Below, piece by piece: positions 1 through 64,000 of a stretch of 64,000 nucleotides of DNA (position 1 is its first letter; each line of letters opens with the position of its first letter). Origin of the DNA: Tunturiibacter gelidiferens (lineage in GTDB: Bacteria; Acidobacteriota; Terriglobia; Terriglobales; Acidobacteriaceae); assembly GCF_013410115.1 (NCBI RefSeq), contig NZ_JACCCV010000001.1, positions 372,001 through 436,000 on the forward strand. Reading direction: 5' to 3'. A program made the position numbers and the translations under genes. A model generated the notes under the pieces. The model did no database searches, was not told the DNA's origin, and saw nothing but the letters and a program-made list of their open reading frames with translations.

Positions 1-93
1 GTGGTGGGGCGCGCCGTGGATGCGTCGGCTGAGAAAAAAGGCGGCCGCGTGTCTGCGGGCGGTGGTAGCGGTGTGATCGTTGGGCGGGCTTGA
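1..93 (+). CDS. C-terminal end of an unidentified phage-cluster protein (partial)
   Basis: Frame 1 is open from the window edge to a TGA at 91-93 and encodes 30 residues rich in Gly, Val and Arg. The next gene starts 19 nt later behind a strong ribosome binding site, the spacing expected of an operon, so this is probably the tail of the preceding structural gene. No family can be assigned from so short a piece. Confidence 0.4.
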   Translation: MVGRAVDASAEKKGGRVSAGGGSGVIVGRA

Positions 94-112
94 AAAAAAT
101 ACAGGAGGTGCA

Positions 113-748
113 ATGGGACACTCGGAAGGGCTTCATCGGCGAAGTGCTGGGCTTGCTGGATGGTCGGAGCTTGCAGGCAGGCGGGATGGTTTGCGGGGCG
201 CGGCGGGTCTCGAGATGCGGGCGATGGCGGTGGAGTTTCCGGTAGTGCATGGACATCCGAATCGGCTGCCGTTTGAAGGAGTATTGACGTTAGTGGATGT
301 GGCGAGCGATAAGGCTCCGAGCGGTGCGAAGGGGCATCGAGTGGTGTTGACGCGTGCGGCGGCGGAGGCGGCGCTGCCAAGTCTGCTGGGGATGGCTGTC
401 GACTACAAGGCGGGATGGGATGGACATGATGCGCGGCAGAAGTGCGGCATCATCACGTCCGCTGAGGTGGATGGACAGAGGCTGACGGTTGCGGGTTACT
501 TGTTTGCGCGGGACTTTCCGGAGATGGAGGCGAAGATCCAGGGGAACGGGGCTGCATCGAACCTGATGGGGATGAGCTACGAATTGGCTGATGCGCATGT
601 GGCGGATATGCGGGCGCAGGTGTGGACGCTGACTCGTGCGACGTTTACGGGGGCTGCGATTCTGCTGCGGGAGAAGGCAGCTTACCGGAGTACGAGCTTT
701 CGTGTGAAGCGACCGACTGCGGGACGACGGGTCGCGGTGGCTCGGTAA
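113..748 (+). CDS. capsid maturation protease-like protein
   Basis: A 211-residue protein in the usual place for a head maturation protease, upstream of a scaffold-like protein and the major capsid protein. The ATG at 113 is chosen because AGGAGGT at 102-108 precedes it; a TTG at 80 in the same frame lacks such a signal. The middle and C-terminal parts resemble the S78-type prohead protease layout: a GHD motif near residue 105, a short beta region, a GMSYE motif near residue 155 (candidate nucleophile serine), then an LTRATFTGAAIL strand typical of the end of these domains. The N-terminal 50 residues are Gly/Arg rich and unassigned. It would process scaffold and capsid during head assembly. 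The role is inferred from motif layout and position; a non-catalytic capsid assembly protein is the alternative. Confidence 0.5.
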   Translation: MGHSEGLHRRSAGLAGWSELAGRRDGLRGAAGLEMRAMAVEFPVVHGHPNRLPFEGVLTLVDVASDKAPSGAKGHRVVLTRAAAEAALPSLLGMAVDYKAGWDGHDARQKCGIITSAEVDGQRLTVAGYLFARDFPEMEAKIQGNGAASNLMGMSYELADAHVADMRAQVWTLTRATFTGAAILLREKAAYRSTSFRVKRPTAGRRVAVAR

Positions 749-773
749 AACCGTAAAAACAACTACGTGGTAC

Positions 774-818
774 GCGCACGGCGCGATCTGCCATCGAGGC
801 TGACGCGCCTTCGGCGCC
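774..818. repeat. intergenic repeat, copy 1 (phage cluster)
   Basis: A stretch starting GCGCACGGCGCGATCTGCC is shared almost exactly with 1750-1790. Both copies end in a small GC-rich hairpin (GGCGC/GCGCC type with a TTCG-like loop). Each copy lies in a gap just upstream of a gene, which suggests a regulatory or processing element, or a small mobile repeat. Confidence 0.6.
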
Positions 819-837
819 TAAACGAAATGAGGGAACG

Positions 838-1221
838 ATGAGTTTTGTGAGTGTGATGGAGACGATCGGGAAGGGCTTTGCAAAGGGGCTGAAGTGGGCG
901 GTAGAGTATGCGGTTCCGGTGGAGAAGCTGGTTGGGCTTCTGTTTCCGGTTGCGGCTCCGATCGCGAATGAAGTGGCTGATGCTACTTCGCTGATTCAGA
1001 CGGCCGTGCTTCTGGTGGAGCAGAAGTATGCGGCATCAGGCGCGCAGAGCGGCACGGGTGCACAGAAGCTTTCGGAGGTTCTGCTGGTGACGGAGCAGTC
1101 GGTGACTGCGTTGCTGGCGAAGGCGGGCATCACTGCCGACAGCACCTATATCGCGAATGTAGTCTCTGCTGTGGTTGCGATTCTGAATGTGCAGAATGGT
1201 CAGGGCTCGGTAGCAGCCTAA
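838..1221 (+). CDS. hypothetical phage-cluster protein
   Basis: This 127-residue protein has no recognised family. It is alanine/valine rich with hydrophobic stretches near residues 25-50 and 105-120, and few charges, so it may be membrane-associated or a small helical structural protein. ATG 838 follows GAGGGAACG. It lies between the protease-like gene and the scaffold-like gene, so a head-assembly or decoration role is possible but unproven. The general character (small, Ala-rich, hydrophobic patches) recalls the 86-residue protein at the right end of the cluster, but I see no clear alignment. Confidence 0.65.
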   Translation: MSFVSVMETIGKGFAKGLKWAVEYAVPVEKLVGLLFPVAAPIANEVADATSLIQTAVLLVEQKYAASGAQSGTGAQKLSEVLLVTEQSVTALLAKAGITADSTYIANVVSAVVAILNVQNGQGSVAA

Positions 1222-1270
1222 CGAGATTTCAGTGGGTGGACTGATTAACTGAAGAGAAAGGCGAAAGAGC

Positions 1271-1702
1271 ATGGAGATGGAACTCGAGATGAAGGACGAG
1301 CTGGGAAGCACAGTGGAACGTCTGGCTGCGGCGGCTGGTTTGCTGGAGCAGGCGGTCGAAAGGCTGGCACAGCGGCAGAACGACTTTGCCGTGGATGCCG
1401 AGGCTTCGATTGGCCGGATCGTCGCAACTGTTGAGAGACAACGTGAGGCCGAGCTGGAAGAGAAGCTGGCTGCTGCGGAGGCTCAGATTGCCGAGCTGAA
1501 GGCCGCCGCTGCTTCTGTGCCTGCCGAGGTTACACATGGACGGAAGACGCTTCCTGTGTCCATGGCGAACCTGCTGGCGAAGCAGGGGGTGACGGTGGAG
1601 ACGATGGAGGCCGGGGCTGTCGATGCAGCGCTGGTTAGTTTGAGCGTGGAACAGAGGATTGCGGTGAAGGCTCAGTTGATGAGGTCTGGTTTGCTCGGCT
1701 AA
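1271..1702 (+). CDS. scaffold-like coiled-coil protein
   Basis: A 143-residue protein directly upstream of the major capsid gene, the classical position of a phage scaffolding protein. Residues about 5-80 are almost entirely heptad-like, rich in Glu, Ala, Leu, Gln and Arg, and predict a long coiled coil. A short Pro/Val linker follows, and the C-terminal 45 residues form a second helical segment with basic residues. Scaffold proteins commonly have a helical body and a capsid-binding C-terminal helix, which this fits. The ATG at 1271 follows an AAAGGCGAAAGAGC stretch. No specific family is recognised; the assignment rests on position and composition. Confidence 0.55.
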   Translation: MEMELEMKDELGSTVERLAAAAGLLEQAVERLAQRQNDFAVDAEASIGRIVATVERQREAELEEKLAAAEAQIAELKAAAASVPAEVTHGRKTLPVSMANLLAKQGVTVETMEAGAVDAALVSLSVEQRIAVKAQLMRSGLLG

Positions 1703-1749
1703 CTGCTGGACGGTTGGTAGAAAGACGATCAACTGCAAATGTGTGCTGC

Positions 1750-1790
1750 GCGCACGGCGCGATCTGCCATCGGCCGACGCGCTTCGCGCC
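1750..1790. repeat. intergenic repeat, copy 2 (phage cluster)
   Basis: Second copy of the element at 774-818, sharing the GCGCACGGCGCGATCTGCC core and the following GC hairpin. It lies in the gap before the major capsid gene. Confidence 0.6.
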
Positions 1791-1810
1791 GGTTTATGGG
1801 GTTTATAGAT

Positions 1811-1840
1811 GGCGCGGCTTTGGCTACGCCTTTTTGTTTT
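1811..1840 (+). terminator. terminator-like hairpin before the capsid gene
   Basis: GGCG...CGCC with an inner GGC/GGC-type pairing around a TTTG loop is followed by TTTTTGTTTT. It would end or attenuate transcription from the scaffold gene and makes a separate capsid promoter or readthrough control likely. Confidence 0.45.
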
Positions 1841-1853
1841 GAAAGGGAGAAAG

Positions 1854-2825
1854 ATGAACGCGAAGTTTACCGATATTAATGGCGCTGCAGATTTCATTGG
1901 ACCTGGCGCGATTGAAGTTCCGTTGTATCAGACAGAGATTCTGGACCTGGTTCAGCGCCGTGGGATCTTTGGACGCCGGATCAAGCAGGTTCCTGCAACC
2001 GGCCATCCTTCACGCTACTTTGAAGAGACTGCGATTCCGTCGCCTTCGGCTTCGGCCGGATTCGTCGATCCGCGCAACATTGTTGCGCCGCTGGTGAGCC
2101 CGACTCGCGTGGAGCGCAGTGTTCCACTGAAGGCGCTGGTTGCACAGATCAACTACAACCTGTTCGATATCGAGCTTGGCCAGCAGCAGAGCCAGTTTGC
2201 TTATCTTCAGGCGAAGGATCTTGCCGATACCGTTGATGGTGTTCTGCGTACGCATGACGTCGCACTCTGGAACGGCAGCGATACCAGCCTTAGCTCACCT
2301 ACGACTGCACAGTATTTTGGCGCGGGTGCTCAGATTGCTGCAGGCGGCAACACAGTTTCAATCGGCACCAACCAGAGCATCGTCGATGGCTTCAAGTCGA
2401 CCATTGCTCAGATGGTTTCGAACAGCTCGTTCGGCGTTCGTCCTACTGCGATCTATGCCAATCCTGTTCTGCTCGATCTGATCGATCGCGAGATGAAGGC
2501 CGAGTTCAACGTTGTGCTGAACACAAGGGAGATTTCGGCTGGCTTTACCGTCAAGACGCTTTCGACACAGGCCGGAGATATCCCGCTTATCCCTGAGTGG
2601 ACGCTGAGTTATACCGGTACTCCCGGTTCTGGTTCGGCTGTACTTCCGGCTTACATCGTGACCGAAGACCTGATCGAGTACCACTGGTTGAGTGATCCGA
2701 ATCCTCGCATCTTTCAACTCGGCGTCCCGGGCTCTCTGGCTTCGCAGTATGTGGTCGTGAAGTTTGGCGGCGTGGTTGTGAAGGGCGCGAACTATGCACA
2801 CTACCAGGTTCTGGTCGACCGCTAG
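1854..2825 (+). CDS. major capsid protein
   Basis: A 323-residue protein of the size and character of HK97-fold major capsid proteins: an N-terminal helix-rich arm (residues 1-60), a long mixed region in the middle, and a C-terminal beta-rich part ending in a run of Val/Gly strands near residues 290-320. The ATG at 1854 has GAAAGGGAGAAAG directly before it; the longer frame from 1809 runs through the hairpin region and is rejected. It follows a scaffold-like gene and precedes connector genes. Codon use is less G-biased than in neighbouring genes (more C/T third positions), as expected of a highly expressed protein. Assignment is by position, size and fold-like character rather than a diagnostic motif. 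Confidence 0.75.
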   Translation: MNAKFTDINGAADFIGPGAIEVPLYQTEILDLVQRRGIFGRRIKQVPATGHPSRYFEETAIPSPSASAGFVDPRNIVAPLVSPTRVERSVPLKALVAQINYNLFDIELGQQQSQFAYLQAKDLADTVDGVLRTHDVALWNGSDTSLSSPTTAQYFGAGAQIAAGGNTVSIGTNQSIVDGFKSTIAQMVSNSSFGVRPTAIYANPVLLDLIDREMKAEFNVVLNTREISAGFTVKTLSTQAGDIPLIPEWTLSYTGTPGSGSAVLPAYIVTEDLIEYHWLSDPNPRIFQLGVPGSLASQYVVVKFGGVVVKGANYAHYQVLVDR

Positions 2826-2869
2826 AGCTTGGAGCGTCTTTCGTTTTGACTGGTGTGATAGATAACTGC

Positions 2870-2908
2870 GGGGACCGGTGCTATTTGTGCCGGTCCCTGT
2901 TGCTTTTT
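2870..2908 (+). terminator. rho-independent terminator after the capsid gene
   Basis: GGGACCGG and CCGGTCCC form an 8-bp perfect stem with an 11-nt loop, followed by TGTTGCTTTTT. It lies 45 nt after the capsid stop and would set capsid expression above that of downstream head-tail genes. Confidence 0.75.
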
Positions 2909-2922
2909 GAGAGAGGGATGCG

Positions 2923-3546
2923 ATGGGCTATTTGTTGCCGACGGAGTATGTGCAGTATGGACTGACGGCAGAGACTACGGATGATTGGGTGACGATGGCT
3001 TCCGTTCTGATGGAGTCTTATTGCCGGCGGCCTAGTCTGCTGGTGACGCAGTATGTGGAGCGAATGCGGTTGACTGCCGGGGCGCAGACAGTGCGGCTGA
3101 GCTATCGCCCGTTGGCCGCGGCGGTGGGAGCTGCCTCGGCGTTGGTTGGCGTGAGGGCTCGGTTTGCGAGGCCGCGCAGAGGGGAGCTGCCTGATCCTTT
3201 TCGTGAGCAGATCGCGTGGGCGTTCAGTGTGCCGGGGAGTTGGAGTGCTCTGGACGTGACGACTGTGGATGTGAATGAGACGACGGCGGAGCTTACGTTT
3301 CCCAGGAATTTTCTAGGGATCGATTACAACGAGGTTGAGGTGACCTACACATCGGGGCTGGTGACGGTGCCCGATGCGGTGAAGGTGGCTTGCGTGCAGA
3401 TTGTGAAGAATGCACAGGCGACGCCGGGGACAAATGTGAAACAGACCAAGATGGACACGATGTGGATGCAGTACTTCAGCGCGTCGCTGATCGACCCGCA
3501 AGTGCAGATGCTGCTGAAGCCGTATGTAGCGGAGAGGCTTGGGTGA
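2923..3546 (+). CDS. head-tail connector (adaptor) protein
   Basis: 207 residues, immediately after the capsid gene. The N-terminal half starts with a YLLPTEYVQYGL segment and a helical region, then a central beta region, and a C-terminal part (VPDAVKVACVQIVKNAQ) that looks like the long helix of gp6/gp15-type connectors. Those proteins form the ring that joins the portal to the tail. ATG 2923 follows GAGAGAGGGATGCG. The order capsid, connector, neck, tail completion matches siphovirus-like modules, which supports the call. The closest named family cannot be given without a profile search. Confidence 0.6.
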   Translation: MGYLLPTEYVQYGLTAETTDDWVTMASVLMESYCRRPSLLVTQYVERMRLTAGAQTVRLSYRPLAAAVGAASALVGVRARFARPRRGELPDPFREQIAWAFSVPGSWSALDVTTVDVNETTAELTFPRNFLGIDYNEVEVTYTSGLVTVPDAVKVACVQIVKNAQATPGTNVKQTKMDTMWMQYFSASLIDPQVQMLLKPYVAERLG

Positions 3547-3550
3547 GGCG

Positions 3551-3982
3551 ATGGCAGAGTTCGGAGATGCATCGATAAGAGCGCAGCGGACGGCGGATGT
3601 GTTGTTGCGCTCCTGCGGAGGGCGGTCTATGTTTCTACGGATGCCGGCACCCGCGAGCTCGGGCGACACGACAGAGCAGTTGGGATTGGCGGTGCCGACG
3701 TTTCAGGATGTGTCGCTGGAGCCGGTCGTCTTTCGGAAGGCTCGGGCTACGATGACCGAGGGCAACGCCGCTAAAAGCGAGCTAGTGGTTTCGGCTACGG
3801 CTGTGAACGCGCTGGTGGGGTCAATGGGATATTCGGCTGCAAATGTTTTGTTTGCCACGGCGTTTGGAGTGCTGATCGACGACGTGCTGATGGAGATCGA
3901 GTCGGCTTCGGAGTCGGAAGTGGGTGGCGCGACCTACGTCTATCGGCTGGTATTACGGGCTCCGTTGGCGTTGATGGTTTAG
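3551..3982 (+). CDS. neck/head-tail stopper-like protein
   Basis: A 143-residue protein 4 nt downstream of the connector. The ATG at 3551 is preferred to a TTG at 3539, which would overlap the upstream stop. It has an N-terminal helical segment with DASIRAQRTADVLLR, then a beta-rich body with a FQDVSLEPVVFRKAR strand, and a hydrophobic C-terminus. Size and location fit a head closure (stopper) protein, which plugs the portal after packaging. No diagnostic motif was recognised, so function is inferred from order. Confidence 0.5.
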   Translation: MAEFGDASIRAQRTADVLLRSCGGRSMFLRMPAPASSGDTTEQLGLAVPTFQDVSLEPVVFRKARATMTEGNAAKSELVVSATAVNALVGSMGYSAANVLFATAFGVLIDDVLMEIESASESEVGGATYVYRLVLRAPLALMV

Positions 3983-4018
3983 TTGCGGCATACATGTCAC
4001 TGGAAAGGTTACAGATAA

Positions 4019-4531
4019 ATGCAGAATGCTAGAGATACGTTTTATGTCACGCTGCGGGACAGGCTGGCGGCGGTGAATCCGGCACGATCGATCGTGCTGC
4101 GAGGGGTGACCCGGCCTGGCGTGCTGGTGGAGGAGAACGAGCTGGCTTCTGCGACTGTGCCGGTGAACGCGTTTTGCCTGCACTGGACGGGGCTTGGCGT
4201 GGATGCGCAGGGGGCGCTCCCGCTGGCCACGATGACTTGCGAGATCAGCTATGCAACGGATGGGGACTCTGGCAACGGTGGAATGGATCGGGGCCGGTTG
4301 CTGTCGGCGATGGACGCGGAGCTGGTAGTAGCGGTGAGCGCTGCTCCACAAAGTGCGACGAAGATGAACTATGTAGGAGCGGCGGGTGGTTCGGGGTTGG
4401 CTCCGGTGGCGATGGGGACGAATGTGTTCTGGGGTGACGCTACGTTTGGGGCGGCCGTGGTGAACCGAGAGCGGCTGGAGCGGGTGGCTACAGTCGAGGT
4501 GTTTTGCTACCAGGAAGCGGGTGAGCTGTGA
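4019..4531 (+). CDS. tail completion/neck-type hypothetical protein
   Basis: 170 residues, in the place where tail completion or tail terminator proteins are normally coded. It begins with a short helix (RDTFYVTLRDRLAAV, typical of tail terminators), followed by beta strands and a variable loop, and ends EVFCYQEAGEL. Its stop overlaps the next start (GTGA), which implies translational coupling with the tail protein. It probably caps the tail tube or joins it to the head; the family is not identified with certainty. Confidence 0.5.
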   Translation: MQNARDTFYVTLRDRLAAVNPARSIVLRGVTRPGVLVEENELASATVPVNAFCLHWTGLGVDAQGALPLATMTCEISYATDGDSGNGGMDRGRLLSAMDAELVVAVSAAPQSATKMNYVGAAGGSGLAPVAMGTNVFWGDATFGAAVVNRERLERVATVEVFCYQEAGEL

Positions 4532-5514
4532 GTACTACTGTTACTGCGATTGGTCTGGTGGGGGCGGTGGCTCCGGTGACGCGGAGGGTGAGGGCTTACT
4601 TTGCTCCGGTGAATCGGACGGCGGGGGCACCGACCTTGTTCGATGCGGCGCAGCTGGGGACGTTTACGTTGAGTTCGCCGCCGGCGCCGTGGGTGGACCT
4701 GGGGTGGTGCTCCAAGTTTGTGCGGAAGAGCGCGACCAAGATCGGGGCGCTGACGACGGGGGCTCCGGCGGTGGTGCAGAGCCAAGTTGTGACCCAGGTG
4801 GAGGCTACGGTGCAGCTCGAATTTGAGAGCTGGGGGAAGCTTCAACTGGCGCTTGCGGCGGGGTCGCAGCAGATGAATCTATTGAAGACGGTGAATGGAG
4901 CGGCCGCAAATGGGAGTGGCGGAGTCGCTGCGACGGCTATTCCGCTGATGGCTGGATCGACAGCGACTTCTTTGAATGTTGGGGCGGCAGCGGCGGCGCA
5001 GTTTCAGGTTGGGGAGCTGGTGTCCGTCGATGAGGATTATGTGGCGCAGGTGGGGTTTGTGGGGAGCGGGGTCAGCGCGGCTTATGTGAGTTCGCCGGGG
5101 TCGGTGGCGAATGACATCAACTACATTCGACGGGTTTCATTGAACGTGGGGCGGGTGGTGTCGATTGCCAACGGAGTGCTGCAGCTGGGCGCGCCGCTGC
5201 TGGCAGGAGCAGCGCCTTCGGGGATGCAGGTGAGCCCGGTGGTGGGGTTTGTCGATCGGGAGGGCGGTGGCTTTTTTCAGGAGTGGTCGGGGCTCTTCGT
5301 AATGGGTGGGGAGCAGGGAGACCGGATGATCTACCACTATCCACGGTTGCAGGCGATGCAGGGCTCGGCGGAGATCGTGGAGCCACTGGCGGGTCCGCTT
5401 GAGAAGGTAAAGCTGGCGGGGGGATTTCGCGCCTTGCCGGTGAAAGATGCTAACGACGGCGAGATGGTTCTGTGTTTCCGCAGTTATCTGCCGGGGGCGA
5501 TGCGGGCCATTTAG
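4528..5514 (+). CDS. major tail-like protein
   Basis: 328 residues, GTG start overlapping the previous stop by 4 nt. The protein is rich in Gly, Ala, Val and Ser with many short beta strands, as in tail tube proteins. Residues 100-120 (VTQVEATVQLEFESWGKL) resemble the strand-turn pattern of tail tube monomers that polymerise into hexameric rings. It is longer than typical tube proteins (about 150-250 residues), suggesting an inserted or C-terminal decorating domain. The next genes should be assembly chaperones and a tape measure in a siphovirus; neither is present, which is a genuine gap in the cluster. Confidence 0.5.
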   Translation: MSTTVTAIGLVGAVAPVTRRVRAYFAPVNRTAGAPTLFDAAQLGTFTLSSPPAPWVDLGWCSKFVRKSATKIGALTTGAPAVVQSQVVTQVEATVQLEFESWGKLQLALAAGSQQMNLLKTVNGAAANGSGGVAATAIPLMAGSTATSLNVGAAAAAQFQVGELVSVDEDYVAQVGFVGSGVSAAYVSSPGSVANDINYIRRVSLNVGRVVSIANGVLQLGAPLLAGAAPSGMQVSPVVGFVDREGGGFFQEWSGLFVMGGEQGDRMIYHYPRLQAMQGSAEIVEPLAGPLEKVKLAGGFRALPVKDANDGEMVLCFRSYLPGAMRAI

Positions 5515-5641
5515 CAAATCAACACTGAGCCTTTGATGGGTGGAAGCGAATGCAACGCGAGGACGACTCGCGTCGATGAGTTGTGCCCGGACGGACCGTG
5601 CCCGCGGCGAACGAGAGTGAACAGGAACGAGGAGAACAACG

Positions 5642-8600
5642 ATGCATTGGAAGCCTAAGGGATGGACGCTGATCGGGATGCTGCTGCTGGCAGTTCCCGG
5701 GGCGATGACAGTGATGAAGGTGGCGGCGGCCGCGCAGGCGACGACACCGAGCACAATTGCTACGACGCAGGTTACAGATACGATCTACCGCGGAGACGGT
5801 ACGCTGGCAAATGGAAGCGTGATTGTGAGCTGGCAGGCTTTCACCGCAGCGAGCGGACAGGCTGTGCCGAGCGGCACCACTTCGGCCACGATCACGAATG
5901 GAGCTCTAAGCCTCGCTCTGGTTCCTAATGCGGGATCGACGCCGATTGGGACCTACTATACGGCTGTGTATCACCTGGATGACGGGAGCGTCAGCCGGGA
6001 GTTCTGGGTGATTCCGGTGAGCCAGGCTCCGGTACAGGTGAGCACGATCAAGAGCACGGTGCTTCCTACCTCGGTGGCGATGCAGACGGTGAGCAAGAAC
6101 TACGTGGACACCGCGATTGCAGCCGCGGTGACGGGACATCCGCTAGATAGCTCTAATCCTTTTGTTGAGAAGGCTGGGGATACGATGACTGGGCCGCTGG
6201 TGCTTCCGGGCGACCCGACGGCCACGACTCAGGCGGCGGATAAGCACTATGTCGATGTGAGTGTGGCTGGCGTTGCGGCTGGGTTGGGTCAGAAGGTTTC
6301 GACTCTGCCGTCGGCGACACAGGCGGTGGTGCAGCCGGTCGGGACTCAGCTTCAGGTGAACAATCTGAATGGCGATGAGTATGCGAGCCAATATGTAAAC
6401 GGGCTGGGCGGGAACGGTATCACCAATGCGTTGACGAGTCCGGATTGTGCGAGCGGCTGCGACGTGAAGGTGGAGCACAGTTATCCGGTGGGCGAGAACT
6501 ACTTCCCGAGCACATGGAACAGTGGAGCGGGAGGAACGCATGTAGAGGATGACAGGAATGGAGCGCGGCGCGATACCTATTTGAATCCGACCGGCTCTTC
6601 GGCTGGCGAAGCAGATGCCGGTCAGGTAATCGATGTGACCTCGACTCGAAGCTCGCAGGCTGAAGTTGCGGCCGGGGGATCGACGGATCCGAGTTCGTAT
6701 GCGTTGTCGATCCGGCATCAGGGCCTGACGGGTGGGTCGAACCTGTTTCCGGAGGCTATCGGGAGTGTTCCTTACTTCAAGACTAACTACAATGCGATGA
6801 ACGTTGCGGGTAGCTACAACACGATGGGACAGCACATCCTGGATGCGCAGACCATCGACTGCTATGGCGTGGGCGATTGTTTGATTGGATCTCAGTTTAT
6901 CAACTCGTCGGGAGGATTTCGCGATGAGGCCGATGAGGGCGCACACCCGTTCGATATTCAGATCCAGGAAGATTTCAACGTATTCCAAGGAGTGTGCAGC
7001 GCCGGTTGTTCTCCGGGCTCGACGGTGGTGACGGCGGGTTCGGTGATGGCGGGGGGAACACAGGGTGAGGGGCGGTTTTTGATAGACAAGAACCCCGCGA
7101 AGACGATCTCGATCGGAGTGATAACGGGCGGAACGGGCCAGGTGAACAGCGGGCCGGGGCCCGGCGCGACTTTCAGTGGGACCAACTTTCCGGTTAGCGT
7201 GTTTCTTGCCACGGCTGTAACAATTCCCTCTCAGGCCAACAATGCGGCTCCAGGACCCGTGACGATTGCCATTGCAACGACTGGCCTGACCACGGGGTTC
7301 GCGACGAATACGGCTGCAGTTGCAAGTCCGAATGGAGTTGCCTGCCTTACAGACTCGCCCGCAAACGGTGGGCCTACTAACTACGAGATGGCGAACTACT
7401 CGGTGGTGGATGGAACGCACCTGAAGTTGACGCTAAACAAACCGCATCAGGCGGGAGCGACGATTGCTTTTGGTGGATTGTGCGGCTATGGGCTGGAGCA
7501 GACGGTGGATACGGTGGGTGCGATCCGGCAGGTGTTTCCTGTGATCGGGTCTTACTCGACGACTGGTCTTTACTATGCAGGCGGACTGACTTCGCTTGTA
7601 GCTGGTCAGGGGACCGGCAGCGGCTATCTGAATGTGACGATGCAGATTGCGGCGATTGCCCGGAACAATGGGGTGGTTACGGTGACGACGGCAGGCTCGT
7701 TGCCGGTGGATGTGAATGGGTTGAGCATGAACATCTCCGGCGTGGCGGACCAGAGCTATAACGGCAATTTTGTGGTGACCACAACTGGACCGAACGCACT
7801 GACGTTCGCCCAGGCGGGCGCGAATAGCACGAGCACGGGTGGTAACGTGTCGAAGCTAACGGGGGGTTATGTTTTGTATCCCATGGCAGAGGTGCTGGGG
7901 GTCTTCGACACTGCGACGAAGAGTGTGGATGGGCAACTGACGCTGGCTCCGAACACTGTGTCGTGGGCTGTGAACGATGCGTTGGAAGAGCCACATTATT
8001 ATCAACAGCGTGTTTCGGGCGACGTCGAATTTATTGGACAGACAACGCCTCGTCCTACACTGGCGCAGACTGCGGGGGTCGAATACGAGGGGAACGTTGG
8101 GCCGGGACTCAGCGGGTGGACCGTCACCAATGCTGTGCCTGCGTCGAGTTACCTGGGCAATGGAGGAACTCATACGGTGCCGGGCTTTGCTTACGTAGCG
8201 CAGGGGATCTGGCAGCGAACGATGGATGTGCAGGCTGGTGAGCAGAGTGTGTTCTCGGTTCACTGCAACTCGCATGGATGTGGACGGTGGAACTCCGGCT
8301 ACGACTTGTTTGATCTCGACAGCAACGTTGGCGTGGACTCGATGTCTTTCCAGCCAACGACTAGCACGCTGCAGATGAACCTGCGTGGTTCAAGCTATCA
8401 GTTCAGCCCGCAGGCGTTTACCGCGGGGACGATCAATGCGGGGACAGTGAATGCAACGACGTTGAATGGTGCGGTGGGCGCGGCACAGCTTCCGTTGTTT
8501 GGAGCCTCGGGTACGAGCCACTCTCGCGGTGCGGTTCCTGATCCGGGCACAACGGCAGGTACGACACGGTATCTGCGGGAGGATGGGACCTGGTCAGTGC

Positions 8601-10285
8601 CGGCGGGGACGGGCGGCTCGGGCGGACAGTCGGTTGGAGCGGGTTTGTCTGGTGGAGCTGCACCGATTCCGGGGGCGACGGCGGACTACAACTTCCTTGA
8701 AGGTACAGGGACAGTTGTTACCGACAACAGTGGCAATGGCAATAACGGCACGCTCGGCGCGGGTGCATTGTCTCCTGCATGGACTACTGCGGGTCTGAGC
8801 TTCAGCGGGCAGGAGCAGGTGGCTTTGCCGCCGGCGCTGAACAGCTCGGAGACCTTCTTTATGGGGGTTTATCTGCAGCCTATTACTACCTCCATTCCGG
8901 GCAACTCTTTCCCGATGCTGGTGGGCTCGAGCCTCGGCGGCAATGGTCTGAACCTGCTGTATGACTACGAGAATAACGGCACCCTCTCGCAGGATACGTA
9001 TATTCTCGCACCTACGATCTATGGCAGTAATGCAGTGTTTACTGGGGTTCAGAATCTGGTGTCGGGATTCCACGTACTGACTTATGTGCTGGGAACTCCG
9101 GGAAGGACAGCGGATCAGATCTATATCGACGGAGTGCAGTCCACTTCGTATGATCCTAGATATCATTTCAACGCTGCTGGACTTCAGACCTCGGGAAACC
9201 TGTTTCTGGGGTCGAGCAATACGGGGATTTTTGGAAGTTCGGGGTTGAACGGCACCTTCTATCGAATGGTGACGATGCCTACGAATACGCTGACGGCCGC
9301 GCAGGTGCAACAGATAAGCAACCAGATAAGGAACGATGTTGCGAGCCGAGGCGTGAACACGTCGCCGGCGAAGATCAAGCAGGGAACTCCAACGCTGCAC
9401 TGCATCGGCGACTCGATTACGGCAGGGCTGGGTACAACGAATCCCTACTGCTCGCTTTTGAGTCTCAGCAATCAGCCTGCGTACTCGATCGATAACTGGG
9501 GAATTGTTGGTGTCAGCTTGCAGGCGATCGATGCGTCGGAGAACAATCGGGTCGGCCAGCTTTGCGAGTCGAGTCGGGGACCGAGTGTTGCGCTGGTGTT
9601 TCTTGGCACCAATGACTTCCTGAACCCGGTGCAGACGCCTACTGGGGTGATTCCAAGCCTGGCCGGCGAGGTACAGACGCTGAAGGGCGCAGGGTGTCGG
9701 GTGTTTGTCGGTACGATGCTTTCGCGATCGGGCAATGACGGGGCAGGTGGCTCCTATGATGCAGATAAGGACGCGTATGACTCGCTGATTCTAACGGGAG
9801 CGAAGGCGTTCGGAGCCGATGGTGTGGTGGACTTCGCGGCCAATCCGCTGCTGGGTGCAGATGGTGCGACAAGCAATTCGACGTACTTCCAGGGGGATGC
9901 AATTCATCCGACGCAGGCCGGTCAGCAATTGCTCGCAAATGCTGCCAGCAATGCGCTGAACTACTACTTCGGATACAACCAGATGAATCCGCATGTGGTG
10001 AGCGCGGGCAGTTACACGATGCAGGCCGGAGACGGATACATTACGGCGAGCCCTACAGCGAACCAGACGCTGACGCTGCCGGATTGTACGGGCCAGAGCG
10101 GCGCGGTGTACACGGTGACGAACCTGCAGTCTGCTTTCACGGTGGGTGTGATTGCGGGCAGCTCTGCGCAGCTGATCAATGGACTTGCGGCGAGCACGGT
10201 GGTGCCGGTGCCGGCGAACGGGTCGTTGACGCTGCGGGATGTTCCGAATCCGAAGACGGTTTCGGGATGTCATTGGGAGATGTAG
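5642..10285 (+). CDS. giant tail-fibre-like protein with signal peptide, LamG-like and SGNH hydrolase domains
   Basis: 1547 residues, ATG 5642 behind GAGGAGAACAACG. Domains in order: basic N-terminus plus hydrophobic stretch ending AAAAQA at about residue 34, a classical signal peptide; an Ig/carbohydrate-type beta domain at about 40-150 of a kind I associate with acidobacterial proteins; a fibre repeat at about 180-222 (AGDTMTGPL and DKHYVD motifs, as in phage fibres); a long Gly/Thr/Asn-rich beta region; a LamG/concanavalin-like domain at about 1010-1235; an SGNH/GDSL esterase domain at about 1250-1435 with GDSIT, GTND and DAIHPT blocks; and a C-terminal beta sandwich. The hydrolase would cut surface polysaccharide or remove acetyl groups. 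A signal peptide is unexpected for a cytoplasmically assembled fibre: the protein may be exported, or the segment may be a membrane anchor. Confidence 0.75.
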   Translation: MHWKPKGWTLIGMLLLAVPGAMTVMKVAAAAQATTPSTIATTQVTDTIYRGDGTLANGSVIVSWQAFTAASGQAVPSGTTSATITNGALSLALVPNAGSTPIGTYYTAVYHLDDGSVSREFWVIPVSQAPVQVSTIKSTVLPTSVAMQTVSKNYVDTAIAAAVTGHPLDSSNPFVEKAGDTMTGPLVLPGDPTATTQAADKHYVDVSVAGVAAGLGQKVSTLPSATQAVVQPVGTQLQVNNLNGDEYASQYVNGLGGNGITNALTSPDCASGCDVKVEHSYPVGENYFPSTWNSGAGGTHVEDDRNGARRDTYLNPTGSSAGEADAGQVIDVTSTRSSQAEVAAGGSTDPSSYALSIRHQGLTGGSNLFPEAIGSVPYFKTNYNAMNVAGSYNTMGQHILDAQTIDCYGVGDCLIGSQFINSSGGFRDEADEGAHPFDIQIQEDFNVFQGVCSAGCSPGSTVVTAGSVMAGGTQGEGRFLIDKNPAKTISIGVITGGTGQVNSGPGPGATFSGTNFPVSVFLATAVTIPSQANNAAPGPVTIAIATTGLTTGFATNTAAVASPNGVACLTDSPANGGPTNYEMANYSVVDGTHLKLTLNKPHQAGATIAFGGLCGYGLEQTVDTVGAIRQVFPVIGSYSTTGLYYAGGLTSLVAGQGTGSGYLNVTMQIAAIARNNGVVTVTTAGSLPVDVNGLSMNISGVADQSYNGNFVVTTTGPNALTFAQAGANSTSTGGNVSKLTGGYVLYPMAEVLGVFDTATKSVDGQLTLAPNTVSWAVNDALEEPHYYQQRVSGDVEFIGQTTPRPTLAQTAGVEYEGNVGPGLSGWTVTNAVPASSYLGNGGTHTVPGFAYVAQGIWQRTMDVQAGEQSVFSVHCNSHGCGRWNSGYDLFDLDSNVGVDSMSFQPTTSTLQMNLRGSSYQFSPQAFTAGTINAGTVNATTLNGAVGAAQLPLFGASGTSHSRGAVPDPGTTAGTTRYLREDGTWSVPAGTGGSGGQSVGAGLSGGAAPIPGATADYNFLEGTGTVVTDNSGNGNNGTLGAGALSPAWTTAGLSFSGQEQVALPPALNSSETFFMGVYLQPITTSIPGNSFPMLVGSSLGGNGLNLLYDYENNGTLSQDTYILAPTIYGSNAVFTGVQNLVSGFHVLTYVLGTPGRTADQIYIDGVQSTSYDPRYHFNAAGLQTSGNLFLGSSNTGIFGSSGLNGTFYRMVTMPTNTLTAAQVQQISNQIRNDVASRGVNTSPAKIKQGTPTLHCIGDSITAGLGTTNPYCSLLSLSNQPAYSIDNWGIVGVSLQAIDASENNRVGQLCESSRGPSVALVFLGTNDFLNPVQTPTGVIPSLAGEVQTLKGAGCRVFVGTMLSRSGNDGAGGSYDADKDAYDSLILTGAKAFGADGVVDFAANPLLGADGATSNSTYFQGDAIHPTQAGQQLLANAASNALNYYFGYNQMNPHVVSAGSYTMQAGDGYITASPTANQTLTLPDCTGQSGAVYTVTNLQSAFTVGVIAGSSAQLINGLAASTVVPVPANGSLTLRDVPNPKTVSGCHWEM

Positions 10286-10358
10286 TTGGTTGCAAGATGG
10301 CGCGGCCTCGTTGGGTGACGGGGCTGCGCCTTCAGTTTTTCTGGATGAGGTTTGTGGA

Positions 10359-11864
10359 ATGGGTGATGCTCAGCGGGATGTCGAGGAGCTACTGAAGCTG
10401 GGCAAGTGGATGGATGCGAAGCCAGCGGGTTTGGTGAAGGTAGCTGCGGGTTGGTTGAAGGTTCGGGACCGCGAGGGTGTAGAGCGGCCGTTGCGGGCCA
10501 ATGCAGTGCAGAGGGCGTTTGAACGCGAATGCGGACGACAGAATATCGTTCTGAAGGCCAGACAGATGGGAATTACGACCTGGGTGGCGGGACGATTTTT
10601 TTTGAAGACTATTACGGCTCGCGGTGTGATGACGGTGCAGGTGGCACAAACGAGAGAGGCGGCGGAGGGGATCTTTCGGATGGTGCAGCGGTTCTGGGAG
10701 TGTCTTCCGGAGGAGATGCGGGAGGGTGTGTTGCGGCGGAGCAAGGCGAATGCGGGGCAGATGTGCTTTCCGGCTTTGGATAGTGAGTTTCGTGTCGTGA
10801 GTGCTGGAGACGAAAATGCTGGTCGTGGGTTGACGATACAGTATCTGCACTGCAGCGAGGTGAGCCGTTGGCCGGGAGATGCGGGAGCTACGCTGGCTGG
10901 GCTTCGGGCGGCGCTTGCTCCTGGGGGCGAGATGGTGATGGAGTCTACGCCGAATGGAGCTTATGGATGCTTCTACGAGGAGTGGGGGCGGGCGCTGGAG
11001 TTGGGAGATGGGACGCATTCGGGTAGTCATCGGGATGGCGGCGTGGTGCGGCACTTCTTTCCGTGGTGGATGGAGGAGGCTTATGTGGCGGCGCCTGTGG
11101 ATGCGCTGCGGGAGGATGAGCTTCGACTGGTGATGGCACATGGTTTGACGGCGCGACAGATGGGGTTTCGCAGGGGGCTGGAGGCTAGTTATCGGGGGCT
11201 GCGGTCGCAGGAGTTTGCGGAGGATGCGGAGAGCTGCTTCAAGGCTACGGGCGAGTGCTGCTTTGAGGTGGAGGCTGTCGAGGGACGGCTGGCTTCGGTT
11301 GGGGAACCTTTGGAGGTGCGGCGGGGTGGAGCGTTACAGGTTTGGCTGCCTCCGATTGCGGGGAAGGAATATGTGGTGGCGGTGGATACTGCCGGGGGTG
11401 GGGCAGATGGGGACTTCGCGGCGGTGCAGGTGATCGAGAGGGAGTCCGGGCTGCAGTGCGCGGAGTTGCAGCAGAGGCTGGGGACGCTGGAGTTGGCGAG
11501 GGTTTCGGCGGAGCTGGCGAGGGAGTATGGCGGAGCGGTGATTGCGGTGGAGAGGAATAATCATGGAGCTGGTGTGCTTGCTTATCTGGATAGCGTGGAG
11601 CGGTATGCGCGTGTGTATGAGCAGGGCGGCGTTGCGGGTTGGTTGACTACGGCGGGATCGAAGCCTGGGATGGTGAGCCGGATGGGAGCTTTGCTGGTGG
11701 AGTCGCCTGGGATGTTCTTTAGTAAGCGGCTGCTGGGGGAGTGTCGGACGTTTGTTGCTATGGCTGGGGGGAGAACTGGGGCGGTGAATGGGGCTCATGA
11801 TGATTGCTTGATGGCTATGGCAATTGGGCAGGTGGTTCGGGCGGAGTTATTGGGGAAGAGATGA
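10359..11864 (+). CDS. phage terminase large subunit
   Basis: 501 residues from ATG 10359 (GAGG 8 nt upstream); a longer frame from 10239 overlaps the fibre gene and is rejected. The ATPase half has KARQMGIT (P-loop-like, near residue 65) and a region LTIQYLHCSEVSRW in place of the usual acidic Walker B, a variant I associate with some terminase-like families. The nuclease half shows an RNase H-type pattern: AVDTAGGGADGDFAAVQV (first Asp), AVERNNHG (Glu) and a final AHDDCLMAMAI (Asp). It would package DNA into heads through the portal coded downstream. No small terminase lies next to it. The stop is directly followed by an inverted-repeat element. Confidence 0.85.
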   Translation: MGDAQRDVEELLKLGKWMDAKPAGLVKVAAGWLKVRDREGVERPLRANAVQRAFERECGRQNIVLKARQMGITTWVAGRFFLKTITARGVMTVQVAQTREAAEGIFRMVQRFWECLPEEMREGVLRRSKANAGQMCFPALDSEFRVVSAGDENAGRGLTIQYLHCSEVSRWPGDAGATLAGLRAALAPGGEMVMESTPNGAYGCFYEEWGRALELGDGTHSGSHRDGGVVRHFFPWWMEEAYVAAPVDALREDELRLVMAHGLTARQMGFRRGLEASYRGLRSQEFAEDAESCFKATGECCFEVEAVEGRLASVGEPLEVRRGGALQVWLPPIAGKEYVVAVDTAGGGADGDFAAVQVIERESGLQCAELQQRLGTLELARVSAELAREYGGAVIAVERNNHGAGVLAYLDSVERYARVYEQGGVAGWLTTAGSKPGMVSRMGALLVESPGMFFSKRLLGECRTFVAMAGGRTGAVNGAHDDCLMAMAIGQVVRAELLGKR

Positions 11865-12071
11865 TGTCCTACCGGACGGCCCACTGCGCGTGGGGCGGCC
11901 ACTTCGTGGCTTGTGTACCTTGTTTCGGTGAGTGATCGGTTGTGGGCCTCGCGTTGCTCGGCGCTGGCTGATTCCGGCCATCGGCCGGACCGAAGATGAT
12001 CGGAGCGCCAAGACCGGCATACGCGTTACGAAGTGACCGCCCTCCGCGCAGGAGGCCCGTCCGGCAGGACA
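11865..12071. repeat. inverted-repeat intergenic element, copy A
   Basis: About 207 bp, starting TGTCCTACCGGACGG directly after the terminase stop and ending CCCGTCCGGCAGGACA in opposite orientation. Each arm contains two small hairpins: CCCAC/GTGGG and GCCAC-TTC-GTGGC on the left, CCTCC/GGAGG and TTAC-GAA-GTGA on the right. Near-identical architecture occurs at 37973-38166 and one arm at 55992-56046. Stem sequences differ between arms and copies but pairing is kept. Confidence 0.8.
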
Positions 12072-12091
12072 CGGGTTATTCTGTTGCTGGG

Positions 12092-12967
12092 GTGTTCGGC
12101 TTGGCGGTGTTGGCGGTACAGGCGATTAGAAGGATGCGGGGCGGGGCACAGAGCCAGCTGATGCTGGGAGCTGATGGCAAGCTTTGGGTGGTGAAGTTTC
12201 AGAATAACCCGCAGGATGTGCGGGTGCTGGCGAATGAGCTGATCGCAACACGACTGGCAGCAGCAGTAGGGCTGACGGTGCCGAAGAGCGATGTGGTCGA
12301 GGTTACCGAGTGGCTGGTGGCGAATACGCTGGATATGTTCGTCGAGATGCCGAAGGGGCAACGAGAGCGATATACGGCAGGGTTGCAGTTTGGGTCGCAG
12401 TTTGTGGGTGGGTTGATGCCTGGGCAGGTGGTGGACTATCTGCCGGAGCAGCAGCTGGACGAGGTGAGGAACCTGGCGGAGTTCGCGGGAATGTTGTGCA
12501 TCGATAAGTGGGCGGGGAACTGTAACGGGCGCCAGGCGGTGTTTGAGAGGAAGCCTCGGGAGAGGAAGTACCGGGCGACGTTTATCGATCAGGGGTTTTG
12601 TTTCAACGCGGGAGAGTGGACGTTTCCTGATTCGCCGTTGCGCGGGGTTTACCAAAGGAACCAGGTGTATGCCCGCGTGACCGGGTGGGAGAGCTTCGAA
12701 CCCTGGCTGAGCCGGGTGGAGGCGATGGAGGCGGGGACGCTTTGGGAGATCGCAGAGGCGGTGCCCCCGGAGTGGTATGGCGGGGATACGGATGTGATTG
12801 AGCGGCTGATGGAGCAGATGTTGAGGCGGAGGCTGCGAGTGAGGGAGTTGATCGGGGAGTTTCGGGATTCGAACAGGGAGCCATTCCCGATGTGGGCGTC
12901 GGGGAAGAAAATTGTGGTGCCGCGGCAGTTTGCTGAGATCAGTGGAGTGGGAAAATTTGTAATGTAG
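12092..12967 (+). CDS. HipA-like kinase family protein
   Basis: About 291 residues. The frame is open further upstream, but that part translates the repeat element; a GTG at 12092 is chosen, with 12107 also possible and no strong ribosome binding site at either. RRMRGGAQSQL, then VVKFQNNPQ (ATP-binding lysine) and LANELIATRLA match the N-lobe of the HipA_2-type kinase domain. The catalytic region reads IDKWAGNCNGRQ, followed by a metal-binding IDQG. HipA proteins are Ser/Thr kinases acting on translation factors; the substrate of this subfamily is unknown to me. It is paired with a DUF3037 gene 31 nt downstream, a neighbour arrangement I recall from many genomes. A role in phage-host conflict is inference. 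Confidence 0.75.
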   Translation: MFGLAVLAVQAIRRMRGGAQSQLMLGADGKLWVVKFQNNPQDVRVLANELIATRLAAAVGLTVPKSDVVEVTEWLVANTLDMFVEMPKGQRERYTAGLQFGSQFVGGLMPGQVVDYLPEQQLDEVRNLAEFAGMLCIDKWAGNCNGRQAVFERKPRERKYRATFIDQGFCFNAGEWTFPDSPLRGVYQRNQVYARVTGWESFEPWLSRVEAMEAGTLWEIAEAVPPEWYGGDTDVIERLMEQMLRRRLRVRELIGEFRDSNREPFPMWASGKKIVVPRQFAEISGVGKFVM

Positions 12968-12998
12968 GGGTTGGTTGTTGTGGCGGAATTGGAGGTCG

Positions 12999-13835
12999 AT
13001 GGCTGAGCGGGTCCAATGCGAGTTCTTCTTGATCCGGTATGTTCCGGATGTGGTGAAGGGCGAGTTCGCGAATATCGGCGTGCTGCTGCGGGAGGCAGGA
13101 CGCGACGATAGCGCGGTGGTGCGCTTTACGCGGGACTGGGCTCGAGTGAAGTGCATGGATGCGGACGCGGATATCGGTTTGCTGGAGGCGCTGGAGGGGG
13201 AGATTGGAGCGCGGTTGCGGAGGATGGGTAAAGACGCTCCGGGAATCAAGCCGGTGATGGAGATCCTTGAGGATACGCTGGCGAACTCAGTGCAGATGAC
13301 CGAGGTGCGGGCTTGCCTGGCGGAGAGCCTGCCGGCGGAGATCGAGCAGTTGATGAAGATGTACGTTGAGCCGTTGAAGGTGAAGACGGAGAGGAAGCGG
13401 ACGGGACGGGCGGCCATCGCGGGGGCGATGCGGACGGAGTTCGAACGGGCTGGGGTGTGGGGGCTGATGCGGAAGAGGATTGCGGCTTCGCTTTATACGC
13501 GGGCAGGCGATCCGATGAAGATCGATTGTGGGTATAGGCCGAACGGGGTGATTCGAATGTTTCAGGCGGTGTCGCTGGAGGGTGATGTGGAGGCGGCAAA
13601 GGGGTTGGCCTATTCTGCTCCGCAGTTGGTTGAGGGCGTGCGAAGGGTCGAGGGGGCGAAGCTGGAGTTGACTGCTATCGTAGAACCGTTGCGGGCTGTG
13701 TCGGACACCGAGGATGAGGCGATGGAGCGTTATCGTTTTGGCGTAGAGGCGATGGAGAGACAGGAGATTCGAGTGGTGACGTTGAACGATCTGGCCCGGG
13801 TGGCGGAGACCGCGAGGGTGGAGTTGAGGGTTTGA
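12999..13835 (+). CDS. DUF3037 family protein
   Basis: 278 residues. The N-terminal 110 residues match DUF3037: CEFFLIRYVPDVVKGEFANIGV, followed by a VRFTRDW strand and a helical segment. The remainder is helical with a basic stretch (KTERKRTGRA) near residue 130 and no recognised catalytic motif. GGAGGT lies just 2 nt before ATG 12999, tight for a ribosome binding site; a TTG at 12975 is the alternative. It follows the HipA-like kinase by 31 nt and is closed by a terminator at 13891-13917, so the two genes form a cassette of their own. DUF3037 could be a partner or substrate of the kinase; biochemical function is unknown. Confidence 0.75.
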   Translation: MAERVQCEFFLIRYVPDVVKGEFANIGVLLREAGRDDSAVVRFTRDWARVKCMDADADIGLLEALEGEIGARLRRMGKDAPGIKPVMEILEDTLANSVQMTEVRACLAESLPAEIEQLMKMYVEPLKVKTERKRTGRAAIAGAMRTEFERAGVWGLMRKRIAASLYTRAGDPMKIDCGYRPNGVIRMFQAVSLEGDVEAAKGLAYSAPQLVEGVRRVEGAKLELTAIVEPLRAVSDTEDEAMERYRFGVEAMERQEIRVVTLNDLARVAETARVELRV

Positions 13836-13890
13836 GAGGTTAGTTCCGGCTGGAAGATATCGGCCAACATGGTTTTGATTTCAAACGGTA

Positions 13891-13917
13891 GGCATGGCCC
13901 AGGGGCTGTGCCTTTTT
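13891..13917 (+). terminator. rho-independent terminator after the HipA-like/DUF3037 cassette
   Basis: GGCA...GCC and GGC...TGCC form an imperfect stem followed by TTTTTCTTTT. It separates the cassette from the portal gene. Confidence 0.6.
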
Positions 13918-13952
13918 CTTTTGCAGCAGAGACGGAAAGAGAGAGGGTAGCG

Positions 13953-15194
13953 ATGGGCGTTCGGACGATGGTCAAGGATGTTTGGCAAAGACTGGCTGGA
14001 GTTGAAGCTGCGGCTGGAGATGCGGGGATGGGCGAGAGGAAGACAGCGATGCTGCCCTCGATTTTGAGTCCCTACAGACCGGCAGGACGGCCGGGGCAAA
14101 ACTCTTTGCCGAAGCCGACTGCGGCGAATCTACGGAAGTTTGCCGAGACGCCGGTGGTGCGGCGGGCGATCAACGTAGTGAAGGACAAGATCGCGAGCAT
14201 GGACTGGCAGGTGAAGGTGCGGCGCGGATATTCAGGCGTGACTGTGGAGGACGCTGAGGCTCGCATGAAGGTTCTGCGGCAGTGTCTTGAAGAGCCGAAT
14301 GCTTCGGACAGCTTTCGGGTGCTTTGGGAGCAGGTGCTGGAGGATCTGCTGGTGGGAGGATTCGGGGCGGTGGAGATGGAAGCTACCGGTGATCCCGAGA
14401 GGCCGTTTCATCTTTGGGCGGTGGATGGCGCGACGATCCAGATCGATACGAAGTGGGATGGCGATCCGAACAAGCCGCGCTATGCGCAGGCTACGGGACG
14501 GATGGGACAGGAGTCTCTGGTGGCTCTGCTCGACGATGAGCTGATGTATCTGAGGCTGAATCCTCGCACCTACACGCCGTTTGGTCTGGGGAGGCTGGAG
14601 GTTGCGTTTGAGACGGTGAACCAGTTTCTGAGCGCGAGCCGGTATGCGGGGAAGCTGGCCAGCAACTCGGTGGCGCAGTATGCGATCTGGTTGAACGACG
14701 CTACTCCAGAGGAGCACGACCGGTTGATTCGTTGGTGGCAGGACGAGATTGAAGGCACAGGCCGGGTTCCATTTTTGAGCTGCGAGCAGAAGCCGGAGGT
14801 GATCCAGTTTGCCGGCGGCACGGATGCTGATCTGCGGCTGCAGTGGCAGGAGACGCTGATTCGCATGATCGCCAATGCGTTCGATCTGCCACCGATGATG
14901 CTTGGGGTTGCAAGTGATGTTAACAAATCGACCGCTGGGGAGCTGGCGGACGAGGCCTTCCAGAGCGCGGTCATTCCGGTTGCAAAGCTGCTGGCTGAGC
15001 ATATTACGCGGGACTTGTTCGCGAAGAAGCTGGGTTGGCGCGAGTTCGAGTTCTGCTTCAACGACCTGGATAGCAGGGACGAGATGCAGGAGCTACAGAT
15101 ACAGACGACGCTGCTGCAAGCCGGCGTGTTGACCGTGGATGAAGTACGTGCGATGCGGGGGTTAGGCCCGATAGAGGCGGCGGTGACACAGTGA
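13953..15194 (+). CDS. phage portal protein (HK97 family)
   Basis: 413 residues; ATG 13953 behind GAGAGAGGGTAGCG. Typical portal features in order: RRAINVVKDKIASMDWQV near residue 75, a DPERPFHLWAVDGATI strand, LNPRTYTPFGLGRLEV, ending with LPPMMLGV and NKSTAGELADEAFQ helices and the acidic clip/crown region FNDLDSRDEMQEL. Portals form the dodecameric gate for DNA entry at one capsid vertex and dock the terminase. The gene is separated from terminase only by the kinase cassette, and its last codons overlap the next start (GTGA), so the two downstream proteins are translationally coupled. Confidence 0.9.
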   Translation: MGVRTMVKDVWQRLAGVEAAAGDAGMGERKTAMLPSILSPYRPAGRPGQNSLPKPTAANLRKFAETPVVRRAINVVKDKIASMDWQVKVRRGYSGVTVEDAEARMKVLRQCLEEPNASDSFRVLWEQVLEDLLVGGFGAVEMEATGDPERPFHLWAVDGATIQIDTKWDGDPNKPRYAQATGRMGQESLVALLDDELMYLRLNPRTYTPFGLGRLEVAFETVNQFLSASRYAGKLASNSVAQYAIWLNDATPEEHDRLIRWWQDEIEGTGRVPFLSCEQKPEVIQFAGGTDADLRLQWQETLIRMIANAFDLPPMMLGVASDVNKSTAGELADEAFQSAVIPVAKLLAEHITRDLFAKKLGWREFEFCFNDLDSRDEMQELQIQTTLLQAGVLTVDEVRAMRGLGPIEAAVTQ

Positions 15195-17521
15195 AGCTGA
15201 CGATCGACAATCTGGATGGTGCGGGTGCAGTGGACTATAGCGCTGCTCTTTGTGGGAGCGGACCGGTAAAGATTGCACGCACGCTAAACGCTCCGTCGAT
15301 ATGCAGCGGCATGCTGGATGTGAGTGACGCTGGCCTGACGGTACCGGTGAGGCGGGGGCGCGTTGTGGTTACGGCAGCAAAGGGGGCGGTCCTTTTCACC
15401 GGCTACATTGCGACTGACCCGGAGGCGGTGTATGCGGGTGTGGGGCTCATGGGCTCGGTTTACCGATATGCCTTTAGCGCGGTGAGCGATGAGTGGCTGC
15501 TGGATAAGCAGTCCGTTCCGCTAAGCGGAGCGGGGCTGGCGCAAAGTGGGGGACAGATGCTGACGACTCTTACGAACCGCGTAGATGCCGGATTGTTTAC
15601 CACAACTGGCGTGATGAACGGGCTGTCGGTTGGAGTCTTTGAACCTTCGCAGACGGAGAGCTGGTCTGCGAATGCGGGCGGCGTTGCGAGTGCAACGTAT
15701 GCGGCATATCGGGTGTTGGATGGCGCGATTGGACTGCAGCCGGCGGGGACGGTGACCCATGCGCTCAGCGACGGCGACGGTTCGCTTCAGGTGGCGGCGC
15801 TAAAGACCACAGCCGTGAAAGAACTCGCGAACGACGTTACGGTGAGCGGAGAGATGGAGCCGACCGCATACATTACCGAGACGTTTGCGGGCGATGGCAC
15901 GACGACGGTGTTTCAACTTTCGGAGGATCCGTTTCGCCCGAAGAAGACAGCGAACTCCGCGCAGTTTCTTACCGATAGCTTCAACGAGGCGGTGCTGGAT
16001 ACGCAGATATGGCAGGTCACCGATCCGGGGTCGCATCTTGGTTTGGGCACGTCTGGGCTGACGATGACCGGCGGAAACGGCTTTGACGGGCAGACCACGT
16101 TGACTGCGATCGACCAGGTTGAGATGGGCGGTTCGCTGGTGATTGAAGCGGGAAAGCTGCAACTTGGAGGAGCAAGCGCTGGTGTGGTGTGCGGTTTGTA
16201 CAAGGGAGCTACGCAGAGTGCCAACTGCTTTGTGGGTTACAACGTGCGACAGAGCGGCGGAAACACGGTAGCAGTTCCGTTTGTGAATGGAACCGAAGTT
16301 GGAACTGTGTTCTCCCTGTTGCAGGGGCACACGTACACGCTGCGTATTCGATTGCATTGCGTGGAGATGCAACGTGTGTTGCAGAGCTACTATGCGATGG
16401 TGGATGGTGTGGTGAAGTCGTTCGGCGGAGGACTGGTGACAGCGCCGATGTCTGTGGTGTTTGAACTGCAGGACCTGGGCGCGTCTTCGAACACTCCAGC
16501 CACGGTTCTCTATGACGGATCGGTGGTGACGTCGCCAGCAAGCTGCAGCTTTGTTGCGGTGAACAGTGTGCAGCTGATTGGGTCGATGGGTTATTGCAGG
16601 ATCACTCAGGCGGGCTCTGGCTGGGTGGTCAGTACGTTGTCTAGCGGCGTGAAGATGACGCGCTTGATCGGGGTTGCCGGCGAGGGAGTCGACTGCAAGA
16701 TATCTGCAGCAGGAAAGGTTACTTTTTTTGCGGGCAGAGTTCCTGTCGCAGGAGAACTTGTAACCGTCACGTATCGCGGGCGGCTGAGAGCTGTGGCACG
16801 GCTGGCAGATGCGGCAAGCGTTGCGGAGGAGGCTGCAGGGGGCATGCCGGGAACGGCACAGTGGCTGGGGAAGGTGGTAAAGCCAGCGGCGCGGAGTTCG
16901 ATGGATTGTGAGGGTGCTGCGATGGCGGTGCTGAGTTTTTCAGCGAGTCGGGCAGCGGCTGTCTCGGGAACTTATGTAGCGGTGAATCCCCAGGACGTTT
17001 GGCCTGGAGACGTTCTCGCAGTCACGAGCGCCGGTCAGACGATGAGCGTCGTGGTGCGAAAGGTGGAGATCGCCGATGGAATGGGATGTCCCGAGATGCT
17101 CACCTATCGCATGTCGTTTGCTAACGATTGGGCCGAGGGACTGGGGCTAACGCTGTCCGAGGCGATCGCTGTAGATGCGCTGCTCCCACAGACGGCGTTG
17201 AGCTCGACGTTGCCGGCTGGTGGCAGCGTGCTGGCGAATCTGCAGCAGCTGCAGGTTGTCAGCGCGACAGGTACGGCGCTGCAGGTGGATTCAGGAACGG
17301 CTCCTCCAACCGGAGGCGGGTTCGAGGTGAGGCGGCGGGACGGTAATTTCGGGCCAGGGGTGGACCAGGACCTGGTGCTGAGGAGCCCGGTGCGGAGCTT
17401 TTCGATTCCTCGCGAGGGGCAGGTGGAGCACTACTACGTCAGGATGTTTGATGGATCGACGCCTCCGCTGTACTCGCGATTTTCGAGTGCGGTGTTTACA
17501 GATTTACCGGTAAGCGAGTAA
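15191..17521 (+). CDS. large tail/baseplate-like structural protein
   Basis: 776 residues, GTG start overlapping the portal stop. The N-terminal 220 residues (opening LTIDNLDGAGAVDYSAAL, with RGRVVVTAAKGAVLFTGYI) resemble hub or distal tail proteins, which bind the end of the tail tube. Residues about 250-450 form a jelly-roll-like insert suited to carbohydrate or glycan contact. The C-terminal 250 residues contain more beta structure and end with a YYVRMFDGSTPPLYSRFSSAV fibronectin-like segment. It probably sits at the tail tip. Family membership is by composition and place only; no enzyme motif is visible. Confidence 0.55.
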   Translation: MKLTIDNLDGAGAVDYSAALCGSGPVKIARTLNAPSICSGMLDVSDAGLTVPVRRGRVVVTAAKGAVLFTGYIATDPEAVYAGVGLMGSVYRYAFSAVSDEWLLDKQSVPLSGAGLAQSGGQMLTTLTNRVDAGLFTTTGVMNGLSVGVFEPSQTESWSANAGGVASATYAAYRVLDGAIGLQPAGTVTHALSDGDGSLQVAALKTTAVKELANDVTVSGEMEPTAYITETFAGDGTTTVFQLSEDPFRPKKTANSAQFLTDSFNEAVLDTQIWQVTDPGSHLGLGTSGLTMTGGNGFDGQTTLTAIDQVEMGGSLVIEAGKLQLGGASAGVVCGLYKGATQSANCFVGYNVRQSGGNTVAVPFVNGTEVGTVFSLLQGHTYTLRIRLHCVEMQRVLQSYYAMVDGVVKSFGGGLVTAPMSVVFELQDLGASSNTPATVLYDGSVVTSPASCSFVAVNSVQLIGSMGYCRITQAGSGWVVSTLSSGVKMTRLIGVAGEGVDCKISAAGKVTFFAGRVPVAGELVTVTYRGRLRAVARLADAASVAEEAAGGMPGTAQWLGKVVKPAARSSMDCEGAAMAVLSFSASRAAAVSGTYVAVNPQDVWPGDVLAVTSAGQTMSVVVRKVEIADGMGCPEMLTYRMSFANDWAEGLGLTLSEAIAVDALLPQTALSSTLPAGGSVLANLQQLQVVSATGTALQVDSGTAPPTGGGFEVRRRDGNFGPGVDQDLVLRSPVRSFSIPREGQVEHYYVRMFDGSTPPLYSRFSSAVFTDLPVSE

Positions 17522-17540
17522 TGGGTGGAAGGAGGGGAAG

Positions 17541-17756
17541 ATGACGGAGTTCGAAGGGCAGGTTTTAGCGGATTTGAGTGTGCTGAAGAACCAGATGGAA
17601 CATTTGCTGGGGATAGGACAGCCGGGGAGACTGACTCAGCTGGAGGACAGGGTTGATCAGCATGAACGCAGCGTGCAGCGTATTAAGGGGCTGCTGGGTG
17701 CAGGTGGAGCCGTATTGGCCATGTTCCATATGGCGATTGACTACTTGAGGCGATAG
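17541..17756 (+). CDS. small coiled-coil protein with C-terminal membrane segment (holin-accessory-like)
   Basis: 71 residues, ATG 17541 behind GGAGGGGAAG. Residues 1-45 form a heptad-like coiled coil (LADLSVLKNQMEHLL, then QLEDRVDQHERSV); residues 50-68 are a hydrophobic span (GAGGAVLAMFHMAI). This is the layout of XhlA-type haemolysin/holin-associated proteins at the end of phage late operons. Function is inferred from layout; no lysin gene is nearby. Confidence 0.6.
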   Translation: MTEFEGQVLADLSVLKNQMEHLLGIGQPGRLTQLEDRVDQHERSVQRIKGLLGAGGAVLAMFHMAIDYLRR

Positions 17757-17766
17757 GGGAGAGGTT

Positions 17767-18027
17767 ATGAATTTTCTGAAGTTATTTTTGCGATCGATCG
17801 CCTTGCTTCCAGGCGTAGTTCAAGGGACTGAGGCTTTGTTTGGGGCGAAGACCGGGGAGCAGAAGAAGGAAGCGGCGGTAGAGATCGTAGGGGCTGCGAT
17901 CAACATTACCGATGCTGTGACGATGAAGCATATCGCCGACTCAGACAAGTTTACGCAGGGACTGAGTATGACGATTGACGGTGTGGTGATGTGTCTGAAC
18001 GCGAGTATCTGGGCGAAGCGTTCGTAG
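17767..18027 (+). CDS. small hydrophobic hypothetical protein at cluster end
   Basis: 86 residues, ATG 17767 behind GGGGAGAGGTT, 10 nt after the previous gene. The N-terminus is hydrophobic with one basic residue (NFLKLFLRSIALLPG), the middle is amphipathic and the C-terminus ends in a hydrophobic patch and basic tail (NASIWAKRS). It could be a membrane-active small protein such as a holin partner, but no family is recognised. It is the last gene of the phage-derived cluster. Confidence 0.6.
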   Translation: MNFLKLFLRSIALLPGVVQGTEALFGAKTGEQKKEAAVEIVGAAINITDAVTMKHIADSDKFTQGLSMTIDGVVMCLNASIWAKRS

Positions 18028-18060
18028 TACTGCTCGGGGCACGGCGTGCACTGGAAACCG

Positions 18061-18066
18061 TATAAT
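18061..18066 (+). promoter_or_regulatory. -10 box of a putative leaderless purE promoter
   Basis: A perfect TATAAT lies 6 nt before the purE ATG, so transcription would start at or within a base or two of the start codon. No Shine-Dalgarno sequence is present and no good -35 is visible 16-18 nt upstream. Confidence 0.45.
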
Positions 18067-18072
18067 CGGGCC

Positions 18073-18591
18073 ATGGACGCCGAGCCGCTGGGCACTGTTT
18101 TGGTTGGAGTTGTGATGGGAAGCCGCAATGATTATGCGGTAATGCGAGGCGCCGTGGAGGTGCTGAAGGAGTTTGGCGTTGCGCACGAGGTGCGGGTGGT
18201 GTCGGCTCATCGGACGCCGGATCTTCTATTTGATTATGCAGATTCCGCCGTTGAACGACGACTGCGGGTGATCATCGCGGGTGCTGGTGGCGCGGCGCAT
18301 CTACCTGGGATGATTGCCGCAAAGACGGTGGTGCCAGTGCTTGGCGTGCCGATTCCGGCGACAGCTTTGCAAGGGATGGATTCACTGTTGAGCATTGTGC
18401 AGATGCCGAAGGGAATTCCGGTAGGAACGCTGGCGATTGGAGCGGCTGGAGCTACGAATGCCGGACTGTTAGCTGTGGCGATGCTGGCTACTACCGATGC
18501 GGCGTTGCGGAAGAAACTGGTGGCCTGGCGTGCGGCGCGGCGGGATGAGGTTCTTGCGCAGGTAGTCGGGGAAGATGAGGTTGGCGCGTGA
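18073..18591 (+). CDS. purE: 5-(carboxyamino)imidazole ribonucleotide mutase PurE
   Basis: 172 residues, the usual PurE length. The class I pattern is present: [12 protein letters not shown] near the N-terminus (phosphate-binding serine), [31 protein letters not shown], and [24 protein letters not shown]. It converts N5-CAIR to CAIR in purine synthesis, after PurK. ATG 18073 is preferred to the frame start at 18046 because it restores the family N-terminus. It overlaps purK by 4 nt (GTGA), so the two are translationally coupled. The start lies only 6 nt after a TATAAT box, implying a leaderless message. Confidence 0.95.
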
Positions 18592-19766
18592 GCTCTGGTT
18601 CTTCGAGTGCGAAACCGATCCTACCGGGGGCAACGATTGGGATCTTTGGCGGTGGGCAGCTCGGCCGTATGACGGCGATGGCGGCTCGTGGGATGGGATA
18701 TCGCATCCTCGTGCTTGATCCCGATCCGGCCTGCCCAGCCCGGTTCGTGGTGGATGGATGCATCGAGGCGGGGTGGGATGATTCGCGGGAGGCAGCGAAC
18801 CTTGCGCGCGGCTGTGACGTGGTAACGCTGGAGATTGAGCAGATTTCGCCGAGGAGCATGGAAGCCGCTGCGAGCTATGCGCCGGTGCGGCCGGGCGGTG
18901 CGATGCTCGCGGTGATTCAGGACAGGATCGAGCAAAAAGACTGGCTGCGGCGAAATGGATTCCCCGTGGGAGAGTATCGTGCGGTTCGGTCGCTGGACGA
19001 TTTGCGGAATGCTGTGGCCGCGCTTGGAGCCAGGTGCTTCTGTAAGAGCGCTACTGGCGGGTACGACGGACGGGGTCAGGGTAAGGTTGGATTTACTGCC
19101 GGTGCGTCTCTCGAAGATGAGGTGAGAGGTGCGTGGGAGGCTTTGGGTGAGAGGGCCGGCGTGGCTGAGAAAGCGGTTGAGCTGGCGAAAGAGATCTCTG
19201 TGTTGGTTGCGCGTGCGCCTAACGGAGAGGTGAAGGTCTATCCAGCTGCGCTGAATCACCATGAAGAGCAGATTCTGGCCTGGAGCGTGATTCCCGCTCC
19301 GCTGTCTTCGGAGATGGAAGAGCAGGCTCGGGAAATCGCGGAGGCTATTGCGGATACATTTCAACTGGAGGGAGTGTTGGCCGTGGAGATGTTTTGCACG
19401 ACCGACGGGAAGCTGTTGGTGAACGAGCTTGCTCCGCGGCCCCACAACAGCTACCACGCGAGTGTGCGGGCTTGTGTGACGGGGCAGTTTGAGCAGTTGG
19501 TGCGGGCGGTTTGTGATCTGCCGTTAGGTGACGTTGATGTTGTGCAACCGGCTGCCATTGCGAATCTGCTCGGCGACCTATGGCTGAAGGATGGACAGGC
19601 TGCCGAACCCAGGTTTGATGCGGCACTTGGAGTACCCGGGGTTAGGTTGCATTTGTACGAAAAACATAAGCCGCGTAAAGGACGGAAGATGGGTCATCTT
19701 TCGGCGGTTGGTGCAACGGCAGACGAGGCGGTTGAGCTGGTGTTGCGGGCGAAGGCTCTGCTGTGA
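18588..19766 (+). CDS. purK: 5-(carboxyamino)imidazole ribonucleotide synthase PurK
   Basis: 392 residues, GTG start within the purE stop. ATP-grasp enzyme: N-terminal [21 protein letters not shown] nucleotide-fold region, a lysine in [15 protein letters not shown] of the central domain, then [24 protein letters not shown], the metal/ATP-binding signature of PurK. It uses ATP and bicarbonate to carboxylate AIR to N5-CAIR, feeding PurE. The operon ends at a strong hairpin at 19776-19825 shared with the convergent E2 gene. Confidence 0.95.
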
Positions 19767-19775
19767 CGAAAACTA

Positions 19776-19825
19776 AAACAAGAAGCGCGGCCGACTAAGT
19801 CAAGTCTGCCGCGCGGTTCTTGTTT
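19776..19825. terminator. bidirectional terminator between purK and the E2 gene
   Basis: AAACAAGAAGCGCGGC pairs with GCCGCGC(GG)TTCTTGTTT, a 16-bp stem with a 2-nt bulge. Outer A- and T-rich ends supply the U-tract in both directions, fitting two convergent genes. Confidence 0.8.
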
Positions 19826-19839
19826 GAAGCTGGTTTCGG

Positions 19840-21480
19840 TTAGCCGATGTCTTCGGACCAGTTCTCGAGGTATGCCTTGAAGTCGGACATGAATTTGCCG
19901 GCATCTGCACCATCGACGATGCGGTGATCGAAGCCAAGGGTGAAGCGCTGGATGGAACGGATCGCGATGGACTCGTTGCCGTCCTTATCAGTGATGACTT
20001 CGGCTTCCTTATTGAGGCCGCCGATGCCGAGGATCGCGCTCTGTGGCTGGTTGATGATGGGAGTACCGAACTGCTCGCCGAAGATGCCGGAGTTGGTGAG
20101 CGTGAAGGTGCCGCCGGAGATCTCATCGGGAGCGAGCTTCTTGTTGCGGGCGCGATCGGCTACGTCAACGATGCCGCGAGCAATACCCAGGAAGTTTTTC
20201 TCTTCAGTCTGCTTCAGAACAGGGACGATGAGGCCCCAGTCGAGGGCGACGGCGATGCCGATATTGATGTTCTTGTTGTAGCGGATCGCTTCGCCTTCAA
20301 TTGAGCCGTTGACGATGGGGTGCTTACGCAACGCGACGATCGCCGCTCGGGTAATGAAGGGCATGTATGTCAGCTTGACGCCGTTGCGCTGCTCGTACTT
20401 TGACTTCTCCTTCTCGCGGAGTTTGACGATGCGCGTCATATCCACCTTGAACACAGTGTGTACATGCGGGCTGGTGCGCTTGGACTCGACCATGCGCTGC
20501 GCAATGATGGAGCGCATCTTGGTCATAGGAACAAGCTCGCCGGGCTGCGGCTGGGGAGCGGCCGGTTTTGCGGCTGCCGAGGCCGACACGGAGGCCGCCG
20601 GAGCGACAGAAGCAGCAGCAACAGGCTTTGGACCCTGCTCCAGATGGCTGACGATGTCGGTCTTCGTGATGCGGCCCGAGGCTCCTGTGCCAGGAACCTG
20701 CGAGAGATCGACGTTGTTGTCTTTTGCTATCTTGCGGACCAGCGGGGAAGAACGGACGCGCTCGCCGGCTGCTGCAGAAGCGGAAGGTGCGGCGGGCGTA
20801 GGAGCAGCCGTGGTTGTCGCGGATCCAGGCGCCGATGCAGTCGGAGCGGCTGCCTTTCCGGCCGCGCCACCGATGACCGCGACCACCGTGTTGATTGTAA
20901 CGGTGGCACCCTCCTGAACCTTGATCTCGGAGAGTGTACCGGCCACGGGCGACGGGATCTCGGCATCAACCTTGTCGGTCGAAATCTCGAAAATTGGTTC
21001 GTCGCGCTGGACTGTGTCGCCCACTTTCTTGAGCCACTTGGTAATCGTTCCCTCTGTGATGGACTCGCCCATCTGAGGCATTAGAACTTCGGTTCCAGGA
21101 CCTGCGGCGCCATTCGAGGCAGCAGGCGGATTCCCCTGAACCGCGGGTGGTGCGTCGGCCGCAGCGGGTGTGACGGTGTCGGCTTTGGGATTAGCCGCCG
21201 TTTCAGTCTTTGCCGGAGACGCGGCGGGTGTCGATGACGAGCCGGCTTCATCGATGCTGCAGACGACAGTGTTGATCTGGACCGTCGTGCCTTCTGAGAT
21301 TTTGATCTCCTTCAGAGTTCCGGCGGCGGGCGAAGGGATCTCCGCATCGACCTTGTCCGTGGAGATCTCAAAGAGGGGTTCGTCCCGCTGAATGGCGTCG
21401 CCCGGTTTCTTAAGCCATTTTGTGATGGTGCCTTCGGTGATGGATTCGCCCATCTGGGGCATAACTACGTCAGTCGGCAT
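19840..21480 (-). CDS. sucB: 2-oxoacid dehydrogenase E2 (dihydrolipoyl acyltransferase, SucB-like)
   Basis: 546 residues. Two lipoyl domains (residues 1-80 and about 130-205), each with the DKVDAEIPSP lipoylation motif, are separated by Ala/Pro-rich linkers. A peripheral-subunit-binding domain near residues 243-280 (SPLVRKIAKDNNVDL) follows, then the catalytic domain to the end with FDHRIVDG near residue 523. It transfers acyl groups from the E1 product to CoA and passes electrons to Lpd, coded upstream in the same direction. The MPQMGESITEGTI start and general form favour a 2-oxoglutarate-type enzyme, but a pyruvate or branched-chain role cannot be excluded from the sequence. No E1 gene is in the window. 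Confidence 0.88.
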   Translation of the reverse strand: MPTDVVMPQMGESITEGTITKWLKKPGDAIQRDEPLFEISTDKVDAEIPSPAAGTLKEIKISEGTTVQINTVVCSIDEAGSSSTPAASPAKTETAANPKADTVTPAAADAPPAVQGNPPAASNGAAGPGTEVLMPQMGESITEGTITKWLKKVGDTVQRDEPIFEISTDKVDAEIPSPVAGTLSEIKVQEGATVTINTVVAVIGGAAGKAAAPTASAPGSATTTAAPTPAAPSASAAAGERVRSSPLVRKIAKDNNVDLSQVPGTGASGRITKTDIVSHLEQGPKPVAAASVAPAASVSASAAAKPAAPQPQPGELVPMTKMRSIIAQRMVESKRTSPHVHTVFKVDMTRIVKLREKEKSKYEQRNGVKLTYMPFITRAAIVALRKHPIVNGSIEGEAIRYNKNINIGIAVALDWGLIVPVLKQTEEKNFLGIARGIVDVADRARNKKLAPDEISGGTFTLTNSGIFGEQFGTPIINQPQSAILGIGGLNKEAEVITDKDGNESIAIRSIQRFTLGFDHRIVDGADAGKFMSDFKAYLENWSEDIG

Positions 21481-21618
21481 GAATATCTCTTCTCCCCTGA
21501 TTTCAGGTGCGGCCTAGAGGTACGAGCGGCGAACCGCCTTGTGTCTGCCCGGTCCGCTGTCGGGCGTACGCAAATGGGATTATACGGCGGCGAGGTGATT
21601 GTTGGCCGCGCGGTGCGG

Positions 21619-22380
21619 TTAGCGAACATCGGCGGCAGCAACGGATTTATCGGTTTTTATGGGTGCCGCGAGCAACTGGTCAACTGATTCGCACCAGAGC
21701 ATCTGGCGCTCGAAAACCCGGCCGAAGTTCCGGGCTGTCGAGTTAAACGCCGCCTCCATCGTTGGCTGGCGGTCGTGATCAGCCTCCACTTCGAGGCTTG
21801 TTACTTGCCGATCGGTGATGCCGCAAGGGATGATCCAGTCAAAATCTCTTAGATCCGTGGTCACGTTCAGCGCAAAGCCGTGGGACGTCACGCCTTGAGA
21901 GACATGGACGCCTATCGCCGCAATTTTCTTCTCGCGGATGCTGCCACCGGCCATCGTCCAAACGCCTGTGAGCTTGCAGATACGCTGCGTCATGACGCCG
22001 AAGTCGCCGCAGGTGCGGATTAATGTCTCTTCGAGCAGACGAACGTAGTCGACCGGGCCGAGATGAGGTCCTTTTTTCCCTGGCAGGTCGCCGCGCAGAT
22101 CGATGATGGGGTACCCGACCAGCTGGCCCGGGCCGTGATATGTGACGTCGCCGCCGCGGTTGATTTCATACAGCTCGATTCCGCGCTGAGCCAGTTCTTC
22201 GTTGCTGGCAAGAATGTTGGAGCGATGTGCGTTCCTGCCAAGCGTCAATACGGGAGGGTGCTCCACTATCAGAAGCGTGTCGCCTATCAGATTCTGCTTT
22301 CGCGCCGCGATGACCTGTTGCTGAATAGCGAGCGCTGCGCTGTACGGGACGCGGCCGAGATTGAGAAGATTGATGTACAT
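21619..22380 (-). CDS. lipB: octanoyltransferase LipB
   Basis: 253 residues. LipB hallmarks are clear: INRGGDVTYHGPGQLVGYPIIDL around residues 78-100, KKIAAIGVHVSQGVTSHGFALNV with the catalytic lysine, and IIPCGITDRQVTSL with the catalytic cysteine near residue 190. It moves octanoyl from acyl carrier protein to lipoyl domains such as those of the E2 gene downstream. A C-terminal 35-residue extension after the core is longer than usual. lipA is not in the window. The gene lies between lpd (80 nt upstream) and the E2 gene (138 nt downstream) on the same strand. Confidence 0.95.
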   Translation of the reverse strand: MYINLLNLGRVPYSAALAIQQQVIAARKQNLIGDTLLIVEHPPVLTLGRNAHRSNILASNEELAQRGIELYEINRGGDVTYHGPGQLVGYPIIDLRGDLPGKKGPHLGPVDYVRLLEETLIRTCGDFGVMTQRICKLTGVWTMAGGSIREKKIAAIGVHVSQGVTSHGFALNVTTDLRDFDWIIPCGITDRQVTSLEVEADHDRQPTMEAAFNSTARNFGRVFERQMLWCESVDQLLAAPIKTDKSVAAADVR

Positions 22381-22459
22381 GAGCTGCTTCGTAACGTCGA
22401 CGATTGCAAAAACAGCAGCAAGCCAGATCGCCCGGCTGCTGTCTCAACAATGATTCGGG

Positions 22460-23878
22460 CTAGACGTTGACGGCCATACCTTCAACGCTCGAGAAGCCGT
22501 CAAGGAGGGCCTCAGCCACCGTCGGATGCGCGTGGATGGTGAACATCATCTCTTCAATCGTGGCCTCGAGCTCGATTGCAGTGACGGCTTCGGCGATGAT
22601 CTCTGTCGCGGTAGTGCCGATGATGTGGACGCCGAGAATTTCGCCGTGCTTCGCATCCGAGACGACCTTGACGAAGCCATCGTGCGCATCGAGGATCGTA
22701 GCCTTGGAGTTGCCGACGAACGGAAACTTGCCGACCTTGACCTGGAAGCCTTTCTCCTTAGCCTGGGCCTCTGTAAGGCCGACGCTCGCAATCTGAGGAT
22801 CGCAGTAGGTGCAGCCCGGAATGCGGGTGCGGTTTACCGGCTTGGCGAATTTGCCAGCGATTCGGGCCGCAACGACGAGTCCCGCCATACTGCCGACGTG
22901 GGCCAACTGAGGCAGGCCAGCGACAATATCCCCGATTGCGTAGATGCCAGGTTCGGTCGTTTCCATCCACTCATTGGTGACAATAAAGCCACGATCCGGA
23001 GTGATCTTCACCTTGTCGAGACCTACATCATAGGTGCGCGGAGCCCGGCCAACCGCGACCAGCACCTTCTCGGCCTGTTTGGTCTCGCCCGTTCCATCAG
23101 ACTTCGTGAAGTGGACCAGCACGCCATCTTTATTCTTTTCGAACTTGTCGACCTTCGCCGACAGGTGGACATCGATGCCACGCTTTTTGAACAGGCGCAG
23201 CAACTCCTTGCCGACGTCCTCATCCTCTGCGGGCACCATGCGGGGCAGCGCTTCGAGGATGGTCACCTCGGCCCCGAAGCTCCTAAAGATCGAGGCAAAC
23301 TCGACCCCGACTGCGCCGGATCCCACGACCACCAGCGACTTGGGGGCTTCGTCGATCTTCAATATCTCGTAGTTCGTCAAGATGGTCGTGTCCGCTTCGT
23401 AGCCGGGGAGCATCCGAGCGTCAGAGCCGGTCGCCAACACAACTTTCTTGGCTTTTATGGTGTCAGTTTTGCCATCAGCCGTCTTCACCTCGATGGTGTG
23501 GACGCCGTCCTTCGCGGGACCAGTCAAACGACCGTAGCCTTTGATGGCATTGATCTTGTTTTTCTTCATTAGGAAGTCGAGACCCTTGACGTGACGCGAG
23601 ATCACGTCGTCTTTGCGCGCTAATACACCCTTCCAGTTCAGCTTGGGCGGCGTCACTTCGATGCCATATCGGTCGGCATGTTTCAGGTGATCCCAGAGTT
23701 CGGCGGAGAAGAGCATCGACTTGGTGGGAATGCAACCCCAGAGCAGGCACGTGCCGCCCAGCCGGTCATTCGCGTCTATCAGCGCTGCCTTCAGGCCATA
23801 TTGCGACGCGCGGATTGCGCAGGTGTATCCGGCGGGTCCACCGCCAAGCACTACTAAGTCGAAAATCGTATCTGCCAA
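22460..23878 (-). CDS. lpdA: dihydrolipoyl dehydrogenase (E3)
   Basis: 472 residues from a TTG at 23878, preceded by CGGAG 7 nt upstream; this restores the usual N-terminus DTIFDLVVLGGGPAGY. The longer frame from 23908 lacks a ribosome binding site. FAD-binding GGGPAGY, redox-active disulfide GGTCLLWGCIPTKSM, NAD-binding GSGAVGVEFASIF and the C-terminal HAHPTVAEAL (active-site His-Glu pair) are all present. It reoxidises dihydrolipoyl groups on E2 using NAD+. It is the first gene of the lpd-lipB-E2 run. The CLLWGC variant between the redox cysteines, instead of the common CLNVGC, is tolerated in related enzymes. Confidence 0.92.
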   Translation of the reverse strand: MADTIFDLVVLGGGPAGYTCAIRASQYGLKAALIDANDRLGGTCLLWGCIPTKSMLFSAELWDHLKHADRYGIEVTPPKLNWKGVLARKDDVISRHVKGLDFLMKKNKINAIKGYGRLTGPAKDGVHTIEVKTADGKTDTIKAKKVVLATGSDARMLPGYEADTTILTNYEILKIDEAPKSLVVVGSGAVGVEFASIFRSFGAEVTILEALPRMVPAEDEDVGKELLRLFKKRGIDVHLSAKVDKFEKNKDGVLVHFTKSDGTGETKQAEKVLVAVGRAPRTYDVGLDKVKITPDRGFIVTNEWMETTEPGIYAIGDIVAGLPQLAHVGSMAGLVVAARIAGKFAKPVNRTRIPGCTYCDPQIASVGLTEAQAKEKGFQVKVGKFPFVGNSKATILDAHDGFVKVVSDAKHGEILGVHIIGTTATEIIAEAVTAIELEATIEEMMFTIHAHPTVAEALLDGFSSVEGMAVNV

Positions 23879-24116
23879 GGGAACACTCCGTAGGATGTCG
23901 GAACTCAAACAGTTTCAATTTTACCCTCAAGCGTTGAGCCATCGACAGCACGCCAAGGACACTGATTCTCGCGAAGAGAAGTTGAGGCGCATCGGAAAAG
24001 ACGATGATGCATCCTGTATCACGTCGATCGATAGGTAACGAAGGAGTGTCGCGAGGCGAAGTTTCGGCGAAACTCCTTGACACAGGCTAGATAATCAATC
24101 AGGGAGAAACGTTTCG

Positions 24117-24314
24117 ATGGTTAGCAATGTAGCCCGGCTGACGAGCGCACTTCGCAACAGCGTTTTAGAGGAGGATGCCGATTCGCCTCCTTCCCCGGAG
24201 ACCACCCTCACCGAGAGGATTGACGCTGTACGGCGCGATCTGGCTGAAACCGGGGTAGCCCTCTTCACTGACGACCGAGGCCACCGCTTCCGCATCGTCC
24301 GCAAGCCCGCCTAG
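24117..24314 (+). CDS. small hypothetical protein
   Basis: 65 residues, ATG 24117 with AGGGAG 13 nt upstream. An acidic, Pro-rich middle (EEDADSPPSPETTL) is followed by a helix and a short beta C-terminus (GVALFTDDRGHRFRIVRK). It ends 3 nt before the DUF6338-like gene, so the two probably form an operon. No family recognised. Confidence 0.6.
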   Translation: MVSNVARLTSALRNSVLEEDADSPPSPETTLTERIDAVRRDLAETGVALFTDDRGHRFRIVRKPA

Positions 24315-24317
24315 ACT

Positions 24318-25238
24318 ATGAGTGCGCTGGTCGCGGGATTTCTGCTGATCGGCTACCTGCTAGCGCCGGGGGTCATCTACCGGCTCTTCTTCTCTGCTTA
24401 CATTCCGGCAAGAAGATACCAGCGCACCCGCACCGAAGAGGTCGTCTTCTCGTTGCTCGTTACGATCGTGCCCTTTGTTCTCTCGTGGATCCTGCTAGTG
24501 CACACACCGTTGGGCAACCTGCCGAATCTATCGATCGGACCTTCCAAGGCCGAGGCCTATCGCATCGTCTTTCGTTCACTTCTTCCTGGCCCCGAACTTA
24601 CCCCGCCGAATCCTCTCACCGCGAGAGCCCATCTGGCCGATTCTTATCTGCGTGCGTTTCTTGAGCAGGGCCGCTTCCTCTCTTTGCTGTGGCTCTTTTG
24701 CGCGCTGGAGGGATGGGCGTCAGGCCTGATCGTCTCACGCTACGGCGACTACAGCACCAACCAGCGCATGCACCGGCTGTTGAAGCGCTTCTGCGATGAC
24801 TTTCTTCTCACGTATGTCTCGGAGTGGGAGCTGCTCTTCACCACACGTTCCCTGCCGCGCAATCAGCAGGACTTCGACGTCGAGATCGATGCTCTCGCCG
24901 CGGGCATTCTCTATCGTGGAAAACTAGTCGACTGGTTTCTAGATCAGGATGGAAAGCTGGAGGGCATCTTCCTCGAACGTGCCGCACGCTATCAGCAGGC
25001 AGAGTTGGAGCGCGATCGAGCGCACGGGGTGCAGAAGACCCGCGAGAGCTATTGGCGCGTGATTCCAGGGGCTAAGCTCTACTTAGTAGCGAGTACCATC
25101 GCGAACTACAACATTCGCTACGCTCCACCCATGCAGCAAGACACAACACTGGCCCAGCTACGCGCCCGTTTCGGTGAGGAGGCGATCATCACTCAACTTC
25201 CTCCCGACAGCTTCGAAGATCCCATTAACTCGCCTTAG
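24318..25238 (+). CDS. DUF6338-like membrane protein
   Basis: 306 residues. Three hydrophobic spans are visible: residues 3-25 (ALVAGFLLIGYLLAPG), about 44-64 (VVFSLLVTIVPFVLSWILL) and about 118-138. A long soluble C-terminal half contains a beta-rich segment (GILYRGKLVDWFLDQDGKLEGIFLERAARY) and ends with an acidic tail. The layout fits DUF6338, a membrane family of unknown function; the match is from memory of architecture. The gene directly follows the 65-residue gene and converges on hemB. Confidence 0.55.
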   Translation: MSALVAGFLLIGYLLAPGVIYRLFFSAYIPARRYQRTRTEEVVFSLLVTIVPFVLSWILLVHTPLGNLPNLSIGPSKAEAYRIVFRSLLPGPELTPPNPLTARAHLADSYLRAFLEQGRFLSLLWLFCALEGWASGLIVSRYGDYSTNQRMHRLLKRFCDDFLLTYVSEWELLFTTRSLPRNQQDFDVEIDALAAGILYRGKLVDWFLDQDGKLEGIFLERAARYQQAELERDRAHGVQKTRESYWRVIPGAKLYLVASTIANYNIRYAPPMQQDTTLAQLRARFGEEAIITQLPPDSFEDPINSP

Positions 25239-25266
25239 CCACTGCTCAGCCTGACGAAATCGGTCG

Positions 25267-26256
25267 CTACGCGAGCACCTTCGCTGCATCCTTCGCGAAA
25301 TACGTCACGATAAAGTCAGCACCAGCCCGCCGAATCGAAAGCAACGACTCCATCATCGTCCGCTCCGGCTCCAGCCATCCGCGCTGAAATGCGGCGTGCA
25401 GCATCGAGTACTCACCAGACACCTGGTAGGCGCCCATCGGCAGATCGTATCGTTCCCGCGCCTCGCGAATCACATCGAGATACGGCATCGCGGGCTTCAT
25501 CAGCAACATATCCGCACCCTCCGCGATATCCTGGTCGATCTCGCGCATAGCCTCTCGCAGATTCGCACCGTCCATCTGGTAACTGCGACGGTCCCCGAAC
25601 TGCGGAGCAGAATCAGCCGCCTCACGGAACGGCCCATAGAACGCCGAGGCGAACTTCGACGCATAACTCATCACTGGAGTCTGTTCGTGGCCGCCCGCAT
25701 CGAGAGCATCTCGAATTGCCTCTACGCGACCATCCATCATGTCTGAAGGTGCGACAATATCCGCGCCTGCCTTGGCCAGCGAAGCTGCTGTCTTCGCGAT
25801 CAGCGCGACACTCGAGTCATTCTGAATCTCGTAGTGATCCCCATCCCGCGCCACGACGCCGCAGTGGCCATGCGAGGTGTACTCACACAAACAAACGTCA
25901 GCGATTGTCACCAGGGAATCAAGCGCCCCATTCTTCTTCATCGATCGGAGCGCCTGCTGAACGATGCCGTCTTCAGCCCATGCCCCGGTGGCCTCTTCGT
26001 CTTTTTCGGACGGCAGACCGAACAGCAGCAACCCGCCAAGCCCCAGCGAAGCGCAGGCCTGGGCTTCCTTCATCGCTTCATCGATCGACAAGTTGAAGAC
26101 CCCGGGCATCGAGCTGATCTCTTTGCGTATTCCTTCGCCAGGACAGATAAATAGTGGGTAGATCAGCGCGCCAGGATGCAGATGAGTCTCGCGAACCAGA
26201 GACCGCATCGCCTCGGTTCTGCGCAAACGCCGTAGCCGTGTAGCAGGAAAGTTCAT
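25267..26256 (-). CDS. hemB: delta-aminolevulinic acid dehydratase HemB
   Basis: 329 residues, the family length. Three Cys in [14 protein letters not shown] mark the zinc-binding type, [14 protein letters not shown] holds the substrate-binding lysine and [12 protein letters not shown] the Schiff-base lysine. It condenses two 5-aminolevulinate molecules to porphobilinogen in haem synthesis. ATG at 26256 gives the normal N-terminus. It stands alone on its strand, converging with the DUF6338-like gene. Confidence 0.97.
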
Positions 26257-26278
26257 GATTCCAGTTTACGTCCGACCT

Positions 26279-26815
26279 TCAGGTTCGATCCGCGATCGCA
26301 TCGTACTCCAGACCAGAAGCCCCTGGGGCCAGCACCCACAAGGTATAGATCCCCAGCGCGGTTCCAAATAGCGGCTTCAACAAAGTCAAGATTCCGACGA
26401 CGATGGCGAACGTCCTCCCCCAGGGCCGCCGCGTCAAAAGGCTATACCCTACCAGGACTGCCAACGCAGCCATAACCACCGTATAAGCTGCGATCAGGGG
26501 AAACAACGCTGTCATCCAGGAGTGTTCGAGGCCACTATGGTTGTTGAACGGCCAGTCGAACCCGCCGAAGTTGCGGAACGCAAATGCCCGCAGAAAAAAC
26601 ATTCCCATCAACCCGCCGATAATCCGGTACGCTCCAAAAACACACCAAAGCACTCCAAGCGTCTGCAGATTCCGCTGTACCCGGGGAACCGCTATAGGCA
26701 TCGGTGGCTGCGGATAAGCAGCATACATCGGTTGAGCAGCAGCGACCTGCGCCCCGCATTTCGCACAAAAATGAACACCATCGACGACGGGAGATCCACA
26801 TGCCTGACAGACCAT
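26279..26815 (-). CDS. zinc-ribbon membrane protein
   Basis: 178 residues from ATG 26815; the frame reaches further but adds only seven residues. It begins with a zinc ribbon MVCQACGSPVVDGVHFCAKCGAQ (two CxxC knuckles), then a Pro/Ala/Tyr-rich linker, then about four hydrophobic spans between residues 48 and 170. This is the common bacterial architecture of a zinc ribbon followed by DUF-type membrane helices; function unknown. It lies upstream of hemB on the same strand, 23 nt apart, so they may be co-transcribed. Confidence 0.7.
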   Translation of the reverse strand: MVCQACGSPVVDGVHFCAKCGAQVAAAQPMYAAYPQPPMPIAVPRVQRNLQTLGVLWCVFGAYRIIGGLMGMFFLRAFAFRNFGGFDWPFNNHSGLEHSWMTALFPLIAAYTVVMAALAVLVGYSLLTRRPWGRTFAIVVGILTLLKPLFGTALGIYTLWVLAPGASGLEYDAIADRT

Positions 26816-26909
26816 CTCACACCTCCAACCTCTCAAGGCGCCGGCCCTGCGCTCTCGTTGCTACGCATAGGTTCGATCAGCAGTTCCCTGCGAGGGTACG
26901 ATAAAGAGA

Positions 26910-29393
26910 GTGAATTCACCAGAGCTACTGCCGATCATCCCCTCCCCTCTACGCGAAGCGAGCGCTGCTGCCTTGGAGTGGCCACGCCTCCGCGAGTACA
27001 TCGCCGGTCGTACCTTCTCCCCCCTTGGTCGCGCTTGGATTCTCGCACTCGAGCCCTGCGCCGACCTCGCCTGGATCGACCAGCAGCAGCAACGCACCGC
27101 CGAGCTGCGCGCTATGCTCACTCGTGGCGGCAGCTTCGATTTCCGCGGACTCTTCGATCCCACCACTCTTCTCGACAAAGCCCGTATCGAAGGCGCTGCC
27201 CTCGAGTCCACCGAGATTCGTGATCTCCTCGCCGTCGTGGAACGCGTCGCAGCGTGGCGCAACCTCATCGACCCTCCCCCAAATGGGACCCGCTATGAGT
27301 GGCCAGGAATCGCCGCATTCTCCGCGCCTTTGCTCGCCTACGACCTCGCGCCACTCCTTCGCGTCCTGCGCGGCAAGATCGAACCCGACGGCAGCCTCAA
27401 CGACGACGCCTCCCCCGAACTCAATCGCATCCGACGCGCGATGGAGCGCCAGTACCGCGCCATCGAAGCAAGCCTCCGCAGATCCCTGCAAACCCTTAGC
27501 GAAGGCGGCAGCACGCAGGAAGATCTCATTACCATCCGCGGCGACCGCTTCGTCATCCCGGTAAAATCCGAATTTAAGCGCAAAGTCCCTGGCGTCGTTC
27601 ACGGTTCGTCCTCCTCCGGACAGACCGTGTTCGTCGAGCCACTCGAGACCATCGAGCAGAACAACGAGCTTGTCCGGCTCCTTGATGAAGAGCAATCGGA
27701 GATACACCGCATTCTCGTCGCGATGACGCACGCTCTCGGTCAAAACTCCGCAGCGATTCATCTCGGCGCGTGCATTCTTGCGGAGGTCGAATCGCACCAT
27801 GCTCGCGCTCGTTTCGCCGAGACCCTCAACTGCTCCCGCCCAAACTTCACGCAGGAGCTAGCGCTTACGGCCGCTCGCCATCCTTTGCTGGAGCTGCGCA
27901 TGCGCGCTGACGCCGTGGTCGAAGGCATCGAACCCACCGCGCCAGTTCCGCTCACCATCATTCTTCCTGCCGAAGCCAAACAGCTTATTATTAGCGGCCC
28001 CAACACCGGAGGAAAAACCGTCTCTCTCAAGACCCTCGGCCTTCTCGCACTGATGGCCCAGGCAGGCATCCCTGTTCCCGCCGAAGAGGCGAATCTTCCA
28101 CTTTTCAAAAGCATCTACGCTGACATAGGCGACGCCCAATCCATCGAGCGCAATCTCTCCAGCTTCTCCGCCCACGTCGTCAATCTCGATCGGATCTCGC
28201 GGGAAGCGACCTCAGATTCGCTTGTCCTGCTCGACGAACTGGGCTCGGCTACAGATCCCGAAGAAGGTGCCGCGCTCGCAGTCGCCATCGCCACTCACTT
28301 TCTCAAGCTCAATGCATGGTGTTGCATCACGACTCACCTCACCTCCCTGAAGGTCTACGCTGCCAATCACCCGGGCGTCCTCAACGCAGCCGTCGGCTTC
28401 GATCAGCAGACCCTCACCCCTACCTACGAGTTGCGCCTCGGTGTGCCGGGAGCCTCTGCGGGTCTTAACATCGCAGCACGACTAGGCCTTGCCCCCGAAA
28501 TCATCACCGCAGCCCGCGCCCAGATGACCACGCAGACCGCTGACATCGGCGCCTTTCTCGACCAACTCCACAACCAGCTCACCGCAGCTGCTGCCGAGCG
28601 CGAAACCTTGCAGCTTCGCGAACGCGAGCTGTCCCGCGAAAAGGCTCGGGTCGAAGTCGAAGGCCGGGTTGAACAAAAGACCCGCACTAAAGAGCTCGAA
28701 GCCAAACTCAGCTCTCTCCTCGAAGACTTCGCCTACCAACTCCGCGAAACCGTAAAAGCCATTGACGACAAGGCTCTTGCCCAAAAGATCGCTCGCGACT
28801 CCGACCGCCGCATGGCCACACTCCGTCGCGAGTTCTCCGAGCAGTTCAACTCCACCGTCGTGGCCCACACAACGCGCGCGGATAAGAACGACCCAGCCGC
28901 CCAACCCCACATCCCCAAGGGCATCAAGGTCGGTGATCTCGTAAAACTCAAGTCGCTCGGCCGTCAGGCAAGAGTAGACCGGGTCATCGACACAAAAAAC
29001 TTCGAAGTGTCGATGGGGCCGATGAAGATGCGTGCCGCCATAGACGACATAGCGGAGGTCGAGTCTGTAAAGGTAGTCACGCCGCTCGAAGCCGCGCGAA
29101 AACGCGGAGGCATCACCGTTGCCACAGCCAACAACGACACCGACTACATGACCTCCGAGATCAACGTCATCGGCCGCACCGCAGACGAAGCTCAGACAGA
29201 GGTGGAACGCTTCCTCGACCGCGCCTTCCTCGCCGGCCTGCCGCGCATTCGTATTGTGCACGGCACCGGCATGGGCATCCTGCGCCGAACCCTGCGTGAA
29301 TACCTCCGCAATCATCCTCACGTCACGACCGTCACCGAGCCGCCGCAGAATCAAGGCGGACAGGGTGCCACCGAAGTCGAACTGCGCCAATAA
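26910..29393 (+). CDS. mutS2: endonuclease MutS2
   Basis: 827 residues, GTG start. Core and lever regions run over residues 1-340, then an ATPase domain with the Walker A GPNTGGKTVSLKT near 365, a Walker B-type VLLDELGSATDPEEG region near 440, a long coiled coil near 540-610, a KOW/SH3-like segment (KGIKVGDLVKLKSLG) near 670 and a C-terminal Smr domain with VHGTGMGILRRTLREYL near 785. MutS2 resolves branched DNA or acts on stalled ribosomes, depending on species. The usual LDLRG entry to the Smr domain is replaced by EINVIGR here, so nuclease competence is uncertain. Confidence 0.93.
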   Translation: MNSPELLPIIPSPLREASAAALEWPRLREYIAGRTFSPLGRAWILALEPCADLAWIDQQQQRTAELRAMLTRGGSFDFRGLFDPTTLLDKARIEGAALESTEIRDLLAVVERVAAWRNLIDPPPNGTRYEWPGIAAFSAPLLAYDLAPLLRVLRGKIEPDGSLNDDASPELNRIRRAMERQYRAIEASLRRSLQTLSEGGSTQEDLITIRGDRFVIPVKSEFKRKVPGVVHGSSSSGQTVFVEPLETIEQNNELVRLLDEEQSEIHRILVAMTHALGQNSAAIHLGACILAEVESHHARARFAETLNCSRPNFTQELALTAARHPLLELRMRADAVVEGIEPTAPVPLTIILPAEAKQLIISGPNTGGKTVSLKTLGLLALMAQAGIPVPAEEANLPLFKSIYADIGDAQSIERNLSSFSAHVVNLDRISREATSDSLVLLDELGSATDPEEGAALAVAIATHFLKLNAWCCITTHLTSLKVYAANHPGVLNAAVGFDQQTLTPTYELRLGVPGASAGLNIAARLGLAPEIITAARAQMTTQTADIGAFLDQLHNQLTAAAAERETLQLRERELSREKARVEVEGRVEQKTRTKELEAKLSSLLEDFAYQLRETVKAIDDKALAQKIARDSDRRMATLRREFSEQFNSTVVAHTTRADKNDPAAQPHIPKGIKVGDLVKLKSLGRQARVDRVIDTKNFEVSMGPMKMRAAIDDIAEVESVKVVTPLEAARKRGGITVATANNDTDYMTSEINVIGRTADEAQTEVERFLDRAFLAGLPRIRIVHGTGMGILRRTLREYLRNHPHVTTVTEPPQNQGGQGATEVELRQ

Positions 29394-29456
29394 CCGGCAT
29401 GCGATAAACTGCGCACAATCGGGCCCGATCACCCACGCTCATTGCAAAGGAAGCCC

Positions 29457-30407
29457 ATGCCCTCTCACCGCACGCGCATCACCGTCATCGGTTGCGGCCA
29501 CGTAGGAACCAGCTGCGCCTATGCCCTGCTTCAAAACCACCTCGCACGCGAGATCGTCCTAATTGGTGACACCGAAAACCTTGTACACGGGGAAGCTCTC
29601 GACCTACAGCAAGCCGTCCCGCTCGGCACCCCCGTGAAGATCTTCGCTGGCACCTACAAGGACGCAGCCGCAAGCGCCATTGCGATCATCACCGTAGGCA
29701 CGCCAGGAAAGTTCAGCGGTTCACGACTCGACATGCTGGCAGGCAACGCCATTATCGTTCGTAGCTGCATCGCCAAGCTCATGGCAGAGGGATTCGACGG
29801 CGTACTTATTATCGCCACGAACCCTCTGGATGTCCTCACTTACATTGCTCAAACAGAATCGGGATTGCCCGTTAGCCAGGTCATAGGCACCGGAACGCTT
29901 TTAGACACAGAGCGTCTCCGCCACATTCTCGGTGAGAAGCTTAACGTCGATGCACGCTCAGTCCACGCCGCCGTAATCGGCGAACATGGAGATTCTTCGG
30001 TCGCGGTGTGGAGCGCGGCTCAGGTCGCTGGCATCCCCCTCGCTCAATATCCTGGCGTCGACACGCTGCCATCTCAGGAAGAACTTCTGATCAGTGTTCG
30101 CCACGCTGGCCCGGAGGTCGCCGCACTCAAAGGCAACACCTGCTTTGCTATCGCCGCCTGTGTCACTCGTATTTGCGAGGCTATCCTCCGAGACGAGCGT
30201 TCTGTTCTCATAGTCTCAACTATGATGACCGGCCAGTACGGCCTTAAAGAAGTCTCACTAAGCACGCCTTGCATAGTAGGCAACTGCGGTGTCGAGACTG
30301 TCCTCGAATTACGCCTCAATGAAGTCGAACAAAAGTCTCTCGAAGCATCAGCCGCGGTGCTAAAACATGCATACGCACAACTCCAGAAAAACGAATCGCC
30401 GCTATGA
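29457..30407 (+). CDS. L-lactate dehydrogenase (LDH/MDH family)
   Basis: 316 residues from ATG 29457 (AAAGGA upstream); a TTG 15 nt earlier is less likely. NAD-binding GCGHVGTSCAYALLQ, catalytic loop region TPGKFSGSRLDMLAGN, NPLDVLTY, and the signature GEHGDSSVAVWS with the proton-relay histidine. The family signature around the active-site histidine fits L-lactate dehydrogenase best; the substrate-determining loop (PGKFSGS) is unlike the common QKPGETR, so malate or another 2-hydroxyacid remains possible. The gene is single, converging with selO. Confidence 0.8.
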   Translation: MPSHRTRITVIGCGHVGTSCAYALLQNHLAREIVLIGDTENLVHGEALDLQQAVPLGTPVKIFAGTYKDAAASAIAIITVGTPGKFSGSRLDMLAGNAIIVRSCIAKLMAEGFDGVLIIATNPLDVLTYIAQTESGLPVSQVIGTGTLLDTERLRHILGEKLNVDARSVHAAVIGEHGDSSVAVWSAAQVAGIPLAQYPGVDTLPSQEELLISVRHAGPEVAALKGNTCFAIAACVTRICEAILRDERSVLIVSTMMTGQYGLKEVSLSTPCIVGNCGVETVLELRLNEVEQKSLEASAAVLKHAYAQLQKNESPL

Positions 30408-30544
30408 ACTACACCTCTTTGGCATCGATCTGTACCAACGCGGAGGAAAATCGCCGACGCTCTTGAACACGCTGAAAACAAAGGTGGGCACGCCGCGGCG
30501 TTCTCCGCCAAGGCCCGTAAGCTGAGGCGATCGCTATCCGTCGC

Positions 30545-32083
30545 TTATGTTCCGCAGAAGGTCTGACTGACGCGCTCCTCAGGGCGTGCGGGCGTGGCAT
30601 ACTTTTTCAGATCTGGCCTGTTCTCGTATGGCCGTGACACTACGTCCAGCAGTTCCTCAAATGGCTGGAAGTCTTGCCGCTCCACCGCGGCATTCAGCGT
30701 TGCCTCCACCAGGTGATTGCGCGGCATAAATGCCGGACTTGCGATTCGCATGGCCGCAGCGCGGGTCGATGCGGGTATAGGCTCCACTTCCATGCGCTGA
30801 CGCCATCCAGTAGCCCACTTGTCATAGCTTGTTGGTTCATCGAACAACAAGCGCGCTCCTTCCTCGCTTTCCGATCCGTCCACGACATCGCAAAGTCGTC
30901 GAAAAGTAAGGGTGAAGTCTGCGCGGTTGGCGGCCATGCGGTCCAGCAGATCCTGTGCCAGCGCCGCATCTCCATCACTCTCTGTAAACAGGCCCAGCTT
31001 ACGGCGCAGACCAGCGACGCTAGCCGCCTCGTACTGCGTTATGAAGCCGGCAAGCGCTTCCTTAGCCGAAACCAGCGCGTTCGCCTCGCTTCCCGTCTCC
31101 TGCTCCAGAATGGGCAGCAAGGTCTCAGCCAGGCGTGTCAGGTTCCAGTGTGCTGCAGGGGGCTGGTTGCCATAGGCATAGCGTCCCTGGTGATCGATCG
31201 AGCTGAACACCATGGCCGGATCGTACGCCTCCATAAAAGCGCAGGGTCCGTAGTCGATGGTTTCACCCGAGATAGAAGTGTTATCGGTGTTCATAACGCC
31301 ATGGATGAAACCGAGGAGCATCCATTGTGCGACCAGTTGTGCTTGTCGACTAACCACTCCATTCAGCAACGCCCGGTAAGGCTGTTTCGTCTCTGCAGCC
31401 TCAGGATAGTGTCGCGCGATCGCATAATCCGCCAGAATTCGTGTCCCTTCCGTATCACCCCGTGCAGCGAAGTACTGGAAGGTGCCCACACGAAGGTGGC
31501 TCGCCGCCACTCGCGTCAGCACGGCACCAGGCATGACCTCTTCGCGCATCACCTGTTCGCCCGTCGTCACCGCAGCAAGTGCCCGGGTGGTCGGCACGTT
31601 CAGCGCCGCCATGGCCTCGCTCAGAATGAACTCACGCAAGACCGGACCCAGAGCGGCTCTGCCGTCGCCGCGCCGGGAGTAGGGTGTAGGCCCCGAGCCC
31701 TTGAGTTGGATGTCGTAGCGTATGCCGTCACGCCCCACCACTTCTCCCAGCAGATTGGCGCGGCCGTCACCCAGCTGAGGCACAAAATGTCCGAACTGAT
31801 GTCCGGCATAGACTATCGCCAGAGGTTCAGATCCTTCAGCCACGCGGTTGCCAGCAAATATCTCGACACCTTCAGGGCTTGTCAGAGCGTCAGGATCCAG
31901 CCCAAGCTTCACGGCCAACTCCACATTTACCTTGACCAGGCGCGGAGCACGAACAGGGGTAGGATCCAATCGCGAGTAGAAGCCTTCAGGCAACCGAGCG
32001 TAGGTGTTTTCAAAGTTGAAGCGAAAGGGTTGGCGGTCGGAACCGCCTTTTACGGGCGGTTCGGCCGCATCGGTTGAACTCAT
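30545..32083 (-). CDS. selO: protein adenylyltransferase SelO
   Basis: 512 residues, normal for bacterial SelO/YdiU. Matching stretches: LPEGFYSRLDPTPVRAPRL at the start, LKGSGPTPYSRRGDGRAALG (ATP-binding loop), FIHGVMNTDNTSISGETIDYGPCAF (catalytic Asp and metal site) and a C-terminal QTFCGT holding the conserved cysteine that is selenocysteine in animals. It is a pseudokinase-fold enzyme that AMPylates proteins and is linked to redox stress. Start ATG 32083. It shares a strand with dnaN but is separated from it by a strong hairpin. Confidence 0.95.
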   Translation of the reverse strand: MSSTDAAEPPVKGGSDRQPFRFNFENTYARLPEGFYSRLDPTPVRAPRLVKVNVELAVKLGLDPDALTSPEGVEIFAGNRVAEGSEPLAIVYAGHQFGHFVPQLGDGRANLLGEVVGRDGIRYDIQLKGSGPTPYSRRGDGRAALGPVLREFILSEAMAALNVPTTRALAAVTTGEQVMREEVMPGAVLTRVAASHLRVGTFQYFAARGDTEGTRILADYAIARHYPEAAETKQPYRALLNGVVSRQAQLVAQWMLLGFIHGVMNTDNTSISGETIDYGPCAFMEAYDPAMVFSSIDHQGRYAYGNQPPAAHWNLTRLAETLLPILEQETGSEANALVSAKEALAGFITQYEAASVAGLRRKLGLFTESDGDAALAQDLLDRMAANRADFTLTFRRLCDVVDGSESEEGARLLFDEPTSYDKWATGWRQRMEVEPIPASTRAAAMRIASPAFMPRNHLVEATLNAAVERQDFQPFEELLDVVSRPYENRPDLKKYATPARPEERVSQTFCGT

Positions 32084-32233
32084 AACCCATTTTACGTTGG
32101 CTGTCGCTTGTTGTTTCCCTTCAAAAAGGTTTCTCGGTCAAGCCCCCCATGCTGACTAAGACGTTGCATAGCTTCCGCCGAGTCGCTTTCGAATGAGATG
32201 TGGTGGCAGGTCCAAGCTATTTAAAACAGCATG

Positions 32234-32279
32234 AAAATAACCCATAAACTGGCCAAATGGCCAGTTTATGGGTTATTTT
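32234..32279. terminator. 22-bp perfect palindromic terminator downstream of dnaN
   Basis: Bases 32234-32255 pair perfectly with 32258-32279 around an AA centre. The ends are AAAATAAC / GTTATTTT, so either strand would give a stem followed by U-rich sequence. It lies 25 nt past the dnaN stop. Confidence 0.85.
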
Positions 32280-32303
32280 TACAATCTTCAAACTCGCTCA
32301 AAG

Positions 32304-33482
32304 TCAGATTCTCATGGGCATTAGGATGTATCTGTATTTCACATCCTCATTCGCATCTTCGGGCCGCATCTGCCCCGCGCTCTGTGCATCCTTGAACTCC
32401 AGACGTACCTCGCCCGTGTTGCCAATAGCCTTCAAAAAATCGATAAGATACTGGCTGTTAAACCCCACCACCAGCGGATCGTAGTTATAGGGCGTCTCAA
32501 TCGTATCTTCCGACTCACCCGCATCTGTGCTCGACGACGAAAGCTTCAGCTCATTCTGCTCCAGCCGAATCTTGATCGCGCCGCTTCGCTCATCCGCAAA
32601 CTGCGCCACACGCTGAATAGAACCCATCAGATCTTCACACCGGACGATCACAAACTTGTTGTTATCGCGCGGCAGCACCGCCTCATAGTTCGGAAACTGC
32701 CCGGTCAGCTTGCGGCTGGTCAGCACACGCCCACCAACCCGGAAGAACAGGGTCTGATCGTCATCGCCAAACTCTAGCGTCTCAGCTTCGGTCGAGCCTA
32801 GCAGAGAGGAGAGTTCACTCAGCGCCTTGCGCGGAATCAGCGTCTTCTTCTCGCCCGACACGCCATCCAACGTCTCCCCCAGCTTCTCGATATGCGCCAG
32901 CCGATGCCCGTCGGTCGCAACCATGGCCATGCTCTCTGCCTTCAGAACCAGCAGCGCCCCATTCAAAGTGTAGCGAGACTCTTCGTTTGAGATCGCGAAG
33001 ATAGTCTTCGAAACCATGTTCTTCAGCGAAGGAACCGAGATCTTCACCGCGCCGCTAGCCGGAAACTCCGGCACCTGTGGAAAGTTCGCCCGCGCCATCC
33101 CGACCATCTTCGTATTCGACCGGCCGGCCCGGATCTGCACCCAGTGGTTGTCCATCAGCTTGATCGAGATCTCGCCCTCAGGCAGCAGCTTGATGTAGTC
33201 GTACAGTTTACGGGCGGGAATCGTGCAGGCACCCGCCTTCTTCACCTTGGCCGCGCAGCTTGTCCGGAGACTTTGATCGAGATCCGTCGCGGTAATGGTC
33301 AACCGATCGCCGCCCTCGCTCTGCGTCGCTTCGAACAAAAAGTTCGACAGGATCGGAATCGTTGTCTTCCGCTCGACCACGCTCTGGGCAGCGGTCAACT
33401 CTCGCAGCAACTCGGCGCGGGAGACGGTGATCTCGAGGTTGCCGGTTGGGGCTGGCGCTGCGCTCGTCTCGGTCGGCAAAGT
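32304..33482 (-). CDS. dnaN: DNA polymerase III beta subunit (sliding clamp)
   Basis: 392 residues from ATG 33482, which has AGGAG 6 nt upstream; a 424-residue frame from 33578 has no such signal. After a short Thr/Ala/Pro-rich lead of about 16 residues the clamp begins EITVSRAELLRELTAAQSVV and contains the family pattern VERKTTIPILSNFLFEA, DGHRLAHI near residue 190, and the C-terminal LMPMRI. It forms the dimeric ring that tethers the polymerase. It lies on the - strand about 4.7 kb from dnaA and not next to it, unlike the classical dnaA-dnaN order. Confidence 0.96.
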   Translation of the reverse strand, partial: TLPTETSAAPAPTGNLEITVSRAELLRELTAAQSVVERKTTIPILSNFLFEATQSEGGDRLTITATDLDQSLRTSCAAKVKKAGACTIPARKLYDYIKLLPEGEISIKLMDNHWVQIRAGRSNTKMVGMARANFPQVPEFPASGAVKISVPSLKNMVSKTIFAISNEESRYTLNGALLVLKAESMAMVATDGHRLAHIEKLGETLDGVSGEKKTLIPRKALSELSSLLGSTEAETLEFGDDDQTLFFRVGGRVLTSRKLTGQFPNYEAVLPRDNNKFVIVRCEDLMGSIQRVAQFADERSGAIKIRLEQNELKLSSSSTDAGESEDTIETPYNYDPLVVGFNSQYLIDFLKAIGNTGEVRLEFKDAQSAGQMRPEDANEDVKYRYILMPMRI

Positions 33483-34060
33483 CATCTCGGGCTCCTGGGT
33501 CGCACTAGTCACAGTTTTGTCTCCGTCTTCGTAGTTGGTGCTGGCCAAACTGTACACCGAATCGAACTCGCGATGCATCTCAGCCGCTCAACGTCTGCTT
33601 GATTCTAGGGGTGAACCGCCCTCCAGCGCGACAGATTTCTTTGTGGAAACCACGGTTGTTGTGTGCGATGCCGAAACCTGCCACAACTTTCCATCAACGG
33701 CGATTACTGCTTCTAAGAAACAAGAGAAAAAGAGACAAATACTAGTAGCAGTAACCGTTCTCGCTTGAAAAGTGGATATCTATCCCATCGATCTCATAAA
33801 TAGGTGTTTATGCCAGTGTCCTGTTTTAGAAAACCGGCTGGCCCAAAGCGCACGTTCAGGAAGACTAGCTCCGTTCGTCTCATCAACCGCCCTCTTATCC
33901 CACTTCCTCACAGCCATACCTTTCAACTTGCGAGAAGACTCATCCCCAACCGTGGGAATATTCACCAAATAAAACAGAATCATGCATTTACCCCAACCAC
34001 TTTTTTCACACCTGCGTCTCATGCCAGAGGATAATCAGTCCCGAACCCAAAGGAGCCAGC
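33483..34060. other. gene-free region upstream of dnaN
   Basis: About 580 bp. It holds the dnaN leader and an AT-rich stretch at about 33690-33810. Short pieces resemble half DnaA boxes (TTTGTGGAAA near 33648 and CCTTGAAAAGTGGATAT-like near 33755), but no cluster of full boxes was found. A CDS-like reading at 33772-34034 was rejected. Possible control region or part of an origin; not proven. Confidence 0.35.
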
Positions 34061-34750
34061 ATGAAGATCGCTCTCTTCGGAGCCAGTGGTGCCACCGGAA
34101 AACTCCTCACACAGCGCTGCATCCACGCCGGCTACGAGGTCACAGCGCTGTTCCGGTCCACCCCGCCTCCCCATTTGCTCTTCACACGTCCTGCGTCTCC
34201 AGGCGCTCGGGAGCCCCTGAACTTCAAGATCGTCCGAGGCAGCGCCTTCGACCCTTCCCCCGTGCGTCAAACCATCGCGGGCGCCGACATAGTCCTGTCA
34301 GCGCTTGGCGCAAACTCCCTCAAGAAGGAAGACGTCCTCGAGCGCGCCATCCCGCAGATCATCGCCGCGATGCAGGACACCGAAACTCAGGCCAAGCCTG
34401 TCCGCCGCATCATCGTTCTTGGGTCCGCCGGCGCACTCTCCACCTCGCTCGACAAGCAGCCCGCCTGGCGTCGCTGGATCGTCCAGAACATCGTCTACAA
34501 CACCCTCCTCAAGTGGCCCGTGGCGTCGCAGATCTCACAATGGAACAATCTCTCCCACAGCAGCCTCGACTGGACCATGGTGATGCCTCCCATGCTCACC
34601 AACACGCCCGGCCGCGGCGCCTATCGCATAGACGGCGACGCCTTGCCCCCAAACGGCAGCCGCATCTCTCGGGAGGACGTAGCCGACTTCATGATGCAGC
34701 AGATCGGCAGCCCTCAATGGATTCGCAAAGGCGTCTACATCACCTGGTGA
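34061..34750 (+). CDS. NAD(P)H-binding (atypical SDR) family protein
   Basis: 229 residues. ATG 34061 follows AAAGGAGCCAGC. Dinucleotide-binding ALFGASGATGKLL at the N-terminus, a DIVLSALGANSLKKEDVL strand-helix, then IIVLGSAGALSTS and a WTMVMPPMLTN segment, matching NAD(P)-binding NmrA/BVR-B type proteins. The Tyr-Lys pair of classical SDRs is not evident, so it may be a redox sensor or a flavin/biliverdin-type reductase. It heads a run of + strand genes with the following secreted protein. Confidence 0.75.
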   Translation: MKIALFGASGATGKLLTQRCIHAGYEVTALFRSTPPPHLLFTRPASPGAREPLNFKIVRGSAFDPSPVRQTIAGADIVLSALGANSLKKEDVLERAIPQIIAAMQDTETQAKPVRRIIVLGSAGALSTSLDKQPAWRRWIVQNIVYNTLLKWPVASQISQWNNLSHSSLDWTMVMPPMLTNTPGRGAYRIDGDALPPNGSRISREDVADFMMQQIGSPQWIRKGVYITW

Positions 34751-34832
34751 AAGAAAAGAGGGGAACTTCCCAGCGGTGTTCCCGTACCTCACTCACCCCC
34801 GCATCGCAGATCGCAACAGAAAGAAAACCTCA

Positions 34833-35399
34833 ATGATCCTAAAGCTCCCGACGAAACTCGCTGCGTCGCTCCTCGCCATCGCTCTCTTCTGTCTTCCCAC
34901 CCCGGCTCCTACTCAGACGCCAGCAAAAGATCTAAACGCCAACTTCTTAGGCAAGTGGACAGGCCAGTTGGAGTATCGCGACTTCCAGAGCAACGCCCAG
35001 GTCTTCCTCCCAACCTGGTTGACCATCACCGAAACCGCCGACCAAAGGGCCCTTCAGTTCAACTACATCTACGACGACGGTCCATCGAAGACCGTTCGCG
35101 AATTCACAACCGTCACCCTGGACCCAATCGCTGCAAAGATCACCTTCACCTCCGATCGCGATAAATCCACTGACATCTACACTCTTCAGGGGCTCGAGGA
35201 CTTCTCCAAACTTGGCCGTGGCACCCTCATCCTCACCGGTCCTGGCAAAGAGAACGACAGGCCTGTAGACGTCCGAATCACACTCACCCTGCGCCGCAAC
35301 CTCTACACCTATCGCAAGGAGACCCGCCGCCCCGGCGAAGACTTCAAATTCCGCGACGCTTACACCTTCACCCGCGCCGAGCCGCCCTCGACGCCCTGA
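34833..35399 (+). CDS. secreted hypothetical protein (lipocalin-like)
   Basis: 188 residues from ATG 34833; the frame start at 34776 would overlap only junk. Signal peptide at residues 1-26 (LPTKLAASLLAIALFCLPTPAPT), then about 160 residues of beta-rich sequence beginning NANFLGKWTGQLEYRD, a pattern shared by acidobacterial lipocalin-like proteins that bind small hydrophobic ligands. No enzymatic motif. It lies 82 nt after the oxidoreductase gene. Confidence 0.6.
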   Translation: MILKLPTKLAASLLAIALFCLPTPAPTQTPAKDLNANFLGKWTGQLEYRDFQSNAQVFLPTWLTITETADQRALQFNYIYDDGPSKTVREFTTVTLDPIAAKITFTSDRDKSTDIYTLQGLEDFSKLGRGTLILTGPGKENDRPVDVRITLTLRRNLYTYRKETRRPGEDFKFRDAYTFTRAEPPSTP

Positions 35400-35425
35400 G
35401 TGTCGCGACTCTCAAGGGTGCACTA

Positions 35426-37084
35426 CTAGTTGTTCATCGCAGTCTCGGCTGCCCCAGCCATCTTTACCGCATGCGCCACATCCGTCCTCTGGCTGGTCTT
35501 GCCAAAGTCCGTCTGCCGAGCCGCCGCCGTGTAGAACGCACGCGCCTCCTCCGGCTTCTTGTCCTTCTCCGCAGCCATCCCGGCGCTCAGCAGCCCGTTC
35601 AGCCGGTTCGGGCTAAGATTCAGGGCCATCTTGTACTCCACCAGCGCCTCACCCGGTCTCTTTTCCATCATCAGAAGATCACCCAGCATCTCCCGCGCTG
35701 GAATATCCACCTCGCCCTGCCCCAGCTTATCCTGCTGGTCGGCAGCCTTACGCATCGCCGTCACAGCGTTCTCAGGCTTGTTCTCCGCGAACGCCTGCCA
35801 CCCCACCATCTCGTTCCTCTCCACCTCCATCGAGCTGATGCGCGACGCGTAGGGAGATTTCTTCAGCGCCTCAACTCCCTTATCAAACTCCGTCAGCGCC
35901 GAGGCGGCGAGCTTCGCATCCTTCAGGTGTCCCGCCGCTACGCCATGGCCCCAGTACGTATCGAACTTCAGATACTCCTTCGAACCCGGTGCCGGGGCCT
36001 CGGCAGCCAGAGTCTTCCAGTCATGCATCTCAATGCCGTATACCGCTCGCACCTCGTTGTCCAAGCGATTCCCGCCATGCTTCATGTCGTCCATGCCCGG
36101 CATGGCCTCCATCCGGTTGCCGACCGACCGCATGTCGTAGGTCAGCTCTTTAGCTTTCTGATCCTGTCCCACCTGCAGGTACGCATAGATCAGGAACTCC
36201 TTCGCATGCATCTGATGCGCGGCCCCCGGTTGGCCCGCGGCCTCTGCCTTCTCCGACGCCTTCACCGAAGCCACATTTGAATCGATATCCTCCTGCCACA
36301 TTCCCAGCCGCGCAAAGATGTGCCCCGGCATATGCAGCGCATGGGCCGACGCCGGCGCAATCTTCGCGTATTCACGTGCCGCCTTCAGACCTTCAGGCGC
36401 CAGCGCCGGAGTATCGCACGTATGAATGATGTAGTGCGCGAGCCCTGGATGGTCTGGATGCGCCTCGAACAAAGGGATCAGAATCGCCAGCGCTTCATGC
36501 TCATGACTCAACGAGGTATCTATCGGTGACTCCGCGGCGAGGATCGCCAATGCGTCGAACGCCGCCCCTTCCACATCGTCGGGATAAGCTGCGTGGAGCG
36601 CATTCATCTTCGTTTCATATGCATCTGCCCTCTGTTGAAACGTCGCATCTTTAGGATCGAAGAACGCGCTCAAAGCCCCGATATAGGCCTGCTCGCGCGT
36701 CGTCACCACTGCAGGAGGCGCAGCCGGCCTCCGAGCCTCGGCCATCTCCTCCTCGCCGGTCTTCAGCGCTGCGGACTCTGGTTCTCCCCAAAGCTCCTGG
36801 TACTTCGTCATAGCCACACCCCAGTGCGCCATCGCGCATCCTGGGTCGTCCTTCGCGATCGCACGAAACTGCATCTCCGCCTGGGTGTATCCAAACGAGT
36901 GCAGCAAAGCCACTCCATGCTCCATCGGCCCCTGCGACCGCGCCGCACACGACGTCGGAAACGAAACCCGTCCCAGCGTCCGATCCGCATCATCGTGATG
37001 ATGGTGGTGCTCCGCCGGCATTGATTGGGCATACGCGCACATCGCCGCGCACAAAGCTCCAAGGAAAAGAAAGGTCTTTCGCAT
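35426..37084 (-). CDS. secreted TPR-repeat protein
   Basis: 552 residues. Signal peptide at 1-20 (LFLGALCAAMCAYA), then a His cluster HHHHH directly after cleavage. A SCAARSQGPMEHGVALLHSFGY region and several tetratricopeptide-like helical pairs follow (EMQFRAIAKDDPGCAMAHWGVAM, VEYKMALNLSPNRLNGLLSAG). Such proteins are periplasmic scaffolds; the His run may bind metal. A C-terminal repeat closes the protein at MNN. It converges with the lipocalin-like gene with a 26-nt gap. Confidence 0.7.
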   Translation of the reverse strand: MRKTFLFLGALCAAMCAYAQSMPAEHHHHHDDADRTLGRVSFPTSCAARSQGPMEHGVALLHSFGYTQAEMQFRAIAKDDPGCAMAHWGVAMTKYQELWGEPESAALKTGEEEMAEARRPAAPPAVVTTREQAYIGALSAFFDPKDATFQQRADAYETKMNALHAAYPDDVEGAAFDALAILAAESPIDTSLSHEHEALAILIPLFEAHPDHPGLAHYIIHTCDTPALAPEGLKAAREYAKIAPASAHALHMPGHIFARLGMWQEDIDSNVASVKASEKAEAAGQPGAAHQMHAKEFLIYAYLQVGQDQKAKELTYDMRSVGNRMEAMPGMDDMKHGGNRLDNEVRAVYGIEMHDWKTLAAEAPAPGSKEYLKFDTYWGHGVAAGHLKDAKLAASALTEFDKGVEALKKSPYASRISSMEVERNEMVGWQAFAENKPENAVTAMRKAADQQDKLGQGEVDIPAREMLGDLLMMEKRPGEALVEYKMALNLSPNRLNGLLSAGMAAEKDKKPEEARAFYTAAARQTDFGKTSQRTDVAHAVKMAGAAETAMNN

Positions 37085-37191
37085 GCTCCCAAGGCTATGC
37101 CTTGATCCTCCAACTCCGCAACAGCCTCATTCGTGATTAACCAGAACCTCTGTGACCTTAGTAAAGTAGGTCTGTCACTCAAGGAGTTCCC

Positions 37192-37794
37192 GTGAAGCCA
37201 GCGAACCGAATCGTCGCTACCCTGCTGTCCTTATCTCTCGCAACTCTCGCGCATGCGCAGACCTCTGCGGCCTCGGCGCAGCCATCAACTCCTCCTACGT
37301 TGATCGGTTCCATCGCAACGAGAACCGACTGGCCGCAGGCCAAACCCGACGACGTGAAATCACCCGAAGCGATTCTCAATGCTGTCTACAGCGTGATCTC
37401 TGGCCCCAAGGGCCAGGCGCGTGACTGGGACCGTATGCGCTCGCTCTTTATTCCTGATGCGCGCCTTATTCCTGCAACGACGTCAGCTGCTAGTGGGCGT
37501 AGTGACGCGGTTGTTCTGACGATTGACGGCTATATCTCTCGCAGTCAGGGGCGGATGACTACTAATGGATTCTTTGAGCGCTCTATTCACAATGAGATCG
37601 AGCAGTTCGGCAATATCGTTCAGGTATGGAGCACTTATGAGTCTCGGCACAGCGCTGATGATCCCGCTCCTTTTACTCGAGGGATCAATAGCTTTCAGTT
37701 GTTGAAGGATGGAGACCGCTACTGGGTGGTCAACATCTTCTGGGATTCTGAGTCTCCTGCCAACCCGATCCCTGCAAAGTACCTTCCGAAGTAG
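37192..37794 (+). CDS. secreted NTF2/SnoaL-like protein
   Basis: 200 residues. GTG 37192 with AAGGAG about 6 nt before. Signal peptide to about residue 23 (ATLLSLSLATLAHA). The mature part shows AVYSVISGPKGQARDWDRMRSLFIPDARL and VQVWSTYESRHS, then VNIFWDSESP, the helix-plus-curved-sheet signature of SnoaL-like proteins that act as isomerases, dehydratases or binding proteins. It stands alone on the + strand. Confidence 0.7.
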   Translation: MKPANRIVATLLSLSLATLAHAQTSAASAQPSTPPTLIGSIATRTDWPQAKPDDVKSPEAILNAVYSVISGPKGQARDWDRMRSLFIPDARLIPATTSAASGRSDAVVLTIDGYISRSQGRMTTNGFFERSIHNEIEQFGNIVQVWSTYESRHSADDPAPFTRGINSFQLLKDGDRYWVVNIFWDSESPANPIPAKYLPK

Positions 37795-37898
37795 ATTTTT
37801 TCTGGCTCTGGTGGAAGGCGTTTTAATTGGGGTTTTTGGGAAACAGGGTGTTTTTGTTGTGGTGTTTTGGTGGTGAAGACGTGGTGTTTTGCGTGGTA

Positions 37899-37949
37899 AA
37901 CGTGGTGGGTTAGCAGCGTGTTTTTGGGCTGCTAAAAGTGCGCCACGTT
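37899..37949 (+). terminator. two-stem hairpin in a G/T-rich gap
   Basis: Outer AACGTGG / CCACGTT and inner TAGCAGC / GCTGCTA stems nest around a GTGTTTTTGG loop; TTTGAACTATTTTTTT follows. It sits in a strongly G/T-rich stretch (37800-37960) with repeated GTGGTG and GTTTT. It could end transcription of the NTF2-like gene; the unpaired segments between stems weaken this. Confidence 0.4.
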
Positions 37950-37972
37950 TTTGAACTATTTTTTTCGGGCAC

Positions 37973-38166
37973 TGTCCTGCCGGACGGGCTCCCTGCGCGG
38001 GAGGCGGTCACTTCGTGACTTGTATACCGCTTCGCCTGGTCCTCGCGTTGCTCGGAGGGAAGATCGTGCCGACCAGCGAGAGGACCTACGCTGCATATCC
38101 TGCCGAGACCGGTACACGCGTCACGAAGTGACCGCTCCGCGCGTAGCGGGCCCGTCCGGCATGACA
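37973..38166. repeat. inverted-repeat intergenic element, copy B (dnaA 3' end)
   Basis: About 194 bp, from TGTCCTGCCGGACGG to CCCGTCCGGCATGACA, ending 6 nt from the dnaA stop. The left arm has CTCCC/GGGAG and GTCAC-TTC-GTGAC hairpins; the right arm has GTCAC-GAA-GTGAC and CCGCT/AGCGG. Stems differ from copy A yet pair equally well. Confidence 0.8.
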
Positions 38167-38171
38167 GGGGT

Positions 38172-39599
38172 TTAGCTCAGCGTCTCCATCAGCTTGTTGA
38201 TGGTGCGGTTCAGGTCCTTGTCAGCCCGGCGCTGTTCGTCGATCTTCGAGATCGAATGCATCACGGTCGTGTGGTGCTTACCGCCAAACTGCCGCCCGAT
38301 CTCGGGCAGGGAAGCCTCGGTCAACTGCTTGGCCAGAAACATCGCGATCTGACGCGGCACGACGATCTGGCGGGAGTTGTTCTTCTGCTTCAACTCCGCG
38401 ACCCGCATGCCGAACTGCTCAGCCACAGTGCGCTGAATCGTCTCAATCGTAATCTTGCGGACCTGCGTATCGATGAACTGCTTCAGGCACTGCTGCGTTA
38501 CGGCAAGCGTGATCTCGACGCCATGCATGCTGCACCAGGCGATCAGCCGCACCAGCGCGCCCTCAAGCTCACGCACGTTGGTCCGCACGTTCGAGGCGAT
38601 AAACATCGCGACATCAGTGGGGAGCTGGGTCTGTTCGCTTTCGGCTTTCTTCTGCAGGATCGCGACTTTGGTTTCGAGATCGGGCGGTTGAATGTCGGCG
38701 ATCAGGCCCCACTCAAAACGTGACCGCAGGCGATCTTCAAAGTCGGCGAGTTCTTTCGGAGGCCGGTCGCTGGCAATGACAATCTGCTTCATGCTCTCGT
38801 GCAGCGTGTTGAAGGTATGGAAGAACTCCTCCTGGGTACGCTCCTTGCCGGCGAGGAACTGGATGTCGTCGATCAACAAGACGTCGACGTTGCGGAACTT
38901 GTCCCGGAATCCGGTCATCTTGTCGTAGCGGACCGAGTTGATCATCTCGTTGGTGAACTTTTCGCCGCTGACGTAGCTGATAGAGGCGTGCGGCTGCCGG
39001 CGCTTAACGTCGTGGCCGATCGCGTGCATCAGATGGGTCTTGCCCATACCGACGCCGCCGTAGAGGAAGAGCGGGTTGTAGGCCTTCGAAGGCCGTTCTG
39101 CCACGGCCTGAGCCGCTGCCGATGCAAACTGATTGCCGCTTCCGATGACGAAGGCGTCGAACTGGTAACGCGGGTTGAGCTGCGAGGCTGCGCTCCAGTC
39201 AAATCGCGCCTGCTCGGGCGTCGGCCCCGATACTGAGTTCGTCGATCCGCCGAGGCGCTGCTTGGGTGCGTTCTGGCTGTGGCTCGGCACAGGCGCAAAA
39301 CCGCCGTCTTCCCGGACCTTGGGCGCGCGCGGGTCCTGCTCGGGTGTGGTGAACGCGACCGACTCGACGTCCAGTCCGAGGTTGTCAATAGCTTCCTGGA
39401 TGAGGTCGGCGTAGCGATCGCCGATGTGCTGAAAGTCCGTGGAGGGAATTCGCACGAAGAGCTTTTTGCCCTCAAGATGTGAGAACCGTGTCGGCTTGAG
39501 CCAAGTCTCGTAAGACTGGCGGTTGATCTTCTTCTCAAGCGCAGCCAGAATACGAACCCAATAATTCAATACGGCGGTAGCCGTCGGAACGAATGACAT
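38172..39599 (-). CDS. dnaA: chromosomal replication initiator DnaA
   Basis: 475 residues. Domain I at about 1-90 (LEKKINRQSYETWLKPTRF), a linker rich in Ser/Pro/Arg to about 145, then the AAA+ domain III with GGVGMGKTHLMHAIG (Walker A) and LLIDDIQFLAGKERTQEEFF (Walker B), and the C-terminal helix-turn-helix with GGKHHTTVMHSISKI. It binds 9-mer boxes at the origin. ATG at 39599 with AAGGAAACTAAAG upstream. It sits alone; dnaN lies about 4.7 kb away on the same strand. Confidence 0.97.
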   Translation of the reverse strand: MSFVPTATAVLNYWVRILAALEKKINRQSYETWLKPTRFSHLEGKKLFVRIPSTDFQHIGDRYADLIQEAIDNLGLDVESVAFTTPEQDPRAPKVREDGGFAPVPSHSQNAPKQRLGGSTNSVSGPTPEQARFDWSAASQLNPRYQFDAFVIGSGNQFASAAAQAVAERPSKAYNPLFLYGGVGMGKTHLMHAIGHDVKRRQPHASISYVSGEKFTNEMINSVRYDKMTGFRDKFRNVDVLLIDDIQFLAGKERTQEEFFHTFNTLHESMKQIVIASDRPPKELADFEDRLRSRFEWGLIADIQPPDLETKVAILQKKAESEQTQLPTDVAMFIASNVRTNVRELEGALVRLIAWCSMHGVEITLAVTQQCLKQFIDTQVRKITIETIQRTVAEQFGMRVAELKQKNNSRQIVVPRQIAMFLAKQLTEASLPEIGRQFGGKHHTTVMHSISKIDEQRRADKDLNRTINKLMETLS

Positions 39600-40324
39600 T
39601 CTTTAGTTTCCTTGTCTTGTTTCCTGTTCCAAACCAGACGTGGCACTTCTTTCAGTCGTGCGGTTCACACGATAAGCAGCAAATAGAGGTCCATCCCTGC
39701 CCCTGAGGACAGGTGAAGACGGCCCCTGTGTTGCCAGAATTCTCTCCGCTGAGCACCCGTTGCAACACTGGCCGCGGAGAGGAGTAGTCAACGTAAAACA
39801 GAGTGCGGGACGGCTGGGCTTGCAGAAAAACGTGTTGCGAATCGGGTTCGATAGTAGCACGGAAAAGATGGCGTTTTTCAGACCTTCGCATCAAAAAAAG
39901 GAAGTTGCACCATTACCAGTGAAGAACTGAAATCAAGCGTCTGTAGCAGGGAGAAAATACGTTGCGACCAGATGTTTCTTCTCTACTACTGCGAAGTTTC
40001 TTGTGTTAAGAGATTCGCGATCCGGTCTCTTTGTATGGTGGGTTGATATCACTATCAGGATATCCGGTGTGTCTGTTTTGCGGTGCATGTGCGCGCCTTT
40101 GGTGGCAGTGATTTTCTTTTACAGGATAGTTTGTTGAGTCGTCTCATTTCGAAACTTTCGTCTCCCCATTGCATTCCGTCGTCGCTGCGAAGGAGTTCGA
40201 TGGCTGATCCGATCAAGAGTCTTCGCTGAAAATAAGTTCGTCACTGGCACAAAGGACCCTTTATGGAACGCTCGGCGCGTTTCCAGATTTCGATGGACTG
40301 GGCTTTGACAGCAGAGTCCGCCGA
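39600..40324. other. dnaA upstream gap, candidate origin or control region
   Basis: 725 bp with no supported gene, between dnaA and a SnoaL-like gene. The part near 39880-40020 is AT-rich and holds sequences such as TTGTGTTAAG and TTCACACGATAAG that only weakly resemble DnaA boxes. Expected contents are the dnaA promoter and possibly oriC, but no perfect box cluster was visible by eye. Confidence 0.35.
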
Positions 40325-40675
40325 CTAGGTTTGTCCCTCAGGCGGTTGCTCAGGGTAGTAGAACGCATGTATCGCCTTAATCTGTCCATCTACGATGTGA
40401 ATTCGGTCAAAAACGTGATCCACTCCATTAACAGTCTCCATGTCGAAGACGGTTGCAACGTAATCTCCCTCGACAATGTGCTGCTTTAACTGAATACCCC
40501 TGACCACGGGGAGAATTTGCGTAAGGAATCCGAGTATGGTTGCACGACCCGTCAATTTTGGCATGCGCGGCCCTTCAAATGTTACGTCTTCGGCAAAGGA
40601 CACTTTGGACAAGTCCTTTGTTGCAAAGCAATCCAAATAGGCTTCGACCACAGCGACTTTCTGTTCTCGTGACAT
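40325..40675 (-). CDS. SnoaL-like nuclear transport factor 2 protein
   Basis: 116 residues from ATG 40675, which has AGGAG 5 nt upstream; the frame from 40723 adds an unlikely Cys-containing tail. AVVEAYLDCFATKDLSKVSFAEDVTFEGP, then LPVVRGIQLKQHIVEGDYVATVFD and IHIVDGQIKAIHAFYYPEQP, the full cone-shaped NTF2 fold sequence. Function could be a small-molecule isomerase or binding protein; no catalytic pair is certain. It lies between the dnaA upstream gap and rpmH on the opposite strand to rpmH. Confidence 0.75.
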   Translation of the reverse strand: MSREQKVAVVEAYLDCFATKDLSKVSFAEDVTFEGPRMPKLTGRATILGFLTQILPVVRGIQLKQHIVEGDYVATVFDMETVNGVDHVFDRIHIVDGQIKAIHAFYYPEQPPEGQT

Positions 40676-40811
40676 GACTGCTCCTCGCTCGCATATGATC
40701 TCAGACGCGCCACTGAGAGCCAATGAGCTTGGTTTTCGGGCAACTAACCTTATCTGAAGCGTGTGGCCAAAGGACGCAGCATTACGGCTGTGAAAATCCC
40801 GTCCGATCGGG

Positions 40812-40817
40812 TATACT
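40812..40817 (+). promoter_or_regulatory. -10 box of the rpmH promoter
   Basis: TATACT in GGGTATACTCAG, 66 nt before the rpmH ATG. The -35 region (TGTGAA about 17 nt upstream) is weak. Confidence 0.45.
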
Positions 40818-40882
40818 CAGAGATTGTTGCAACAGCCTAAAAGTTTGAGCAGGTGTTCTACCCTGCGCAGGAGTTTTTTGTC

Positions 40883-41038
40883 ATGCCGAAGCGTACTTTT
40901 CAACCCAACCGCCGCCACCGCGCCAAGACCCACGGTTTTCTTTCCCGCATGAAGACCAAGGCTGGTGCCGCTGTCCTCAGCCGCCGCCGTGCCAAGGGGC
41001 GTCACAAGATCGCCGTCAGCGCCGGGTTCCGCGACTAG
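40883..41038 (+). CDS. rpmH: 50S ribosomal protein L34
   Basis: 51 residues. The ATG at 40883, with AGGAG 9 nt upstream, gives [20 protein letters not shown], the L34 N-terminus; an earlier in-frame start at 40853 is not the real start. The rest is basic ([14 protein letters not shown]) as in all L34 proteins. L34 sits in the large ribosomal subunit near the exit tunnel. It starts the rpmH-rnpA-yidD-yidC-jag set. Confidence 0.98.
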
Positions 41039-41148
41039 TCTTTTTGCTTAGAGCCAGTTAGCCGATCAGCGTCTTGATGGGCGCTTGATATACAGGTTCC
41101 TCAGGAACTCGTAAGCAATAGAAAATCTGAAAAAAGTATATGTGGTTT

Positions 41149-41199
41149 GCAAAGACCATCGGGGAGAGCTATCGCTCTCGTTCGATGGTGTTTGCCTTT
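41149..41199 (+). terminator. long two-tier hairpin downstream of rpmH
   Basis: GCAAAGACCATCG pairs with CGATGGTGTTTGC (one mismatch), enclosing an inner GAGAGC-TATC-GCTCTC stem; CTTTTG follows. It could end rpmH transcription or be the core of a small structured RNA. The remainder of 41039-41403 shows no gene. Confidence 0.6.
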
Positions 41200-41403
41200 T
41201 GATAGCCACCGCTCTGGGTTTCGAGGTCCATCATTCAGATTCGAAATGAGTTTCCGTCTGCGGCGGGATTGCATCGGCTAAACCAACATCTACCAGCACG
41301 TAAAGCATCTGTTTTGGGGCAACCATCCGGCCGCGGCAGGTCTCTTAATGGGTGTCGGCAACGTTGAGATAGTGGTCGACGGCCGACAAAGGAGAGAATT
41401 GTC

Positions 41404-41550
41404 ATGGCACAGAACATGAATCAGCCAAACCAGGGAAATCAAGGGAACAACCCGTCGCAGGGAAGCAACCAGGGCAACACGGCGACGAAGAAACCGGGTC
41501 AAGAGACAAACGTGAAGAGTGGAGACAGCAGCTCCACCCCTAAGAAATAG
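41404..41550 (+). CDS. small Asn/Gln-rich protein
   Basis: 48 residues. ATG 41404 has AGGAG 8 nt upstream. The N-terminal half is Asn/Gln/Gly-rich with repeated NQ and NQG pieces; the C-terminal half is Ser/Thr/Lys-rich and ends STPKK. It has no hydrophobic core, so it is likely disordered. No family recognised. It lies between rpmH and rnpA and is followed by a hairpin terminator. Confidence 0.65.
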   Translation: MAQNMNQPNQGNQGNNPSQGSNQGNTATKKPGQETNVKSGDSSSTPKK

Positions 41551-41595
41551 GTAGCGGTTGTTTTTGCAGGAACGCAGAGGGTGATCGTCCCTCGA

Positions 41596-41623
41596 GAAGC
41601 TCGCCGGGCCGGCGGGCTTCTTT
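41596..41623 (+). terminator. rho-independent terminator after the small Asn/Gln-rich gene
   Basis: GAAGCTCGCC pairs with GGCGGGCTTC (one G-U) around GGGCC, followed by TTTGCG. The short T-run makes strength moderate. Confidence 0.6.
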
Positions 41624-41708
41624 GCGTGAAGAGGGTGAGGCGGCTGAGGGCGCTGGAAAGAAGGGAAGCTTGTAGGATGGAGACAGCGAGCCGTCTGCTT
41701 GTACGCCA

Positions 41709-42146
41709 ATGACCGCGAATCCAAATTCGATCTTTCGCCTGCGGAAACACGCCGACTACCAGCGCGTGTATAAGGCCAGCCGCAAACAGTTCGCGAAACA
41801 GATGAGCTACTTCTTTACGCTTCGCCCTCAGCTTGGGGCCGATGGAACTCCATTGCGGGACGCCGATGCGTCGAGTCCGCGTGTGGGGCTGACGGTGGGG
41901 AAGGTGATGGGAAAGGCGGTTGACCGTAACCGCATCAAGCGCCGGATGCGCGAGGCCGTTCGCAAGAATCTTGCAACACTGAATACACCGGTCGATGTGG
42001 TGCTGCACCCGCGCCGCAGCGTCATCGATCTCGACTATCCGACCCTGAAGCGCGAGGTGGCAAGCGTCTTTCGCGCTATTCAGAAGGCGGCTGAACGGCA
42101 GCCCAGAGAGGGCGCGGTCCAGCCGATGTCTTCCAGGTCGCGGTGA
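41709..42146 (+). CDS. rnpA: ribonuclease P protein component
   Basis: 145 residues. [18 protein letters not shown] at the start, then [29 protein letters not shown], the RnpA signature, and a C-terminal [21 protein letters not shown]. It binds the RNase P RNA to mature tRNA 5' ends. Residues 50-65 carry an insertion ([15 protein letters not shown]) longer than in many RnpA proteins. ATG 41709; yidD begins just after its stop. Confidence 0.95.
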
Positions 42147-42153
42147 AAGCGTG

Positions 42154-42441
42154 ATGGACTCTCAGCCCAGTGTCGGCGTCCGCGTGGCCTACGGCCTCTA
42201 CAAAGCGATCGTGTCGCCCGTGCTCCATGCCTTCAGTCCGAGCCAGTGTCTGTACCTTCCGACGTGTTCGGAGTATGCCTACGTTGCGCTGGTTCGCTTC
42301 GGTGTCGTGAAGGGGTCGTGGCTGGCGCTTCGGCGCGTCGGCAGGTGCCACCCCTTCGCTAAGGGCGGGCTGGACCCCGTGCCTCTGCAACGCTCGAAGG
42401 TTACCGTGGCCGCACCTATTTCCACAGACCATTTATCATAA
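42154..42441 (+). CDS. yidD: membrane protein insertion efficiency factor YidD
   Basis: 95 residues. ATG 42154 preferred over a GTG one codon earlier. [57 protein letters not shown] holds the family's three conserved Cys and the GRCHPF signature. It helps YidC-dependent insertion. Located between rnpA and yidC as in most bacteria. Confidence 0.95.
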
Positions 42442-42504
42442 AGGTAGCGTCTCCAAAGTCTGAGGAGACGGCCTTACGTTTTAGCAAAGAATAGGAAGTC
42501 TCTT

Positions 42505-44307
42505 TTGGCAGAGTTCAAAAACCCCAATCAACAGGGCGGCGGCGACAATAAATCGCTCCTCGTCATGATGCTCGTCCTGGTCACCGTCTTCTTTGGCCTG
42601 CAGTACTTCCGCTCGAAGAATAATCCGCAGACGGCCTCACCTAACGTTAGCCAGAGCACCGCTGCTGTGGGCGGAACGCAAGCCCCCGCGCAGACTCCGG
42701 CTCCTCCGGCGGTGACAAATTCAGCTGCAGCTGCTCCCGCAGCCTCCGGGGTTCCGGCGGTGCAGGCTCCTGCTGAGGCGACCACCACGGTCGAAAATGA
42801 GCTCTACCGCATCACCTTCACCAACCGCGGCGGTCAGGTGTCGAGCTGGATTCTGAAGAAGTATAAGGACTCGGATGGCAAGCCGCTGAACCTGGTGCAC
42901 ACGCAGGCTGCGCAGCAGTTTGGATATCCGCTGTCGCTGTATACCTATGATGCTGCGTTGACGGCGAGCTTGAGTAAGGCACTGTATGTGCCGTCGGCTA
43001 GCGGGGCGCTGGCAGCTCCTGCGAGTTTGACATTCAACTACTCGGACGGGGCGACGACGGTTCGCAAGACGTTCTCGTTTGACGAGACCTATGTTCTGCA
43101 CGCCGATGTTGAGGTGACGCGCAACGGCGCACCGGTTCGCGCGCTGATCAACTGGCCGGGTGGGTTTGGCGACCAGGACAATGCATCCGCCTACGCGGGG
43201 GCGCAACTTGACTACGCACAGAACGCGAAGGAGCAGCACCTGGCCGCGAAGAAGGTCTCGGGCGGCGAGACGCTCAATGGGCCGTTCGACTGGGCCGGTA
43301 CCAGCGATACCTACTTTGCAGCGATCTTCCTGCCGGATTCGCCAGACACGGCGACGGTGGCGATGTTGCATAACCAACTCGACGTAGCGAAGACGATTCG
43401 ACGGACGGGGCTTGGGTCGGGCGCACCAGCTAAGGGTGCGATTGAGGTGCCGGTCCTTGGCGCGGCGCTCGGTGACACGAGTGGCCGCACTCAGACCCGC
43501 GTGTATGTTGGCCCTAAGGCAGTGAACGTTTTGCGCGGCATTCACGCGACCGGCAATACAATTTCGCTCGAGCCGCTGTTGGACTTCGGCTTCTTCGGGC
43601 CCATCGGCAAGTATCTCTTCCTCTCGCTGCAGTTCATCCACGCCCACATTACGTCGAACTGGGGCTGGTCGATCGTGCTGTTGACGGTGTTGATCAACCT
43701 GCTGATTCTGCCGCTGCGCGTGAAGACGATGCAGAGCGGCCTGAAGATGCAGCGCATTCAGCCGCAGATGGACGCGATCAAGGAGCGCTACAAGAAGTAC
43801 AAGGCGACTGATCCGAAGCGCAATGAGATGAACGTCGAGATCATGAAGCTGCAGAAGGATAACGGCGTGAACATGTTCGGGGGTTGTATTCCGACGTTGA
43901 TCCAGATGCCGCTGCTCTTCGCCTTCTTCAGCATGCTGCCGAAGGTGGTCGAACTACGCCAGGCGCACTGGTTCTGGCTGCCGGATCTTTCAAGCGCAGA
44001 CCCATACCACATCCTGCCGATCGTGATGATCGTGAGCCAGTTCCTGGTGCAGTTTTACACACCCTCGCCAGGCGTCGATCCGCAGCAGCAGAAGATGATG
44101 GCGTTCATGATGCCGGCGGTGTCGGGTTACATGACCTGGAATTACGCGTCGGGTCTGGCTCTCTACTGGACGATCGGCAACCTGATCAGCATTGGGCAGC
44201 AATCTGTGATGAACCGCACCAGCCTTGGCCGTGAGATGCGCGAGATCGCCGCGAAACGAGCCCGCCGCAAGGCAGGAACGCCGACGACCATTTCGGGAAA
44301 GCGATGA
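42505..44307 (+). CDS. yidC: membrane protein insertase YidC
   Basis: 600 residues from TTG 42505, with AGGA 8 nt upstream. One N-terminal membrane helix (residues 15-32, LLVMMLVLVTVFFGLQYF), an Ala/Pro/Gln linker to about 90, the periplasmic beta domain at about 90-360 (ENELYRITFTNRGGQVSSWIL), then the conserved core of five helices from about 380 (NWGWSIVLLTVLINLLILPLR; FGGCIPTLIQMPLLFAFFSML) with the conserved Arg in LPLRVKTMQS. It inserts membrane proteins with or without Sec. Its stop overlaps a possible upstream start of jag. Confidence 0.96.
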   Translation: MAEFKNPNQQGGGDNKSLLVMMLVLVTVFFGLQYFRSKNNPQTASPNVSQSTAAVGGTQAPAQTPAPPAVTNSAAAAPAASGVPAVQAPAEATTTVENELYRITFTNRGGQVSSWILKKYKDSDGKPLNLVHTQAAQQFGYPLSLYTYDAALTASLSKALYVPSASGALAAPASLTFNYSDGATTVRKTFSFDETYVLHADVEVTRNGAPVRALINWPGGFGDQDNASAYAGAQLDYAQNAKEQHLAAKKVSGGETLNGPFDWAGTSDTYFAAIFLPDSPDTATVAMLHNQLDVAKTIRRTGLGSGAPAKGAIEVPVLGAALGDTSGRTQTRVYVGPKAVNVLRGIHATGNTISLEPLLDFGFFGPIGKYLFLSLQFIHAHITSNWGWSIVLLTVLINLLILPLRVKTMQSGLKMQRIQPQMDAIKERYKKYKATDPKRNEMNVEIMKLQKDNGVNMFGGCIPTLIQMPLLFAFFSMLPKVVELRQAHWFWLPDLSSADPYHILPIVMIVSQFLVQFYTPSPGVDPQQQKMMAFMMPAVSGYMTWNYASGLALYWTIGNLISIGQQSVMNRTSLGREMREIAAKRARRKAGTPTTISGKR

Positions 44308-44423
44308 GGTTTGGTGCGATAAACGCGCCATCGTCGGCAGCGCGACCCCAAAGCAGCGATACTTTGAGAGAATCAAATAACCAGGGGTTGAAACTTCATT
44401 CCCTTGAAATCGGTCTTAAGAAA

Positions 44424-45044
44424 ATGACGAACCCCCTGATGGATCAGGGCCGTGCAGTGAAGAAGATCGCGGACTTCCTAAAAACTTTAACAGACACAGG
44501 AAGTCTCGATTTGCAGTCTCACATCCTTGCCTGCAACGGCCACGTGCAACCCAACGCTGACACTCCAACCGGCGCGAACTCCTCTGCCGTACCGGGCGCT
44601 TCCGGCTCCGAACCGTCGCCTTTGATTTGCGTCGAGTTTACCGGCACAGATACTCCTCTTCTCCTTGCGCGTAACGGCGAGCTGCTCTACGCCATCGAGC
44701 ATCTTGCCGCCAAGATCCTCCGGCTCGAGCCCGAAGAACACGACCTGATCTTCTTCGACGCAGAAGGCTTCAAAGCCAAACGCGACCGGGAACTCCATCT
44801 CGCTGCCGAGACAGCCATCGAGCAGGTTCGCGCCACAGGCAGACCCTACTCCTTCCCGCCTATGACTTCGCGTGAACGCCGGATGCTTCACCTCGCCCTG
44901 ACGAAGTCTGGATTGCCGACAGCCTCTTCCGGCGAAGGTCCCAGACGCTTTGTGGTTCTCTATCCAGAGGGCCCGGCGCCTGCGCAGCCGATCCCGACGG
45001 CCGACCGTACACGCGCCATTCGCAACAGTTTCCGTCGGCGCTAA
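44424..45044 (+). CDS. jag: Jag/SpoIIIJ-associated RNA-binding protein (KH-R3H)
   Basis: 206 residues from ATG 44424; a start at 44304, overlapping the yidC stop, is the alternative and would add 40 residues. An N-terminal helix (GRAVKKIADFLKTL) is followed by a Pro/Ala/Asn spacer, then a KH-like domain with ARNGELLYAIEHLAAK (the GxxG loop is degenerate) and an R3H helix (SRERRMLHLALTKSGL). Jag proteins bind RNA and partner YidC. This copy lacks the classical Jag N-terminal domain. It closes the rpmH-yidC set. Confidence 0.85.
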   Translation: MTNPLMDQGRAVKKIADFLKTLTDTGSLDLQSHILACNGHVQPNADTPTGANSSAVPGASGSEPSPLICVEFTGTDTPLLLARNGELLYAIEHLAAKILRLEPEEHDLIFFDAEGFKAKRDRELHLAAETAIEQVRATGRPYSFPPMTSRERRMLHLALTKSGLPTASSGEGPRRFVVLYPEGPAPAQPIPTADRTRAIRNSFRRR

Positions 45045-45074
45045 CGGCGCATCCATAGCGAGTTATTGGGAAGG

Positions 45075-45644
45075 TCAACTTTGCGAGCGAGGGAGCAGAC
45101 TGCTAGCTTCCCATCTCTGCTTCACCGAACTTCCTTTGGGAGCCACCGCGATCGTCACGGATTGACCATCGAGGTAACGGTGCCAGTCTTCGGACTCTGC
45201 CACCTGCTTGAGCCCGGCATTCCGCTCCATTAGAAAGGCCGTGAGGTGGCGCTTGACCAGGATCTTCGTCGCGAGCCGTCCTATCGCGCCCCAGGGAGCG
45301 GTGAATCGAATCTCGTCGCGCAACCGGGTACCGTCATCCATGGCCGCGAAGTGATGTTCATGCTCAAAGTGTGAGAAGACACCCGTAACCATGACGTCAC
45401 GAAAGTACGAATAGGGTCGCAGAACCTCGATGCGGCTCTTGTGTCGCAGTTTCAAACCGAGATGCCGGCCGCGAAAGGTTACTGTCTCGCCCTCGCTGAT
45501 CAGACCCTTCGTCACCCCTTCTACTGCCTGCTCTCGGGAAGAACGCGCCGATGCAAGATGAAGATCAACACTCAGGGACAGCAAAAAACATCGTTCTACC
45601 GGTGCATCGATCCAGCTTTCTAGTCGAATCGTCTCCATGTCCAT
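45075..45644 (-). CDS. SRPBCC family protein (cyclase/dehydrase-like), paralogue 1
   Basis: 189 residues. Starts ETIRLESWIDAPVERCFLLSLSVDLH, the START/SRPBCC entry strand, then EVLRPYSYFRDVMVTGVFSHFEHEH and a C-terminal helix LMERNAGLKQVAESEDWHRYL. Its middle and end repeat the motifs of the protein at 46712-47194 (SHFEHEHHF / KRFQHDHHL, VAESEDW / VAESQEW). Hydrophobic-ligand binding is likely; no catalytic residue is certain. A C-terminal Ser-rich tail is unique to this copy. Confidence 0.8.
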   Translation of the reverse strand: MDMETIRLESWIDAPVERCFLLSLSVDLHLASARSSREQAVEGVTKGLISEGETVTFRGRHLGLKLRHKSRIEVLRPYSYFRDVMVTGVFSHFEHEHHFAAMDDGTRLRDEIRFTAPWGAIGRLATKILVKRHLTAFLMERNAGLKQVAESEDWHRYLDGQSVTIAVAPKGSSVKQRWEASSLLPRSQS

Positions 45645-45691
45645 GGCCCAGTCACCGTTTACTCTTCAGTACTTGGCGTAACAGAAATAGA

Positions 45692-46600
45692 TTACGCCAG
45701 TAATAGTATCTTTCCTATCCCACCTTTTGCTGCCGCTGCCTGAGCCTCGCCCGCTTCGGCGAGCGGCACCATCCTGTCGATTGGAATGGCAAACTGTCCG
45801 GCAACCAGGTCTTCGGCCAACGTTCTCAGTGTTTTAGCGTCTGGCACGGCCTTAACCGCCTCGACCCTGACCGTGGGATGCAACTTCGCATCTGTCGGGG
45901 GCCCCAGTACCGAAGCGAAGACTCCCCCCGGTTTCACCTTTGCCAGGAGTTTGTTCGCGGTCTGGCCGCCAACCGCGTCCGCGACCGCATCGAGAAATCC
46001 GATTTTCTCCATTGCCGCCGAGTCATCAAGCGCGACGATGTGGTCGGCCTTCAAGGTCTCCGCCTCTTGTAGCTGCGACTTTCTCACTCCCGCGATTACG
46101 ATAGCCCCGGCCTTCTTCGCGGCCCATACCGCCGACCGGCCAACGCCGCCGACTGCACCGGAGACCAGCACGGTCTGGCCGGATTGAATCTTCGTGCCGC
46201 GAGTAATCAGCTGCTCCCCAGTCAGTGCCACCAGAGGCAGTGCTGCCGCATGCACGGGATCCAGCTTCTCCGGAACGAGCGCGAGATCGGTCGCTTTGAC
46301 TACCACCAGCTCAGCGTAGGTTTTTGTCGCAAATCCCATCACTTTGTCGCCGGGCGCAAAGCCGCTCACGCGTTCGCCTACCTCACGAACGATCCCTGAG
46401 AGATCTCGTCCGATGATCGCGGGCAGCTCCAGCGGAAAGTGCTGCTTCGCCTCTCCGCTCCGCATCTTGTAGTCGATCGGATTGATACTGGTGGCCACAA
46501 CCCTCACCAACACCTCACCCCTGCCGGCAACGGGGTCTGGAACAACTTCATACTTCAACTTATCCGGTCCACCATACTCATGCAGGACGACAGCCCTCAT
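45692..46600 (-). CDS. NADP-dependent quinone oxidoreductase (zeta-crystallin type)
   Basis: 302 residues. AVVLHEYGGPDKLKYEVVPDP start, then VVATSINPIDYKMRSG, LPAIIGRDLSGIVREVG, and the dinucleotide fold VLVSGAVGGVGRSAVWAAKKAGA. No zinc-binding cysteines, so of the zinc-free MDR class that reduces quinones or enones with NADPH. It lies between the two SRPBCC genes on the same strand and may be co-transcribed with them. Confidence 0.88.
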   Translation of the reverse strand: MRAVVLHEYGGPDKLKYEVVPDPVAGRGEVLVRVVATSINPIDYKMRSGEAKQHFPLELPAIIGRDLSGIVREVGERVSGFAPGDKVMGFATKTYAELVVVKATDLALVPEKLDPVHAAALPLVALTGEQLITRGTKIQSGQTVLVSGAVGGVGRSAVWAAKKAGAIVIAGVRKSQLQEAETLKADHIVALDDSAAMEKIGFLDAVADAVGGQTANKLLAKVKPGGVFASVLGPPTDAKLHPTVRVEAVKAVPDAKTLRTLAEDLVAGQFAIPIDRMVPLAEAGEAQAAAAKGGIGKILLLA

Positions 46601-46711
46601 CGAACACCTCTAGAAGGGTGAGATGCATACAGAACCACTCCCGCACTTGAAGTGGTTAAACAGATGGAGACTAAATTTGTTGTGCCTGGGATCGAAGATC
46701 GGGACGTAGCC

Positions 46712-47194
46712 TTAGTCCGCTAGTGTTTCTTCCGGAAGATACTTTCGCCACTCCTGACTCTCGGCTACTTTTTTCAGCAGCTTCATCCTGCGCCGAAGCA
46801 CCCGGGAGATGTAAGGCACAAGGATCGTACGGGCGACGATTCTCCCCGCCCACGAAAGCGGAAGAGTGAACCGAATCTTGTCGTTCAAAACTGTGCGTCC
46901 ATCGATGTAGAAGAGGTGATGGTCGTGTTGGAACCGCTTGAAACGTCCCCTCCCCATCGTGTCCTGAAAAAACACAGGCGATTCGTATTGGGTAATGAGG
47001 GTCTCATGCATCTGCGGAAAGCCGAACTTCCATCCTGCCCACAGCAGCTTGTCTCCAGGTGCAATCGTTCCCCTGGTCTTGCCTTCGATCGGCTTCATTC
47101 CCAGCGTTTTTCCCACCAACTCAATGTTGGTCGAAAGCAGGAAACATCTCTCGATCGGAGCATTGATATGAACACTGTCGCTAATCGTAAACAT
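46712..47194 (-). CDS. SRPBCC family protein, paralogue 2
   Basis: 160 residues. MFTISDSVHINAPIERCFLLSTNIEL, GRGRFKRFQHDHHLFYIDGRT, RFTLPLSWAGRIVARTILVPY and KKVAESQEWRKYLPEE correspond in order to the paralogue at 45075-45644. ATG 47194. It is probably the first gene of a three-gene run toward 45075, with a 112-nt gap to the oxidoreductase. Confidence 0.82.
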   Translation of the reverse strand: MFTISDSVHINAPIERCFLLSTNIELVGKTLGMKPIEGKTRGTIAPGDKLLWAGWKFGFPQMHETLITQYESPVFFQDTMGRGRFKRFQHDHHLFYIDGRTVLNDKIRFTLPLSWAGRIVARTILVPYISRVLRRRMKLLKKVAESQEWRKYLPEETLAD

Positions 47195-47353
47195 CGGTCC
47201 CCTGTCGATTGTACTGCTGTTCAGCTTGCAGACTCAATCTAAACCTTTGTCCGTCAACAGATCCGCGGCGTCGCCGAACACCCTCGCCCTGCTCTATCGA
47301 TACTTATCGCTTGATCATCAGTGATGGAGATCTCAGGAAACAGGTCCTCAACA

Positions 47354-47707
47354 TCATGCGAATCCGCGTTCTGCTTCAGCCTTCTGGTGACAGCTATGGC
47401 ATACCAGCTGGGTGTTTCTTGCAGTATACCCATCGATGGCACGAAAACGATCAAGTTCCGCGCCGCGTTCCGGCAACGTTGTATGGCACAACGCGCAAAG
47501 TCCAAGCTGACTCTTCCGCTTCGCCTCTTTCAGCTTGCGGCGCTGGGTCGGCGTTCCGCGCTCGTCGAACTCCAGGCGCTTGAGGATGTATCGCCGCATC
47601 TGAAACAGGCGTTCGCGATCGTCGCCGGTGACAGCAACGATTCGCTCGCGCAACTGATCGAGGATTGTAATCGCCGCTGCCCGGTCCTGATCGGAGAGCG
47701 AAGCCAT
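47354..47707 (-). CDS. CxxC/HNH-like zinc-binding protein
   Basis: 117 residues from ATG 47707, with GGAGGAG 6 nt upstream; a frame from 47722 is less likely. A helical N-terminus (LRERIVAVTGDDRERLFQMRRYILKRL) precedes a basic stretch and a CALCHTTLP...CHSCHQ pair of CxxC motifs with a polar linker, as in zinc-stabilised HNH endonuclease-like domains. The HNH catalytic histidines are not all evident, so it may be only a zinc module. It lies between an SRPBCC gene and thrS. Confidence 0.6.
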   Translation of the reverse strand: MASLSDQDRAAAITILDQLRERIVAVTGDDRERLFQMRRYILKRLEFDERGTPTQRRKLKEAKRKSQLGLCALCHTTLPERGAELDRFRAIDGYTARNTQLVCHSCHQKAEAERGFA

Positions 47708-47770
47708 CGTCAACTCCTCCACGTCGATTGAGAGTGCAACCGTCTTAAATCACAGAGCAACCGACCTTAA

Positions 47771-49789
47771 TCACAGACCAACCGACTTCGAAGCGACCAA
47801 TCCCCCGGCTCGTTCGATAAAGTCGTTGAGCGCAACACTGCCCTCATCGCCCTTTCCGCGTGTCCTCACACTCACGGCTTCCGTAGCCGCTTCCTTGTCG
47901 CCCACCACCAATACGAAAGGTACCTTCTGCAGGGTGAACTCGCGGATCTTCGCGTTCATCTTTTCATTCCGCTGGTCGAGCTCCACGCGCAGGCCCTCAG
48001 CTTCAAGCTTCGCCTTCACCGCGACGGCATACTCTACGTGCTTCTCCGAGATGGGTACGATTCCGATCTGCACCGGCGCGAGCCACAGCGGAAAAGCGCC
48101 GGCGTAGTGCTCAATCAGCACGCCGAAGAAGCGCTCCACCGAACCGAACAGCGCACGATGCACCATCACGGGTTGATGCAGCTCCCCGTCCTCGCCCTTG
48201 TACTCCAACTGAAAACGTGCGGGCAAATTGAAGTCGAACTGTACGGTCGACAGTTGCCACAGCCGTCCCAGGACGTCTACGAGTTTGATATCGATCTTCG
48301 GGCCATAGAACGCGCCCTCCCCGGGAATGGCCTTGAACGCGACTCCGCGTTTGGTAAGTACACCCTTAAGGGCCGACTCGGCTTTCTCCCAGTCGCCGGG
48401 ATTGCCGACGAACTCTCCTGACTTCTTCGGATCGTGCAGCGAGAGCTCGACCCGATACTCGTTGAACCCGAAGGTCTTCAGCACAGCTTCGGCGAAGTCG
48501 AGACACCCTTCAATCTCATCGACGACCTGCTCCGGCATGCAGAAGATGTGCGCATCATCCTGCGTGAAGCCGCGTACGCGCAGCAAACCGTGCATCGTGC
48601 CCGACCGCTCGTAGCGATACACGTTGCCGAGCTCCGCGTATCGCACGGGCAGGTCGCGATAACTCTTGGGCGAGTTCTTGTAAATCAAGATGTGGCCGGG
48701 ACAGTTCATCGGCTTCAGCCGGTACTCCGCGTCGTCGAGCTCCATCGGCGGATACATGTTCTGCGAATAGAAACCTTCATGTCCCGAGATCTTCCAAAGC
48801 TCTCGTCGCATGATGTGCGGCGTGTAAACCATATCGTAACCGCGACGGATACATTCTTCGCGCATCCAGTCTTCCATCGTCTTACGAATGAGTCCGCCCT
48901 TGGCATGCCAGAAGATCAACCCCGATCCCGCGACCTCCTGGATGGAAAACAGATCGAGCTGCTTGCCGAGCACGCGATGGTCGCGAGCCTTGATCTCCTC
49001 GAGCCGCTTGAAGTGGGCGTCGAGATCCTTCGTGTTGAAGAATGCAGTGCCGTAGATTCGCTGCAGTTGCTGATTCTTCTCATCGCCCAGCCAATAGGCT
49101 CCGGCAACCGATGTCACTTTGAACGCCTTCACGCGGCCCGTGGAAGGCACATGCGGGCCACGGCAAAAGTCGACAAACTTGCCGTTGCGATAGAGCGAGA
49201 TCTCGTCGCCCGGCTGCGTAAACTTCTCGATGAAGTGGACCTTCATGAATTCGCCCTGCTCGGCGTAGTCCTTCAGTCCCATCTCGCGCGACTCTTCCTC
49301 ACGCAGAAACTTCTCATCGCGCGCAACGACCGCGCCCATACGCGTCTCGATCGCGGCGAGATCTTCGTCGCTGAACGGCGTCTCACGGTACACGTCATAG
49401 AAGAAGCCGGAGTCCGTCGCCGGTCCATGTCCGAGCTTGGTCTCGGGAAAGAGTTCGAGAATCGCCGTAGCCATCACGTGCGCGGCGGAGTGACGCACCA
49501 CCTTCAGTGCAGCCTCGTCGCTCTCCTTCAGGAGCTCGAGCGCTACATCTTCCGTTAGGGGCGCGGTCAAATCGACCAACCGCTCTCCACTCTCAGCGCC
49601 GCCATACATCGCGGCTTCTGAGGTCTCATCCGTCTCAACAGCTCCGGTAGTCGCCGGCGTCAGCGGACGAATCCGCGCTACTACCACCGCTGCAGCTAGT
49701 CGCGGCGAGATGCTCATCGCCACGTCATACGCTGTCGTACCGCGCGAAACCTCGCGCACTGAACCGTCCGGAAGCTGAATCCTGATCAT
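47771..49789 (-). CDS. thrS: threonyl-tRNA synthetase
   Basis: 672 residues from ATG 49789, which restores the TGS-domain start IRIQLPDGSVREVSRGTTAYDV; the frame runs open for 75 more codons upstream that have no family match. TGS domain 1-60, editing domain about 80-240 (RHSAAHVMATAILELFP; LVDLTAPLTEDVA precedes it), class II catalytic core with MNCPGHILIYK and VRGFTQDDAHIFC, then the anticodon-binding domain ending in the VGDKEAATEAVSVRTRGKG strand. It charges tRNA-Thr and edits Ser-tRNA. No T-box or leader hairpin was seen. Confidence 0.95.
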   Translation of the reverse strand: MIRIQLPDGSVREVSRGTTAYDVAMSISPRLAAAVVVARIRPLTPATTGAVETDETSEAAMYGGAESGERLVDLTAPLTEDVALELLKESDEAALKVVRHSAAHVMATAILELFPETKLGHGPATDSGFFYDVYRETPFSDEDLAAIETRMGAVVARDEKFLREEESREMGLKDYAEQGEFMKVHFIEKFTQPGDEISLYRNGKFVDFCRGPHVPSTGRVKAFKVTSVAGAYWLGDEKNQQLQRIYGTAFFNTKDLDAHFKRLEEIKARDHRVLGKQLDLFSIQEVAGSGLIFWHAKGGLIRKTMEDWMREECIRRGYDMVYTPHIMRRELWKISGHEGFYSQNMYPPMELDDAEYRLKPMNCPGHILIYKNSPKSYRDLPVRYAELGNVYRYERSGTMHGLLRVRGFTQDDAHIFCMPEQVVDEIEGCLDFAEAVLKTFGFNEYRVELSLHDPKKSGEFVGNPGDWEKAESALKGVLTKRGVAFKAIPGEGAFYGPKIDIKLVDVLGRLWQLSTVQFDFNLPARFQLEYKGEDGELHQPVMVHRALFGSVERFFGVLIEHYAGAFPLWLAPVQIGIVPISEKHVEYAVAVKAKLEAEGLRVELDQRNEKMNAKIREFTLQKVPFVLVVGDKEAATEAVSVRTRGKGDEGSVALNDFIERAGGLVASKSVGL

Positions 49790-50018
49790 CTGCTCGCTCA
49801 CATCTTCAAGAATAGATGGTTGCCGCAAATCGCGTCGAGGTGACGGCTTGCGAATGGGATACGAACCTGGGCGCCGTCGGTCATAATCGCGGGCGTTACT
49901 ACCGAACCATACCGTTGACACGAGCGTGCTATGGCTTCGTCCGCAGGCTCCGGCTACGGTAAGGATGTTTGAGAGTGTCCAGAAATTCGGGTGAAATCGC
50001 CCACAGGACGACAACTAC

Positions 50019-50348
50019 ATGCAGGTGTTACTTAGAAGATCCGAGTTCCGGCAGGACATTCACTGTTCGGTTTGCGGTCAGGGCTTCCGCCTCTACTGGG
50101 AATCAAGTTCCCCTGCTGAACGCGCTACCACGCGCTCCATCGTTCTCGGCGAGCTCCGCGACCATCACTCTCCGGAGCAGAGCGACGACAAAACTCCTGC
50201 AGCCCACCCCTTCGATCTGTTTCGGCTTCCGGGCTGGACGGGATCGCCGCGATTCACCAGGACGGCGATGCTTGCCGGTCCTGCTCGGATACCCAGCGAG
50301 ATCTCCAAGGTGGTCATGATCTCGAGACGAGCCAAAAAAGAGCGGTAA
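50019..50348 (+). CDS. small CxxC protein of unknown function
   Basis: 109 residues. ATG 50019 has AGGACG 10 nt upstream. HCSVCGQGFRLYWE near residue 15 is a CxxC zinc-knuckle-type motif; the rest is Arg/Ser/Pro-rich with GSPRFTRTAMLAGPARI near residue 76. A strong hairpin terminator lies 31 nt past the stop, which supports it being a real gene. Family unknown. Confidence 0.55.
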   Translation: MQVLLRRSEFRQDIHCSVCGQGFRLYWESSSPAERATTRSIVLGELRDHHSPEQSDDKTPAAHPFDLFRLPGWTGSPRFTRTAMLAGPARIPSEISKVVMISRRAKKER

Positions 50349-50378
50349 CTTCCCCGTTCATTTGAGCAGCCGTTGCAA

Positions 50379-50416
50379 TGGCGGACAGCTATTTAGCTGT
50401 CCGCCACCTTCTTTTT
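50379..50416 (+). terminator. strong terminator after the CxxC gene
   Basis: TGGCGGACAGCT and AGCTGTCCGCCA form a 12-bp perfect stem around ATTT, followed by CCTTCTTTTT. Confidence 0.85.
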
Positions 50417-50462
50417 GGGGAGAGATCGACTGCGGAGTCGGCCCGATCAGATCACAAATGCC

Positions 50463-50500
50463 AAAAAGGAAAGGACCGCACCCCTGTGGGCAACGGTCCT
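50463..50500 (-). terminator. terminator of the small - strand gene at 50528-50662
   Basis: Read on the - strand: AGGACCG ... CGGTCCT with a partly paired CCC/GGG inner part, followed by TTCCTTTTT. Confidence 0.65.
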
Positions 50501-50527
50501 GTTTTCTTATTGCTGTTGCTGCTTTAG

Positions 50528-50662
50528 TTAAGCGATCTCTGGAACACTCTTCATCGTACGTTCTGCGGGGACATGTTTCTTCAACCACACATTCGCCCTC
50601 CACCGACCGAAAAACGGTGCCACGGCGATCATTCCAAAAGCGATACCTAGTGCTAAGCGCAT
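50528..50662 (-). CDS. 44-residue membrane-type small protein
   Basis: ATG at 50662 on the - strand has AAAGGAG 7 nt upstream, and the gene is followed by a terminator. Residues 2-18 are hydrophobic (RLALGIAFGMIAVAPFF), followed by a basic, Trp-containing tail (GRWRANVWLKKHVPAERT). It looks like a short single-span membrane protein. It is too short for standard gene calls and has no recognised family. Confidence 0.65.
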   Translation of the reverse strand: MRLALGIAFGMIAVAPFFGRWRANVWLKKHVPAERTMKSVPEIA

Positions 50663-50886
50663 AAAACGTCTCCTTTCTCCCCTTGGGTTTTAAGGACCCC
50701 TCCAGGGCTTGAACCGGCAGATTAGTTTGCAAAACATTGCATGTTGCAACTGTTGATACCCCACTATCCGCCCGCCGAACCACCCTCGATATCCCACCTT
50801 GGTGTTACAGGCGGCACGGCAGTGGAATTTGCGAGTTCGACCCGGGTCACGGTGCCCGCCGCAGTATTCAAAGCCGCGCCATCGCC

Positions 50887-50892
50887 TAAAAT
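50887..50892 (+). promoter_or_regulatory. -10 box of a putative leaderless folC promoter
   Basis: TAAAAT, 6 nt before the folC ATG, the same geometry as purE. No Shine-Dalgarno and no clear -35. Confidence 0.4.
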
Positions 50893-50898
50893 AGCCCC

Positions 50899-52383
50899 AT
50901 GTCCTACACGGCAGCGGTCGACCATCTCTACGCTTTAGGGCAGGAACTTGCCCCCGCAACACCCAGTACGCCCCGCCGCAAATTCGACCTCGCCCACATG
51001 CGAGTCCTCGCCGCGGCACTCGGCGACCCTCAAATGACCTTTCCCTCGATTTTGATCGCTGGAACCAATGGCAAAGGCTCTACCGCTGCCACCCTGGCCA
51101 GTATCCTCACCGCCGCCGGCTACCGTACCGGCCTCTACACCTCACCCCACCTGATCCGCGTCAACGAACGAATCCAGATCGACGGTCATCAGATTCCGGA
51201 CGAAGACTTCGCCCGCCTCTACTTCCAGGTCGACGAGGCCGCCCGCCATCTCGTCGAAGCCGGCGACCTGCCGTACCCGCCCAGCTTCTTCGAGGTGCTC
51301 ACCGCGGTAGGCTTTCTCTATTTCGCTGGAGAGAACGCAACGCACGCGGAAAAGACTCGGGTGGACATCGCCATCCTCGAAGTTGGGCTGGGGGGACGTC
51401 TCGATGCCACCAACATCGTCGAACCGCTCCTTTCAATCCTCACCGACATCGCTCTCGACCATCAGGACTATCTCGGCAACACTATCGCAGAGATTACCCG
51501 CGAAAAAGCCGGCATCCTGCGCCCTAACGGCACTCTCATCACCCTCCCTCAACACCCCGACGCGAATCAGGCTATCGGCGAGGCTGCAGCCACTCTCAAT
51601 CTCCGCGCCATCAACGCCGCCAGCTACATTCCCGGACAGACTCCAGGTGTTTCGAGATCTGTTCCTGGCCACCAAGTGGGAGCGTCAGGAAAGCAAGCGG
51701 CAACCCCGCTTCCAGCCAACCACTACAGCATTACGCTCGACGGGGAAGCCCTCGAAGTGAATTCGCCCCTCTCCGGGCATCATCAGCAGCGTAATATTGC
51801 GCTGGCAATCGCCGCTGCGGCAGAGTTACGTCACTTAGAAGGTTACAAATTAGGCCAGATTGCTGGAGAAAGTAACCAAATTGGTTACAAAATAACCAAT
51901 GCCCATATCGAAGCAGGAATTCGGAATACGCACTGGCCCGGCCGCCTCGAACTCTTCACCTTCTCCGATGGTCCGCAGCTTTTGCTCGACGTAGCGCATA
52001 ATCCGGCCGGTGCCTGGACGCTCCGCGCCGCGATCGCACAGCTTCCCGAAGCCCAGCCTCGCACCCTCGTCTTCAGCTGCCTCCGCGACAAGGATCTCAA
52101 CGAGATGGCCCAGATACTCTTTCCGCTCTTCGACGCCTCCTCCACAGATTCCAAACGCAGCAAGGACCACATTGTCTTCGCTCCAATCGATAATCCCCGT
52201 GCCGCTCATATCGACGACCTCCTGGCCGCTGCGCACGCTCTCGATATTCCAGCTCACGCTGCGCCTCACCTTGCCGCCGCCCTCGCCCAGGCGCGTGCCG
52301 TAACGCCCTCAGACGGTCTCATCATCGCTACCGGCTCCGTCTATTTAGTGGGCGAGATTCGCCGCCTCGCCGGAGAGCTATGA
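50899..52383 (+). CDS. folC: bifunctional folylpolyglutamate/dihydrofolate synthase
   Basis: 494 residues, slightly long for FolC. P-loop FPSILIAGTNGKGSTAATLASIL near residue 50, EVGLGGRLDATNIVEPLLSILTDIALDHQDYLG near 155, the AGILRPNGTLITL strand, then a Mur-ligase-type C-terminal domain with LLDVAHNPAGAW and VFSCLRDKDLNEMA. It adds glutamate to folates. A Thr/Gly/Ser/Gln-rich loop near residues 245-275 (GVSRSVPGHQVGASG) is a lineage insertion. Its stop overlaps plsC (ATGA), so translation is coupled. Confidence 0.93.
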   Translation: MSYTAAVDHLYALGQELAPATPSTPRRKFDLAHMRVLAAALGDPQMTFPSILIAGTNGKGSTAATLASILTAAGYRTGLYTSPHLIRVNERIQIDGHQIPDEDFARLYFQVDEAARHLVEAGDLPYPPSFFEVLTAVGFLYFAGENATHAEKTRVDIAILEVGLGGRLDATNIVEPLLSILTDIALDHQDYLGNTIAEITREKAGILRPNGTLITLPQHPDANQAIGEAAATLNLRAINAASYIPGQTPGVSRSVPGHQVGASGKQAATPLPANHYSITLDGEALEVNSPLSGHHQQRNIALAIAAAAELRHLEGYKLGQIAGESNQIGYKITNAHIEAGIRNTHWPGRLELFTFSDGPQLLLDVAHNPAGAWTLRAAIAQLPEAQPRTLVFSCLRDKDLNEMAQILFPLFDASSTDSKRSKDHIVFAPIDNPRAAHIDDLLAAAHALDIPAHAAPHLAAALAQARAVTPSDGLIIATGSVYLVGEIRRLAGEL

Positions 52384-53255
52384 ACGACTCTCCTCTGGCG
52401 GAAAACCTGCCGGGCAAGAATGAGAACGGCGCCGCTTCCGTATCATCCGAACCAAAGCCGTCTGCTCAGCCTGCCTTCTCCGTAGAAGAGCCGGAGGGTC
52501 TACCCTTCACCTCGAAGCAGCCCCCGCTGTTGCTTCGCTGGTTGTCGTACCTTCTTCTAATCCCCCTTGTGGGCCTTGCGACTGCGGGTTTCGGATGCAT
52601 CTCCCTCCTGGCCGGCCTTTGGGATAAGTCTGGCCGCCAGCAGCACGCGATTGCACACCTCTGGGCGCGCACGCTCCTGCTCATCAGCCTGTCTCCCGTC
52701 AAGATCATCGGCCGCGAAAAGCTCCACGAGCAGGAGACCGCCGTCTACGCCTCCAACCATCTCAGTTATATGGACACGCCAGTCCTCTTCGCCAAACTGC
52801 CCTTCCAGTTCCGCATTCTGGCCAAGCAATCGCTCTGGAAGATTCCGTTCATCGGCTGGTACCTCAATCGCTCTGGCCAGGTTCCGGTGGATTCGAAGAG
52901 TCCCCGCTCCCTGATAGCCAGCCTGAACCGGGGCGTCGCCACGCTGAAGCATGGTCTGCCACTGGTTCTCTTTCCGGAAGGGGGCCGTGCAGCGACAGGC
53001 CAGCTCCAGACGATGATGTCCGGCTGCGCTTACATGGCCATCAAGGCCCAGGTTCCCCTGGTGCCGCTCACTCTCATCGGCACCTACGAGCTTCTTCCCA
53101 TCCACGTCTATGCTCTTCATCCTCGCCCCGTCTTCATCGTCATAGGCGACCCAATTCCTACCGTCGGCCTCAATGCCCGGGACGCGGACTCACTTACTCA
53201 GCGGCTCTACGACTCCATCTCCGCCACGTACTCCCAGTACTCCACCAATCAATAG
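52380..53255 (+). CDS. plsC: 1-acyl-sn-glycerol-3-phosphate acyltransferase
   Basis: 291 residues, ATG in the folC stop. A 45-residue polar N-terminus precedes a long membrane span (residues 49-80, LLLRWLSYLLLIPLVGLAT). Acyltransferase motifs: NHLSYMDTPVL (HX4D), FPEGGRAATGQ (EGxR-type block III), and VPLVPLTLIGTYELLP. It adds the second acyl chain to lysophosphatidate. A C-terminal region of about 40 residues is plain. Confidence 0.9.
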   Translation: MNDSPLAENLPGKNENGAASVSSEPKPSAQPAFSVEEPEGLPFTSKQPPLLLRWLSYLLLIPLVGLATAGFGCISLLAGLWDKSGRQQHAIAHLWARTLLLISLSPVKIIGREKLHEQETAVYASNHLSYMDTPVLFAKLPFQFRILAKQSLWKIPFIGWYLNRSGQVPVDSKSPRSLIASLNRGVATLKHGLPLVLFPEGGRAATGQLQTMMSGCAYMAIKAQVPLVPLTLIGTYELLPIHVYALHPRPVFIVIGDPIPTVGLNARDADSLTQRLYDSISATYSQYSTNQ

Positions 53256-53287
53256 TGAGTTTCACTTGTGGCCAGTTACGGAGAAGA

Positions 53288-53303
53288 TGTTCCACGTGGA
53301 ACA
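53288..53303. promoter_or_regulatory. parS site 1
   Basis: TGTTCCACGTGGAACA, a perfect 16-bp palindrome and a ParB centromere site variant. It lies in the gap after plsC. Confidence 0.88.
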
Positions 53304-53331
53304 CAGCGACAAGTCGTATGATTAATCTGCC

Positions 53332-54111
53332 ATGAAGCCCCGCATCGCCATCCCCGTTCCCACGAGTACAGACCTCGCCTATAACCAGCGCTCATGGCCC
53401 CAGTACGCGGCCGCGGTAGAACGTAGTGGGGGCGATCCGGTTGCAATCTCACTCAACGAGACTCCCAGAGCGATCGCAGATCTCATCAACACCTGTCAGG
53501 CCGTCCTCCTTCCCGGCAGCCCCGCCGATGTAAACCCGCAGAAATACGGCCAGGAACCCGTCCCTGAGTGTTCTCCTGCAGACAACGCCCGGGAAAATGT
53601 GGACGAACTCCTCATTCAGGACGCCCACAACCTCTACAAACCCATCTTCGCCATCTGCTTTGGCCTGCAGTTCCTCAACGTCTGGCGCGGAGGAACGCTG
53701 GTACAGGATCTCTCAATCCTCCCGGTAAACCATGCCGCCGGCAGAAGTGTAGCAATAGCCCATAACGCCGCAATCGCACCAGACTCCCTCCTGGGCTCTT
53801 TCCTGGACCCCGCCGAGGCTTCCGAACAGGACGAATTCCTTCGTCTGCCCATCAACTCCAGCCACCATCAGGCTATCGGCATCCCCGGTGATGGTCTCCG
53901 CGTCGCCGCGCGCTGCCCGCAAGACGGAGTCATCGAAGGCGTTGAGGGCGGCCAGGCCAGCGAAGGCGCCACCTCACACTTCGTTCTGGGCGTCCAATGG
54001 CATCCCGAGCGGAGCTATGACCTCAGCCCCTCGTCCCGCGCTCTCTTCGATCGTTTCGTCGAGCAAGCCGCCACTTGGACCCCGCGCCATATCCACACCT
54101 CCGTCGCCTGA
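53332..54111 (+). CDS. gamma-glutamyl-gamma-aminobutyrate hydrolase-like amidase (class I GATase)
   Basis: 259 residues. LPGSPADVNPQKYGQEP near residue 62, a nucleophile elbow PIFAICFGLQFLNVWRGGTL with Cys, INSSHHQAIGIPGDGL, and a catalytic GVQWHPERSYD. It matches the peptidase C26 family, which splits gamma-glutamyl amides such as gamma-glutamyl-GABA. The elbow is CFGLQ rather than CRGxQ. The start is close after parS 1 and a TATGAT box 9 nt before ATG, suggesting a very short leader. Confidence 0.82.
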   Translation: MKPRIAIPVPTSTDLAYNQRSWPQYAAAVERSGGDPVAISLNETPRAIADLINTCQAVLLPGSPADVNPQKYGQEPVPECSPADNARENVDELLIQDAHNLYKPIFAICFGLQFLNVWRGGTLVQDLSILPVNHAAGRSVAIAHNAAIAPDSLLGSFLDPAEASEQDEFLRLPINSSHHQAIGIPGDGLRVAARCPQDGVIEGVEGGQASEGATSHFVLGVQWHPERSYDLSPSSRALFDRFVEQAATWTPRHIHTSVA

Positions 54112-54131
54112 AGGCATCGTTCTATTCATAA

Positions 54132-54147
54132 CGTTCCACGTGGAACA
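54132..54147. promoter_or_regulatory. parS site 2
   Basis: CGTTCCACGTGGAACA, identical to site 1 except the first base. Located between the amidase and rsmG. Confidence 0.85.
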
Positions 54148-54201
54148 CTCCTATTCCCAAGACTCAACCGCTGAGACCTAACCCTGAGATACTGGACTTC
54201 C

Positions 54202-54804
54202 ATGCCAACCCTCTCAGAGGCGAAGATCGCCTCACTCCTGACCCCGTATCTTCCGAGTGCAGCACCCGTTATCGTCTCCCAGCTCTCCCTCTACCTAGAA
54301 CTCCTCCTCAAGTGGAACGCCCGCACCAACCTCACCGCAATTCGCGACCCCGAGGAGATCGTCCGTCGTCACTTCGGCGAAAGCCTGTTTGCAGGACAAC
54401 ATCTAACCCCCGAAATCAGGACGCTCCTCGATTTCGGCTCCGGCGCAGGTTTTCCCGGCCTGCCCATCGCCATTCTCCGCCCCGAGATCGCCGTAACTCT
54501 CGCCGAATCTCAAAATAAAAAGGCCACCTTTCTGCGCGAAGCCGTTCGAATCCTTGGCCTGCCGGTCGAAGTATGGGCGGGCCGGGTCGAAACCATGCCA
54601 AAAACCATTCAATTTCATACAGTTACGCTTCGCGCAGTGGACAACATGGCGGCCGCCTTATCGTCTGCTGCTCCCCTCGCCGAAAAAGAACTCCTTCTAC
54701 TCGTGGGAGCCCCACCAATCCAGCCTCCCGGTTTTACCCTTCGAGCCCCGATCCCCATCCCCGGTACCCAAACCAGCATCCTTCTTCGCGCTACTCGCCA
54801 ATAA
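54202..54804 (+). CDS. rsmG: 16S rRNA (guanine527-N7)-methyltransferase
   Basis: 200 residues. LLKWNARTNLTAIRDPEEIVRRHFGESLF and LLDFGSGAGFPGLPIAILRPE (SAM-binding) are the RsmG signature, followed by LAESQNKKATFLREAVRILGL. It methylates G527 of 16S rRNA and is a usual neighbour of parA. ATG 54202; no clear Shine-Dalgarno, with GATACT 8 nt upstream. Confidence 0.95.
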   Translation: MPTLSEAKIASLLTPYLPSAAPVIVSQLSLYLELLLKWNARTNLTAIRDPEEIVRRHFGESLFAGQHLTPEIRTLLDFGSGAGFPGLPIAILRPEIAVTLAESQNKKATFLREAVRILGLPVEVWAGRVETMPKTIQFHTVTLRAVDNMAAALSSAAPLAEKELLLLVGAPPIQPPGFTLRAPIPIPGTQTSILLRATRQ

Positions 54805-54805
54805 A

Positions 54806-54821
54806 TGTTCCACGTGGAACA
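54806..54821. promoter_or_regulatory. parS site 3
   Basis: TGTTCCACGTGGAACA directly after the rsmG stop. A frame from 54805 translates this site as MFHVEQ, so an annotated ParA N-terminus starting so would be an artefact. Just beyond lie ATTTCCACA and TTCTCCACA, each one or two mismatches from a DnaA box. Confidence 0.9.
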
Positions 54822-54969
54822 AAAGATTTCCACATCGCTTCTCCCGAAAGCCTTCAATCCAGACGCCGAAAACACGTATCCCACAAGTTCTCCACAGCCC
54901 TTGCGGGTTCTGCACAGACCAGCCGCCATTGCCACGCCGCTCGCCTCCCGATACCCTGCAACTACCGCA

Positions 54970-55932
54970 ATGACGACTGAACAGCTCACTCCCAAGCCTG
55001 AAGACGCAGCGCAAAAGCCCGCAGACCCGGAATCTTCGCCGAAGCCTTCCAAAGTCATTGCCGTCGTCAATCAAAAGGGCGGAGTCGGCAAGACGACCAC
55101 GGCCATCAACCTCGCAGCTGCCCTCGCCCTCGAAGGCCTCAATACCCTTCTCATCGACTGCGATCCGCAGGCCAACTCCACCGGCGGACTTGGCTTCGCC
55201 CGCGCCAAGGATGGCGAGGAAGCCCGTCTCAGCATCTACGACATCCTGGTTGGCCAAACCACCATCGCCGAAGCTCTTCTCTCCACCGAAATCGACACAC
55301 TGAAGCTCGTTCCCAGCAGCAAAAATCTCATCGGCGCCACCATCGAGCTGATATCCCTCGACCGCCGCGAATACAAGCTCCGCGAAGCCATAGAGCCCAT
55401 CCGCGCCAATTACCCCTTTATCCTCCTCGACTGCCCCCCAGCTCTCGATCTGCTCACCCTCAACTCCCTCGTCGCCGCTGACAGCCTCCTCGTCCCCATG
55501 CAGGCCGAGTACTTCGCCCTCGAGGGCATCTCGGAGCTCATGAGTACCCTGGACCGCGTCGGCCAGGCATTCAACCCCGGCCTTGTTCTCGAGGGCGTCC
55601 TCCTCACCATGTACGACGACCGCACGAACCTCTCCCAGCAAGTCTCGGAGAATCTGCAAGCCTTCTTTACGGACAAGCTCCTCAAGACCACGATCCCCCG
55701 CAACATCCGCCTCGCCGAAGCCCCCAGCCACGGCAAGCCCGTCTCGCTCTACGACCCCAGGTCTCGCGGCTCGGAGGCCTATCGCGAGTTGGCCCTTGAA
55801 CTCCTGACTCGCAATAAGATGGACAGCCCAGAAGAGAAACGCAGAAAAAGGGCAGCCGCAGCGGCCGCAAGCTCTCTCAAGTCCTTCAACAAACTCGAAA
55901 AGAAGACCCGCTTCTGGCAGTCCAGCAAATAG
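54970..55932 (+). CDS. parA: chromosome partitioning ATPase ParA
   Basis: 320 residues from ATG 54970; the longer frame starts inside a parS site. A Ser/Pro/Glu lead of about 30 residues precedes the deviant Walker [22 protein letters not shown], then [15 protein letters not shown] and [20 protein letters not shown]. It moves the chromosome origin with ParB bound at parS. The C-terminus is basic and helical ([11 protein letters not shown]). parB follows after a gap of 149 nt holding a repeat arm. Confidence 0.95.
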
Positions 55933-55991
55933 AACAGAACTCACACCGAACAACGGGAGGGATCACTACAGATCCGCGAAGCCACAACAGG

Positions 55992-56046
55992 GTATACAAG
56001 TCACGAAGTGACCGCCCCACACGCAGTGGGCCCGTCCGGCAGGACA
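55992..56046. repeat. inverted-repeat intergenic element, solo right arm (copy C)
   Basis: GTATACAAGTCACGAAGTGACC ... CCCGTCCGGCAGGACA corresponds to the right arm of copies A and B. Its hairpins are GTCAC-GAA-GTGAC and CCCAC-ACGCA-GTGGG. It lies in the parA-parB gap; no left arm is present. Confidence 0.75.
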
Positions 56047-56081
56047 AGCCTCTCATTTCAAAAACAGAAAGCCGAAAAATC

Positions 56082-57005
56082 ATGCCAACCGTCACCGCAG
56101 ATCCCAAACGCCGCGCCTTGGGCAAGGGCCTTGAATCCCTCCTCCCCCAGCGTCCCACGCCTGCTCCTATATCTCTCTCCGCAGCGGCAGCACCTGCCGC
56201 AGAACCAACCGGCAAGCCGCTCGAGATCTCCCTGGACCAGATCGAACGCAACCCGTTCCAGACCCGCAGCCACTTCGACGAGGCCAAGTTAGCGGAGCTG
56301 GCGCAGTCCATCACAGCGTCAGGCGTAGTACAACCTATTGTCGTGCGGCCACTTAGCGGAGGCCGCTATCAGCTCATCACCGGCGAACGCCGCTGGCTGG
56401 CCAGCAAAAAGGCAAATAAAAACACCATCCCGGCTATCGTCCGTCAGGTCTCAGACGAGCAAACGCTCGAGATGACCATCGTCGAAAATCTCCAGCGCGC
56501 CGATCTCAACCCCATCGAGCAGGCTCGCGCCTACCAGCGTCTCAGCAACGACTTCAAGATGACCCAGGAACAGATGGCCATCCGCACGGGCAAAGAACGG
56601 GCGAGTGTATCTAACTTCCTTCGTTTGTTACGTTTACCAGATTCTGTCCAGCAGAAAGTCGAGTCCGGCGACCTCTCCTTCGGCCACGCGCGCACTCTCC
56701 TCGCGCTCGATTCCCCCGAAGCAATCACTGCTGCCGCCCAAAAGGTCATCGCGCTTTCACTCTCTGTCCGACAGACCGAAAGCTACGTCCAGGGCCTCAT
56801 CAATCCCGAAGCTAAAGAGAAGAAGGAGTCGAAGGCCGACGCCCAACCCGAAGATCCCAACGTCCGCGAAGCGCAGGATCGTCTGCGCCGCTCCCTCGGT
56901 CTCAAGGTCCGCATCGAGGACAAAAAAGGCAAAGGCCGCGTCATCATCGAGTACTCCGGCCTAGAAGACTTCGACTCGATCCTCACCGCCTTAGGCGGTC
57001 AATAA
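56082..57005 (+). CDS. parB: chromosome partitioning protein ParB
   Basis: 307 residues. RRALGKGLESLLPQ near the N-terminus, EISLDQIERNPFQTRSHFDEAKLAELAQSI, GRYQLITGERRWLASK (the CTP-binding GERR box), and the helix-turn-helix TQEQMAIRTGKERASVSNFLRLL. A C-terminal dimer region RIEDKKGKGRVIIEYSG follows. It binds the parS sites upstream and slides as a CTP-gated clamp. ATG 56082; a small Ala-rich linker sits at residues 24-42. Confidence 0.96.
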   Translation: MPTVTADPKRRALGKGLESLLPQRPTPAPISLSAAAAPAAEPTGKPLEISLDQIERNPFQTRSHFDEAKLAELAQSITASGVVQPIVVRPLSGGRYQLITGERRWLASKKANKNTIPAIVRQVSDEQTLEMTIVENLQRADLNPIEQARAYQRLSNDFKMTQEQMAIRTGKERASVSNFLRLLRLPDSVQQKVESGDLSFGHARTLLALDSPEAITAAAQKVIALSLSVRQTESYVQGLINPEAKEKKESKADAQPEDPNVREAQDRLRRSLGLKVRIEDKKGKGRVIIEYSGLEDFDSILTALGGQ

Positions 57006-57075
57006 CTTCTTTGAAAACTCAGGCCGAGCAACAACGCACCAAAAATTCTCAACCGAAACGTCCAGGAGACTGCAC

Positions 57076-58374
57076 ATGCGTTACGCGAACCACGTGAAAC
57101 ACTATCTGCTCCTTATTTTGTTACAAATTGCAGTCTCTTCCGTGGTCGCTCAAACGACACCACGCACTCTCCTCCGCACCGGCCATCTGCTCGACGTCAA
57201 GACCGGCGCAGAACCTGCCGCGCAAACCATCATCGTCACAGGCGACCGCATTACCGCGATCGCGCCGACGGCCTCCACACCGAAACAGTCCGGCGATACC
57301 GAGATCGACCTCACCCGATACACCGTCATGCCCGGCCTCATCGACGTCCACACCCATCTCACCATGGCGCCGAACTTTGACCCCTACTACGAACTCTCCA
57401 TGACGCCTGCCAAAGAAGCGATCATCGGAGTCGAAAACGCAAAGGTCACGCTCGAAGCCGGCTTCACCACCGTGCGTAACGTAGGTGCGAACGACTTCAC
57501 CGACGTAGCTCTCCGCGACGAGATCAACGCCGGCCACATTCCCGGCCCACACATGCAGGTCTCCGGTCCCGCCCTCGGTATCACCGGCGGGCACATGGAC
57601 GAGAACCTGCTCCCGTATGAGTACCATGTCCACGGCCAGGGTGTAGCCGACGGCATCCCCGCCGTACAGCATCAGGTGCGCGAAAACATCAAGTACGGCG
57701 CCGATCTCATCAAGATCGGAGCCACCGGAGGCGTCCTCTCCAAGGGCGACGATCCGCAAGCCTCGCAGTACACCCTCGAAGAGATGCAGGCCATCGTCGC
57801 CGATGCTCATCGTCTTGGACGCAAGGTGGCGGCCCACGCGCATGGAGCACAAGGCATCCTCTTCGCCACCGAAGCCGGTGTCGACTCCATCGAACACGGC
57901 AGCTACATCAACGACGAAGACATCGCCCTCATGAAGAAGAAGGGCACCTACCTCGTTCCTACTGCTTACCTGATCGACTGGATGCAGCAGTACGGCAACC
58001 TTCCGCCCTTCTACCAACAAAAGATGAAGGATGTAAGCGCCGTCGAAAAACAAAATGCGACTAAGGCCATCAAAGCGGGCGTGAAAATCGCGCTCGGCAC
58101 CGATGCCGCTGTTTATCCGCATGGACTCAACGCGCACGAGGTCGATGTCTACGTCAATCAATTCGGTATGTCGCCACTGCAAGGCATCCAGACCGGCACC
58201 ACGAACGCGGCCGATCTCATGGGCTGGACCGACCGCGTCGGCACGCTAGAACCCGGCAAGTGGGCCGACCTCATCGCCATCGACGGCGATCCGCTCAAGG
58301 ACGTCAAGCTCCTGCAGCACGTCCCCTTCGTCATGAAGTCCGGCGTGGTCTACAAAGACGAGACTCACAAGTAG
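57076..58374 (+). CDS. secreted amidohydrolase (imidazolonepropionase-like)
   Basis: 432 residues. Signal peptide to about residue 25 (LLLILLQIAVSSVVAQ). MPGLIDVHTHLTM (HxH metal site), ADLIKIGATGGVLS (carbamylated lysine position), KVAAHAHGAQGI and GVDSIEHGSYI (two His ligands) and ALGTDAAVYPHG (Asp ligand). The layout is that of Xaa-Pro dipeptidase-like or imidazolonepropionase-like amidohydrolases acting in the periplasm. Specific substrate unknown. Confidence 0.88.
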   Translation: MRYANHVKHYLLLILLQIAVSSVVAQTTPRTLLRTGHLLDVKTGAEPAAQTIIVTGDRITAIAPTASTPKQSGDTEIDLTRYTVMPGLIDVHTHLTMAPNFDPYYELSMTPAKEAIIGVENAKVTLEAGFTTVRNVGANDFTDVALRDEINAGHIPGPHMQVSGPALGITGGHMDENLLPYEYHVHGQGVADGIPAVQHQVRENIKYGADLIKIGATGGVLSKGDDPQASQYTLEEMQAIVADAHRLGRKVAAHAHGAQGILFATEAGVDSIEHGSYINDEDIALMKKKGTYLVPTAYLIDWMQQYGNLPPFYQQKMKDVSAVEKQNATKAIKAGVKIALGTDAAVYPHGLNAHEVDVYVNQFGMSPLQGIQTGTTNAADLMGWTDRVGTLEPGKWADLIAIDGDPLKDVKLLQHVPFVMKSGVVYKDETHK

Positions 58375-58397
58375 CAGAAAGAAATCTCCGAATCAAT

Positions 58398-59126
58398 ATG
58401 AAAGCCTCAGCCCTTGAGTTTCGTCTTCGTTTCATCATTGGCATCGTCATTTACCTGCTCGGTTTCATTGCCCCGTGGAACAGCCTGCTGCACCTGGATT
58501 CCATTCGCACCTGGCAGTACCTTGCCGCGTGGCCCGCGCGCAGCGGCTGGCTCGGCTTCAGTGCTGCCACTATCGCGGTTCTGGTCCTCGGCATCCTCTG
58601 CGCCGTTGCAGGAGCGTTCCTGCGCACCTGGGGCTCCGCCTACGTCGATCCCTCCATCGTTCAGGCTGGCGCGATGCACGGCGAAGGGTTCGTGGCGGCT
58701 GGTCCCTATCGCTATCTCCGCAATCCGCTCTACCTGGGCACCTTCTTCCACACCTTCGCGCTCGCGCTTCTCATGCCGCCCAGCGGAGCCATCTTCTGCA
58801 TCCTCGCCGTCGCCTTCTTCCAACTCCGCCTCATCTTCGCAGAGGAGTTCTTCCTCACCGCAAAACTCGGTGCTCCTTATCTTGAGTACTGCGCCAAAGT
58901 CCCACGCCTCTTCCCTTCATTCACCGCACGCATCCCCGCGTTCCCCATGCGCCCCACCTGGCCCACAGCATTCCTATCCGAAATCTACATGTGGGGTGTG
59001 GCCATCTCCTTCGCGACGCTCGGCTGGCGCTACAACTCCATGCTCATCATCAAGGGTGTCCTCATCTCACTCGGCCTCTCCCTCATCGTCCGCGCCTTCC
59101 TCAAGCCCGCACCCAGGAGAGCCTAG
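58398..59126 (+). CDS. isoprenylcysteine carboxyl methyltransferase-like membrane protein
   Basis: 242 residues from ATG 58398. Five hydrophobic spans and the family motif GPYRYLRNPLYLGTF near residue 110, with LRLIFAEEFFL after it. Homologues methylate lipids or small thiols with SAM. The N-terminus RLRFIIGIVIYLLGFIAPW is a plain membrane helix. The last bases overlap the convergent GNAT gene. Confidence 0.78.
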   Translation: MKASALEFRLRFIIGIVIYLLGFIAPWNSLLHLDSIRTWQYLAAWPARSGWLGFSAATIAVLVLGILCAVAGAFLRTWGSAYVDPSIVQAGAMHGEGFVAAGPYRYLRNPLYLGTFFHTFALALLMPPSGAIFCILAVAFFQLRLIFAEEFFLTAKLGAPYLEYCAKVPRLFPSFTARIPAFPMRPTWPTAFLSEIYMWGVAISFATLGWRYNSMLIIKGVLISLGLSLIVRAFLKPAPRRA

Positions 59127-59677
59127 AGAGTTTCGGGACAGCCCGGATTGATCAGCAGATAGGACAGGTGATTTGCGCCTGTAGGTGCATAGAACTCTTC
59201 GTGCGTAAAAGAAAAACCAAGCCTTCCGATGAGGCGTCGCGACGCGGCATTTTTCGGGTGATGTCCCACGAACAATCCTCGGACTTGCAGCGTCTTGAAT
59301 GCGAAATCGATAACGGCTCGTGCCGCCTCTTGAGCGAGGCCCTGCCCCTGGTAACTAGGTTTCAGATGGACTCCCATCTCAAAGATGCGGCCATCGTTTT
59401 TATAGGGCCGAAGTCCGGCACACCCGGCAAAATCGTCGCTTTGAAGCAGGAAGACAGGCCAATACTGAACCTGGTGGTCGATCAACATGGTTCTCTCACG
59501 AGCTAGCCGCGCACCGATTTCACGATCGGTAAAGGGGCCGCCAATCAGCGAAGACACTCCAGGATCGCCCCATAGTTCAAGGGCGAGGGGAAGGTCTCCT
59601 TCGCTCCACTGTCCAAACCCTAAGCGATCTGTCAGAAGAAAGTAGTCGTGCGGTCGAGTCAAAGAGGAATCCGCCAT
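59123..59677 (-). CDS. GNAT family N-acetyltransferase (RimJ/RimL type)
   Basis: 184 residues from ATG 59677; 59707 is an equally open alternative without better support. LTDRLGFGQWSEGDLPLALELWGDP at the start, MGVHLKPSYQGQGLAQEAARAVIDFAF (acetyl-CoA loop) and GHHPKNAASRRLIGRLGFSFTHEE complete the fold. It would acetylate an amine of a small molecule or protein N-terminus. It overlaps the convergent methyltransferase gene by 4 nt. Confidence 0.85.
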   Translation of the reverse strand: MADSSLTRPHDYFLLTDRLGFGQWSEGDLPLALELWGDPGVSSLIGGPFTDREIGARLARERTMLIDHQVQYWPVFLLQSDDFAGCAGLRPYKNDGRIFEMGVHLKPSYQGQGLAQEAARAVIDFAFKTLQVRGLFVGHHPKNAASRRLIGRLGFSFTHEEFYAPTGANHLSYLLINPGCPETL

Positions 59678-59843
59678 CTGTAAAGGGAAAACCCGCCGCA
59701 CCCACATCAGATCGTGGACACAGCGGGTTGGTGTTACTGATGCTCACGCTTCAGCAGACTAGACTCTGAGGCGCATCAATCGGGGAGGGCTTGTCTCATG
59801 CGACATCCTCGCGCCAACCGGCGCACTCAGCGTCGCAGTCGAA

Positions 59844-60140
59844 CTACTTCTTCACCGGTGCGATCGTATCCTTCGCAACCTTGGCCACGCGGAACTTCAC
59901 CACGGTCTTGGCCTTGATCTTGATGGTCTCACCCGTCTGCGGGTTGCGGCCAAGACGCGCCTTACGCTCTGCCTTTACCAGCTTGCCGATCCCAGGAATG
60001 GTGAACTCGCCATTCTTCTTGGTCTCTTTCACTGCGGTCTCTGCCAGCAGTTCCAGGAAACCAGCGGTCTGCTTGTTGGTGAGTTCGAGCTTTTCCGCCA
60101 GGTGGCGAACCAGCGCTGTCTTTGTCATTCCCTTTGCCAT
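59844..60140 (-). CDS. hup: HU-family DNA-binding protein
   Basis: 98 residues. MTKTALVRHLAEKLELTNKQTAGFLE at the start, GEFTIPGIGKLVKAERKARLGRNPQTGE (the arm) and KTVVKFRVAKVAKDTI complete the HU/IHF fold. It bends and compacts DNA. AGAAGGAGC lies before the start, a good ribosome binding site. The family form is HU rather than IHF by its length. Confidence 0.95.
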   Translation of the reverse strand: MAKGMTKTALVRHLAEKLELTNKQTAGFLELLAETAVKETKKNGEFTIPGIGKLVKAERKARLGRNPQTGETIKIKAKTVVKFRVAKVAKDTIAPVKK

Positions 60141-60727
60141 GTGTTGCTCCTTCTTGCTTTCGATATAGAGTCTAAGGTCTGCTCACCTTGCCCACATAAA
60201 GTTTTCGTAAAGCGCATCCAGTTTTGCAATGCGAAATCACCAGTGTTCATGCGGGTGCGGAGAACCGTACCGCAATTCACCTTCAGCCTTTCCGCGCGCT
60301 TTGTCAACTCCCTTTCTTCGGTTTCCACAGGTTTTTTCCGGTTTTTCTTGGTTTTGTTCGAAAACAGGTACATTTTTCTCATAAATTCCAAGAAAAATCC
60401 CAGATTCCAGGCGCAAAGACCTCACCAGCAGCCTCGTTTTAGGAAGGGTCTGATCCCTAAGAAAAGTGTTTTACCCAACGATCTATGCACGAAATTTCAT
60501 CACGAATTCAGGCCGCGATAAACCGCGATGGCAAGCTAGCCGCAATAGCCAGATAAAAATATCGCGCCCTGCCATTCAGCCTCCATGCGCCAAAACTCGT
60601 AGCGTCCCCCCGAATCGATTCCACGAGTCAACACCGCAAAGTTTTCCGGTAGTGGGTCAGATTCCTGATTGCCGCCTTCTCGTCCAAGTGCAAACTTCCG
60701 GATTGCCGACAACCCGCGAAGTGCATC
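60141..60727. other. gene-free region upstream of HU
   Basis: About 590 bp with no supported gene. The part at 60320-60410 is AT-rich, holding repeated GGTTTT pieces (60329-60355) and an inverted TTTTTCTTGG / CCAAGAAAAA pair about 50 nt apart. It likely contains the HU promoter. A frame at 60125-60391 has coding-like length but no family and overlaps HU. Confidence 0.4.
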
Positions 60728-61441
60728 CTAACTAACCGCCGACGATAAGGCTGTGGCGTCCAGCGCTGGCGACCTGGCGCCCCTGATGACAAGCCACAGC
60801 ATAAACGCCACCTCCCCGAAAGAGGCGGGCTGAGCGTAGGTAAACACCTTGTCGTAGTATTGCGGCAACAGTATGCCCGTAAGGCTCAGGATCATCCACG
60901 CCAGGCCATCGAGGGCGAGCCAGATGCCCAGGAAGCGCGGCAGCAATCGCGACCCGTACACCAGCAGCGCGAGCGGTAAGAGCCACAGACCAAAAAATAT
61001 TTCGTCAACAACAAGTCCCTGAAAATGAAGATTAAGGAACAGCATAGCCAGAGCATCCCGCTGAGGCTTTTCAAATAGCGATAGCAAGTCAGCCCCGCGC
61101 ACCAGAACGAGGGCAGCGATTGAGTTCAGCTCATTCAGAAACGCTATCGGGATCGAGACAACAACGAACGTCACCATGAGCGAGGCGTACCGCCGGTTGA
61201 CCCCCTTGAGCAGGTCGTATAAAGCCAGCGCCACGAAGATAAAACCGGCCTGACTGATGAGTTGGGCCGCGATGCCGAGGCGAAAAAGCGTCTCGGAGGC
61301 CGCAATGTTGTTGGCCGTCGCCGCTGCGTTTCCGTGCACGAGTAGCTTGCTGGGAACATAGACCATGGCGAAGACGCCAGGTATTGAGAAGAGTAGATAC
61401 AGCAGTCCTGCGAATCTGCCTGGGTTCTTCGTGGAACTCAT
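60728..61441 (-). CDS. DUF4386 membrane protein
   Basis: 237 residues. AGLLYLLFSIPGVFAMVYVPSKLLVHGNAAATA at the start, then six hydrophobic spans in all (FRLGIAAQLISQAGFIFVALALYDLL; MVTFVVVSIPIAFLNELN; FFGLWLLPLALLVYGSRLLP). This is the DUF4386 pattern, an integral membrane family of unknown role. ATG 61441; it stands alone. Confidence 0.85.
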   Translation of the reverse strand: MSSTKNPGRFAGLLYLLFSIPGVFAMVYVPSKLLVHGNAAATANNIAASETLFRLGIAAQLISQAGFIFVALALYDLLKGVNRRYASLMVTFVVVSIPIAFLNELNSIAALVLVRGADLLSLFEKPQRDALAMLFLNLHFQGLVVDEIFFGLWLLPLALLVYGSRLLPRFLGIWLALDGLAWMILSLTGILLPQYYDKVFTYAQPASFGEVAFMLWLVIRGARSPALDATALSSAVS

Positions 61442-61769
61442 GTTCCCTCCCTCGTTGTAAGGGGCCTTGGTAAAAGGGGTCTATCGGAGAAACGGCGAAG
61501 GCTGTCGAAATGTTACGCCACACAATGAAACCAGGTGATTTCTCACAGAACCTCTTGCAACCAGGCCTGATCCGGTTCTAGGCCGTATAAAGGGCTAACC
61601 GGAAACTGACCCACCACATCCTGGGTCCTTACAAAAGAAAATATCGAAACCATTCATTCACTAATATGAAACAAAATTATAGATATGCTCAAAATCATTT
61701 CATCTCGTTGCAGCGATGTGATATGGTCCTCCGCAGCAAATCTCCGCAGCAAATCCAAGGAGTGAAGTC
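61442..61769. other. intergenic region upstream of the PNGase A gene
   Basis: About 330 bp without a gene. AT-rich part at about 61640-61715; the last 40 nt hold a tandem 13-nt repeat CTCCGCAGCAAAT at 61729-61741 and 61742-61754, then AAGGAG and the start of the next gene. Confidence 0.4.
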
Positions 61770-63509
61770 ATGCACAAAGCACTCTCCCCCTCGCGCGTCG
61801 ACGGAGTCCTCCCTTCCGTTTCGAAATTTCTCCTCCTCGCATCCCTCGCCCTCTGCACCGCCTCTGCGCAAGTCGTCCCCGTGCCGCCGACCCCGCAGGT
61901 AGGCTCTTCGAACCCAGCCACGGCCGAGCCTCTTGTCTCTCGCCCCCCCACCAAACCCTGCGTCGTCTCTCTGCTCAGCAACGCAGCCTTTGAAAACTTC
62001 AACGGCGCGCCCCTCACCTACGCGCCTCCCGCAGCCTGCCCCGGTCCCTGGGCGAAGGTCGTCCTCACCGCCGACTTTACCGTCACCGCCGGCCGCCAGT
62101 TCGACCGCAGCGCCTGGTTCTATCTCGGCGACACCAACATCTTCTACGGCACCACCGCCGAACCCCGAGCCGCCCTCAGTCCCTCCTGGCACATCGAGCG
62201 CGACCTCACCGACCTCACGGCACTCTTCAAATCTCCGCAGACCGGCCTCGCCTCCATCGGCAACATCGTCAACTCGACCTACACCGGCATCATCTATGCC
62301 AGCGCCGCGCTCGAGTTCTACCCTGCCTCCTGGCAAGCCCCCGCTCCCGTCACGCCCGACATCGTTGTACCAGTAAGCTCCGGCAACGGCCCCGTCACCC
62401 TCAACACCACCACCGACCAGGCCACCGCCACCCTCAACCTCCCACGCAACGTTGAGAAGGTCTACCTCGACGTCATCTCGCAAAGCCAGATCGGCGACGA
62501 GTTCTGGTACCTCTGCGTCCCCAGCGCCGTCGCAGGCGAGCTCGAAACCTGCGGCAACACCGCCTTCCGCGAGACCGAAATCTCCATCGACGGCAAACCT
62601 GCCGGCGTCGCTCCCGTCTACCCTTGGATCTACACCGGAGGCCTCGACCCCTATCTCTGGGAGCCCATCACCGGCGTCCAGACCCTCGACTTCAAGCCCT
62701 ACCGCGTCGACCTCACGCCCTTCGCCGGCCTCCTCGCCGACGGCAGCACACACACCGTCGCCGTCAGCGTCTACAACGCCAACGGATACTTCCTCTCCAC
62801 CGCCAACATGCTCGTCTACACCGACCACGGCAGCAAAGAAGTCTCAGGCGGAGTCCTCAGCAACACCCTCACCGCCGCGCCAAATCCTGAGGTCGTGCAA
62901 AACCTCTCCACCGACTCCAGCGGCACCACCACCGGCACCGTCAACGTAGGCTCCAATCGCACCTTCTCTATCACCGGATACGTCAACACCTCGCATGGTC
63001 GCGTCGAAACCACCGTCGCTCAAAAGGTCAACTTCCTCAGCGCCCAGACTTTCAACGTCAATCCGGTAACCCAACCCGAAATCCAAAACCTGGTTCAGAC
63101 CAGCACCGTCGACTCCGAGACGACAACTCGCGACAGTTTCCTGATCGAGAAGACAACCAGGCACATCTCTTTTCCCCTCACCCTCGACTACACCTTAATC
63201 AATAATCCCGACGGTACCTTCACGCAGACAGTCTCAGTCGACCAGCGGAACCTCCACACTGAAGCGAAGTCTCTTGACGGCTTTTCCTACTTTCATTCCA
63301 ACACTCAAGAGCAGGTCGCTTCAAAGGACACTATTCAACTAAGCTCCGGCTTCAGCATCCTTGCGCCCGGCGTAGGCACCTCCAGCGCCTCCTACCGCAG
63401 CAACGACTCCCTCGGCGACTGCTACAGCCGCTCTCTCACCGCCGCGAACCAGAAGCTGACCTCCGTCACCGACGGCAAAGGCTGCCACGACCACAACCCC
63501 TGGTTCTAA
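61770..63509 (+). CDS. secreted peptide-N-glycanase A-type enzyme (plant-type PNGase A)
   Basis: 579 residues. ATG 61770 with AAGGAG 7 nt upstream. Signal peptide at about 1-34 (FLLLASLALCTASAQ). First domain at about 60-190, then a second domain with EFWYLCVPS, FRETEISIDGKPAG, PWIYTGGLDPYLWEPITGV and VDLTPFAGLLADGSTH, closely following the plant PNGase A signature. It removes N-glycans from glycopeptides, probably in the periplasm or outside the cell at acid pH, as known for the enzyme from Terriglobus roseus. A C-terminal beta tail follows. Whether the catalytic residues are all kept could not be checked. Confidence 0.88.
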   Translation: MHKALSPSRVDGVLPSVSKFLLLASLALCTASAQVVPVPPTPQVGSSNPATAEPLVSRPPTKPCVVSLLSNAAFENFNGAPLTYAPPAACPGPWAKVVLTADFTVTAGRQFDRSAWFYLGDTNIFYGTTAEPRAALSPSWHIERDLTDLTALFKSPQTGLASIGNIVNSTYTGIIYASAALEFYPASWQAPAPVTPDIVVPVSSGNGPVTLNTTTDQATATLNLPRNVEKVYLDVISQSQIGDEFWYLCVPSAVAGELETCGNTAFRETEISIDGKPAGVAPVYPWIYTGGLDPYLWEPITGVQTLDFKPYRVDLTPFAGLLADGSTHTVAVSVYNANGYFLSTANMLVYTDHGSKEVSGGVLSNTLTAAPNPEVVQNLSTDSSGTTTGTVNVGSNRTFSITGYVNTSHGRVETTVAQKVNFLSAQTFNVNPVTQPEIQNLVQTSTVDSETTTRDSFLIEKTTRHISFPLTLDYTLINNPDGTFTQTVSVDQRNLHTEAKSLDGFSYFHSNTQEQVASKDTIQLSSGFSILAPGVGTSSASYRSNDSLGDCYSRSLTAANQKLTSVTDGKGCHDHNPWF

Positions 63510-63542
63510 ATCACACCTGAAGCAACCCAGATCATAGGGTGC

Positions 63543-63573
63543 CCCATCCATCGCGCAGTTTGCGATGGGTGGG
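63543..63573. repeat. 12-bp hairpin, acidobacterial-type intergenic repeat
   Basis: CCCATCCATCGC pairs with GCGATGGGTGGG (one G-T) around GCAGTTT, following GGGTGC. It lies just after the PNGase gene and would act as its terminator; such units are often repeated, to be checked in the genome. Confidence 0.55.
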
Positions 63574-63591
63574 AAGTACCTCTCCCCCGCT

Positions 63592-63656
63592 TTGCTGTTG
63601 CTGTTGCTGTTGCCGTTGCCGTTGCTGTTGCTGTTGCCGTTGCTGTTGCTGTTGCC
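63592..63656. repeat. hexanucleotide tandem repeat (TTGCYG, about ten and a half units)
   Basis: Ten full TTGCTG/TTGCCG units (63592-63651) followed by a partial one. The C/T variation at the fifth base is irregular. A nearby CCGC-AGCGAA-GCGG hairpin (about 63678-63691) follows. Low complexity that may vary in length. Confidence 0.85.
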
Positions 63657-63822
63657 TGCCCTTTTGTTGTCATTCCGCAGCGAAGCGGAGGAACCTGCTG
63701 TTGTCTTTGCTGTCCCCATTAGACTTCGTCCTCTCGACCGAAGCCGTTCACAGAAGCACCGCATCTGAATCCAATCCCACTCCACATCATCCATAGGAGA
63801 CAATCAATCCAGAGGACAACCG

Positions 63823-64000
63823 ATGCAGATCGGCATTGACAGCTTCGCCGCACTTGTACCGGATCGCATCACGGGCGAAACCGTATCCGCACAGCAGCGC
63901 ATCGCTCATCTCCTCGAAGAGATTAAGCTCGCCGACGAAGTGGGCCTCGACCAGTTCGGCCTCGGCGAGCATCATCGCACCGAATACCTCGACTCCGCCC
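63823..64000 (+). CDS. luciferase-like flavin-dependent oxidoreductase (partial, N-terminus)
   Basis: 59 residues to the window edge. ATG 63823 with AGAGGA about 8 nt before. [21 protein letters not shown] and [31 protein letters not shown] match the start of LLM-class flavin monooxygenase-like oxidoreductases (first beta strand, then the GLGEHH region). It is truncated at the right edge. Confidence 0.85.

Follow-up and report, generated by a model that had tools for sequence, protein, structure and literature searches.

This locus raises the question of why one inverted-repeat sequence, with hairpin stems that change on both strands, recurs beside a terminase gene, beside dnaA and between parA and parB. 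The window, meaning the whole stretch of 64,000 nucleotides that was analysed, lies in an Acidobacteriaceae genome of 5.29 Mb. Copy A is a full element at 11865–12071 that abuts the stop codon (11862–11864) of a terminase large subunit gene on the forward strand (10239–11864; phrog_2, E 2.4e-22). Its left arm (11865–11921, reverse strand) comprises three hairpins when read outward and its right arm occupies 12015–12071 on the forward strand. Copy B, also a full element (37973–38166), ends 5 nt short of the stop codon of dnaA (38172–39599, reverse strand; PF00308), and its arms were placed by covariance model at 37973–38029 (reverse strand) and 38110–38166 (forward strand). The best named relative of this DnaA was an Acidobacteriaceae metagenome bin at 73% identity.

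Both copies were borne out at the positions given by a first-pass annotation, as were the neighbouring genes that it had named and the stem variants that it had quoted, which are locally complementary in the window copies. Its third copy, described as a solo arm, does contain an arm (55990–56046, forward strand, which is the C-rich one) whose three hairpins, H2, H1 and H3, are those of the predicted single-stranded DNA fold. The arm is not solo, however, but belongs to a half-element with a degenerate centre half-stem that runs from approximately 55946 to 56046 on the forward strand. This copy C lies in the gap between parA (54805–55932, forward strand; PF13614) and parB (56082–57005, forward strand; PF02195 and PF17762).

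Family size and arm structure

A genome-wide blastn search returned 96 pieces on both strands, and an exact-pattern search yielded 52 matches in the present genome and none in the controls. From 59 arms a covariance model of the 57-nt unit was constructed, which gave at least 150 matches genome-wide. In the stretches fetched around these matches at least 199 arms were counted, a lower bound, making up 64 two-armed and 71 one-armed elements, so that the genome holds far more than the copies first noticed. No match was obtained when the window was searched against Rfam 15 at the gathering threshold or when plasmid and phage collections were searched with copy B, and searches of the open-access literature brought up no description of the family.

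The arm is 57 nt long and holds three hairpins with stems of 4–5 bp, in the outward order H2, H1, H3, whose loops are mostly constant (GAA, GCGCA and GGCA) and whose stems are variable. In the present genome H2 takes the forms GTCAC-GAA-GTGAC, GGCGT-GCGA-ACGCC and others, H1 comprises five positions around the GCGCA loop and H3 is GTCC-GGCA-GGAC, with the motif CGTC confined to the foot and interior of H3. The outermost position of H1 is unreliable as a pair, being Watson-Crick in 126 of 198 arms, G-T in 34 and neither in 38. Each half of an element is about 100 nt in length and runs from a short half-stem at the centre (like CCGACCAACGGGAGGACC) through a spacer to the arm; two such halves, head to head, make up a full element of 172–225 bp.

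When four arm sequences were folded as single-stranded DNA, two gave exactly the three hairpins and a third, the complement of one of them, gave these together with one further pair, while H2 of the right arm of copy A folded differently. Folding energies were unremarkable in comparison with shuffled sequences (z −0.03 to −2.27). In some arms (L044:6550–6648; G041 L288 and L300; G024 L038) a second hairpin of approximately 42 nt, with the core CAAACAGGTCTTCGTTTG, is nested within H1, forming a repeat inside a repeat.

Covariation of the stems

In arm alignment A2 (57 distinct rows) the cells changed on both sides of a pair numbered 59, against 16.6 ± 2.8 after shuffling, and 95.2% of cells were paired compared with at most 54.5% when the partner was slid. 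Since variation is concentrated in few pairs, the pair-count and type-count measures did not rise above those of shuffles, being reached by 100 and 191 of 500 for A2 and by 434 and 466 of 500 for alignment A4. The H1 core was fully paired in 187 of the 198 parsed arms (one of the 199 was not parsed) against 55.9 ± 5.6 after shuffling. Outside the present genome covariation was found in all three hairpins. When 73 arms taken from other genomes were aligned, two-sided change was seen at 11 of 14 pairs and in 108 cells against 25.7 expected, each measure being reached by no more than 1 of 500 shuffles; the alignment was fitted to the structure and is hence biased towards it, and some divergent matches are truncated. 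The H2 stems of these arms include GTCAC, GCCAC, ACCAC, GGCAC, GTCAT, GTCAG and ATCAC, with matching partners, and the H3 stems include GTCC, GGCC and GCGC, the loops being mostly unchanged. The covariation reported from the window copies is therefore present above chance in larger alignments.

Within an element the two arms are almost independent in their variation (a shared core type in 20 of 63, expected 12.5, p 0.012), which indicates that the local hairpin is kept rather than a long arm-arm duplex; the duplex was accordingly dropped as a candidate for the conserved structure. No significant link was found between the type of H1 and that of H2 (p 0.05) or the loop (p 0.17) among 57-nt arms, and the type of H2 was linked to the adjacent bases. 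An attempt to infer the strand from G-U versus A-C mismatches was dropped, these being too few.

Stem changes at orthologous sites

Both flanks were located in a genome of the same species (G041) for 69 of the 135 sites, the rest lying outside the fetched stretches or being unmatched. Arms were compared at 63 of the 69, six being omitted because of a length difference greater than 60 or because fewer than 80 nt were left. After two arms with more than 10 gaps had been dropped, 98 were compared, of which five had an unreadable H1, leaving 93. The H1 core was unchanged in 75 of the 98. Two-sided changes to H1 were present in 8 of the 93 readable arms, affecting two pairs at once in seven arms and three pairs in one, and the new stems were types found elsewhere in the family; no arm exhibited a single compensated H1 pair. 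One-sided changes to H1 occurred in a further 10 of the 93, eight of them amounting to a stem broken in one genome. For H2, one single compensated case and two whole-hairpin replacements were observed. Substitutions excluding gaps amounted to 3.4% in the arms and 4.0% in the flanks (arm divergence is 5.8% if the gap columns of three nested insertions are counted), so the arms do not change faster overall and their changes are bunched. A largely different element occupied the orthologous site at L059, L080 and L139. Inversion was flagged at these three sites and dropped, since the aligned elements also differ much.

Because the H1 swaps always involve two or three pairs and lead to existing family types, they look like the transfer of hairpins between copies, and a comparison of the two genomes suggests that most recent two-sided H1 changes are probably copy-to-copy transfers of ready-made hairpins. 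The bunched stem changes fit gene conversion between copies; exchange between strains may be another source. Hairpin swapping can create covariation in repeat families, where covariation alone is thus no proof of selection. The first-pass annotation had held that compensatory change implies selection for structure; the covariation stands, but the step to selection is too strong for changes that, in eight arms, replaced two or three H1 pairs at once.

Covariation might even arise with no selection at all, if template switches inside hairpins, together with gene conversion among copies, sufficed to keep the stems paired. That all eight two-sided H1 changes span two or three pairs agrees with such a process, as do the whole H2 hairpins (two arms) and largely different elements found at orthologous sites and the lack of a significant link of H1 type with H2 or loop. 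It is judged unlikely, because one-sided changes are found (10 of 93 readable arms, eight with a broken stem) whereas incomplete pairing of the H1 core is limited to 11 of 198 arms, which implies that broken stems are removed or converted, and because stems differ between species while the loops remain mostly constant.

Gene context and arrival at gene junctions

Confident genes on both sides, as predicted by a simple codon-usage gene caller, were available for 127 of the 135 sites and lacking for eight. The 127 comprised 65 convergent, 51 tandem and 11 divergent arrangements. Stop codons facing a full element (n = 80) lay at a distance of 3–7 nt in 41 cases and of 12 nt or less in 61. Of seven convergent pairs tested, three had counterparts spanning both genes in relatives that do not carry the copy (two of the pairs in three genomes and the third in one). 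In these relatives the two genes nearly abut, which indicates that the element arrived where the genes meet. Target duplication was not seen by eye in 31 copies, nor at three diverged empty sites.

Seats behind stop codons and the small number of divergent regions occupied (11 of 127) are also what would be expected of RNA elements of 3' untranslated regions, acting as bidirectional terminators, mRNA stabilisers or translation brakes and kept at gene ends by selection. An arm lies in the parA/parB gap of three other genomes (G070, G060 and G074), as copy C does, and REPs of two species lie mostly less than 20 bp from 3' ends according to the excerpted text of PMC3733652. A role in RNA is nonetheless highly improbable. 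Half-elements within tandem gene pairs run with and against transcription about equally (14 vs 11), and a U-tract is absent after the last hairpin, T peaking at 0.57 at one position past the arm, a feature of flank composition that can be read in part as the stop codons of the facing genes. A strand-specific RNA role, moreover, does not predict the skew rule described below.

Half-elements and the strand rule

The "solo" arms belong to half-elements. A motif resembling CCGACCAACGGGAGGACC was recognised in 49 of the 71, at 39–43 nt before the arm in 45 and at 26–27 nt in the other four, and was unrecognised in 22. Skew is strong in the flanks of the half-elements, and 69 of the 71 carry the arm on the C-rich strand, with a mean flank GC skew of the arm strand of −0.265 (binomial p 2e-18). 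The rule was followed whatever the arrangement of the genes: 37 of 39 convergent, 14 of 14 (+,+), 11 of 11 (−,−) and 3 of 3 divergent. Removal of six halves bearing traces of a second arm left 63 of 65. In other genomes the rule was held by 30 of 36 solo arms, a set from which duplicates arising from overlapping loci were omitted and in which weak arms, whose partner was possibly missed, were included; the six that break it include the sole one from another genus. Full elements judged by the asymmetry of their spacers exhibited no polarity: those with a long right spacer comprised 7 negative and 13 positive, those with a long left spacer 7 and 6, 18 were symmetric and 13 of the 64 were left unassigned.

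Blocks of GC skew of approximately +0.2 to +0.4 and −0.2 to −0.35, each extending over tens of kb, are present in the window (1–64000) and in stretches of G041 (L271–L310), and the sign flips so many times that both form a mosaic. GC skew indicates the direction of replication only indirectly, and here it is a mosaic; if it does mark replication, the half-elements would point against the replication fork. The first-pass annotation had proposed structure in RNA or single-stranded DNA; of the two, DNA is favoured by the strand rule of the one-armed copies.

The same strand picture would result if half-elements were leftovers of full elements that lose one arm in a strand-specific manner. On the lagging strand the long central hairpin might, for instance, be cleaved or slip, and the arm that remains would in every case be the one with a given placement with respect to the fork. 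Halves tend to start at a constant point on the 3' side of the central loop (45 of 49 recognised), and REP singlets have been called remnants of doublets in the excerpted text of PMC3116915. Deletion remnants of full elements were found in G041 at three of the 69 sites, unrelated sequence being present at two, but these three deletions do not yield the standard half. A second-arm trace above the shuffle threshold was absent from 65 of 71 halves and present in all 64 full elements, and 23 of 28 half sites located in G041 were unchanged in length within 2 nt, the other five not all being resolved. Arm loss is regarded as a somewhat unlikely origin of the half-elements.

Distribution across genomes and viruses

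The arm was detected at E 1e-4 in 37 of 60 genomes of the genus. Across the class it was found in 22 of 299 genomes and 2 of 106 genera, all but one of the 22 lying within the genus; the family hardly extends beyond a single genus. Four genomes with two or three arms carry a full element after the terminase gene, as at copy A. Over window positions 10239–12964, the terminase exhibits 66–71% identity in element-bearing relatives and the gene past the element 85–91%. The element may have been phage-borne; the exact arm pattern gave no matches in IMG/VR and the arm was absent from the 15 IMG/VR contigs with a related terminase. Around parA of G074 (L238, 5366–7571) three arms belonging to a variant family are found among TGTTCCACGTGGAACA sites, which we take to be parS.

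Partner enzyme and mode of spread

The RAYT that was originally suggested as a partner was not encountered. PF01797 (Y1_Tnp) gave no match in the present genome, in a search whose control was positive for 5 of the 14 genomes. Twelve Y1 loci of the genus were fetched, and their retrieved flanks contained no arm. Matches to Y1_Tnp were obtained in 49 of the 60 genus genomes, including G041, where the arm nearest to the single match is truncated and about 2.5 kb distant. The Y1 match at approximately 2257–2508 of G041 L299 is without counterpart in the present genome, and a shared element is found about 4 kb away.

On balance the evidence leans slightly towards a non-autonomous REP/BIME-like family that spreads as single-stranded DNA coupled to replication, sits at gene 3' ends and is shuffled by gene conversion. 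The hairpins would be read by a nuclease or transposase acting on single-stranded DNA at the replication fork, and this fork-linked step would give half-elements one orientation relative to replication. Surviving elements would be those that landed between gene ends, after which exchange between copies would shuffle the hairpin alleles; the putative enzyme may have been lost from this genome. Spread as single-stranded DNA is favoured because the half-elements keep to the C-rich strand (69/71) whatever the gene direction. Fork-coupled reading is backed by the orientation of IS200/IS605 elements, which follows replication in the excerpted text of PMC5371812, and landing at gene ends by the 65 convergent among 127 sites together with the 41 of 80 facing stop codons at 3–7 nt.

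Several results weaken this explanation. The genome is without a Y1_Tnp match and no arm was found at the 12 Y1 genes. None of the 69 sites in G041 was cleanly empty, no recent movement was seen and target duplication was not apparent by eye. The skew is a proxy only, and mosaic, and 6 of 36 solo arms elsewhere break the rule. Finally, H2 in the right arm of copy A folds differently and the energy z-scores are unremarkable.

A bolder version, offered tentatively as possible but short of probable, would have an enzyme other than a recognisable Y1 transposase insert the monomers at forks in the form of single-stranded DNA, with the loops serving as the enzyme's code and the stems as exchangeable cassettes. 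Every monomer would then preserve the fork direction like a fossil arrow, and the whole set would record chromosome inversions. The near-absolute polarity of the monomers (69/71) provides a testable handle on the spread of REP-like repeats and on their seats behind genes, since it leads one to expect a single-stranded step coupled to the fork and an enzyme that reads the loops. New here are the cassette-wise change of H1 at orthologous sites and the strand rule of one-armed elements. The observation made in the first-pass annotation is confirmed and more interesting than described; its interpretation is partly supported.

Comparison with known repeat systems

REP, BIME and REPIN families are described in excerpts of PMC3116915 and PMC3733652 as many short palindromic units, forming head-to-head doublets, intergenic near 3' ends and bearing compensatory changes. 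The arm family is likewise high in copy number, intergenic, near 3' ends, arranged in inverted doublets and subject to compensatory changes. Unlike the REP/BIME unit of 20–40 bp with one palindrome, the arm is 57 nt in length with three hairpins, and the half-elements are locked to strand composition. GTAG REPs and REPINs with a RAYT differ further, since the GTAG foot is absent from the arm consensus, the present genome is without a Y1 match and 0 of 12 Y1 loci are flanked by an arm.

A likeness to CGTC REPs lies in the features given for these in the excerpt of PMC3733652, namely that they occur mainly as head-to-head dimers and are without a known dedicated transposase. The CGTC unit described there has one stem of 8–9 bp, an unpaired CGTC end and a short tail, whereas the present arm has three stems of 4–5 bp. 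The TIR repeats of TIRYT transposases and the repeats of class 3 Y1 proteins of Acidobacteria lie next to Y1 genes and are described, in the excerpts of PMC3733652 and PMC6006769, as inverted or as atypical structured repeats; the phylum is shared, the comparison being by description only, and the arm differs in being present at 0 of 12 fetched Y1 genes. Elements of the IS200/IS605 family, which transpose as single strands, insert into the lagging-strand template with an orientation that tracks replication (PMC5371812, in part) and have structured ends (PMC6006769, in part). The half-elements are similarly strand-polar, but a transposase gene inside is absent and the polarity is confined to half-elements.

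Terminal inverted repeats are shared with MITEs. An identity with integron attC sites was considered and dropped, the element being presumably of another kind. While it fails the tested defining features of the GTAG and CGTC REPs, the family works like a REP/BIME family.
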